NCBI GenBank assembly: GCA_024274915.1
Contig: JAJSAC010000018.1
Location: 1-35,001, forward strand
Reading direction: 5' to 3'
DNA length: 35,001 bases
From: Thermodesulfobacteriota bacterium
Lineage (GTDB): Bacteria; Thermosulfidibacterota; Thermosulfidibacteria; Thermosulfidibacterales; B14-G1
Positions 1 to 35,001 of this stretch are shown here, in pieces; positions within the stretch are counted from its first letter, which is position 1, and each line of letters begins with the position of its first letter. Position numbers and translations under genes: made by a program. The notes under the pieces were generated by a model. That model had not been told where the DNA came from. It did not search any database and worked only from the letters and a program-made list of their open reading frames with translations.

Positions 1-1
1 G

Positions 2-325
2 GAGAGGCTGGAGGGAATGGGAATATTCCATCTCACTCACCGGGACGTGGTGCTGCCTGTGGTAACCTTTTTCTCTGAGGCGGTGGATGTCTACGGGCTG
101 TCCTGCACGCTCAGAGGTAGGGGGTGGATTGTTCCCGCCTACAATCTTCCCAAGAACGCCGAAGACGTGAACATTATGAGGGTGGTGGTCAAAGAGAACT
201 TTAGCAGGGACATGGTTGATATGCTGGTCTCCCATATAGAAGAGGCCCTGGCCAAGATGAAAGGGGGGAAGGCTTTCACGGAAGGGACAAAGGCCGGCAA
301 CCAGATCCACACCAAGATATGCTGA
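2..325 (+). CDS. gadB: Glutamate decarboxylase, C-terminal end (5' part outside window)
   Basis: The frame is open to the left edge, so this is the 3' end of a longer gene. The visible ~107 residues match the C-terminal small domain of PLP-dependent glutamate decarboxylase (glutamate to GABA plus CO2). The recognisable stretch reads GRGWIVPAYNLPKNAED, followed by MRVVVKENFSRDMVDMLV, like the family pattern GW.VPAY.LP..AED....RVVVRE.FSRD. The PLP-binding lysine and catalytic core lie outside the window. An internal ATG at 17 is not a likely start because the homology continues upstream of it. The gene ends 5 nt before the convergent peptidase gene, with no clear terminator between them. Confidence 0.85.
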   Translation, partial: ERLEGMGIFHLTHRDVVLPVVTFFSEAVDVYGLSCTLRGRGWIVPAYNLPKNAEDVNIMRVVVKENFSRDMVDMLVSHIEEALAKMKGGKAFTEGTKAGNQIHTKIC

Positions 326-330
326 TGGGT

Positions 331-1404
331 TTAAGAGAGATCTTCCAGAAGTCTCTCCAGGGTTTGGTAGGCCAGGGTGAGTTCTTTTATGTCCACCTTT
401 TCCTGGGGGGTGTGACAGGTGGGCAGGTAGCCGGGGCCAAAGGTGACGGGTTGGGTGCCTCCTTCCAGGAGGTGGGCAGCATCGGTCCAGCTCTTCATTC
501 CTCCCAGGGTAGCCTTTTGCCCCGTGGTTTCTTCCAGTGCCTGGCCTAGGGCTTGGATTATCCAGGCTTTGGGGTCTAGCCGAAAGGGCATGGAGACATC
601 CTTGAAGGTGTAGTCTGTCCCTTCTTCTTCTAAGATGCGGGTGATCTCTACGGCGGCATTTTCTATGTTCTGGTGGGGTAGGATGCGGAAGTCCACCAGT
701 CCCTGGCATTGGTGGGGTATCCTCAGGGTGCCGTCTCCCCCGGAGAGGTAGAGGATGTTCATGATGGATTTGCCCAGGAGGGGGTCTTTTTCTTCAAGGA
801 AAGGGAGACTCTTGAGGCGCTTTAGGAGCGTGAGGGCCTTTTCTATGGCGTTTTCCCCCTCTTCCATCTCGCTGCCATGGGCCATCTTGCCCCGGGTGGT
901 GAACTCGATTTCAAGGGAACCTGCCTCGCAGATGCAGATCTTCAGCTCTGTGGGTTCTAAGACTATGCCCCATGGGGGAAGTCTTCCTTTGGCGAGAACC
1001 TCGGAGCCCCTGCCCTGGTCTTCCTCATCCACTAGGAAGGCGAAGGTGACGGGGAGCCTTTCCAGTTCCCCTACAAACCTCACCAAGAGGCCCATGAGTA
1101 TGGCCACCCCTGCCTTGTCGTCGCAGGATCCCAGGCCCCACACGGCCCCCTCCCTCACTGCAGGGGTGGGGGGTAGTCCATTTAGAGGGGGGATAGTGTC
1201 GACGTGGGCTGTCAAGATGAGACGGTTTTCTTCCCGGTGGTTTACCAGAAGATTGTACCACTGGTTTTCCACCCGCTGACGGAGGGCCTGGATGCCCAGG
1301 CCGGTGAGGAAGTCTTCCAGGAAGCCCAGGATCATGCCCTCTTCCCCTGAGATGCTGGGGATGGCTACCAATTGGACTAACTGCTCTACGAGGAACTCTT
1401 CCAT
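331..1404 (-). CDS. M20-family metallopeptidase (ArgE/DapE/acetylornithine deacetylase-like)
   Basis: About 357 residues. M20 family marks are present in order: the metal-ligand segment TAHVDTIPP, then GLGSCDDKAGVAIL (bridging Asp), VDEEDQGRGSE (catalytic and ligand Glu pair), EPTE, a dimerisation domain (TTRGKMAHGSE region), and a C-terminal SWTDAAHLLEGG...GPG...CHTPQEKV segment carrying the last His ligand. The family hydrolyses N-acyl amino acids or small peptides; the substrate cannot be fixed from sequence, though deacylation in Arg or Lys biosynthesis is plausible. The frame stays open to a TTG at 1527, but the extra 41 residues look unlike the family. I chose ATG at 1404, which has GAAGAAGG just upstream. 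It is transcribed convergently with the decarboxylase and divergently from the flavin reductase gene. Confidence 0.85.
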   Translation of the reverse strand: MEEFLVEQLVQLVAIPSISGEEGMILGFLEDFLTGLGIQALRQRVENQWYNLLVNHREENRLILTAHVDTIPPLNGLPPTPAVREGAVWGLGSCDDKAGVAILMGLLVRFVGELERLPVTFAFLVDEEDQGRGSEVLAKGRLPPWGIVLEPTELKICICEAGSLEIEFTTRGKMAHGSEMEEGENAIEKALTLLKRLKSLPFLEEKDPLLGKSIMNILYLSGGDGTLRIPHQCQGLVDFRILPHQNIENAAVEITRILEEEGTDYTFKDVSMPFRLDPKAWIIQALGQALEETTGQKATLGGMKSWTDAAHLLEGGTQPVTFGPGYLPTCHTPQEKVDIKELTLAYQTLERLLEDLS

Positions 1405-1511
1405 GGCGCCTTCTTCTACATCAACCCGGGGCAAAAGGGAATAGGGATCAGCCGGGCATAGGATCCCCAAAGCAGGTTCAATGGTGATTTCCCTCTCTTT
1501 CGGCAGCGTCC

Positions 1512-1541
1512 TTGCTTCCCCCTTCAAGGCATAGTTAATAT
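1512..1541 (+). promoter_or_regulatory. Candidate sigma70-type promoter for the flavin reductase operon
   Basis: TTGCTT at 1512-1517 and TAATAT at 1536-1541 are separated by 18 nt, about 45 nt before the flavin reductase start in the 181-nt divergent gap. Both hexamers are imperfect matches, so this is only a candidate. I saw no convincing promoter for the divergent peptidase gene. Confidence 0.25.
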
Positions 1542-1585
1542 AGCCATGATGTGGGTTGAGTGGATAAGCTTAAAAGGAGGATGTT

Positions 1586-2155
1586 ATGTCTAAAAAGAGG
1601 GTAGAACCAGAGGTTTCTTTGTTTTATCCTGCGCCGGTGGTCCTTGTCACCTGTGTCCGGGAGGGGGAGAGACCCAATATTATCACCATCGCCTGGACGG
1701 GGGTGGTCTGCTCCGAGCCTCCCATGGTGGGTGTGGCAATCAGGCCCGGGCGCTACTCCCACGATATCGTGGCTGCATCCAGGGAGTTTGGCGTCAATTT
1801 TCCCAGGAAGGATGACTTGGACAGGGTAGATTTTTGTGGGGTGGCTACAGGTAGGAAGGTGGACAAGTTTGAGAAGTGCGGTTTCACTCCCTTTCAGGGT
1901 GAGGCCACTGGTGTGCCCCTCATTAAGGAGTGTCCTGTGAACCTGGAGTGTGTGGTGACCCATGCTCTAGATTTGGGCTCCCACACTTATTTCCTGGGCA
2001 AGGTGGTGGCGGCCCATGTTGATAAAGCCTTTTGGCAGGAGGGTACTCTGAGGGTGTGGGAGGCTTCTCCTCTGGTTTATCTGCCTCCTACCGCAGAGTA
2101 CGCCTCTCTCGGAGAGGCATTGGGTAGATACTGTCTGTCCAAGGGAAGGATATAG
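1586..2155 (+). CDS. Flavin reductase-like (FMN-binding split-barrel) protein
   Basis: 189 residues, the usual length for the flavin reductase-like / DIM6-NTAB family. The N-terminal pattern is typical: PAPVVLVTC, then a segment NIITIAWTGVVCSEPPMVGV, an RPGRYSHDIV stretch and an E.GVNFP motif. The C-terminal half carries the family GLGSHTYFLGKVVAAHVD-like strand (DLGSHTYFLG). Members bind FMN; some reduce flavin with NAD(P)H and others are flavoproteins of unknown substrate, so the precise reaction is open. The start has a good Shine-Dalgarno sequence (AAAAGGAGG, 1571-1579). It is followed after 2 nt by the PIN-like gene and appears to lead a four-gene unit. Confidence 0.85.
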   Translation: MSKKRVEPEVSLFYPAPVVLVTCVREGERPNIITIAWTGVVCSEPPMVGVAIRPGRYSHDIVAASREFGVNFPRKDDLDRVDFCGVATGRKVDKFEKCGFTPFQGEATGVPLIKECPVNLECVVTHALDLGSHTYFLGKVVAAHVDKAFWQEGTLRVWEASPLVYLPPTAEYASLGEALGRYCLSKGRI

Positions 2156-2157
2156 CC

Positions 2158-2754
2158 ATGATTTATGTGGAGACTTCCCTGGTGTTGATGGCCCTCAGGG
2201 ACGGTGAGGCGGGGGAAGAGGCCAAGAGGTACTTGGAAGGGGTTTGGAAGGAGGGAGGCCATCTGTCGGAGTTGGTACTGGCTGAGATCCATAACCTGGA
2301 TGAGCCCAGGAGGGAATGGACGGCTAGGCTACTGAAGGATATTCCCTTTCCCCTTTTAAGGGTGAACCTTCAGGCCCTTGATCTGGCCAACAGATACGTC
2401 TACAACAAGGTCTTCGGCCAGTCCTTGCGGGACCTTGGTTTCCACGCTGCCCTGGCATCAGTGAGGAACTGTAATAGGCTGGATACCTGCGACGGGCGAT
2501 TTTTGGAGGCTGTTCAAGGTATAAAGCGGGTTAACCGGGTGGCGGGTTATACCACGCCAGAAATTTCTACTCCCCTGTCGGGGGGTCCATGGGAAGGCGA
2601 CGAGGAACTGGATGGGGTGAGGGCCCTCTCGTGGAGGGTCACTTCAAGGAAGAAGGGCGAGGAGGTTGTGAGGACCATCCAAAAGATGGCCGATAATTTT
2701 ATGAGGGAGAAGGGACTCTCCTTGGAGAAGGTGGGAAAGATTGAGATATTCTGA
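2158..2754 (+). CDS. PIN-domain-like protein
   Basis: 198 residues. The first ~130 have a PIN-like layout: MIYVETSLVLMAL at the N-terminus (the usual Asp of M.Y.DTS is Glu), an acidic residue in SELVLAEI, then LRDLGFHAALASVRNCNRLDTCDGRFLEA, resembling the conserved D..HAA.A......L.T.D..F, and TPE near the end. PIN proteins are metal-dependent RNases, often VapC toxins, but no VapB-like antitoxin is adjacent and the protein has a ~65-residue extension not typical of VapC. A housekeeping or inactive PIN relative is as likely as a toxin. It lies 2 nt after the flavin reductase gene and overlaps the next gene by 14 nt, so co-expression is likely. Confidence 0.55.
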   Translation: MIYVETSLVLMALRDGEAGEEAKRYLEGVWKEGGHLSELVLAEIHNLDEPRREWTARLLKDIPFPLLRVNLQALDLANRYVYNKVFGQSLRDLGFHAALASVRNCNRLDTCDGRFLEAVQGIKRVNRVAGYTTPEISTPLSGGPWEGDEELDGVRALSWRVTSRKKGEEVVRTIQKMADNFMREKGLSLEKVGKIEIF

Positions 2755-3010
2755 GTTCAAAGATGCGGTGGCCCTGTTGGGTGTCACCCCTGGTACCAGT
2801 TTGGAGGGGGTGAAGGAGATCTACAGGAGGCGGGTGAGGAAAGGGGATTACCAGGACTTGGCAGAGCTGAACAAGGCCTACCGCATGGTGGTGGAGTTCT
2901 GTTCCCATTATCCCTTTGGCTTTTCTAAAGAGGACTTTTATAGGGCCTTTCCTGAGGAAGCCCTTAAAGATGGCCTCTATAGGCATCCCCTTTGGGAAGA
3001 GGGAGGTTAG
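2741..3010 (+). CDS. Small J-domain-like protein
   Basis: 89 residues starting at TTG 2741, inside the end of the previous gene, with GAAGGTGGG upstream. The sequence FKDAVALLGVTPGTSLEGVKEIYRR resembles J-domain helix I and helix II (ALGL.PGASLEEIK.AYRR), followed by LAELNKAYRMVVEFC, like the helix III-IV region of short DnaJ-like proteins. The canonical HPD tripeptide is absent (RRRVRKGDYQDL at that site). It may therefore not stimulate DnaK ATPase activity and could be a binding module only. It sits between the PIN-like gene and the patatin gene, spaced as in an operon. Confidence 0.6.
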   Translation: MRYSEFKDAVALLGVTPGTSLEGVKEIYRRRVRKGDYQDLAELNKAYRMVVEFCSHYPFGFSKEDFYRAFPEEALKDGLYRHPLWEEGG

Positions 3011-3015
3011 GAACC

Positions 3016-3957
3016 GTGGGTGGGTTGAAAGTGGGCCTGGCCTTGGGGGGAGGGGCAGCCAGAGGTCTAGCCCATGTGGGGTTCATAAGGGTTTTGGAGG
3101 GGGAGGGGATCTCTGTCCACGCCATTGCCGGGACCAGTATGGGGGCTATTGTGGGAGCTAAATATGCCCTGAACCCCAATGCCAGAGTATTGGAAGAGGA
3201 CCTTTTCAGGTTTCTGGAGAGCGATGTTTTCAAGAGGGCCCATCTGGATTTCCTTAAGGAGGATGAGGGGAAAGGGAGGGGTTTTTTCTTTCATCTTGCC
3301 CGTTACGTTTCTAAGAAGGTGTATTACACCTTGGCGGCTACCCAGCGGTCCTTGATAAAAGAGGAGACCTTCAACGATATAATGGAGTTCCTCATTCCAG
3401 ACGTGCCTGTGGAGTTCACCAGGATTCCCTTTGCCACCACCGCCGTGGATCTCAAATCTGGGATGGAGGTGGTGCTCCAGGGGGGGTCCTTGAGGGAGGC
3501 GGTTGCTGCCAGCTGTGCATTGCCTGGGATTCTGCCTCCTGTGGGTATCGATGGATACGAGCTGGTGGATGGTGGATGGTTGGATCTGGTTCCGGGTTCT
3601 GTGGCCCGACGACTGGGGGCTCATGTGGTCATAGGGGTGTGGGTGGGGAGTGATTTGGGCGAGGCGTGCTGCTGGGAGAGTTCCATAGACATTCTCTCCC
3701 GGGCCGATGAGATCACCAGGCATTATCTGGGGGTCTTTCGCCTTCACGAGTGCGATGTGGTGGTGGCTCCCAGCGTGGGGCACCTCTCGTGGGCCGATTT
3801 CGACAGGGCCCGGGAGATCATGATGACGGGAGAAGAGGCCGCCCTAAAGGCCCTTCCCACCGTCCGCAAGGCCATCCGTAAGGCCAGGTTCAGGCGGTGG
3901 TTCCCCTTCTCCAGGTCCTCCAGTCATTCCAGGATACCCTTTTCAGTTTATCCTTGA
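3016..3957 (+). CDS. Patatin-like phospholipase (RssA/NTE-type)
   Basis: About 313 residues. It has the complete catalytic set of bacterial patatins: oxyanion-hole segment LGGGAARGLAHVG, nucleophile elbow GTSMG and the catalytic Asp in DGGW. These enzymes hydrolyse acyl esters of phospholipids, usually at the inner face of the membrane. I chose GTG 3016 because GGGAGG lies 9-14 nt upstream and conserved sequence begins right after it; a TTG at 2992 is possible but leaves poor homology. The last ~22 codons overlap the 3' end of the convergent cyclotransferase-like gene by 68 nt. Confidence 0.85.
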   Translation: MGGLKVGLALGGGAARGLAHVGFIRVLEGEGISVHAIAGTSMGAIVGAKYALNPNARVLEEDLFRFLESDVFKRAHLDFLKEDEGKGRGFFFHLARYVSKKVYYTLAATQRSLIKEETFNDIMEFLIPDVPVEFTRIPFATTAVDLKSGMEVVLQGGSLREAVAASCALPGILPPVGIDGYELVDGGWLDLVPGSVARRLGAHVVIGVWVGSDLGEACCWESSIDILSRADEITRHYLGVFRLHECDVVVAPSVGHLSWADFDRAREIMMTGEEAALKALPTVRKAIRKARFRRWFPFSRSSSHSRIPFSVYP

Positions 3958-4354
3958 GGGTTTGCATTGCATGGGGGGTGGCCCTGTAGACCCAGACCTC
4001 CATCTGGCCCTGAGGCGTTTCGACCTTGAGTCTTTGCCTCTCGTATATCCCCTCGTGTACCCCTTCATAGACGTCCAGGATGAGGAGGGACTCTAAAGGG
4101 ATGGACCAGATCTCCCCTTTTACCTCTCCCCTTCCTGGATAGGCCATGGGGTAGCCTCCGGGGATGAAGAGGTGGAGGCAGTGGTGGGCCAAGGAGGCTG
4201 CTCCCCTTGGCTGGGCCTGGAGTTTAAGCAGTAGGCCGTGGGCTCTTTCCCCTGGCAGCAGAGTGCCATAGACGAAGAGGAGGGTTTCACAGGGTTTCCA
4301 GGTGGGAATGGATCCACTGCCAGAGCTTCTCCCTGACCTTGTCTTTTTCTTCAT
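3890..4354 (-). CDS. Gamma-glutamylcyclotransferase-like (AIG2 family) protein
   Basis: 154 residues. FVYGTLLPGE near residue 27 is the substrate-binding YGTL signature of the AIG2/GGCT fold, and LDVYEGVHEGIYER holds the candidate catalytic Glu and the downstream Tyr-x-Arg. The family forms 5-oxoproline from gamma-glutamyl compounds, but many bacterial members are uncharacterised. The only start codon in frame upstream of the domain is ATG 4354, which overlaps plsC by 68 nt and adds a basic, Ser-rich ~25-residue leader. At its other end it overlaps the patatin gene tail-to-tail. It is the last gene of the minus-strand run. Confidence 0.7.
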   Translation of the reverse strand: MKKKTRSGRSSGSGSIPTWKPCETLLFVYGTLLPGERAHGLLLKLQAQPRGAASLAHHCLHLFIPGGYPMAYPGRGEVKGEIWSIPLESLLILDVYEGVHEGIYERQRLKVETPQGQMEVWVYRATPHAMQTLKDKLKRVSWNDWRTWRRGTTA

Positions 4355-5000
4355 CTGTCAGTCCTGTACCTGGAACAAAGGGTTCGCCGATGTTCACCTT
4401 TATCCTGGCTGGTCTCACGGTGTATCTCCCTTTGGGCATGGCCTCTCGGGTGCCCTTGATCACCATGGGCACAAAGGGGATACCCGTGTCCATGAGGATG
4501 TTGAGTCCTTTTTTCCTGAAAGGCTGGAACTCCCCGGTGGGTGAGCGAGTGCCTTCGGGGAAGATGGCAATGGGCCTTCTGATGATGCCCCTTTCTAAGC
4601 TCTCTTTTATGGTTCTGACGGCCGATTCAGGGTTTTGGCGGTCGATCTTGAGGACCCTGGCCAGACTCAGGAGCTGGCCGAATACGGGGATGCGAAAGAG
4701 CTCCTTCTTTGCCAGGAAGTGGGGGGCCCCTTTCACGATACAGCAGAGGGTGAATATGTCGAAATAACTCTGGTGGTTACCCACCAGGACGAACTGTTGG
4801 AGACCTTCTATGTTCTCCTTTCCTTCCACTTCCAGGGTGCAGCCTGCCACCTTTATGAGGGTGCAGGACCAGATGTAGGCGCCCCAGCTGATGGGTCTTC
4901 TCTGGGGATCAGGGATGGAGAGGATGGCCAGGGGAATCCCCAGGAACACTACTATTAAACCACAGGTTATCCACCATATGAGGGTTCTAAGAAAGTTCAC
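4287..5000 (-). CDS. plsC: 1-acyl-sn-glycerol-3-phosphate acyltransferase
   Basis: 237 residues. It adds the second acyl chain to lysophosphatidic acid at the inner membrane. The family motifs are present: NHQSYFD (HX4D catalytic motif, around residues 74-80), a downstream KKELFRIPVFG block, and FPEGTRSPTG (glycerol-phosphate binding). The N-terminus has a hydrophobic stretch, LIWWITCGLIVVFLGIPLAI, as a membrane anchor. The start is GTG 5000, preceded by GAGGAGGCGAGG at good spacing. It follows lgt by 42 nt on the same strand, so membrane-lipid and lipoprotein synthesis genes are grouped here. Confidence 0.92.
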   Translation of the reverse strand: MNFLRTLIWWITCGLIVVFLGIPLAILSIPDPQRRPISWGAYIWSCTLIKVAGCTLEVEGKENIEGLQQFVLVGNHQSYFDIFTLCCIVKGAPHFLAKKELFRIPVFGQLLSLARVLKIDRQNPESAVRTIKESLERGIIRRPIAIFPEGTRSPTGEFQPFRKKGLNILMDTGIPFVPMVIKGTREAMPKGRYTVRPARIKVNIGEPFVPGTGLTDEEKDKVREKLWQWIHSHLETL

Positions 5001-5042
5001 GGTTCCTCGCCTCCTCAGGAGAGCTCTTTTTTCTGGTTCTCT

Positions 5043-5804
5043 TCATTTCTCCTTCTTCCTGCTGGGCAAATATGTCATCATGGCTACAGAGACGGCCATG
5101 GCCAAAAGGGAGAACCACTGGGGCAGGGACAAAGGGCCTATATAACCCCGGGGGTCGCCCCGAAAGAACTCGATGAAGAAGCGGGCCAGACCGTAAAGGA
5201 AAAGGTAGGTGAAGAAGATCTGGCCGGGAAACCTTCTTTTGGGATAAAGCCAGATGAGAACCAGGAAGATGATGAAGTTGGCCAAGGCGTGGTAGAGTTG
5301 GGTGGGATGTAAGGGGACGCCTAAAGGGGCCAGGGAGTGGGGGTTGGTGAAAGTGACGGCCCAGGGTAGGTGGGAAGGTTTCCCATAGCAACAGCCCGCC
5401 GAGAAGCAGCCCAGCCTGCCCACGGCTTCTCCTGCAGCAATGCTGGGGGCTGTGAGATCGGCAAGGAACAATGGGGGGAGCTTATGCTTTTTGACGTACC
5501 AGAAGGCCATGAAGAAGGCACCCAGAAAGCCCCCATAAAAGGCCAGTCCCCCTCTCCACAGGTAGAGGATCTCCCATGGCCGGACCTTGAAGTAGTACCA
5601 GTGTTCTGCCACGTAGTAAACGCGGGCACCGACGAGGGTGCCCAGGAGGATGTAAAAGGCTAGGTCTGTGATGATGTTGGGGTCCACTCCTTCCTGGTGA
5701 GCCTTCTTCCATGCTAGGGCCACTCCCAAGAGAAAGCCGGCGGCTACGAAGAAGCCGTAGGTGGGAACGGAGAGGGGACCTATCTTTAAAAGGATGGGGT
5801 GCAC
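5043..5804 (-). CDS. lgt: Prolipoprotein diacylglyceryl transferase
   Basis: 253 residues with several transmembrane segments. Lgt transfers diacylglycerol from phosphatidylglycerol to the lipobox cysteine of prolipoproteins. Supporting motifs are YGFFVAAGF at the N-terminus, GGLAFYGGFLGA, GEAVGRLGCFSAGCCYG (a Cys-containing form of the Lgt signature), HPTQLYHAL, and a C-terminal G.ARFFIEFFRGD. The open frame runs much further upstream, but GTG 5804 is the start: CAGGAGG lies just ahead of it, HPILLKIGPLSVPTYG is the normal N-terminus, and it begins 2 nt after the stop of the TPR gene. lspA is two genes upstream in the same run. Confidence 0.93.
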   Translation of the reverse strand: MHPILLKIGPLSVPTYGFFVAAGFLLGVALAWKKAHQEGVDPNIITDLAFYILLGTLVGARVYYVAEHWYYFKVRPWEILYLWRGGLAFYGGFLGAFFMAFWYVKKHKLPPLFLADLTAPSIAAGEAVGRLGCFSAGCCYGKPSHLPWAVTFTNPHSLAPLGVPLHPTQLYHALANFIIFLVLIWLYPKRRFPGQIFFTYLFLYGLARFFIEFFRGDPRGYIGPLSLPQWFSLLAMAVSVAMMTYLPSRKKEK

Positions 5805-5806
5805 CC

Positions 5807-6700
5807 TCAGGCCTCCTGCTCCCTTTCCATGTACTCCTCTATTCTTCTCACTTCTTCTAGGTATCTCAAGGCCAGGGGGTTTTGGGGTTCCACGTCCAGG
5901 ATGGCTTTTAGGTGTTCCATGGCTTCCTTGATCCTCAGATCCTGCATGTATATGAGGGATATATCGAATCGGGCCTGAATAAACCCGGGATAGAGGCGGA
6001 TACTGGCTTCCAGATACTCTATGGCCATCTCTTTCTCTCCCATCATGTGGTGGGCCCACCCCATCTGTCTCAAGGTCTCTGGCCTGTGGGGTTCCAAGGC
6101 GATGGCTTCCTCCCAGAGCACCAGGGCCTCCTCCCACTTCTCCCTCTGGGCTTGGGCTGCTCCCAGTAGATGGTAGGCCTCGGCACTGGAGGGGTCCAGT
6201 TCTAGGGCCTTCCAGAGGAGCTCTTCCGCCTCTTCTAGGTCTCCCAGTTCCAGGTTGCAGGATCCCAGGGCCAGGAGGGCCTCAACCATGTCGGGAGCCA
6301 GGTTGAAGGCGAGCCTGAAGTAGGAGAGAGCCTTGTCCAGGTTGCCTGTTTGGCGGTAGCATAGGCCCATGTTGTAGGCCAGCTCAGGAGAGCCTTCCCC
6401 TTTGCCGCGGGCTCGGGCGTAATGGTGTAAGGCCTCCGAATAGGCTCCCTCCATATAAAGGATGTTACCCAGAAGGAAGTTGCATTCTTGGTCCAGGGGT
6501 TCGTGCCTTAGGGCTTCCTCGAGAACTTCCCTGGCGAAGGCGTAGTGGCCCGTGTCCCAGGATATGAGGGCCAGTTCTCTGTAAGCGGGCATGAATTGGG
6601 GAAAGTGCTCAACCAGTTCCAGGAGGATCTGGAAGGCCTGGATCCAATTGCCCTTCTGGAGGGCAGTCAGCGCCCGCTGATAGTGATATTCACCCTGCAA
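5807..6700 (-). CDS. Tetratricopeptide repeat protein
   Basis: 297 residues made almost entirely of TPR units of ~34 residues. Examples are YNMGLCYRQTGNLDKALSYF, ALGSCNLELGDLEEAEELL and YHLLGAAQAQREKWEEALVL, each with the W/L-G-Y-A-F-A-P spacing. No signal peptide, transmembrane segment or extra domain is evident, so it is probably a soluble scaffold; partners are unknown. The start appears to be TTG 6700, behind a GGGGGTGG stretch; no ATG occurs before the first repeats. Its stop lies 2 nt from the lgt start, so the two are probably co-translated. A palindromic repeat separates it from lspA. Confidence 0.8.
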   Translation of the reverse strand: MQGEYHYQRALTALQKGNWIQAFQILLELVEHFPQFMPAYRELALISWDTGHYAFAREVLEEALRHEPLDQECNFLLGNILYMEGAYSEALHHYARARGKGEGSPELAYNMGLCYRQTGNLDKALSYFRLAFNLAPDMVEALLALGSCNLELGDLEEAEELLWKALELDPSSAEAYHLLGAAQAQREKWEEALVLWEEAIALEPHRPETLRQMGWAHHMMGEKEMAIEYLEASIRLYPGFIQARFDISLIYMQDLRIKEAMEHLKAILDVEPQNPLALRYLEEVRRIEEYMEREQEA

Positions 6701-6718
6701 TAGCCACCCCCGAAATGA

Positions 6719-6818
6719 TGATGTGTGGACGTGTGGATATGTAGAAGGATAAAAGATCCCATTGGTTTTCCAATATCACCCCATTCACCCATATGCTCAT
6801 CTACCCATTCACACATCA
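6719..6818. repeat. Palindromic intergenic element with degenerate 7-nt periodicity
   Basis: The gap between lspA and the TPR gene is occupied by a ~100-bp imperfect inverted repeat. The outer ends match exactly (TGATGTGTG at 6719-6727, CACACATCA at 6810-6818), and the centre is a small hairpin, ATTGG-TTTT-CCAAT (6761-6774). The right arm, read on the minus strand, steps in 7-mers such as ATGTGTG, AATGGGT, AGATGAG and GTGAATG. The left arm has related words on the plus strand. It resembles in design the element at 34861-34990. Confidence 0.6.
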
Positions 6819-6823
6819 ATGCT

Positions 6824-7300
6824 TCAGCCTTTGGCTTTTAGCCTGTAATACCCCCACAGGGCCAGGCCCAGTCCCACGGTGATAAAGGAATCGGCCAGAT
6901 TAAAGGCAGGCCAATGGTACTGGGCGATGTGGAAGTCCATGAAATCTATCACCCTTCCGTATATGAGCCTGTCCATGAGATTTCCCAGTCCCCCTCCCAG
7001 GACGGCCCCTAGACTCCATCTCACCAGGATCTCTCTGGAAGGGAGCTTTCTCAGAAGGGATATGATCACTAGAATGGCTATGAGGGAGACCACGATGAAG
7101 AAGAAGGATGAGCGGTATCCGCCTTCGGCACCCATTCCAAAGGCCCCACCTGCGTTTCTCACGTGAACAAGGTTCAGAAAGGGTGTGAGGACCAAAGCGG
7201 CTCCTTGAGGGAGGTGGTGTATGACCAGGCTTTTGGTCCACCTGTCCAGGACCAGGACAACCAAGGCCACGGTGAGGGGGCCTGTCCAAGGGTTCCTCAT
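6824..7300 (-). CDS. lspA: Lipoprotein signal peptidase (signal peptidase II)
   Basis: 158 residues. LspA is the inner-membrane aspartyl protease that cleaves the signal peptide from diacylglyceryl-prolipoproteins. The family marks are all present: DRWTKSLV near the N-terminus, NAGGAFG, the catalytic block GNLMDRLIYGRVIDFMD and the second catalytic Asp in FNLADSFI. About four transmembrane segments are visible. The ATG at 7300 overlaps the ileS stop as ATGA, with GGAGGTGC upstream. The ileS-lspA pairing is a very common bacterial arrangement. Confidence 0.95.
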   Translation of the reverse strand: MRNPWTGPLTVALVVLVLDRWTKSLVIHHLPQGAALVLTPFLNLVHVRNAGGAFGMGAEGGYRSSFFFIVVSLIAILVIISLLRKLPSREILVRWSLGAVLGGGLGNLMDRLIYGRVIDFMDFHIAQYHWPAFNLADSFITVGLGLALWGYYRLKAKG

Positions 7301-10083
7301 AGGCTAAGCACCTCCATACACCTTTCACAGAGGGTAGGATGCTGGGGGTCTTGGCCCACGGTGGGGGAGTAGACCCAACACCTCTCGCACTTCTTTCCAG
7401 GGGCGGACTCCACTGTGATGGACAGATGGGGAAAGGCTTCCCCCTTTGTATCTCCTTCTCCCTCATGATCTAACTCCACTGCCGAGACGATAAAGAACTC
7501 CCTTAAAACCCAGGGGCTGATGGTCTCGAGGAATCCCAGTTTCCCTTTAGGAAAGTGGAGGATCACCTTGGCGTCGAAGGGGTGGCCGATGAGACCTTCC
7601 CTTCTGGCCTTTTCTAAAGCCCTTGTCACCTCTTTCCTCACCTCCATGAGAGATTCCCAGGCCTGGAAACGGTCCTCTTCCAGGATGCCGTCTTGGGGCC
7701 GGGGGAAAAGGGCTAAGTGGACAGAGGGTGGGTCCTGGGGTCTTTTGACCAGGTGTTCCCAGGCTTCTTCCATGGTGAAGGAGAGGATGGGGGCCAAGAG
7801 GCGGACAAGGGCGTGGAGGAGGTGGTAGAGGGCTGTTTGGGCTGATCTCCTTTCCTTAGAGCGCTGACCATGGATGTAGAGTCGCTCCTTGACCACGTCC
7901 AGATATACCGATGAGAGGTCCACAGTGCAGAAGGCATGGAGGATGTGGTGCACCTTGTGGAACTGGAAGCTGTCGTAGGCTTTCCTCACCCGTTCTATGA
8001 CGCCCTGGAAGCGTTGGAGTATCCACCTGTCCATCTCCAGCATTTCTTGATAGTCCAGAAGGTCCCTTGTGGGGGCAAAGTCGTGGAGGTTGCCCAGGAG
8101 GAACCGGATGGTGTTCCTGGTCTTTCTGTAGGCGTCCACCAGGCCCCGAAGGATGGTTTCCGAGATGCGTACGTCTTCTGTGTAGTCTTCGGCGGCCACC
8201 CACAAGCGCAAGATGTCGGCTCCGTACCTGTCTATCACGTCTTGGGGGGCGATGACGTTGCCCAGGGACTTGGACATCTTTCTGCCTTTTCCATCTACCG
8301 CAAAGCCATGGGTGAGGACCGTCTTGAAGGGAGCTCTGTCCCTGGTGGCCACTGCCTCTATGAGGGAGCTTTGGAACCACCCCCTGTGTTGGTCGGATCC
8401 CTCCAGATACATATCGGCGGGCCACTCCAGTCCATCACGGTCTTCCAAAACAGCGGCATGGCTGGTGCCTGAGTCGAACCAGACGTCCAGGATGTCTTCA
8501 ATCTTTTTGAACTCGTCACATCCACACTCGGGACAGGAGTAGTCAGGGGGCAGGAAATCTTTGGGTGGACGGCGGAACCACACGTCGGCCCCCTCCTTTT
8601 CCGTGAGATCCACCACTTTTTGGAATAGTTCTTTGGTGGCAACTACGTGGCCACACTCTTGGCACAGGAGGACGGTGATGGGGACTCCCCAGGCCCTCTG
8701 GCGGGAGATGCACCAGTCGGGTCTGTCCCTCACCATGTCCTTGATCCGGTGTTTACCCCAGGAAGGCACCCACTTCACCCTTTCGATCTCTTCCAGACAT
8801 CTCTTACGTAGGTCTCTGGCGTCCATGGAGATGAACCACTGGGGGGTGGCCCTGAAGATGACGGGCTCTTTACATCGCCAGCAGTGGGGGTAGGAGTGGG
8901 TGATGGGTTCTTCTAAGAGGAGGAGGCCTTTCTCCTTTAGCAGACTGGTCACCATGGGGTTGGCCTCCCACACCAGCACTCCCTGGAGGGGACTCACGGT
9001 TTCGTCAAAGGTGCCGTCATCCTTCACAGGATTGTAGACTTCCAGCCCATAGGCCAGGCCTGACTCGTAGTCCTCTTGGCCATGGCCCGGGGCGGTGTGA
9101 ACGCATCCTGTGCCCTGGACCAAGGTCACGTAATCGGCTAGGATGATCACCGACTCCCTTGCCTCAAAGGGATGGAGACATTTCAAGCCTTCAAGGACGT
9201 TGCCCTTGGTTTCCCCCAGGATCCGGTGGTCCGTTATACCCAGTTTCCCTGTGACTTCTTCCACCAGGCCTTTGGCCATTATCCAGGCCTCGTCATTCAC
9301 TTCCAGGGCTACGTAGTCTAGGTGGGGATGGAGGGCTATGGCCAGGTTGGCGGGAAGGGTCCAAGGGGTGGTGGTCCAAATGAGGACATAGACCTTTTTG
9401 CCCTTTACTTGGGGGAAGACCCGGGTGAAGTCGTCTTTGGCAGGGAACTTCACGTAGATGGAGGGAGAGGTGTGATCCCCGTACTCAACCTCGGCCTCGG
9501 CTAGGGCTGTTTGGCAGCTGATGCACCAGTAGACGGGCTTTTTGCCCTGGTAGATGAGGCCCTTTTCGAAGAACTTACCCAGTTCTTTTACAATGATGGC
9601 CTCGTAACGGTAATCCATGGTGATGTAGGGGTTCTCCCAATCGCCGAAGATACCCAGTCGTTTGAACTCTTTCCTTTGGATATTGATGAACCTGTCGGCG
9701 TACTCCCGGCACACCTGGCGGATCTGGTCCTTGGTCATATCCCTCTTTTGGGGTCCCAGCTCTTTTTCCACCTGGTGTTCTATGGGGAGGCCGTGGCAGT
9801 CCCAGCCGGGCACGTAGGGAATGTCATAGCCTTCCATGGCCTTGGACTTGTTAATGAAATCCTTGAGTATCTTATTGAGGGCATGGCCTATGTGGATATG
9901 GCCGTTGGCATAGGGAGGACCGTCGTGGAGAATATAGAGGGGTTGCCCTTTCCTTTCCTCCCTCAGTTTCCTGTAAATGTCTATCTCTTCCCATCTCTTC
10001 AGGAACTTGGGCTCTCGTTTGCTCAGCCTGGCCTCCATGGGAAAGGCCGTCTTGGGAAGGTTCAGGGTGTCCTTATAGTCCAT
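7297..10083 (-). CDS. ileS: Isoleucyl-tRNA synthetase
   Basis: About 928 residues, full length. It charges tRNA-Ile and edits valine. Class I signatures are GHIHIGHAL (HIGH) near residue 65 and KMSKSLGN. The editing domain contains the TTPWTLPAN block and GTGCVHTAPGHGQED. The C-terminal zinc finger is complete (CERCW...LCERC). A zinc-binding CPECGC pair is seen in the insertion before KMSKS, together with CQECG. I took ATG 10083, which has a GGAGG about 8 nt upstream; another ATG five codons earlier is possible. lspA is translationally coupled downstream. Confidence 0.96.
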   Translation of the reverse strand: MDYKDTLNLPKTAFPMEARLSKREPKFLKRWEEIDIYRKLREERKGQPLYILHDGPPYANGHIHIGHALNKILKDFINKSKAMEGYDIPYVPGWDCHGLPIEHQVEKELGPQKRDMTKDQIRQVCREYADRFINIQRKEFKRLGIFGDWENPYITMDYRYEAIIVKELGKFFEKGLIYQGKKPVYWCISCQTALAEAEVEYGDHTSPSIYVKFPAKDDFTRVFPQVKGKKVYVLIWTTTPWTLPANLAIALHPHLDYVALEVNDEAWIMAKGLVEEVTGKLGITDHRILGETKGNVLEGLKCLHPFEARESVIILADYVTLVQGTGCVHTAPGHGQEDYESGLAYGLEVYNPVKDDGTFDETVSPLQGVLVWEANPMVTSLLKEKGLLLLEEPITHSYPHCWRCKEPVIFRATPQWFISMDARDLRKRCLEEIERVKWVPSWGKHRIKDMVRDRPDWCISRQRAWGVPITVLLCQECGHVVATKELFQKVVDLTEKEGADVWFRRPPKDFLPPDYSCPECGCDEFKKIEDILDVWFDSGTSHAAVLEDRDGLEWPADMYLEGSDQHRGWFQSSLIEAVATRDRAPFKTVLTHGFAVDGKGRKMSKSLGNVIAPQDVIDRYGADILRLWVAAEDYTEDVRISETILRGLVDAYRKTRNTIRFLLGNLHDFAPTRDLLDYQEMLEMDRWILQRFQGVIERVRKAYDSFQFHKVHHILHAFCTVDLSSVYLDVVKERLYIHGQRSKERRSAQTALYHLLHALVRLLAPILSFTMEEAWEHLVKRPQDPPSVHLALFPRPQDGILEEDRFQAWESLMEVRKEVTRALEKARREGLIGHPFDAKVILHFPKGKLGFLETISPWVLREFFIVSAVELDHEGEGDTKGEAFPHLSITVESAPGKKCERCWVYSPTVGQDPQHPTLCERCMEVLSL

Positions 10084-10120
10084 GCCTCCCACCTCCATCC
10101 TTCAGTAAAGACACTGGGGG

Positions 10121-10150
10121 AAGGTAGCACCCGCCTGGAAAAAGTGTCAA
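10121..10150 (-). promoter_or_regulatory. Candidate sigma70-type promoter for ileS
   Basis: On the minus strand, a perfect TTGACA (10150-10145) is followed after 18 nt by TACCTT (10126-10121) with a TG two bases before it, which is an extended -10 feature. This lies about 40 nt ahead of the ileS start. No T-box anti-terminator layout was recognised in the short leader. Confidence 0.4.
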
Positions 10151-10194
10151 TACGACCCCGGGACCGGAAGGGAGAAGAGTTACTGGATTTTACC

Positions 10195-10216
10195 TGACAG
10201 CACCCTGTGGCTGTCA
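10195..10216. repeat. Short perfect hairpin at the 3' end of the isomerase-like gene
   Basis: TGACAGC (10195-10201) and GCTGTCA (10210-10216) form a 7-bp stem around an 8-nt loop. On the minus strand the stem includes the stop codon of the upstream gene. No T tract follows on either strand, so it is not a standard intrinsic terminator; mRNA 3'-end protection or attenuation is possible. Confidence 0.5.
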
Positions 10217-10993
10217 CTCTTGGGTGTGGAAGCGCTTTTTCAGGTACTCCAGGCTCACCAGAGCGTCTTCTTCCGTGTGGGCCTCCACCACCATAAGGGG
10301 TTTTTTCCCCGTGGCTTCCACCAGGTAGAAGATCTTGTCCCAAGGGGCGATGCCCCTGCCTATGCCCATGTGGGTGTCCCTGTCACCCCGGTTGTCGTGA
10401 AGGTGAAGTTCCAGTAAATGGGGTCCCAAGGCATGGAACCAGGTGTCCAGGTCTGTCTTGGCGAAGAGGAGGAAGTGACCCACGTCGAAGCAGTGCCCCA
10501 CCCGGGGATGGTTCACCCTTTCCAAGAGGTTTTTCAGGACCCAGGGGTCCCTGTCGAAGATGTTTTCCACGGCCACCAGGACGGAAGGGGGATAGTGATC
10601 TGTGATGTCCAGGAGACTCTGAACGGCTACTTCTGTCCATTCCTCTATAAGTGCGCCATATCGCCAATGGTCGAAGCCTGGATGGACCACCACACACCTG
10701 GCTTGGAGGTACTCCACCAGTGGTAGGAGTTGGAGCCACCTGTGTAGAGTGATCTTCCTGATGGCGGGGTCCACAGAGCCTGGATTGAGGTCCATGAATG
10801 GGGCGTGGAGGGTGAAGGAGAGCCCTGCCTTCACCATGGGGGCCAGCTCTTCTTTTATCTTTTGAGGTGCATGATCCTCCAAATCCTGGGCAGAAAAGTA
10901 GAGTTCTACGGAAAGCCCCAGTTCTAGAAACTTATTCTTCACACCACCAAGTCTCCTGAAGGGTATATGAACGAAGATCTCGTTTGACACCAT
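10214..10993 (-). CDS. TIM-barrel sugar phosphate isomerase/epimerase-like protein (AP endonuclease family 2 fold)
   Basis: About 259 residues. The metal-site residues of the xylose-isomerase-like barrel are visible: VVVHPGFDH, VAVENIFDRD (Glu ligand), HCFDVGHF, ELHLHDNRGDRDTHMGIGRG (the repeated H.HDN..DTH..IG.G motif) and VVEAHTEED. The family includes sugar epimerases and endonuclease IV-like enzymes; the substrate cannot be named. The frame is open for another 100 codons upstream, but ATG 10993, with GGAGGTGG just before it, is the sensible start and the upstream sequence has no homology. It precedes ileS on the same strand with a 130-nt gap holding a separate promoter candidate. Confidence 0.8.
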   Translation of the reverse strand: MVSNEIFVHIPFRRLGGVKNKFLELGLSVELYFSAQDLEDHAPQKIKEELAPMVKAGLSFTLHAPFMDLNPGSVDPAIRKITLHRWLQLLPLVEYLQARCVVVHPGFDHWRYGALIEEWTEVAVQSLLDITDHYPPSVLVAVENIFDRDPWVLKNLLERVNHPRVGHCFDVGHFLLFAKTDLDTWFHALGPHLLELHLHDNRGDRDTHMGIGRGIAPWDKIFYLVEATGKKPLMVVEAHTEEDALVSLEYLKKRFHTQE

Positions 10994-11122
10994 CCACCTC
11001 CGAGGCAGGAGAGATAACACATCACCGGTCCTAAGGGAAGGAGGCGTGGGCAAGGTTTTTCCCTTTAATATCCATTCTTTGGGCATTATATAGGTGGAGA
11101 GCCGACGGCGAGAGGGGGGGAT

Positions 11123-11875
11123 ATGGAGGAGAGAGGAGTGCTCATGAATTGGGGTTACATGGCCTACCTTGAGGGGGGAGAGGGGCACCCTTTGGTTTTT
11201 GTCCACGGGGCCGGGAATAACGCCTGGGTGTGGGGCCGGGTCCTCGAAGACCTGGAGGTGGATCACAGGGTTATAGCCTTGGATCTTCCCGGTCATGGGA
11301 GGTCCAGCTGTAAGCTGGAAGAGACTGTGGAGGGTTATGCTTTCAGGGTGGAGGAGTTTTTAGAGGCATTGAATTTGGAGGACGTGCTTTTAGTAGGCCA
11401 TTCCATGGGAGGAGCCATAGTGATAAAGACGGTGCCCCGGTGCGCCAGAGTGACGGGGGTCGTTCTGGTGGGTACTGGAGCGGTTTTGGAGGTGAACCCC
11501 AAGCTCCTCGAGGGCCTTAGAGAGAATTTTGAGGGCTCGGTGGCCACGATGGCCCGGTGGTGTTTCTCAAAGGGTGTGGCCTCGGAGTTGTTGGGGGATG
11601 CCAGGGGAATGATGCTCCAGGCCGGTAGGGAGGTCCTTTACCGGGATATGTATGCCTGCTCCATTTACTCCGGTGGAGAGGAGCTCAGGGACCTCTCCCT
11701 TCCCACTTTGGTGGTATGTGGAGAGAAGGACGTGATGACGCCGCCCCCCTTGTCCCAAGATCTTGTGGAGAGGATAAAGGGCGCCCGTCTGGTGCTCATC
11801 CCAAATAGTGGGCACATGGTTCATCTGGAACGGCCCGTGGAGTTGGCCGAGGCCATTAGGTGTTTTCTCTCTTGA
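11123..11875 (+). CDS. Alpha/beta hydrolase
   Basis: About 250 residues. It has the standard alpha/beta hydrolase layout: oxyanion segment VFVHGAGNNAWVW, DLPGHGRSS, nucleophile elbow VGHSMGG, the acidic residue in VVCGEKDVMTPP and the catalytic His in PNSGHMVHLERP. Substrate unknown; family members include esterases and C-C hydrolases. An alternative start, ATG 11144 (AGGAG just upstream), would remove seven residues and agrees slightly better with usual N-termini. It is transcribed divergently from the isomerase-like gene and ends before a weak terminator ahead of rplU. Confidence 0.85.
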   Translation: MEERGVLMNWGYMAYLEGGEGHPLVFVHGAGNNAWVWGRVLEDLEVDHRVIALDLPGHGRSSCKLEETVEGYAFRVEEFLEALNLEDVLLVGHSMGGAIVIKTVPRCARVTGVVLVGTGAVLEVNPKLLEGLRENFEGSVATMARWCFSKGVASELLGDARGMMLQAGREVLYRDMYACSIYSGGEELRDLSLPTLVVCGEKDVMTPPPLSQDLVERIKGARLVLIPNSGHMVHLERPVELAEAIRCFLS

Positions 11876-11890
11876 GTGGGGTGTTGCAGG

Positions 11891-11915
11891 AGGCCTGGAA
11901 GGGGCCTATTCTTTT
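11891..11915 (+). terminator. Candidate weak intrinsic terminator after the hydrolase gene
   Basis: AGGCC (11891-11895) pairs with GGCCT (11903-11907) across a 7-nt loop, followed by ATTCTTTT. The stem is short, so termination may be partial. The rplU promoter candidate begins immediately after it. Confidence 0.4.
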
Positions 11916-11916
11916 A

Positions 11917-11945
11917 TTGACAGGGTGAAAGGCCTGTGCTAAACC
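11917..11945 (+). promoter_or_regulatory. Candidate sigma70-type promoter for rplU-rpmA
   Basis: A perfect TTGACA (11917-11922) is followed by a 17-nt spacer and TAAACC (11940-11945), preceded by TGTGC, which gives an extended -10 element. It is 33 nt ahead of the rplU start. The -10 hexamer is weak, but the -35, the spacing and the location between a terminator and a ribosomal-protein operon support it. Confidence 0.5.
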
Positions 11946-11978
11946 CTTTGGGCCAATTTTCTGGGAGGTAAAGGTGTG

Positions 11979-12290
11979 ATGTTCGCTATAGTGGAGACGG
12001 GTGGGAAACAGTACCGGGTATCCCCTGGAGACGTGATTCAGGTGGAGAAACTTCCCATGGAGGAAGGGGCCCAGATCGAGCTAGAAAGGGTGTTGTTCTT
12101 GGCCCAGGACGACCAAGTGAAGGTGGGCGTTCCTTATCTGGAGGGGGCACGGGTAAGGGCTCATGTCTTGCGCCACGGTAGGGGGCGAAAAGTGATGGTT
12201 GTGAAGTTCAAGAAGAGGAAGAACTACAGGAGGAAGAAGGGACACAGGCAGGCCTTTACAGAGCTTAAGATTACAGAGATAGTGGCTTAG
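11979..12290 (+). CDS. rplU: 50S ribosomal protein L21
   Basis: 103 residues. L21 binds 23S rRNA in the large subunit. The N-terminus [14 protein letters not shown] is diagnostic, and the C-terminal [19 protein letters not shown] block is the conserved RNA-binding tail. I chose ATG 11979, with GGGAGG 10 nt upstream; a GTG one codon earlier is also open. It is followed by rpmA after 10 nt, the usual L21-L27 pair. Confidence 0.97.
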
Positions 12291-12300
12291 GAGGTATAGT

Positions 12301-14794
<2,494 letters not shown>

Positions 14795-14805
14795 GGAGGT
14801 GGAGG

Positions 14806-16062
14806 GTGCAGTCGAAGGAAGAGGTACTCCGAAGGGTTAAGGAGGCCAAAGAGGCCAGTAGGGTGTTGGCCCGGCTTTCAACGGAGGTGAAGAACCGGGC
14901 CCTCACAGCCATGGCGGATCTTCTGGAGGAGAAGGCTACACTCATAAAGGAGGAGAATGCCAAGGATCTGGAGTACGGTAGGGAGAAGGGCCTTTCGTCG
15001 GCCCTTCTGGACAGACTCCTCTTGGACGACAGGAGGATAAGGGCCATGGCCCAAGGGCTCAGGGAAGTGGCGGCCCTGCCCGATCCTGTGGGAGAGGTGG
15101 TGAGGATGTGGCGGCGGCCCAATGGCTTGCAGATAGGCAAGCTCCGGGTGCCCCTGGGGGTGGTGGCCGTCATTTACGAGTCCAGGCCCAACGTAACGGC
15201 GGACACGGCGGCCCTATGCATCAAGGCCGGTAACGCCATCGTTCTGAGGGGGGGATCGGAGGCCACCTATTCCAACACTGTCATTGCCAGCATCCTTAGG
15301 GATGCAGCCCGGGAGGCAGGGGTGCCGGCCCAGGCCATCCAGCTCATTGGGACCACGGATAGGGAGGCTGTTTTCCACCTTTTGAGGATGGAGGAGTACG
15401 TGGATCTCGTGGTTCCCAGGGGAGGCGAGGGTCTCATCCGTTTTGTGGCGGAAAACTCTCGTATCCCCGTGGTTTATCATTATAAGGGGGTGTGTCACAC
15501 CTTTGTGGATAGGGATGTAGATCTGGAGATGGCCTGGAGTATAGCCTTTAACGCCAAGGTCCAGAGGCCTGGAGTCTGTAACGCCATGGAAACCCTTTTG
15601 GTCCATGAGGACGTGGCCCGGGTCTTCTTGCCCGAGATGGCCCGTCGCTTTCAGGGGGCGGGGGTGGAATTGAGGGGATGCCCCAAATCCAGGGCTCTTG
15701 TGCCCCACATGAAAGAGGCCACGGAGGAGGATTGGTACGCCGAGTATTTGGACCTTATCCTGGCTGTGAAGGTGGTGGTTTCCTTTGAGGAAGCCGTAAA
15801 TCATATCCATACCTACGGATCAGGCCACTCTGAAGCCATTGTTACCACCAATTATGCCACAGCCATGAGGTTCCTCCAGGAGGTGGATGCAGCCGCTGTG
15901 TATGTCAATGCCTCCACTCGTTTCACCGACGGGTACGAGTTTGGTCTGGGGGCTGAAATGGGGATATCCACCCAAAAACTCCATGTTAGGGGACCCATGG
16001 GGTTGGAAGACCTCACCTGCTGTAAGTTTGTCATCCTGGGTCAGGGGCAGATAAGGGAGTGA
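14806..16062 (+). CDS. proA: Glutamate-5-semialdehyde dehydrogenase (gamma-glutamyl phosphate reductase)
   Basis: 418 residues. It reduces gamma-glutamyl phosphate to glutamate semialdehyde with NADPH, the second step of proline synthesis. Typical blocks are GKLRVPLGVVAVIYESRPNVT, AGNAIVLRGGSEA.YSN, VPRGGEGLI, the catalytic Cys in QRPGVCNAMETLLVH, and the C-terminal RFTDGYEFGLGAEMGISTQKLH. The frame opens at GTG 14791, but GTG 14806 is preferred because AGGAGG lies 6 nt ahead. The third enzyme, ProC, is not in the window. Confidence 0.95.
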   Translation: MQSKEEVLRRVKEAKEASRVLARLSTEVKNRALTAMADLLEEKATLIKEENAKDLEYGREKGLSSALLDRLLLDDRRIRAMAQGLREVAALPDPVGEVVRMWRRPNGLQIGKLRVPLGVVAVIYESRPNVTADTAALCIKAGNAIVLRGGSEATYSNTVIASILRDAAREAGVPAQAIQLIGTTDREAVFHLLRMEEYVDLVVPRGGEGLIRFVAENSRIPVVYHYKGVCHTFVDRDVDLEMAWSIAFNAKVQRPGVCNAMETLLVHEDVARVFLPEMARRFQGAGVELRGCPKSRALVPHMKEATEEDWYAEYLDLILAVKVVVSFEEAVNHIHTYGSGHSEAIVTTNYATAMRFLQEVDAAAVYVNASTRFTDGYEFGLGAEMGISTQKLHVRGPMGLEDLTCCKFVILGQGQIRE

Positions 16063-16098
16063 TTTGACTAAAGTAAAAAGGTGATGTAGTCCATAACC

Positions 16099-16785
16099 AT
16101 GGCAGAAGAGCTGGATCGTCTGGGGATTTTTGGGGGCACTTTCAATCCCATCCACATGGGCCATTTGGTGGTGGCTGAGGAGGTGAGAGAGCGTTTTTCT
16201 TTGGACAGGGTGCTCTTTGTGCCTTCCTATCTCCCTCCCCATAAGTCCGTGGATGTGGCCCCGGCCCAGGATCGGTTGGCTATGGTGAGATTGGCTATCA
16301 AGGGGAATCCCTTCTTCGGCCTTTCCGATGTGGAGGTGAGGAGGGGGGCCAGGTCCTATACTGTGGATACCCTTAAGGACCTGGCGGACAAGGTGAGGGC
16401 CAGACTTTACTTCCTCATAGGTAGTGAGGCATTCTTTCATCTCCACACTTGGAAAGAACCTCCGGAACTCTTTAGATACGCCGATTTCGTGGTTATGAGG
16501 AGGGCGGGTATGGAGGTGGCCCTGGAAGATCTGGAAGACTATTTGGAGGAGTTTCACGGCAGGTTTTCCCAGGTAGACTTCTATTATCATGGGAAGGTGG
16601 AGGATGTTCAAATCTTTTCTGTTCACGGCCATGGGGTCGATTCTAGACTCTATCTGGCCCCCGTAGTGAGTATAGGCATTTCTTCTACGGAGATAAGGAA
16701 AAGATTGCGCAAAGGCATGAGCATAAAGTACAGAGTACCTCATGATGTGGAGATCTTTATTGATGAAAGGGGCCTTTATAGATGA
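16099..16785 (+). CDS. nadD: Nicotinate-nucleotide adenylyltransferase
   Basis: 228 residues. It forms deamido-NAD from nicotinate mononucleotide and ATP. The nucleotidyltransferase signature GIFGGTFNPIHMGHL is at the N-terminus, followed by VPSYLPPHK, RSYTVDTL, LIGSEAFFHLHTWKEP and the C-terminal ISSTEIRKRL motif (ISST.IR). It is followed closely by rsfS, the conserved nadD-rsfS pair of many bacteria. An AAGGTGAT stretch lies rather far upstream; the in-frame TAG at 16087 rules out a longer ATG/GTG start. Confidence 0.94.
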   Translation: MAEELDRLGIFGGTFNPIHMGHLVVAEEVRERFSLDRVLFVPSYLPPHKSVDVAPAQDRLAMVRLAIKGNPFFGLSDVEVRRGARSYTVDTLKDLADKVRARLYFLIGSEAFFHLHTWKEPPELFRYADFVVMRRAGMEVALEDLEDYLEEFHGRFSQVDFYYHGKVEDVQIFSVHGHGVDSRLYLAPVVSIGISSTEIRKRLRKGMSIKYRVPHDVEIFIDERGLYR

Positions 16786-16833
16786 TGGATTCCTCAGAGA
16801 GTTTGAAGGTCTTTTAGAGTGAAGAGGAGGAGG

Positions 16834-17187
16834 ATGAGGCTGGAAGACAAGGTCAGGGTGATAGCGGAGGTGCTTGAGGAAAAGAAAGGGGAAGAGATAG
16901 TGACGTTGGACCTTAGAGACTATGCCACTATAGTTGACGCGTTTGTTCTGGCTTCTGCCCAGGTTCCTGTGCAAGCCAGGGCCATGGCAGATGAGGTGGA
17001 GAGGGTTTTGGGGGAGATGAAAATTTCCCCTTGGCATGTGGAGGGTTATACTGAGGGGAGATGGATTCTTATGGACTATGGAGACGTGGTGGTTCACATC
17101 TTTTCGGAGGAAGCCCGGAAGCTTTACGATCTGGACAGGCTTTGGGGAGATGCTCCCAGCCTGCTTTCTGTGGGGAAGGAGGGTTAG
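16834..17187 (+). CDS. rsfS: Ribosomal silencing factor RsfS (YbeB/Iojap family)
   Basis: About 117 residues. RsfS binds L14 and blocks subunit joining under starvation. Family features are LDLRDYATIVDAFVLASA (normally LDLR....I.DYFVI.S), ARAMADEVE, HVEGYTEGRWILMDYGDVVVHIFSEEARKLYDLDRLWGDA. The catalogue tyrosine-aspartate-tyrosine positions are partly changed (VDAFVLA in place of .DYFVI). ATG 16834 follows an AGGAGGAGG run; GTG 16819 is an in-frame alternative. The stop is directly abutted by the ATG of the next gene. Confidence 0.9.
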   Translation: MRLEDKVRVIAEVLEEKKGEEIVTLDLRDYATIVDAFVLASAQVPVQARAMADEVERVLGEMKISPWHVEGYTEGRWILMDYGDVVVHIFSEEARKLYDLDRLWGDAPSLLSVGKEG

Positions 17188-18459
17188 ATGATCAGGGTCC
17201 TGCTGGCTGCCATCATTCCCACAGCAGTCTTTCTGTATGTGGCTATTCTCAATCCCCAGAATGTGACTTTTAAGCTGACCAAGACCCACGTCTATAGCCT
17301 GCCCATGTCGGTGGTGGTGGTGGTTTTGGTCATTATAGGCTTTGTGGCTGCCCTGGTGATTATGGCAGGCGGGGAACTGAAGGGGGTTCTGAAGAAGGCC
17401 AGGGAGAAGCGGAGGAGAAAGGAGGAGGAGAGGAAACGTGCCTTCTTCCGTACAGCCCTGGGATGGTGGAATGCTGGAGATCTGGTTAAAGCGAGGGCTG
17501 TTTTAAAGAAACTGCTCTCCATAGACTCCAAACATCTGGAGGGATTGATCCTCATGGGCATGGTAGCCAGGGAGGAGGGTAAAAAGGAAGAGGCCCTCAG
17601 TTGGCACAGGAAGGCGAGGAGGGTGCTGGAAGATGATCCTTGGCTTCTTTATCAGCTTTACTTGGACTTCGTGGCGACTGGGGAGTGGGAAGAAGCCCTG
17701 GATGCACTGGAGCTTCTATTAAAGAGAGGTAAGCCCTCGGTTGGGCTTTACAAAGAGCTTATGAAGGTCTCTTTGAAGCTGGATAAGGTGGATAAGGCTC
17801 TGGCCTTGCAGGGCAAGGTAGCGAAGATGGTGCCGGAAAGTGAGAAGAAAGAGGAGACGAGGAGACTTGCCTGGATGCTCTACGAGAAGGCCAGGGAGGA
17901 TAAGGATAGAGGGCTGATGTGGAAACTGATCAAGAGCAATCCCGCCTTCGTGCCTGCTGCGGTGGCATTAGTGGGGATGGACGGAGAGAGGAAGGACAGG
18001 GCGATAGACGTGCTTAAGAAGGCTTGTGAGACCAATCCCCGGGCTCTCATCCTCTTTGATAAGCTGGAGGACTTCTTGCTGGATCAGGAACGTCCAGGGG
18101 AGGTTATCAGTTTTTATAGGAAGCTGATGGCTCGGTTTCCCAAGAACCCTGTCATTCCCTTTGTCCTTGCCAGGCTCTATTTTTCTTTGGGTATGTACCA
18201 GGACGCCCAGAAGACCGTATCCGCCTTGGAAGTGGAGGACCCTTCTGTGGATTTCCTCCGGGGACTTATCCTTTGGAGGCTTGGGGAGGGGGAGAAGGCC
18301 TTCCAGCTTTTCAGCGGAGCTCTGGGCAAAGATATGGGCATCCGTTACTCTTGTGAGAAATGTGGTTGCACGGTGGTGGAGTGGTCGGATAGGTGTCCTG
18401 GGTGTGGGGAGGGTGGAACCCTGGTAGTGGAACTTAAAGGAGGGGGTGATGGAGTATAA
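17188..18459 (+). CDS. LapA-LapB fusion protein: DUF1049 membrane domain, TPR domain and rubredoxin-like zinc ribbon
   Basis: 423 residues. Residues ~1-65 match LapA: two hydrophobic helices (about 4-22 and 40-62) flanking NPQNVTFKL. A basic coiled stretch (KKAREKRRRKEEERKR) follows, then TPR units (~85-380). The C-terminus has a four-Cys ribbon, Cys389/392 and Cys403/406 (CEKC...CPGC), as in LapB. In E. coli, LapA and LapB are separate neighbouring proteins; LapB links LPS transport to FtsH-mediated LpxC turnover at the inner membrane. Here both appear as one chain. The ATG immediately follows the rsfS stop, and the 3' end overlaps pilC by 11 nt. Confidence 0.82.
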   Translation: MIRVLLAAIIPTAVFLYVAILNPQNVTFKLTKTHVYSLPMSVVVVVLVIIGFVAALVIMAGGELKGVLKKAREKRRRKEEERKRAFFRTALGWWNAGDLVKARAVLKKLLSIDSKHLEGLILMGMVAREEGKKEEALSWHRKARRVLEDDPWLLYQLYLDFVATGEWEEALDALELLLKRGKPSVGLYKELMKVSLKLDKVDKALALQGKVAKMVPESEKKEETRRLAWMLYEKAREDKDRGLMWKLIKSNPAFVPAAVALVGMDGERKDRAIDVLKKACETNPRALILFDKLEDFLLDQERPGEVISFYRKLMARFPKNPVIPFVLARLYFSLGMYQDAQKTVSALEVEDPSVDFLRGLILWRLGEGEKAFQLFSGALGKDMGIRYSCEKCGCTVVEWSDRCPGCGEGGTLVVELKGGGDGV

Positions 18460-19660
18460 ATATGTGGCCCGGGATGGGGGGGGGAGAAGGGTTACGGGGA
18501 TCATAGAAGCCCCTAATACTCGGGCGGTGGCCAGGGAATTGAGGAATCAGGGCCTCTATCCCCTTAGTGTAACGCCTAAAAGAACGGGCTTGGCAGGCCT
18601 GGGCATCTCATTACCTTTCCTGGAAAGGGTACCCATCAAGCAGGTGGCCTTGTTTACCAGGCAAATGGCAGCCATGGTGGGTTCGGGTATTCCTCTCCCT
18701 GGGGCTTTGGGTACCGTGGCAGAGCAGGTGAAGAATAAGAAGCTACGTCAGGTGCTGAGGGAAGTGAAGGAGATGGTGGAGGGAGGAGAGAAATTCTCCG
18801 AGGCCCTTTCCAAGTATCCCAAGGTTTTTGATCGCCTGTTTATCAGTATGGTGGAGGCGGGAGAGGCTACGGGTAACCTGGACGTCATGCTCAACAGGTA
18901 CTTCACCTATATGGAGAAGGTGCTTGCCCTGAGACGAAAGGTGGTCACGGCCATGGTTTATCCCACGGTGGTTTTGACCTTGGCCATCGGGATTGTGGCT
19001 TTTCTCTTGATAAAAATTGTGCCTACTTTTACCGCCCTTTTTAAGGAGGCAGGGGTGGAGCTTCCCGCCCTCACCCTCTTTATCATAAACCTGAGCAACT
19101 TCCTCAAAAACAACTTCGTTTATATCTTTTGGGCCTTGGTGGCCTTCTTTGTCCTGTTCCGCTTTTCTTTGAGAAACGATAACGTGCGTCGTGTTTACGA
19201 CCGCATAAAGCTCAGGATTTTCATTATAGGGCCCCTCTTGAGGAAAGTATCAGTGGCACGGTTTTCCAGAACCCTGGCTACCATGGTTAAGAGCGGTATC
19301 CCTATCCTGGACGCCTTGAGCATTATTGCCAAAACCGCTGGGAATAAGGTGATAGAGGAGGCTGTTCTCAAGGCCAGAGTGGAAGTGGCCAGGGGCGAGA
19401 GCCTATCCAAGACCCTGAAGGATGTGGGGGTATTCCCTTCCATGGTTATCGAGATGATGTCGGCGGGTGAACAGACGGGTGCCCTGGACGAGATGATGGA
19501 TAAAGTGGCCGACTTCTTTGAGGATGAGGTGGACGCTGCGGTAGCCGCCCTCACTTCCGTTTTAGAGCCTGTCATGCTCATATTTTTGGGGGGGTTTATA
19601 GGGACCATAGTGATTGCCCTTTATCTCCCCATCTTTAAGATGGCAGCCACTATCAAGTAG
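18449..19660 (+). CDS. pilC: Type IV pilus / type II secretion inner-membrane platform protein (PilC/GspF family)
   Basis: 403 residues with the duplicated T2SSF domain of PilC/GspF. The N-terminus YKYVARDGGGRRVTGIIEA is typical, as are LFTRQMAAMVGSGIPLPGAL and its second-copy equivalent RFSRTLATMVKSGIPILDAL, plus FISMVEAGEATGNLD and MIEMMSAGEQTGALDEM. Three transmembrane regions are visible (VYPTVVLTLAIGIVAFLLI, VYIFWALVAFFVLF and the C-terminal LIFLGGFIGTIVIALYLP). ATG 18449 has AAAGGAGG upstream. No PilB, PilT or pilin gene is nearby, so PilC versus GspF is not settled. Confidence 0.88.
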   Translation: MEYKYVARDGGGRRVTGIIEAPNTRAVARELRNQGLYPLSVTPKRTGLAGLGISLPFLERVPIKQVALFTRQMAAMVGSGIPLPGALGTVAEQVKNKKLRQVLREVKEMVEGGEKFSEALSKYPKVFDRLFISMVEAGEATGNLDVMLNRYFTYMEKVLALRRKVVTAMVYPTVVLTLAIGIVAFLLIKIVPTFTALFKEAGVELPALTLFIINLSNFLKNNFVYIFWALVAFFVLFRFSLRNDNVRRVYDRIKLRIFIIGPLLRKVSVARFSRTLATMVKSGIPILDALSIIAKTAGNKVIEEAVLKARVEVARGESLSKTLKDVGVFPSMVIEMMSAGEQTGALDEMMDKVADFFEDEVDAAVAALTSVLEPVMLIFLGGFIGTIVIALYLPIFKMAATIK

Positions 19661-19676
19661 TTGGGTGTTTTGGGCC

Positions 19677-20480
19677 ATGCCTCTGCCGGTGTTTATTGCA
19701 TTGGCAGGGGGAGTGGCGGGTTTCCTGTCCGGCCTCCTGGGTATCGGTGGAGGCATTGTGATGGTACCCCTATTGTTCTGGATCTTTCCCAAATGGGGCA
19801 TTTCCCAGGATGTGGCTGTTCATCTGGCTTTGGGCACAAGTCTGGCCTCCGCCGTTTGTTTCACTTTTTCTGGTGCACTGGGGCACTGGAGGAGGGGGAT
19901 TATTGATTGGCAGAGGGTCCCCTGGTTGGTCATAGGTGGGGTGGTTGGAGCTATGGTGGGTTCAAGTCTGGCCGTGGCAGTGGGAGGACCTACTGTGAAG
20001 AAGGCCTTTTCCCTCCTCCTCTTTTTTGCCTTTTACCGTATGACCTTCTCTTCTCTTAAGGATGTGGGGGATGGACAGTCCCTGCCTTCTCGGGGTGCCG
20101 TTCCTTTTCTGTTTATAGGTTTGGCTACGGGAGTAGTAGGTTCTTTCTTTGGTGTGGGAGGGGGAATAGTGGCAGTTCCCCTCATGGTACTGGTCTTTCG
20201 TTTTCCCCCTTTGGAGGCGGTGGCTACCTCTTCGGCTATCATTCCGGCCATAGCGGGTGCTGGGGCGTTGGGATATGTTTATCACGGATGGGGGAAGGCT
20301 GGTCTCCCTCCATGGTCCCTGGGATTTGTAAATCTCATGGCTTGGGCCCTTCTGGCTTCTGGGGGAATCTTGTCCTCCCAGCTGGGAGTGTGGGTGGGCC
20401 ACAGGGTGGATGGGACCCGTTTGAGGAGAGTTTTTGGTGTACTATTGCTTTTTGTGGCTGTTAAGCTCATGTTGGGATAA
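19677..20480 (+). CDS. TauE/SafE-family sulfite/sulfonate-type membrane transporter
   Basis: About 267 residues with roughly eight hydrophobic segments. The two repeat motifs of the TauE/SafE family are evident: GFLSGLLGIGGGIVMVPLL near the N-terminus and GVVGSFFGVGGGIVAVPLM in the second half, followed by AVATSSAI.PAIAGA. Family members export sulfite or sulfoacetate or move other sulfur-containing anions; the substrate here is unknown. ATG 19677 (weak ribosome-binding site) begins 16 nt after the pilC stop; GTG 19665 is an alternative. Confidence 0.88.
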   Translation: MPLPVFIALAGGVAGFLSGLLGIGGGIVMVPLLFWIFPKWGISQDVAVHLALGTSLASAVCFTFSGALGHWRRGIIDWQRVPWLVIGGVVGAMVGSSLAVAVGGPTVKKAFSLLLFFAFYRMTFSSLKDVGDGQSLPSRGAVPFLFIGLATGVVGSFFGVGGGIVAVPLMVLVFRFPPLEAVATSSAIIPAIAGAGALGYVYHGWGKAGLPPWSLGFVNLMAWALLASGGILSSQLGVWVGHRVDGTRLRRVFGVLLLFVAVKLMLG

Positions 20481-20486
20481 AAAGGG

Positions 20487-20498
20487 AAGGAGGTGATC
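20487..20498 (+). promoter_or_regulatory. Unusually long Shine-Dalgarno sequence of the Nfu gene
   Basis: AAGGAGGTGATC is a 12-nt perfect complement of the conserved 16S rRNA 3' end (GATCACCTCCTT). It lies 3 nt before the ATG at 20502 and fixes that start over the in-frame GTG at 20493, which is inside the site. No other gene in the window has such a complete match. Confidence 0.85.
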
Positions 20499-20501
20499 TT
20501 T

Positions 20502-20723
20502 ATGAAGGAAGAGGTGGAGAAGGCTTTGAACGAGCTCAGGCCTTTTCTCCAGGCTGACGGAGGCGATCTGGAGTTGGTGGAAGTGACCGAGGATGGTGTG
20601 GTGAAGGTGAGACTCACGGGGGCTTGTGGTTCCTGCCCCTTTTCCCAAATGACCCTGAAGATGGGTGTAGAACAGGCTCTTAAGAAGATGGTGCCCTCTG
20701 TGAAGGAGGTGGTGGCCCTTTGA
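20502..20723 (+). CDS. NifU C-terminal-domain (Nfu-type) iron-sulfur scaffold protein
   Basis: 73 residues, essentially one Nfu domain. Key features are the [21 protein letters not shown] segment and the cluster-binding CGSC ([22 protein letters not shown]). Small stand-alone Nfu proteins carry an Fe-S cluster at the CXXC of a dimer and deliver it to apoproteins. This fits an anaerobe with radical SAM and respiratory Fe-S enzymes, such as the PflX-like protein nearby. Its stop overlaps the TTG start of the permease gene (TTGA). Confidence 0.93.
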
Positions 20724-21556
20724 GGGAGTTTTGGAGGGGGCTTGGGGAGAATAGGCTGGCCCTTCTGGGTGGAGCCATCATCCTGCTACTCTTTGTAGTG
20801 GCCCTATTGGCTCCCTGGGTTTCTCCCTATGACCCCTCCAGGATAGATCCTAGAGCTGTTCTTTTGCCCCCTTCGTGGAGGCACCCTTTAGGGACGGACC
20901 ACCTGGGCAGGGATCTACTTTCCAGAATGATCTGGGGGACCCGGGTCTCCCTGGAAGTGGGGTTTATTTCTGTGGGAATAGCCTGCGTAGTGGGCACCAT
21001 AGTAGGAGGCGTTGCGGGCTTCTATGGGGGATGGGTAGACAATGTGCTCATGAGGTTGGTGGACATAATGCTCTGTTTTCCCACTTTTTTCCTCATCCTC
21101 GCCGTTATCGCCGTCCTGGAGCCCAGTATATGGAACATCATGGTGGTTATTGGGGTCACATCCTGGATGGGGATAGCCCGCTTGGTGAGGGCGGAGATCC
21201 TTTCCCTTAGGGAGAGGGAGTTTGTTTTGGCGGCCCGGGCCCTTGGAATTCCGGGAAAGAGGATACTCCTTCGCCACCTATTGCCCAATGCCTTGGCCCC
21301 CGTCCTGGTGGCGGCTACTTTAGGGGTGGGGGGAGCTATCCTCACAGAGTCAGCCCTCAGCTTTCTCGGCATAGGGGTTCAGCCTCCCACCCCCAGCTGG
21401 GGTTCTATTTTGGCTGTGGGTAAGGATTACATTGAGGTGGCCTGGTGGCTCTCGTTGTTTCCGGGAGTGGCCATCCTCTTTACAGTTTTGGGTTATAACT
21501 TGTTGGGTGAGGGCATAAGGGACGCGGTAGACCCTAGGCTCAGGGGGAGAAGATGA
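20720..21556 (+). CDS. OppC/DppC-type ABC transporter permease
   Basis: 278 residues. The N-terminal OppC segment ([20 protein letters not shown], then [14 protein letters not shown] and [19 protein letters not shown]) is clear. The permease EAA loop that contacts the ATPase is present ([31 protein letters not shown]), and the end [17 protein letters not shown]...DPRLRGRR is typical of dipeptide/oligopeptide or nickel permeases. The start is TTG 20720, overlapping the nfu stop, with GAAGGAGG 10 nt upstream. No OppB, OppA or ATPase gene is beside it, which is unusual for this family. Confidence 0.9.
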
Positions 21557-22353
21557 GGAAGAGATGGGCGTTGTTTCTGTGTTTGGCGGCCTTGCTGGTG
21601 GTGGGGTGTCAAGGGCCTTCCCGTGTGGCCATGGAGAAGGAGGTTAAGGAGAGCAGCTTCCGCCTCAAATACAAGCTGGGCCTGTCTTACATCCAGTCTG
21701 AGAGGTACAAGGATGCCTTGCTGGAACTTCTGGAGGCCAGGAGACTCAATCCTTCGTCACCTAAGGTGTACAATGGCCTCGGTGTGGCTTATCTGGGATT
21801 GGGGGAGCTGGAGAAGGCCCAAAAATCCTTTGAAAAAGCGGTTACCCTTGATCCTGGATATTCAGAGGCCCATACCAATCTAGCGACAGTTTATCTCCAG
21901 AGGAGAGAGTGGGAAAAGGCAGTGGAGGAGTGCACCAGGGCCTTGGATAATCCCCTATATCTTTCCCCTGAGGTGGCTTACAACAACAGGGGATACGCCT
22001 ATCAGATGATGGGTAAGGAAAGGGAAGCCCTGTTGGATTACTATAGGGCCCTGAGATACAACCCCAAATTTTCCAAAGCCTACGAGAATCTTATCGCCTA
22101 TTATCTCTCCAAAGACGATATGGTGAGGGCCCGGGGTATTCTGGACGATGCCGTTGCACTGGGTTTAAGGAACCCAGGATTGATTTTCTATAAGGCCCTT
22201 TTCAGCAACATAGATGGCGATAAAGAGCAGGCCTGCGAACTTTTTCAGCGGTTGGTCAGGGAGTATCCCCTCACTCCATGGGCCCGGAAGGCCAAGGCCT
22301 ATATTGATCTGATGGGTAAGTGCAATGCCCAGGGAGCCCCTATACTTAGGTAA
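21553..22353 (+). CDS. TPR lipoprotein, PilF/PilW-like
   Basis: 266 residues. The N-terminus [19 protein letters not shown] is a lipoprotein signal with lipobox VVGC; the next residue is Gln, which would favour outer-membrane sorting if the Lol rule applies. TPR units follow (KLGLSYIQSERYKDALLELL, GLGVAYLGLGELEKAQKSF, NLATVYLQRREWEKAVEEC, NNRGYAYQMMGKEREALLDY). PilF/PilW lipoproteins assist secretin assembly in type IV pili, and in gamma-proteobacteria pilW lies near rodZ, as here. The assignment is by architecture and context. It overlaps the permease gene by 4 nt (ATGA) and the radical SAM gene by 29 nt. Confidence 0.8.
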   Translation: MRKRWALFLCLAALLVVGCQGPSRVAMEKEVKESSFRLKYKLGLSYIQSERYKDALLELLEARRLNPSSPKVYNGLGVAYLGLGELEKAQKSFEKAVTLDPGYSEAHTNLATVYLQRREWEKAVEECTRALDNPLYLSPEVAYNNRGYAYQMMGKEREALLDYYRALRYNPKFSKAYENLIAYYLSKDDMVRARGILDDAVALGLRNPGLIFYKALFSNIDGDKEQACELFQRLVREYPLTPWARKAKAYIDLMGKCNAQGAPILR

Positions 22354-23227
22354 CCTCCCTAGGCTCAAGGAAGTTTTTCAGGAGCTGGAAGCTTCTTTGG
22401 AAAGGTGTCTTTTGTGTCCCAGGAGATGCGGGGTTGATCGCCTGAAGGGCGAGATTGGCTATTGTAAGGCCCCTGCTCGGGTGATGATCTCTTCTGTGGG
22501 GCCCCATTTTGGTGAGGAGCCACCTTTAGTGGGATGGGGAGGGTCTGGCACCGTCTTTCTAACCCACTGTAATCTCAGGTGTGTCTTTTGCCAGAACTTT
22601 GATATCAGCCATCTGGGGCATGGGGAAGAGGTGGATGTGGGTAGATTGGCCAGTCTCATGGTGTGGCTCCAAGAGAGGGGGTGTCACAACATCAATTTTG
22701 TCACCCCTACCCATTACCTGCCCCAGATTCTTCATGCCTTGTACCTGGCGGCACAGAGGGGGTTGAAGTTACCGGTGGTTTACAACTGTGGGGGGTATGA
22801 ATCATTGGAAATAATCAAGAAAATAAAGGGGTTGATTGACATTTACATGCCTGATATAAAATTTTTTGATTCCCAGGCTTGTTTGAAGTACCTTCAGGCT
22901 CCCGACTATGGTGAGGTGGTCAAAAGGGTGGTGAAGGAGATGTATCTTCAGGTGGGCGACCTGGTGGTGGAAGATGGCTTAGCTTGTGGGGGGCTGCTAG
23001 TTAGGCATTTGGTTATGCCTGGTTGGGTGGAGGATTCCAAAAGGGTGATGGATTTTATTGCCAGGGAAATCTCATTGAGTACTTATGTAAACATCATGTT
23101 CCAGTATAGACCGCTGTTTCAAGCCCAACGGTTTCCGGAGATCTCCAGAAGGCCGAACCTCGAGGAGTACAGGGAAGTGTGCCGCTACGCTGGAGAGTTA
23201 GGGTTGAGGAGGGGCTTTGGTGAATGA
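22325..23227 (+). CDS. PflX-type radical SAM protein (pyruvate formate-lyase activase-like)
   Basis: 300 residues. The radical SAM cluster motif is HCNLRCVFCQN (Cys82, Cys86, Cys89). An N-terminal Cys set (CLLCPRRC and GYC, Cys28/31/35/47) matches the extra conserved cysteines of the COG1313/PflX group. Other family blocks are FVTPTHYLPQIL, NCGGYES and DIYMPDIKFF. The group is related to glycyl-radical-enzyme activases, but its target is generally unknown and no glycyl radical enzyme is nearby. The start, ATG 22325, lies inside the upstream TPR gene and its ribosome-binding site is weak. Confidence 0.85.
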   Translation: MPREPLYLGNLPRLKEVFQELEASLERCLLCPRRCGVDRLKGEIGYCKAPARVMISSVGPHFGEEPPLVGWGGSGTVFLTHCNLRCVFCQNFDISHLGHGEEVDVGRLASLMVWLQERGCHNINFVTPTHYLPQILHALYLAAQRGLKLPVVYNCGGYESLEIIKKIKGLIDIYMPDIKFFDSQACLKYLQAPDYGEVVKRVVKEMYLQVGDLVVEDGLACGGLLVRHLVMPGWVEDSKRVMDFIAREISLSTYVNIMFQYRPLFQAQRFPEISRRPNLEEYREVCRYAGELGLRRGFGE

Positions 23228-24041
23228 GGACTTCGCCTTAAAGTTGAGGGAGGCCAGAGAGGCCAAGGGGCTATCCAGAAAGGAGCTGGCGCAGAGGGCC
23301 AAGGTGCCTCTTCCCGTGGTGAAATGCCTGGAGGAGGGAAGGTGGTCGGATTTGCCTGAGGCCGTGTACGTGCGCTGGTTCGTGGAGCGCCTGGCCCAGG
23401 TGTTGGATATTCCCTGGGAGGAGTGGGGACCCATTGTAGAGGGTCTCGCACCCCAGGTGGATCTCTCCTCTGTGGTGATAAAGAAGGCCACCTCCCAGGA
23501 GGGTTGGGGATGGTGGCAGGGCTTTGCCCTGTTCGCCTTTTTGGTGATCTTGTTAGGGGCTTTTCTGTGGTTTGGTGTGGGCACTTATCTGGGTACTCCC
23601 CCAAAAGGTCTCCCCAAGCTTAAGGAGAATGGGCATCAAGTTCAAGTCCCCCAGAAGGGGGAGGAGGGTCTTGCCATTTCCCAAAGGCTCCGGAGGTTGG
23701 TGCCTCCGGGTATGGGCGTGGTCTCTGTTGAAGGGAGAGGTGAGGGAACAGAAGCGGAAGCTGCTCTGGTTGAGTTACATACCCTGGAGATTAAGGCTGT
23801 GGGAGAGTGCTGGGTTTGGATGAAACTGGAAGATGGAGCTGTCAGGGACTTTATACTTAGGCCTGGAGAGAAGTATCGGGTCTCTTTCACCAGAAAGGTG
23901 GAGGTCAGGCTGGGGAATCCAGGGGCTGTAGCCCTCCTACTGGATGGAAAAGATTCGGGTTTTGAGGGGAAAGAGGGAAAGCCGGAGGATTTGAAGGTGA
24001 CCCCTTCGGGGATAGAGGTGAAGAGTAAAGTAACCAGATAG
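23220..24041 (+). CDS. RodZ-like protein (HTH domain, one transmembrane helix, DUF4115)
   Basis: About 273 residues. The first ~70 form a RodZ-type helix-turn-helix (LREAREAKGLSRKELAQRAKVP...LEEGRWSDLPEAVYVRWFV). A single transmembrane helix follows near residues 100-123, then a linker and a periplasmic DUF4115-like beta domain (LEIKAVGECWVWMKLEDGAV...LRPGEKY). RodZ ties the MreB cytoskeleton to the cell envelope; DUF4115-type members occur in many rod-shaped Gram-negatives. GTG 23220 has AGGAGGGG upstream and overlaps the radical SAM gene by 8 nt. It appears to close the long plus-strand gene run. Confidence 0.85.
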   Translation: MNEDFALKLREAREAKGLSRKELAQRAKVPLPVVKCLEEGRWSDLPEAVYVRWFVERLAQVLDIPWEEWGPIVEGLAPQVDLSSVVIKKATSQEGWGWWQGFALFAFLVILLGAFLWFGVGTYLGTPPKGLPKLKENGHQVQVPQKGEEGLAISQRLRRLVPPGMGVVSVEGRGEGTEAEAALVELHTLEIKAVGECWVWMKLEDGAVRDFILRPGEKYRVSFTRKVEVRLGNPGAVALLLDGKDSGFEGKEGKPEDLKVTPSGIEVKSKVTR

Positions 24042-24327
24042 TCTGAGAAGTTCTCTCCTTATCGCAACTCCCCTGTTTTTTGATCATTGTTTTCTAAATA
24101 TCTTGAATAGAAAAAATCAATTTTATTTTTCCAGTGGTGGCCTGTATATATATGGCAGATGGCATTGTGAATTAAGGCGCATGTGGTGGTGGGCTGCAGG
24201 TGGTTATTAGAATATTCTAATGGCATCATTAATAGGAAAGGGGGGTGGTAGTGAAGGGATGGGAGATTTGTGTTGAATTGTCGTTGTGTTTGACGAGATT
24301 TCGATGGAAACCGGAGGGGAGGTGGAG
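24042..24327 (+). other. AT-rich intergenic region upstream of the cytochrome operon
   Basis: This 286-nt gap is clearly more A/T-rich than its surroundings and has no convincing gene. It holds poly-A/T stretches around 24105-24135, a TATATATA run near 24145, and the 16-bp palindrome at 24206-24221. A TTGATC/TTGAAT pair with 17-nt spacing near 24081-24109 is a weak promoter candidate. No clear terminator for the rodZ-like gene was seen. Confidence 0.5.
24206..24221. promoter_or_regulatory. Perfect 16-bp palindrome, candidate operator of the cytochrome/porin operon
   Basis: ATTAGAATATTCTAAT is a perfect inverted repeat about 107 nt before the cytochrome start, in the otherwise gene-free AT-rich gap. 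Its size and symmetry suit a dimeric transcription factor site. It does not match the FNR/CRP, CIRCE or classical Fur consensus well. No regulator gene lies next to it. Confidence 0.45.
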
Positions 24328-25449
24328 ATGAAAGAGTGTCGATGGAAGGGTTTTTCTTTTCTTTTGGTGGTCTCAGTCCTTGTGGTGTTTTCGGTGGGGG
24401 CCTGTACTTCCATGAAAGAGGCGAAGAAGGAGGCTGAGAATGCTAAAGTCCCCGTTGTTGAGGGGGCGAAGTATGTGGGCTCTGGGGCGTGTGCCGATTG
24501 CCACGAGGGCATTGTGGAGGACTTTAAAAGGACCATTCACGGTAGGATCGCCGGTTTTGAAGTCAAGCCCAACATGGTGGCCGAAGGCTGCGAGGCCTGT
24601 CACGGTCCCGCCAGCAAACATATCGAAGAGGAGGACCCGGCTTATATTCTCAATCCTGCCAAGCTGGAGCCTGCTCAAGCTTCGGCTATCTGTTCTCGTT
24701 GCCACACTGATGGCGAGATCATGGACTGGCGGGGTTCTGAGCATGCCTTGAACGATGTCTCCTGTGTAAAGTGCCACACCATCCACGGCAAAAAGGACAA
24801 AATGGCCTACAGGGAGAAGCTGGGTTATCGCCACAAACACGTGAAGGATACTCTCCTGAAGAGGCCCGAGCCCGAGCTGTGCTTCACCTGTCATAAGGAG
24901 ATCATGGCCAAGACCAACTACCCCAATCACCATCCCGTGAAAGAGGGCAAGATGACCTGCTCCGAGTGCCACAATCCCCACGGTTCCATAGTGGAGCCCT
25001 TGCTCAAGACCGATGAGACCTTGAACGAGCTTTGTTACAAGTGTCATGCGGACAAGGAGGGGCCCTTTGCCTTCGAGCATGCCCCTGTGGTGGAGAACTG
25101 CACCATCTGCCACGATCCCCACGGCAGCGTGGCCGACAATCTTCTGAAGCAGAACGAGCCCTATATATGTATCCAGTGTCACGGCCTTCACTTTCATTCG
25201 GCCATTCGGCCGGACACCAATTATATCGTTAATAACCAAGAGCCTGGGCACAGTTGTCCTCCTGGATTTGCATGGAATCCAGATCCTAATACAGGAGGTC
25301 CGGGATGTGCCCCTGCCGTTGTGATGCCTAACTCCCATGCCATGCAGATGGTCATGACTACCAGGTGTACCGAGTGTCACTCTGCCATTCACGGATCTGA
25401 TCTGCCATCCCTGGCCACTCCGGGTGGCGGTAGCAGACTAACGAGATAA
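24328..25449 (+). CDS. Decaheme c-type cytochrome lipoprotein, DmsE/MtrA family
   Basis: 373 residues with exactly ten CXXCH heme sites, at Cys55, 88, 122, 146, 185, 211, 236, 258, 281 and 347. The spacing and the closing CTECHSAIHGSDLPS block match DmsE/MtrA-type decahemes, which carry electrons across the outer membrane inside an MtrB-type porin. The N-terminus is a lipoprotein signal (VVFSVGAC, lipid Cys26, next residue Thr). Family members are normally soluble periplasmic proteins, so a lipid anchor is a difference. Between hemes 9 and 10 is an insert of about 60 residues with two extra cysteines (Cys310, Cys327). ATG 24328 follows GGAGGTGGAG. The porin gene starts 11 nt downstream. Confidence 0.93.
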   Translation: MKECRWKGFSFLLVVSVLVVFSVGACTSMKEAKKEAENAKVPVVEGAKYVGSGACADCHEGIVEDFKRTIHGRIAGFEVKPNMVAEGCEACHGPASKHIEEEDPAYILNPAKLEPAQASAICSRCHTDGEIMDWRGSEHALNDVSCVKCHTIHGKKDKMAYREKLGYRHKHVKDTLLKRPEPELCFTCHKEIMAKTNYPNHHPVKEGKMTCSECHNPHGSIVEPLLKTDETLNELCYKCHADKEGPFAFEHAPVVENCTICHDPHGSVADNLLKQNEPYICIQCHGLHFHSAIRPDTNYIVNNQEPGHSCPPGFAWNPDPNTGGPGCAPAVVMPNSHAMQMVMTTRCTECHSAIHGSDLPSLATPGGGSRLTR

Positions 25450-25460
25450 GGGGGGAGAAG

Positions 25461-27779
25461 ATGGTAAGGAGATGGATACTGGTGGTGCTCTTGGCTCTTT
25501 CCCTCCCCCTTCTGGGAATGGGAAGGGTTTTTGCAGGGGAAGGTGGCTCTGCTAAGATCAAGGTGGATGTGACTCCTGGGTACCACTTCGTCGGCCACGA
25601 CGACGAGATGACCAAGGTAGGAGAATATGAGTCCTTATCCTCAGGTGCCCAAGGAGAGGTGAAGATCAACGCCGATATCGGTCTGTTCAAGGCCGACGTA
25701 CATGCCTTCTACTATGACGAAGATGAGAAGGAGTGGTCGGCTAATCTCGACTTCGGCAGGGTGTTCAGGGTCGATTACTCTTATGATAGTTTCCTCCACA
25801 GACTTCAGCACGATTATCTCTATAGGGACGAGCCCAGGTTTCCCAAGAATATTCCCCCCAATGGGGTAAACAACGGTTTGGTGGCCTTCAACCCCTTCTG
25901 GAGAACGGATGCTCCTGGTGAAACTTTTGATGGTGAACCTCGCCTTGGCGGTGCTCAGATGGTGGCGGCCGACGATTTGGATGTGGGCAGGGACTACCAG
26001 ATCTTCAGGAGCCACCAGCAGGCTCATGTGAAGGTGCAGATGCCCTTTTTCCCCTACATCGTGCCTGAGTTCAGGGTTTCCGAGGAGAACAAGAGAGGAT
26101 GGAGACAGGCTACGTTTATGTCCGGTAAGTGCACTCCCTGTCACATTGTTGGTGTGGGACGCAGGGTGAACGAACATACCCGGGATGTGACGGCAGGTTT
26201 CACTGCCAAGTACGGCATTGTTACTGCCAGCTACTTCCACACCTGGCGCCACTTTGACAATGAGGCTGAGACGCCTCGGTGGACATTTGACAATGTTTAT
26301 GCACCCCCCGAAGAAATGACTTTCTTCCCTCAGAGGCTCATGTACGATGGCGAAAGGGGTGGATACGCCGAGGTTCCCGATGTGAGGAAAGACACGGACA
26401 AGGTGAAGGTGAGAGTGGATTTGCCCTATCACACCACTGTTTATGCTTCTTATGTCAATTCGGATGTGGAGAATAACTATACTAGCAAAGACTATGGGTT
26501 TGACGCCTATGCAGGTAGGGTCACGAGTACATTGCTGGGCAATGCCCTTACTGTAACTCTTAAAGGTCGCTATTACACCATAGACAATGACGATGTGTAT
26601 GTGGATATTGGCTCCATGTCCAATGATAGCACGGTTGCTGGACCTGGTTATGGTGTGCCTTCTTCTTATTTCGATTATACCCGGAAATCCAATATGAGCA
26701 GGGACGTGACGGAGCTGGGGATCAGTTTCCGCTACAGGCTGGCCAGGCATTACACTGTACGGGCGGGCTATGAGTACACCCGGATAAACCGTGAGAATGA
26801 GAAGTGGAAGGACTATGATTCTTATCTCTACGACGACAGGTTCCTGGATGACGAAGATACCACCATCCATAAGGTTAAAGTGAGCCTTCTGGGTAGGCCC
26901 TTCAGGACTCTCCAGTTCAGACTTACCTACAAGTACGAGCATCAGAAAGACGAATTTGAGAATCACAATGGTATCTGTCTTGAACACAGAGATCTGCCAA
27001 AACCTGGAGGCATTCCTTACTATGAAATATTCAGGAACCAGTACCGTGGAAAAGATGCCTCCAACGTGCCTCAGGACACTCACGACTTGACCTTGGTGAC
27101 TACCTGGACTCCTTCTGGTCGCTATTCTGCCACTTTAAACCTGAAGTACAAGTATCAGGACAACGATGACTCCGACTGGGAGGGCCAGGTCTATATGGCA
27201 GGCATCAACTTCTGGGCTTCTCCTTTGAATAATCTGGTTTTCAACCTGGGGGCAAGCTACGAATACGACACCTATGAAACCCGCTTCGACCTGAACCTGT
27301 TCGGTGGGTGAGGCGGCCACAGCTTCGTGAGCCAGGTTGGCTCACTTTGTGACAAGGTGGACTACGATGTTAAGAACTTCGTGGCATATCTGAGCGCGGA
27401 CTTCACTCCTATCAAGAATCTCAGGGTTTACGGCGACCTCACCTACACTTGGTCCAAGGCCGATGCCGATAACCCTCACTTTGGGAATCCTTTTGGTGTG
27501 ATAGACATTGATGGTCATGAGGGACCAAGTTACAAGCCCGGTTATGATCCCTGGTTCATTATCACCTATACTGGTGACATGGACGACATGTCCGACTGGT
27601 ACGATTTGAAGATGGAGCGGGTGGATGCCTCTTTGGGATTCGGCTGGAACTTCTGGAAGAATTTCACCGTCACCACCAGGTTCACTTACCGCTGGTATGA
27701 CGATGAAGAGGAGTACCTCTATGAGGATACCGATGGTGAGGCTTACATCATGAACGTGGGTCTCGTGTGGAAGTTCTGA
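25461..27779 (+). CDS. MtrB/PioB-family outer-membrane porin with one in-frame TGA (putative selenoprotein)
   Basis: 772 residues if the TGA at 27309-27311 (codon 617) is read through. The signal peptide ends near VFA-GEG (residue 25). The rest is alternating beta-strands with long acidic loops, ending NVGLVWKF; the final Phe is the outer-membrane beta-barrel signal. Barrels of this type sheath a decaheme cytochrome, here encoded just upstream. The frame is the same on both sides of the TGA, the barrel pattern continues, and no ribosome-binding site precedes the first start after it (GTG 27327). A SECIS-like hairpin follows. Codon 617 falls in a predicted extracellular loop with Cys630. A CXXCH motif (Cys224-His228) also occurs. 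Alternatives are a nonsense mutation or a sequencing error. Confidence 0.85.
27318..27351 (+). promoter_or_regulatory. Candidate bacterial SECIS element inside the porin gene
   Basis: GTGAGCC (27327-27333) and GGCTCAC (27339-27345) form a perfect 7-bp stem closed by loop AGGTT (27334-27338). CACA (27318-27321) and TGTG (27348-27351) can add a lower stem across a small internal loop. The loop begins 22 nt after the in-frame TGA at 27309-27311. Bacterial SECIS elements are known to sit just downstream of the Sec UGA, with a G-containing apical loop; E. coli fdhF has loop AGGUCU 17 nt from its UGA. The bulged U of the E. coli stem is absent. The element is coding throughout. Confidence 0.6.
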
Positions 27780-27808
27780 ACCCTCGCCTTACTCTCCCCT
27801 TTTGACAA

Positions 27809-27840
27809 GAGCCGGAGGCCAAGGCCTCCGGCTCCTTTTT
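27809..27840 (+). terminator. Strong intrinsic terminator of the cytochrome/porin operon
   Basis: A perfect 12-bp G/C-rich stem (27809-27820 with 27823-27834), loop AA, is followed by CTTTTT. It lies 29 nt after the porin stop, which supports the view that the TGA-split frame is a single gene at the end of this unit. The sequence TTTTGACAAG occurs directly before and directly after the hairpin (27800-27809 and 27837-27846). Confidence 0.93.
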
Positions 27841-27868
27841 GACAAGGATCCCTTCTCTCGGTTATTTT
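27839..27868 (+). promoter_or_regulatory. Candidate promoter for the dehydrogenase-like/glnE unit
   Basis: TTGACA (27839-27844), overlapping the T tract of the terminator, is followed after 18 nt by TATTTT (27863-27868), a 4-of-6 match to the -10 consensus. It is about 26 nt before the start of the dehydrogenase-like gene. A second TTGACA sits at 27802 before the terminator. Confidence 0.45.
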
Positions 27869-27894
27869 CTTTAAAAGGCGGAAGGGGGAGATGG

Positions 27895-28944
27895 ATGAAG
27901 GTTTCCATAATAGAGGCTGGTGGAAATGTGGCCAAGAGCCTGGTGTCCATGGTCTTGGCCCAAAGGCTCGTAGCCTCGGGAGATGTCCTTCAATTAGTAG
28001 AAGAGAGGGAGCCCAGGAGCTTCCACGTCCTTGAGGCCTTGAGGTCTGATCTGCTGGATTCGGTTGGTGTGGGAGCGGATCATTTGGAGTTGGTATTCGG
28101 TCCCGAGGGGGTGGACGGTGACGTTGTGGTCATCACTTTGGGGATAGCTTATGAGCCGGGCTTGGAGGGGGATGACAAAAGAGCTACCTGTAAGTTCAAT
28201 CTGGATTTGGTGTTGAGGTATGCCCGTTCCATCAAGGCCCGGGGAAGGGAGCCCCTGTTTATTGTGGCTTCTGGACCCATGGAAGCCACGGTGGAGTTGC
28301 TCACCCGCTATTTTCCCAGGAAGAAAGTGGTGGGTATCGGTTCTCTGCTGGATTCTTTGCGTTTTAGGAAGGAGATTGCCCTGGCTTTGGGTATTCCCAG
28401 GTCCCACGTCCAGGCCGTGGTGGTGGGGGAGCATGGGCCATGCATGGTACCTCTCTGGAGTTCTGTGGGGATTCTGGGAATGTCTAAGGAAGATACTCGA
28501 GAGACCATCAACAGGCTTAGAAAGGGCTGGAACTACGCCTGCAGTTGCTTGGTGGACGCTTGGGGGGATGTTATGGAATTGATGAGGAAAGGGGGCCTTG
28601 CTGAGATATCTAAGGTTTTTAATGAACTGCCCCTCTGTGTGAAACTTTTTGTTCGTCCCTGGTTTTCTAGCCAGATGGGGGTGGATTCATTTTTCGGTCC
28701 GGCTGGAGCCGTTTTCAGGCTTCTGGCTGCTCTCCTCAGAGGAGAGCCCTTCTTCGGTCCTCTCCAGACGAAACTGGAGGGAGAGTTTTATGGGATAGAC
28801 ACCGTTTTTGGTACTCCTTTGGTCTTGACTATAAATGGGGTCCTGAAAACGGTGGAGATTCCCATGTGGGACGAGGAGAGGGTTGTTATGGAAGTGGCTT
28901 CCGAAGGGATAAAAAAGAGATTGAGGGAGTTACTTCCAGAGTGA
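27895..28944 (+). CDS. Lactate/malate dehydrogenase-like protein with divergent cofactor site
   Basis: 349 residues. The second half matches the L-lactate/malate dehydrogenase fold: GSLLDSLRFRKEIAL (Asp and substrate-binding Arg, family D..R.R) and VVGEHGPCMVPLWSS (catalytic His in GEHG). The first half is eroded: the Rossmann glycine motif reads IIEAGGNVAKS where family members have GAGNVG-like patterns, the TNP.D motif reads SGPMEA, and the Arg of the mobile loop is displaced (GDDKRATCKFN). It may bind a different cofactor or have lost dehydrogenase activity. ATG 27895 has GGGGGAG upstream. The stop overlaps the GTG of glnE (GTGA). Confidence 0.7.
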   Translation: MKVSIIEAGGNVAKSLVSMVLAQRLVASGDVLQLVEEREPRSFHVLEALRSDLLDSVGVGADHLELVFGPEGVDGDVVVITLGIAYEPGLEGDDKRATCKFNLDLVLRYARSIKARGREPLFIVASGPMEATVELLTRYFPRKKVVGIGSLLDSLRFRKEIALALGIPRSHVQAVVVGEHGPCMVPLWSSVGILGMSKEDTRETINRLRKGWNYACSCLVDAWGDVMELMRKGGLAEISKVFNELPLCVKLFVRPWFSSQMGVDSFFGPAGAVFRLLAALLRGEPFFGPLQTKLEGEFYGIDTVFGTPLVLTINGVLKTVEIPMWDEERVVMEVASEGIKKRLRELLPE

Positions 28945-31742
28945 GGTTGAAGCTTTCCTCCTTTTTCCAGGCGGAGAAAGAGAGGTGTGAGAAAGAGCTT
29001 AAGAGCCTTTCTCCCTCGGCTCACACCTTCCTGTTGGAGAAGGGTGTTCTAGAGGATTTTCTCTTGGTAGTGACCCTGAGTCCATGTTTAAAGCGCCGGT
29101 TTTGGGGTCATCCTTCCTGGATCCAGGAAATATTCTCCCCCGGGGGACTCTCCCCCCGGAGATGGGAGGACCACTGGAAGGCCCTTCAAGAGATCCTGGA
29201 GGGTGCAGATGTTCTGGAGGCCCTTCGTGTCTATAAGCAGAGGGAGCATCTCAGGATAGGGATGAGGGACCTCCTCTCTTTAGGTGATCTCCCTTCCATG
29301 TTGGAGGAGCTGAGTCGACTGGCCGATGCGGTGATTGAGGCCACTTTCAGGTGGGTAGAAAAGGGGCTGCAAGAGGCATATGGCGTGCCCACGGATTCTT
29401 TGGGTAACAGGGTTCCGTTCTCGGTGATAGGGTTGGGTAAGCTGGGTGGGTTGGAGCTGAACTTCGATTCTGATGTGGATCTCATTTATGTGTATGGCAC
29501 GGAGAAGGGGAAGACTACGGGACCTAGGGTTGTAGAGAACCACCATTACTTTGTTCGCTTGTGCGAGTCCCTCACCACGGCCCTTTCGGCCATCACTCCC
29601 CAGGGTCAGATGTATAAAGTGGACCTTCGCTTGAGGCCTGAGGGTAACCGGGGCGATATAGTGCTGCCCCTTAGAAGTTACGAGATCTATTATGAGTCCT
29701 GGGGAGAGACCTGGGAGAGGGCGGCCCTCATAAAGGCCAGACCTGTGGCGGGAGATGGGGGCCTAGGCCGGGCATTTCTGGAGACCATCAGGCCTTTTGT
29801 TTATAGAAAGTACCTGGACTTTAAATCCCTGGAAGAGATCCGGGAGCTGAAGCTGAAGATCGATGCCCAAGCCAGGGGGAAGGCCAGGGGGTACGATGTG
29901 AAGCTGGGCTACGGTGGAATCAGGGAGATAGAGTTTGTCACCCAGGCCATTCAGCTCATTTACGGTGGCAGGGAATCCTGGATCAGGGAACCCAACACCC
30001 TCAGGGCCCTTCACAGGATTTTGGGGAAGGGGCTGCTTTCCCAGGTGGATTACCATGCCCTGACTGAGGCCTATCTGTTTTTGAGGAAGCTGGAGAATAG
30101 GCTCCAAATGGTGGAGTGTCTCCAAACCCATACCATCCCTGCCAAAGTCCTGGAGAGGGAGCGGTTGGCTCACATGATGGGGTATGGAGGTGATGATCCC
30201 TGGTCCAGGCTGGCGGCGGACTTGGAGAGGCGTAGGGTCAAGGTTCGTTCCGTTTTTGAGAGGTTCTTCTCGCCGGTTAAAGAAGAAGAAGAGCTGGTTT
30301 ATCTGGAGGATGAAGAACTGGAGAGGGTACTCGTTGCCCATGGATTTCGGGATCTGTCTAGGGCTATGAGGAACATAAAGACCTTGGCAGAGGGCAAGGC
30401 CTTTGAACATCCCTCTCCTGAGACCAAAGGGCTCTTTTCCCGCCTTTTCCCTCTCCTTTTGGAGGCTGTATCTAAGACCGTGAGCCCCGATTGGGCCCTG
30501 GATCATTTGGAGGCTTTGGCTTCTGTCCAGAGTGAAGGTAGGAGGACCTTTTATGCTTTTCTTTTGGAAAACAGGGGTGTTCTGGACCTGTTGTTGAGGA
30601 TCTTTGGGAGTAGCGCTTACCTGGCCCATCACCTCATCGCCCATCCTGAACTTATGGATTATCTGGCCGATCCGGCTTTCCTTTATAGTCTCAGTTCCTT
30701 GGAGGAGATGGAGGAGGAACTGGAGAAGGAGGTGGAGAGCAAGGGGATCCATTCCTTTGGGGGCAAGCTGGATGAACTGAGGAAATGGAAGCACAGGGAG
30801 ATTCTTAGGATCGGCATGGGAGACCTCTTCGCCGGGTTTTCAATCCAGAAAATCACCCATATGTGGACCAAGGTTGCCGATGTGGTGGTGAGGCGGTTGT
30901 GGGTCTGGTCTGGGATGGGGGAGTTTCCCCTTTGCCTGTTGGCCTTGGGAAAGTGGGGAGGGAGGGAACTCACCTACCACTCGGACCTGGATATGATCTT
31001 CCTTTCCCTGGGCGGAGGGGAGTCTTTTAATACATCGGTGGTTAACCTTGTTAGGGCCCTCTCCTCGGTGACGGGAGAAGGGACCCTGTTCAAGGTGGAT
31101 TTACGCTTGAGGCCCCATGGGAGTCACGGAGAGATGATCCATCCCTTAAAGGATTTTCTGAGGTATATGGAGAAGAGTGCCCAGTTATGGGAGAGGCAAG
31201 CCATGGTGAAGGTCCGACCCATAGTGGGTGAGCCCTCATTATTGAAGGAAGCCGTTGATGCAATCCAGGAGAGGGTTTATCAGCGCCCCCTTCCGCCAGA
31301 TATGGCTTTAAAGGTTTGGGATATGAGGCTCAGAATGGAGAGGGAGTTGGCTTCTGGAGACCTTTACCACATTAAATACAGTCCGGGGGGCTTGGTGGAT
31401 TTGGAGTTTCTCGTTCAGTACTGGCAGCTCCTGTGGGGTAGGGATCATCCTCAGGTGCGGAGGACCTCCACCCTGGGAGCCTTGGCCAGGATGCTTCTGC
31501 TGGGACTCATTGATAGGGATGTATATAAGGGGGTGAGGGAAGGGTATCTCTTCCTCAGGAGGGTGGAGAACCGCCTGAGGGTCATGTATGACGTGCCCTC
31601 TTCCACCATTCCCAGGGCCAAGAAAGAGAGGGATCTCCTGGCCCGGTCATTGGGTTTCTCCAAGGGAGAGGAGTTGATAGAGGTTTACAAGGATGTGACC
31701 AGGGGGAATCGCCGGCTGTTGAAGGGGGTTTTGGTTGGATAA
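28941..31742 (+). CDS. glnE: Bifunctional glutamine synthetase adenylyltransferase/adenylyl-removing enzyme
   Basis: 933 residues, close to the E. coli length. GlnE adds and removes AMP on glutamine synthetase in response to PII. Two nucleotidyltransferase domains are visible: LGKLGGLELNFDSDVDLIYVY in the N-terminal half (deadenylylation) and LALGKWGGRELTYHSDLDMIFL in the C-terminal half (adenylylation). Each is followed by a VDLRLRP block (YKVDLRLRPEGNRGD and FKVDLRLRPHGSHGE). The frame runs further upstream to 28866, but GTG 28941, overlapping the previous stop as GTGA, is the sensible start. PII and glutamine synthetase genes are not in the window. Confidence 0.95.
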   Translation: MRLKLSSFFQAEKERCEKELKSLSPSAHTFLLEKGVLEDFLLVVTLSPCLKRRFWGHPSWIQEIFSPGGLSPRRWEDHWKALQEILEGADVLEALRVYKQREHLRIGMRDLLSLGDLPSMLEELSRLADAVIEATFRWVEKGLQEAYGVPTDSLGNRVPFSVIGLGKLGGLELNFDSDVDLIYVYGTEKGKTTGPRVVENHHYFVRLCESLTTALSAITPQGQMYKVDLRLRPEGNRGDIVLPLRSYEIYYESWGETWERAALIKARPVAGDGGLGRAFLETIRPFVYRKYLDFKSLEEIRELKLKIDAQARGKARGYDVKLGYGGIREIEFVTQAIQLIYGGRESWIREPNTLRALHRILGKGLLSQVDYHALTEAYLFLRKLENRLQMVECLQTHTIPAKVLERERLAHMMGYGGDDPWSRLAADLERRRVKVRSVFERFFSPVKEEEELVYLEDEELERVLVAHGFRDLSRAMRNIKTLAEGKAFEHPSPETKGLFSRLFPLLLEAVSKTVSPDWALDHLEALASVQSEGRRTFYAFLLENRGVLDLLLRIFGSSAYLAHHLIAHPELMDYLADPAFLYSLSSLEEMEEELEKEVESKGIHSFGGKLDELRKWKHREILRIGMGDLFAGFSIQKITHMWTKVADVVVRRLWVWSGMGEFPLCLLALGKWGGRELTYHSDLDMIFLSLGGGESFNTSVVNLVRALSSVTGEGTLFKVDLRLRPHGSHGEMIHPLKDFLRYMEKSAQLWERQAMVKVRPIVGEPSLLKEAVDAIQERVYQRPLPPDMALKVWDMRLRMERELASGDLYHIKYSPGGLVDLEFLVQYWQLLWGRDHPQVRRTSTLGALARMLLLGLIDRDVYKGVREGYLFLRRVENRLRVMYDVPSSTIPRAKKERDLLARSLGFSKGEELIEVYKDVTRGNRRLLKGVLVG

Positions 31743-32741
31743 AGGTTGCTATCTTTTCACCTTGCCCTCTGGGAAGACCACTGGGCCATCCGCCCCTACC
31801 CTCCAGTTGGCCGGTACTTTGAAGAGCCGGGGAGAATGGGTTGTGTTGCTATGCCTGGAGGGGAGACTCGGCCGGGAGGCCCAGAAGATGGGCCTGGAAG
31901 TCTATTCCCTTTCTCCCCTTTCCTTGGCCAAATGGGGTGGTAAAGCCAGGGCCATCTTCACCTCCAGGTCCCTGGACCACTTCTGGGCCCTTCTCCTGTG
32001 GGGTTGGAGGAAGCCTGTTTTTCGGTTGTGGTTTAAGTCTAACCCTCCGGCCCGCCGTTCCTGGGAGATTTTTTTGTCCCATTTACCAGGAAGTTTCTGG
32101 CCCCCTTCCCCTTCGGTGTGGGGTGGGAGAGGAGATGGGGATGGCTGCCTGGTGGGGTGGATGTGGGGTCTTTCAGACCTGGAGAAAAGGCCGGAGGAGG
32201 TATGAAGGTGGCGATGGTGGCTCGGATGAAGCCTGGTCGGGGCCACGAGAGGCTTCTGAAGGCCCTGGCAGGCCTTGATGCTCCCGTCGAGGTCACCTTT
32301 CTGGGGGGAGGGGAGACCCTGGAGAAGATGGAGGCCATGGCTAAGGGGTTGGGGGTGGAGGACAGGTGTCATTTTATCGAAGAAAAGGTGGAAGATTACC
32401 CCTCTTTTTTGAGGAAATTTCACCTTTTGGTCTATCTTTCCTTGGGTTCCGAGTCCACGGCCAGGACGGTTCTCGAGGCCATGGCCTCTGGGTTAGTGGT
32501 GCTTTCAGTGGCCCAGGGCGGGGTCCCCTGTTACTTGAGTAAGTGGAACCCCCCCATTGGGAGGGGGGAGTTGGAGAGGGAGCTCTTCCGTTATGGGTGG
32601 TCTCCCAGGTCCAGGCGTGTGGTGGGTATTTTAAACGCCAGGGGGGCGGAGAGATTCTCTTTGGATGCCTATGTGGAGAGGTTCATGAGGGTGGTGGAGG
32701 ATGCTGCGGATTCTTCAGATCATATCCCGGAAGCACTGTGA
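31739..32741 (+). pseudogene. Glycosyltransferase (GT4-like) disrupted by frameshifts
   Basis: Pieces of one GT4-type enzyme lie in successive frames. A first-strand-like KVAIFSPCPLGRPLGHP (31742-31790) lacks a standard start codon. The N-terminal body (LQLAGTLKSRGEWVVLLCLEG to NPPARRSWEIF) is in another frame. The donor-binding half, beginning FVPFTRKFLAPFPFG and including GGVDVGSFRP, VARMKPGRGHERLLKAL and LSLGSESTARTVLEAMASG, is in a third. The second junction lies at a T7 run (32069-32075), where one extra T would restore the frame. The C-terminal half could be made alone from ATG 32202 (GGAGGAGG upstream). It overlaps the next glycosyltransferase gene. Sequencing error, phase variation and decay are all possible. 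Confidence 0.75.
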
Positions 32742-33807
32742 TACCGGCGGGGGACTTCAGGCGCTAGAGCTTGCTAGATGGCTTCGAAGGTTGGGGCACC
32801 ACGTTTACTTTTGTGCTAGGCCAGGTGGTAGCGCCCAAGAACGGTGTGAAGAGATGGATCTCCCCTTTTTTCCCCTCCCAATGAGGGGGGACATGGACTT
32901 GAAATCGGTGGTGGGGTTGAGGGCTTTTTTGAAGAGGGAGGGGATACAGGTGGTCCACGCCCATAAGGGTAAGGCCCACGGCCTGGCATTGATGGCCATC
33001 TTGGGATTGAACTCCAGGCCTGCACTGGTGGCTAACAGGGGGGTCACATTCCCCCTCTCCTTCTGGAATAAGTGGAAGTACATCCTGCCCCAGACCAGGG
33101 GAGTGGTGGCCGTTTCTGAGAGTGTCAAGGGGGTTCTGGAGTCGTCAGGGGTGCCATCCAGGAAGATCCGGGTCATCTATGGTGGGGTAGACCTGGATCG
33201 CTTTGTCCCTATGGACAGGGGAGAGGCCTGTAAGCGCCTGGGATTGGACCCCTCCTTGGATTACGTGGCCATGGTGGCCCATTTCCGACCTTGGAAAGGG
33301 CATGGCGTTTTGGCCGAGGCCGTGGCTAGGCTGATAGGGGACTACCCTAACCTCCGGGTGCTTCTGGCAGGTAAGACCCAGGGCAGCACTTACAAGGCCT
33401 TTAAGGTCAGGTTGGATAGTATGGAACTGGGGAGGTTCTTCCTGTTCCTGGGTTATCGCCGGGATGTGGAGCTGGTGATAAACGCCTCCCACTTCTTGGT
33501 GGGGCCTTCCCTGGAGGGAGAGGGATTGCCGGGGGTTTTCAGAGAGGCCATGGCATGTGCCAGACCAGTGGTGGCTTCTCAGGTAGCCGGGGCCTCCGAG
33601 GTGGTTGTCCAAGGGGAGACGGGGCTTCTGGTTCCCACGGGGGATGCTTCGGGCCTTGCCCAGGCCATGGCCCGGCTTTTGGGGAATGATGACTTGAGGA
33701 GGGTGATGGGAGAAAAAGGCAGGAGACTGGTGGAAGATAGATTCTCCCATCAGGCAAAGGCCAAAGCCATGGAGGAGTATTATTTGGAAATTTTGGAGGG
33801 GCAGTGA
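32701..33807 (+). CDS. Glycosyltransferase family 4 protein
   Basis: 368 residues. The N-terminal Rossmann half has GGGLQALELARWLRRLGHHVYFCARPG and VVHAHKGKAHGLA. The C-terminal half has GVDLDRFVP, VAHFRPWKGHGVLAEA, LLAGKTQG and GPSLEGEGLPGVFREAMACARPVVAS, which contains the E-x7-E-like donor-binding motif. It probably adds a sugar to an LPS core or similar surface glycan at the cytoplasmic face of the inner membrane; donor and acceptor are unknown. ATG 32701 lies within the end of the frameshifted glycosyltransferase gene, and the stop overlaps the next gene as GTGA. Confidence 0.9.
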   Translation: MLRILQIISRKHCDTGGGLQALELARWLRRLGHHVYFCARPGGSAQERCEEMDLPFFPLPMRGDMDLKSVVGLRAFLKREGIQVVHAHKGKAHGLALMAILGLNSRPALVANRGVTFPLSFWNKWKYILPQTRGVVAVSESVKGVLESSGVPSRKIRVIYGGVDLDRFVPMDRGEACKRLGLDPSLDYVAMVAHFRPWKGHGVLAEAVARLIGDYPNLRVLLAGKTQGSTYKAFKVRLDSMELGRFFLFLGYRRDVELVINASHFLVGPSLEGEGLPGVFREAMACARPVVASQVAGASEVVVQGETGLLVPTGDASGLAQAMARLLGNDDLRRVMGEKGRRLVEDRFSHQAKAKAMEEYYLEILEGQ

Positions 33808-34679
33808 AGACGCGAGAGGAATGGGGTCGTTTTTTACAGGACAGGCTGGTTGGCAAGATCCTTGAACCTTTGGGTGAGGTGGAATCCCTCTCTCCCATGA
33901 AGAAGGGGAAGAAAGGACTGGTCTTCCTGGTGAAAGGGGTCCACGGAAAGGGGGTGCTCAGGCTCTACAGGGATCCTTTGGTTATGGCCAGGACGAGGAA
34001 GGTTTACGGTTTGTGCCAGGGTGCCGGGGTCTCCGTGGCCCATATCCATTTCTTCGAGATGGGTGGGGCATGGCTTGTTAGAGGGATATGGGGGCTTTCC
34101 CTGGAGGAGTGGGTGGAGCCGTGGAAGGGAGGGGGCAGCCCCTTGTTGGTGGAGCTTGCTCGTCTCCATTCGGTGCGCCGTTCCAGGTGGGGAGATCCCC
34201 TTGTGGGTAAGGGAGGAAGCTGGCTGGATCTGGAGATGGGGAGGACCCGTTCCAGATTACAGAGGTGGGCTGAGTGGATGGGGGTGGACGTGGGACCCTA
34301 CTGGAAGTGGTTGCAGGAGAGGGCCTCCCGGTTGACGCCACTTGAGAGCTACAGCCTGACCCATGGGGATCTGGCACCATCAAATCTAGGGAGCCGGGAA
34401 GGGGAGCCTGTCCTCTTAGATCTGGATCGGGCCCGTTTCACCCATCCCTTGGTGGATGTGGTTGCTCTTGTTCACTATTTTCCCGAGGTACAAGGGAAAG
34501 GGATAGAGGACTATCTCTCCCTTTTGGGTTTTACAGGGGAAGATTGGCTCTTTTTTTCCTGTCTTTTCCACGTAAAGAGGCTGATCAGGGCGCTGAAGCA
34601 TTTCACGAAGGGTGAAGAGGAGTGGGGGAAAGTGGTGGGTGTTCATGAGTCTTGGTTGAGATCAGTGGTGGGCAAATAG
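33804..34679 (+). CDS. Aminoglycoside phosphotransferase/LPS-kinase-like protein
   Basis: 291 residues with a protein-kinase-like fold of the APH/choline kinase group. The catalytic loop is THGDLAPSN (HGD....N) and the metal-binding Asp lies in LLDLDRARFTHPLVDVV. The N-lobe Lys and Gly-rich loop are only loosely recognisable (KKGKKGLVFLVKG, VLRLYRD). Placed after two glycosyltransferase genes, it more likely phosphorylates a sugar of LPS core or another glycan than an antibiotic. GTG 33804 overlaps the preceding stop as GTGA, with GGAGG 4 nt upstream. Confidence 0.78.
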   Translation: MKTREEWGRFLQDRLVGKILEPLGEVESLSPMKKGKKGLVFLVKGVHGKGVLRLYRDPLVMARTRKVYGLCQGAGVSVAHIHFFEMGGAWLVRGIWGLSLEEWVEPWKGGGSPLLVELARLHSVRRSRWGDPLVGKGGSWLDLEMGRTRSRLQRWAEWMGVDVGPYWKWLQERASRLTPLESYSLTHGDLAPSNLGSREGEPVLLDLDRARFTHPLVDVVALVHYFPEVQGKGIEDYLSLLGFTGEDWLFFSCLFHVKRLIRALKHFTKGEEEWGKVVGVHESWLRSVVGK

Positions 34680-34860
34680 ACAAGGCTGGAGGATAAGGAC
34701 CAAGGGAGTAGAGGATTTTTCTAGTGAGTCTTTGGCGGTAGGGACACTTTTCCGGGGAGTTTTAGGGAGCCTTTCCTGTTCAGGACTTCCCCCAAGATTC
34801 CCTTCTTGGTAAAGGCATCATGTTCAGAATTCTGGATTTTCCCTTTCAAACAAGTGAAAA
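34680..34860. other. Non-coding stretch after the kinase-like gene
   Basis: No convincing gene was found. The sequence has several small inverted repeats, including CAGAATTCTG (34825-34834) and a CCTG-TT-CAGG hairpin near 34777. A minus-strand frame crosses it into the heptad repeat but resembles no known protein. It could be the remnant of an insertion element or a structured untranslated region; the sequence does not decide. Confidence 0.35.
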
Positions 34861-34990
34861 GGCGGGGCATTCCTCCCTTGCCCATGGCTGATAGCTGATG
34901 GCTCATGGCTGATAGCAACTGTGAGCTATGAACCATGAACTACGAGCTATGAACTATGAGCTATCATCTCTGCGGTCGGAACGCCCCGCC
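34861..34990. repeat. 130-bp palindromic element built from inverted heptad arrays
   Basis: The outer 13 bases form an inverted repeat with one mismatch (GGCGGGGCATTCC at 34861-34873, GGAACGCCCCGCC at 34978-34990). Inside, 34884-34967 is twelve consecutive 7-mers: first ATGGCTG, ATAGCTG, ATGGCTC, ATGGCTG, ATAGCAA, then CTGTGAG, CTATGAA, CCATGAA, CTACGAG, CTATGAA, CTATGAG, CTATCAT. The second group is the reverse complement of the same heptad family (RGYTSAT), so the whole element can fold as one long imperfect hairpin. Confidence 0.8.
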
Positions 34991-35001
34991 CCTATCCCTA
35001 A

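Follow-up and report, generated by a model that had tools for sequence, protein, structure and literature searches.

Gene organisation of the locus

The window, meaning the whole stretch of 35,001 nucleotides that was analysed, carries a two-gene unit in which a decahaem cytochrome gene is followed, 11 bases past its end, by the gene of a porin (Table 1). Translation confirmed what the initial annotation had stated, namely that the porin frame is broken only by one internal TGA, at codon 617. Read through this codon, the frame encodes 772 residues, with a signal peptide at the N-terminus and, past the TGA, the expected aromatic beta-signal at the C-terminus (...NVGLVWKF). Open reading frame listing splits the gene into two halves, 25461–27311 and 27327–27779. 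The GTG codon at 27327, which opens the second half, does lie in a hairpin, as first annotated, and provides its first base; the accompanying statement that it has no ribosome-binding site needs amending, as a GAGG is found 13 nt before it, which is too distant for a convincing Shine-Dalgarno sequence.

Table 1. Features of the porin-cytochrome locus, with positions given in the window.
Feature	Position	Strand	Basis
Decahaem c-type cytochrome, GSU2203/OmcK family NF041028, DmsE/MtrA-like	24286–25449	+	10 CXXCH; NF041028 score
Likely cytochrome start, ATG 24328	within 24286–25449	+	
Selenoprotein porin, GSU2204 family, MtrB/PioB fold, 772 aa, Sec617	25461–27779	+	frame, NF041027, PF11854, 6R2Q_B
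His113 codon, predicted outer strand end	25797–25799	+	alignment, strand topology
CTPCH, residues 224–228, c-haem motif at predicted extracellular hairpin tip of porin	26130–26144	+	alignment, topology
UGA for Sec617, loop FGG-U-GGHSFVS	27309–27311	+	homologous sites, Ka/Ks
SECIS-type hairpin, 7 bp, AGGUU loop	27327–27345	+	covariation
True stop codon TGA	27777–27779	+	other window genes also end in TGA
Terminator-like stem, intrinsic type, 11 bp then T run, closes two-gene unit	27809–27834	+	pattern match only

Family membership and prior knowledge

Both products score well above the cut-offs of a known pair of families. The porin reaches 503.9 to 505 bits (cut-off 350) against NCBIfam NF041027, the "GSU2204 family CXXCH-containing (seleno)protein", with a match that stops at residue 616, one before Sec617, and the CXXCH motif expected of this family is present as CTPCH. 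The upstream cytochrome, with its 10 CXXCH motifs, scores 463.6 bits (cut-off 325) against NF041028. Furthermore, PF11854 matches the porin at 30.8 against a gathering score of 23. The model of classical MtrB/PioB proteins, TIGR03509, gives no match to the porin at E 0.01, and a homologue (L020) obtains 33 bits where 240 are required; the protein is therefore described as an MtrB-fold porin and not as a classical MtrB.

The initial annotation knew of no described selenoprotein in this family, a view which has to be withdrawn, since NF041027 models exactly such a family and an MtrB/PioB selenoprotein appears in reviews of 2022 and 2026 (PMC9312934, PMC13188914). The main text of the 2008 GOS paper, to which both reviews refer for the family, mentions no porin, barrel or cytochrome. 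The selenocysteine porin family is thus already catalogued, and the gene in the window adds a member from another bacterial group. The Desulfobacterota placement implied at first is likewise doubtful, the nearest named records being Aquificota or simply "bacterium", with a kinship list that passes from the same order directly to the same domain.

Conservation of the in-frame UGA

After identical sites had been collapsed, 56 distinct homologous sequences were available at codon 617, among which 53 have TGA, two have TGC (Cys; L065 and L069) and one, the diverged homologue L094, has GGA (Gly). This is the outcome of the alignment by which the first proposal of selenocysteine was to be judged. 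The homologues obtained by searching 98 related genomes carry one TGA each, and its position is constant down to ca. 30% identity, within a motif of the type [FY]-x-[GAN]-U-[GA]-G. All 53 Sec sequences have Gly as residue 616. Wider searches yielded homologues in other phyla, including 44 positive genomes out of 395 in the large phylum of L030. A plasmid DNA search gave no match.

Were the TGA a real stop, produced by nonsense mutation or sequencing error, the locus would be a pseudogene or would contain a short downstream frame starting at GTG 27327. The use of TGA to terminate other genes in the window agrees with such a reading, as does the GAGG mentioned above, but the same TGA is shared by 53 distinct homologues, which come from several phyla and from assemblies independent of one another. 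Purifying selection downstream of the codon equals that upstream, with Ka/Ks to the nearest homologue of 0.061 on either side, values which are rough as synonymous sites are near saturation. Further in-frame stops are rare in the porin family, and a product of the downstream part by itself would amount to a piece of a barrel lacking a signal peptide. Nonsense mutation and sequencing error were rejected on the conservation of the TGA and, because this conservation in place is joined by equal purifying selection on both sides, stop, pseudogene and error are regarded as excluded, with a very small residual probability.

A second alternative, in which UGA is reassigned throughout the genome, for example to Trp, Gly or Cys, and is not recoded locally, draws on the position of the codon in a Gly-rich stretch (GGUGG). 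Here too the evidence is opposed: TGA closes the porin gene itself and many other genes within the window, from which it follows that the code is not reassigned; the genome contains the full selenocysteine machinery; and Cys is the commonest substitute among the homologues. Genome-wide recoding was accordingly rejected on the TGA stops at gene ends, and it ranks as the least probable reading considered.

Some members of the family depart from the common pattern. The Cys versions L065 (G434:C87) and L069 (G714:C2) share the motif [FY][VI]GCFSES, lack the hairpin, adjoin their own decahaem genes and occur in genomes also holding a Sec paralogue. An extra in-frame TAG or TAA beyond the TGA is seen in L095 (G488:C1) and L075 (G750:C87), possibly decaying copies or errors, while the homologue L032/L063 (G388:C109) has another in-frame TGA close to its C-terminus, in a part where the alignment is lost and a frameshift is possible.

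The SECIS-type hairpin

Downstream of the UGA lies the hairpin GUGAGCC-AGGUU-GGCUCAC, with an apical loop that starts 22 nt after the UGA and that reads AGGUU or AGUUU in the family. Among 30 distinct homologues aligned gap-free, 80.5% of cells are paired, as opposed to 63.9% in shuffles, and none of 500 shuffles is as high. Six of the seven pairs display changes on both sides, and the pairing score drops when the partner column is slid by one to three positions. A clear instance is provided by L014, where a stem C is changed to G and the partner codon from Gly to Ala, restoring the pair. About seven homologues, with a hairpin centre shifted by approximately one base, were excluded from this pair count.

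Comparison with synonymous recodings gives a similar picture, as none of 400 recodings of the window hairpin folds as well and p falls below 0.05 in 32 of the 53 Sec sequences. The Cys and Gly homologues have no hairpin (recoding p 0.70 to 0.98). The conserved hairpin adjacent to the UGA on which the initial proposal depended is therefore found as a covarying stem, missing where Sec is replaced. Only the local stem stands out, the 60-nt fold as a whole being of no unusual stability (z -0.40), and an Rfam scan of the window and the selB locus returned no family at the gathering threshold.

Selenocysteine machinery

The source genome holds the complete set of selA, selB, selC and selD, all four of the genes that had been suggested as a check. 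On contig C46, selB is directly adjacent to selA; a tRNA-Sec with anticodon TCA is encoded on C43; and selD, on C41 (G000:C41:19995-20918, L091), has an in-frame TGA of its own, so that SelD is probably itself a selenoprotein. Elsewhere, SelB was found over the cut-off in 15 of 18 other genomes having homologues or close kinship, and ARAGORN detected tRNA-Sec in 12 of 15 tested genomes. It found no convincing tRNA-Sec in G006, G007 and G008, of which the first two have SelB. G008, a MAG with a stated completeness of 90%, harbors several TGA porins (L014, L018, L020), yet searches of it gave no SelB and no convincing tRNA-Sec, possibly because contigs are missing or the machinery has been lost. 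Two SelB-like genes over the cut-off per genome are present in G714 (C2) and G494 (C25, C36); the second in G714 (C2:677348-678433) is a partial model match, with the Cys-type porin (C2:679956) approximately 1.5 kb away.

Cys in two homologues, the selABCD set and a covarying hairpin uphold the original assignment of Sec to codon 617 in a porin of MtrB/PioB type, and incorporation of Sec there is regarded as practically certain. That the frame as a whole encodes a true selenoprotein belonging to the GSU2204 (MtrB/PioB-fold) family is given a probability of approximately 0.85.

Barrel fold and conserved residues at the predicted outer face

A fold search was employed because searching PDB sequences with the A1 profile gave no match up to E 1. 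The AlphaFold2 model, built from 36 homologues with Sec entered as Cys (pLDDT 80.8), finds its best solved match in chain B of 6R2Q, the MtrB of the Mtr complex, with Z 28.1 and an rmsd of 3.0 over 566 aligned residues, the next-best structural match reaching Z 17.5; Foldseek assigns the MtrB fold at E 6.9e-22. Counting between short turns of periplasmic type, the predicted model has 26 membrane strands, which is the number in the MtrB barrel.

In the predicted topology, strands 7 and 8 flank the CXXCH motif and strands 21 and 22 the Sec loop (614–624), both hairpins lying on the long-loop side and both with the longest strands. This side of the model is presumably extracellular. In the order of the strands, 14 of 26 separate the two hairpins, which hence lie roughly opposite each other on the rim. 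Residues invariant in the 36-sequence alignment are H113, D118, P195, G213, C224, C227, H228, P306, K310, K316, S410, G616 and U/C617, with a single Arg exception to His113 in the wider set. Strand topology places H113, D118, C224, C227, H228, P306, K310, S410, G616 and U617 at or near outer loops and, because most of the invariant residues sit at or near this end, a functional site on the outer face is pointed to. His113, at the outer end of a strand, is a possible haem ligand.

Two specific roles of Sec617 can be weighed on these grounds. The first, raised in the initial annotation, is a selenenyl-sulfide formed with a nearby Cys as a redox switch on the cell surface. Cys630 is 13 residues past Sec617, and in many homologues the Cys is found at -7 instead; among the 53 Sec sequences, however, Cys is at -7 in 33 and at ca. 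+10 to +16 in 10, and 13 contain no Cys within -12 to +17. Cys630 itself is thus not a conserved partner and, since the nearby Cys residues are not conserved, the alignment makes a Sec617–Cys630 bond unlikely as a general feature, although a partner Cys may come from elsewhere in the barrel. Overall, a surface switch of this kind is judged improbable.

In the second, Sec617 would be an axial ligand of, or would touch, the putative c-haem attached to the porin at C224xxC227H228. Few features are as strictly conserved as the haem motif and the Sec, each of which is placed in an outer hairpin with long strands, but these hairpins are opposite by strand order, such that both would have to fold over the lumen, and the near-invariant His113 is an alternative candidate for the ligand. 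Contact between Sec and haem is accordingly held to be doubtful.

Proposed porin-cytochrome conduit

A decahaem gene adjoins the porin in nearly all related loci. At the locus itself an MtrC-type outer-surface cytochrome is absent, the flanking genes being RodZ-like, dehydrogenase-like and GlnE. In Geobacter, transcripts of GSU2203 (named OmcK) and GSU2204 are induced on haematite and magnetite (PMC4070692).

The arrangement is most likely a two-gene porin-cytochrome conduit, bearing at its outer end an eleventh haem and a selenocysteine. Sec617 would be inserted at the UGA with the aid of the hairpin at 27327–27345 and of SelA, SelB, SelC and SelD. The porin would associate with the decahaem cytochrome encoded upstream, its 26-strand barrel sheathing a wire of ten haems, while the eleventh c-haem would be attached to one extracellular hairpin of the porin (C224xxC227H228), with Sec617 in another. 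Electrons would leave the periplasm along the ten haems and so reach the outer haem, and Sec617, as a redox-active or metal-binding residue at the outer exit, would hand them to or from an external partner. This last role, redox or metal-binding in transfer to an outer partner, is put forward tentatively, at somewhat less than even odds. A further suggestion, that the barrel-attached eleventh haem and Sec617 form a catalytic outer site replacing the surface cytochrome of Mtr-type systems, with Sec617 perhaps ligating the haem or acting as the terminal electron-transfer residue, is speculative and has a low probability.

Selenocysteine is costly, yet in this porin family it has been kept almost without exception across several phyla, alongside the haem motif, and this implies that selenium has a chemical role where the conduit opens to the outside. 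If Sec is indeed a terminal electron-transfer or metal site, the view of such porins as passive sheaths would change.

Comparison with known systems

The barrel fold and the decahaem partner encoded alongside are shared with MtrB of Shewanella (6R2Q chain B). In contrast, identity to this protein is only ca. 14%, the porin in the window carries a haem motif and Sec, and its locus, unlike that of Shewanella Mtr, is without an adjacent MtrC-type gene. The SECIS element of E. coli fdhF is a hairpin downstream of the UGA with an apical loop of the GGU type, a description which also applies to the porin hairpin, while the stem sequence of the latter differs and is without an Rfam match. The pentahaem cytochrome ExtKL of Geobacter (NF040886; PMC5877670) is similarly a predicted selenoprotein tied to outer-membrane electron transfer, but is a cytochrome and not a barrel porin. 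With the GSU2204 (NF041027) and GSU2203/OmcK (NF041028) system, the pair has in common scores above both cut-offs, the CXXCH motif, adjacent cytochrome and porin genes, and a Sec that follows directly where the pt_1 model of NF041027 ends; it differs in nothing essential, being a pair of the same kind from another bacterial group.

Follow-up and report, generated by a model that had tools for sequence, protein, structure and literature searches.

A conserved hairpin downstream of an in-frame TGA in an MtrB/PioB-like barrel gene is very probably a selenocysteine insertion signal

Introduction

The closest described systems to the locus studied here are MtrB of Shewanella (6r2q chain B) and the GSU2204 family. 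To our knowledge, MtrB contains no selenocysteine (Sec). MtrB and the protein encoded here have in common a barrel fold over the whole length and a decaheme partner gene, but the two are 14% identical in structural alignment and our protein has a predicted Sec. GSU2203 has been named OmcK, and PMC4070692 describes GSU2203 and GSU2204 as raised on hematite and magnetite. An MtrB/PioB family outer membrane beta-barrel protein is listed in selenoprotein tables (PMC9312934 and PMC13188914); the accessible portion of PMC2398784, which both reviews cite for the barrel family, contains no "outer membrane" or "MtrB" wording. Since the barrel family already stands in these tables, the kind of protein is known, and the gene in our window (the whole 35,001-nucleotide stretch of DNA that we analysed) is a new member of this listed family in an uncultured lineage. 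In the literature searched we found no functional study of the family's Sec residue.

The Sec insertion signal (SECIS) of E. coli fdhF lies just downstream of the UGA, has a G-bearing apical loop and carries a bulged U in the 5' arm of its upper stem. A published model of bacterial SECIS elements asks for an apical loop of 3-9 nt on an upper stem of 4-16 bp, a G within the first two loop positions, a distance of 16-37 nt from the UGA to the apical loop and a minimum free energy at or below -7.5 kcal/mol (PMC13188914). Here we examine a hairpin that follows an in-frame TGA in the barrel gene of the window, together with the homologues of that gene.

Results

A barrel gene that continues past an in-frame TGA

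The open reading frame at 25461-27311 of the forward strand ends at the TGA at 27309-27311, and the frame is open onward to a second TGA at 27777-27779. Read through, the gene (25461-27779, forward strand) encodes 772 amino acids with the first TGA as residue 617. The read-through protein scores 503.9 bits against NCBIfam NF041027 ("GSU2204 family CXXCH-containing (seleno)protein", cut-off 350), and the match stops at residue 616, model position 580 of 580, just ahead of the predicted Sec. The gene thus resembles the GSU2204 family in its score, in a Sec position at the end of the model, in a CXXCH within the barrel and in a GSU2203-type decaheme partner. The protein is 20-37% identical to 22 aligned homologues outside its order. 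It also matches PF11854 (MtrB_PioB; 30.8 bits, with 23 needed), a broader family than TIGR03509 (MtrB/PioB decaheme-associated outer membrane protein), for which the part before the TGA scores 14.8 bits and does not reach 240.05. These matches and the MtrB fold match described below identify an MtrB/PioB-like outer-membrane beta-barrel of the GSU2204 family and a predicted selenoprotein.

Upstream, at 24286-25449 of the forward strand, lies a gene for a decaheme c-type cytochrome of the GSU2203 (OmcK) family (NF041028, 463.6 bits, cut-off 325), which has 10 CXXCH motifs and is the predicted electron-wire partner of the barrel. An upstream frame with at least four CXXCH motifs is found in 46 of the 47 homologues with TGA at the Sec position (TGA genes) that have enough sequence. 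On the other side of the barrel gene, a terminator-like hairpin (11 pairs, then a T-rich tail) is present at 27809-27834 (forward strand); the region holds three terminator-like sites against 3.6 expected by shuffling.

The barrel itself has a single CXXCH (CTPCH, residues 224-228, forward strand 26130-26144), the likely attachment site of one haem c. C224, C227 and H228 are invariant in 30 of 30 aligned homologues. Residue 617 is invariant in the same alignment because the rows were chosen as TGA genes, whereas the invariance of CXXCH does not arise by construction. All 48 TGA genes with sufficient upstream sequence have the motif, as do 8 of 11 relatives without TGA, so that Sec is not required for the haem motif. 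On this evidence the Sec seems to be part of a haem-bearing barrel that is able to do without it. Our expectation that loss of Sec would be paired with loss of CXXCH was rejected on the same eight relatives.

A short hairpin 22 nt past the TGA

The hairpin occupies 27327-27345 of the forward strand, with GTGAGCC as the 5' arm of the upper stem (27327-27333), AGGUU (AGGTT in DNA) as the apical loop (27334-27338) and GGCTCAC as the 3' arm (27339-27345). The loop fits the pattern N1-G-[G/U]-N-N2. When 27309-27360 is folded as RNA, the same hairpin is obtained with one additional pair, A27334-U27338, giving 8 bp and a GGU loop. The fold energy is -13.1 kcal/mol for the 33 nt around the hairpin and -19.4 kcal/mol for the 52 nt of 27309-27360, a figure that includes a second small hairpin. 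The stability of 27309-27360 is by itself unremarkable (z -1.28, with 23 of 200 shuffles as stable), and an Rfam scan of 27000-27700 returned no relevant family.

A sequence-only reading of the window had already described this perfect 7-bp stem with its AGGTT loop beginning 22 nt after the TGA, and both the sequence and the coordinates agree with it. Its estimate that such a pairing has a chance of 1 in 16,384 is too small. Counting both strands, the window has 1,014 TGA triplets, and 9 of them (about 0.9%), including the one at 27309, precede a perfect stem of 7 bp or longer whose G-bearing loop lies 16-37 nt away. At roughly 1% per TGA, the hairpin alone is suggestive, and it is the homologues that decide. 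The same reading had offered a possible lower stem, CACA (27318-27321) with TGTG (27348-27351). This stem can be written, yet it lies outside the predicted fold and pairs in 42.3% of cells across 53 homologues against 42.2% in shuffled alignments; we therefore dropped it. A close likeness of the loop to that of E. coli fdhF had also been claimed. Our hairpin, like the fdhF element, lies just past the UGA and has a G-bearing apical loop, and the loop likeness goes no further than that G-bearing character; the window hairpin has no supported lower helix and, as the sequence-only reading had stated, no bulged U in the 5' arm, the stem being perfect.

The published bacterial constraints all hold for the hairpin, in loop and stem size (GGU with 8 bp or AGGUU with 7 bp), in the early G of the AGGUU loop, in spacing (22 nt) and in energy (-13.1 kcal/mol over 33 nt). 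These constraints are permissive, as 117 of the 1,014 TGA triplets of the window pass our own version of them. Among the homologues, 46 of 55 TGA genes pass compared with none of the 11 genes without TGA; eight of the nine TGA genes that fail do so on energy.

Conservation of the TGA codon among homologues

Our family searches gave 57 matches over the cut-off (13, one new and a further 43), and 53 of these were examined at the Sec column; the other four (G733, G654:C233, G643:C28:28262 and G536) end before the Sec position. The codon is TGA in 50 of the 53, TGC in two and TTG in one. Five more TGA genes came from below-cut-off matches or fragments, bringing the set to 55 distinct TGA genes, with 11 non-TGA rows as controls; matches below the cut-off were fetched only in part. 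Loci L022-L025 and L027-L032 were omitted as repeats. Within the order of the window, all eight matches that cover the Sec place (the window's own excluded) have TGA at 53-84% identity, and G007, one of eight related genomes, gave no family match. Two distant paralogues have the TGA as well. A plasmid search with the barrel protein returned no match. Two loci, L079 and L093, have a TAA or TAG within the family match besides the Sec TGA and are broken genes or assembly errors.

Standard ORF calling closes the frame at 27309, as would be expected if this TGA were a genuine stop or resulted from a sequencing error, leaving the gene broken or split in two. We regard this as extremely improbable: the same codon recurs in the 50 homologues above, the sequences on both sides of it make one barrel fold, and the downstream part ends in the usual terminal aromatic residue.

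Selection on the stem as RNA

We measured covariation for an eight-pair stem on a gap-free alignment of 53 TGA genes, with L026 and L057, whose hairpins have a different spacing, left outside. In the upper stem, 73.6% of cells are paired compared with 59.3% after shuffling, two-sided changes occur in 66 cells compared with 24.3, and the covariation score is 0.351 compared with 0.142; none of 500 shuffles was as high on any of the three measures, and the true stem beats every slid version on each of them. The column pair 23-33 illustrates the pattern: of 52 rows, 19 have G-C, 18 have C-G and 11 have A-U. The number of further pair types in the stem is not raised (13 against 13.7 shuffled). RNAalifold found no consensus pairs in the full 53-row alignment, probably because ten genes carry the stem in another register; it finds a hairpin in each subset.

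As the stem is protein-coding, we randomised synonymous codons as a null. With the threshold set at no more than 20 of 400 random versions as good as the real sequence, 38 of 55 TGA genes beat the null, 17 do not, and none of the 11 non-TGA genes does, counts that, like those of the stem changes, represent non-independent events given the shared ancestry of the rows. Mean z is 2.6 for the TGA genes and -0.1 for the non-TGA genes. Loci L013, L018, L019 and L055, identical to other loci over the compared stretch, were dropped from the codon-null counts.

The stem could in principle be a by-product of protein constraint, with a conserved peptide around Q-V-G forcing palindrome-like DNA. Codons do partly fix the loop and the inner pairs, QVG or QFG being common beside Sec. 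However, synonymous randomisation loses the stem although the protein is kept, the stem pairs covary while the residues differ (VSQVGS, VRQVAS, VTQAGS, TPQVGA), and two Cys homologues are seen without an equally strong stem, leaving this explanation highly improbable. The stem is under selection as RNA. Compensatory changes among homologues, with the coding constraint allowed for, had been named in advance as the check on a SECIS, and their outcome favours one.

Six loci (L033, L035, L081, L088, L091 and L092) are predicted to form hairpins in which one base of the 3' arm is bulged, in contrast to the 5' bulged U of E. coli; these are possibly a variant of the signal.

Homologues that carry cysteine in place of selenocysteine

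We built a midpoint-rooted tree from those rows that had enough upstream sequence, 58 of 66. In it L101 and L102, the two TGC homologues, nest in the Sec clade beside L016, from the genus of the window, and L107. Their enclosing branches have support of 100/97 and 100/99, with L101 filling only 32% of the alignment columns. The stem is absent from both, and the genomes of both also carry the Sec form (L077 and L089). The simplest reading of stem-less TGC homologues within the Sec clade is that Cys took over from Sec and the hairpin was lost. In L101 (G441:C87) there is also an in-frame TGA 90 codons upstream of the Cys; we rejected it as a second Sec, and it looks like a nonsense change or a sequence error.

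Two further barrel groups stood out. Loci L018-L021, L099 and L100 make up a paralogous second group of Sec barrels. Its stem is GCCCC/GGGGC, and its stretch from CXXCH to Sec is about 486 residues long compared with about 376-446 in the others. L109-L112 are a related group in which CXXCH is kept and the aligned position has no Sec and no Cys.

Selenocysteine machinery in the same genome

The genome encodes a tRNA-Sec (78.8 bits, anticodon tca), SelB (375.4 bits) adjoining SelA (484.9 bits, truncated where the contig ends) and SelD (376.4 bits). The selA and selB genes are grouped with a selenium-metabolism LysR regulator at L118 (G000:C46). The selD gene has an in-frame TGA of its own, within SGUGAK (L120, G000:C41:19995-20918), so that SelD is probably also a selenoprotein and a second gene of this genome probably uses UGA as Sec. 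A stable predicted hairpin lies downstream of the selD TGA. Judged by its gene content, the genome makes selenocysteine.

A genome-wide reassignment of TGA, for example to Trp or Gly, would account for the in-frame TGA itself, and we found nothing further in its favour. It is scarcely credible given that the barrel gene terminates on TGA, as do the genes of several relatives, that tRNA-Sec, SelA, SelB and SelD are all present, and that, of the three over-cut-off homologues lacking TGA, two encode Cys instead. Covariation, the codon-preserving null, the stem-less TGC homologues and the Sec machinery all support the SECIS reading first made from the sequence. We conclude that, very probably, the hairpin is a bacterial SECIS and the UGA at 27309-27311 is read as Sec.

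Predicted fold and place of the selenocysteine

AlphaFold2, run with the 30-row alignment, predicts the read-through protein with a mean pLDDT of 77.4 and a pTM of 0.73, and 26 barrel strands can be counted. Among solved structures, MtrB (6r2q chain B) matches best, with Z 27.3 and rmsd 4.7 over 583 residues, and the runner-up has Z 17.6; an alignment-based sequence search of solved structures gave nothing at E 0.1 or better. The last five strands follow the Sec position and close the barrel. Of 30 read-through proteins, 28 have F or Y as their last residue; L072 ends in Q and L013 is cut by its contig.

The Sec loop (615-625) lies between strands 21 and 22, with pLDDT below 50 at 616-621, and the CXXCH loop lies between strands 7 and 8. 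If the N-terminus is periplasmic, the strand count would put both loops on the same outer face, which is most likely the cell surface. A candidate nearby thiol is Cys630, 13 residues past the Sec (codon at 27348-27350, forward strand). Across the family, 40 of 55 TGA genes have a Cys at -7 or at +11 to +15 of the Sec: it is at -7 in 33 and at +11 to +15 in 10, three genes having both and 15 neither. In the predicted structure, residues 610 and 630 (-7 and +13 of the Sec) would face each other across a symmetric strand hairpin.

Discussion

The analysis suggests how this gene may be expressed and what its product may do. From its site on the hairpin 22 nt downstream, SelB would deliver Sec-tRNA(Sec) to the UGA at 27309-27311, and translation would go on through the last five barrel strands to the C-terminal aromatic residue. 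The product would be a 26-strand MtrB/PioB-like barrel of the GSU2204 family sheathing the adjacent decaheme cytochrome, the two forming an electron conduit. The surface selenolate could then exchange electrons with the outermost haem and with an outside acceptor or donor. No surface cytochrome of the MtrC type adjoins the gene pair in the window.

On the predicted model, Sec may be a surface redox centre, its selenolate standing between the outermost haem and an outside substrate, a proposal that we advance tentatively and with slightly more doubt than confidence. A more specific version, in which the surface Sec would be the terminal redox centre together with the haem of the CXXCH loop and, in most members, a Cys on the same rung (at -7 or about +13), is rather doubtful. 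Alternatively, Sec could have a structural or metal-ligand role, for example as an axial ligand of the CXXCH-loop haem, and not be a surface redox site. Few residues are invariant in the 30-row alignment, whose rows were chosen as TGA genes; CXXCH and Sec617 are among them, and the two are predicted on the same face, as such a role would have it. Conversely, the persistence of CXXCH in eight relatives without TGA argues against an obligatory haem-ligand role, and the Sec and CXXCH loops are 14 of 26 strands apart; we consider this alternative unlikely.

The SECIS case presented here, tested with covariation and a codon-preserving control, is that of a short, bulge-free hairpin very probably kept as a Sec signal within coding sequence, and the Cys-bearing homologues without the hairpin provide a natural experiment. 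If the model of Sec as a surface redox centre is true, selenium chemistry would take place at the outer face of the conduit, and selenium supply would be tied to extracellular respiration.
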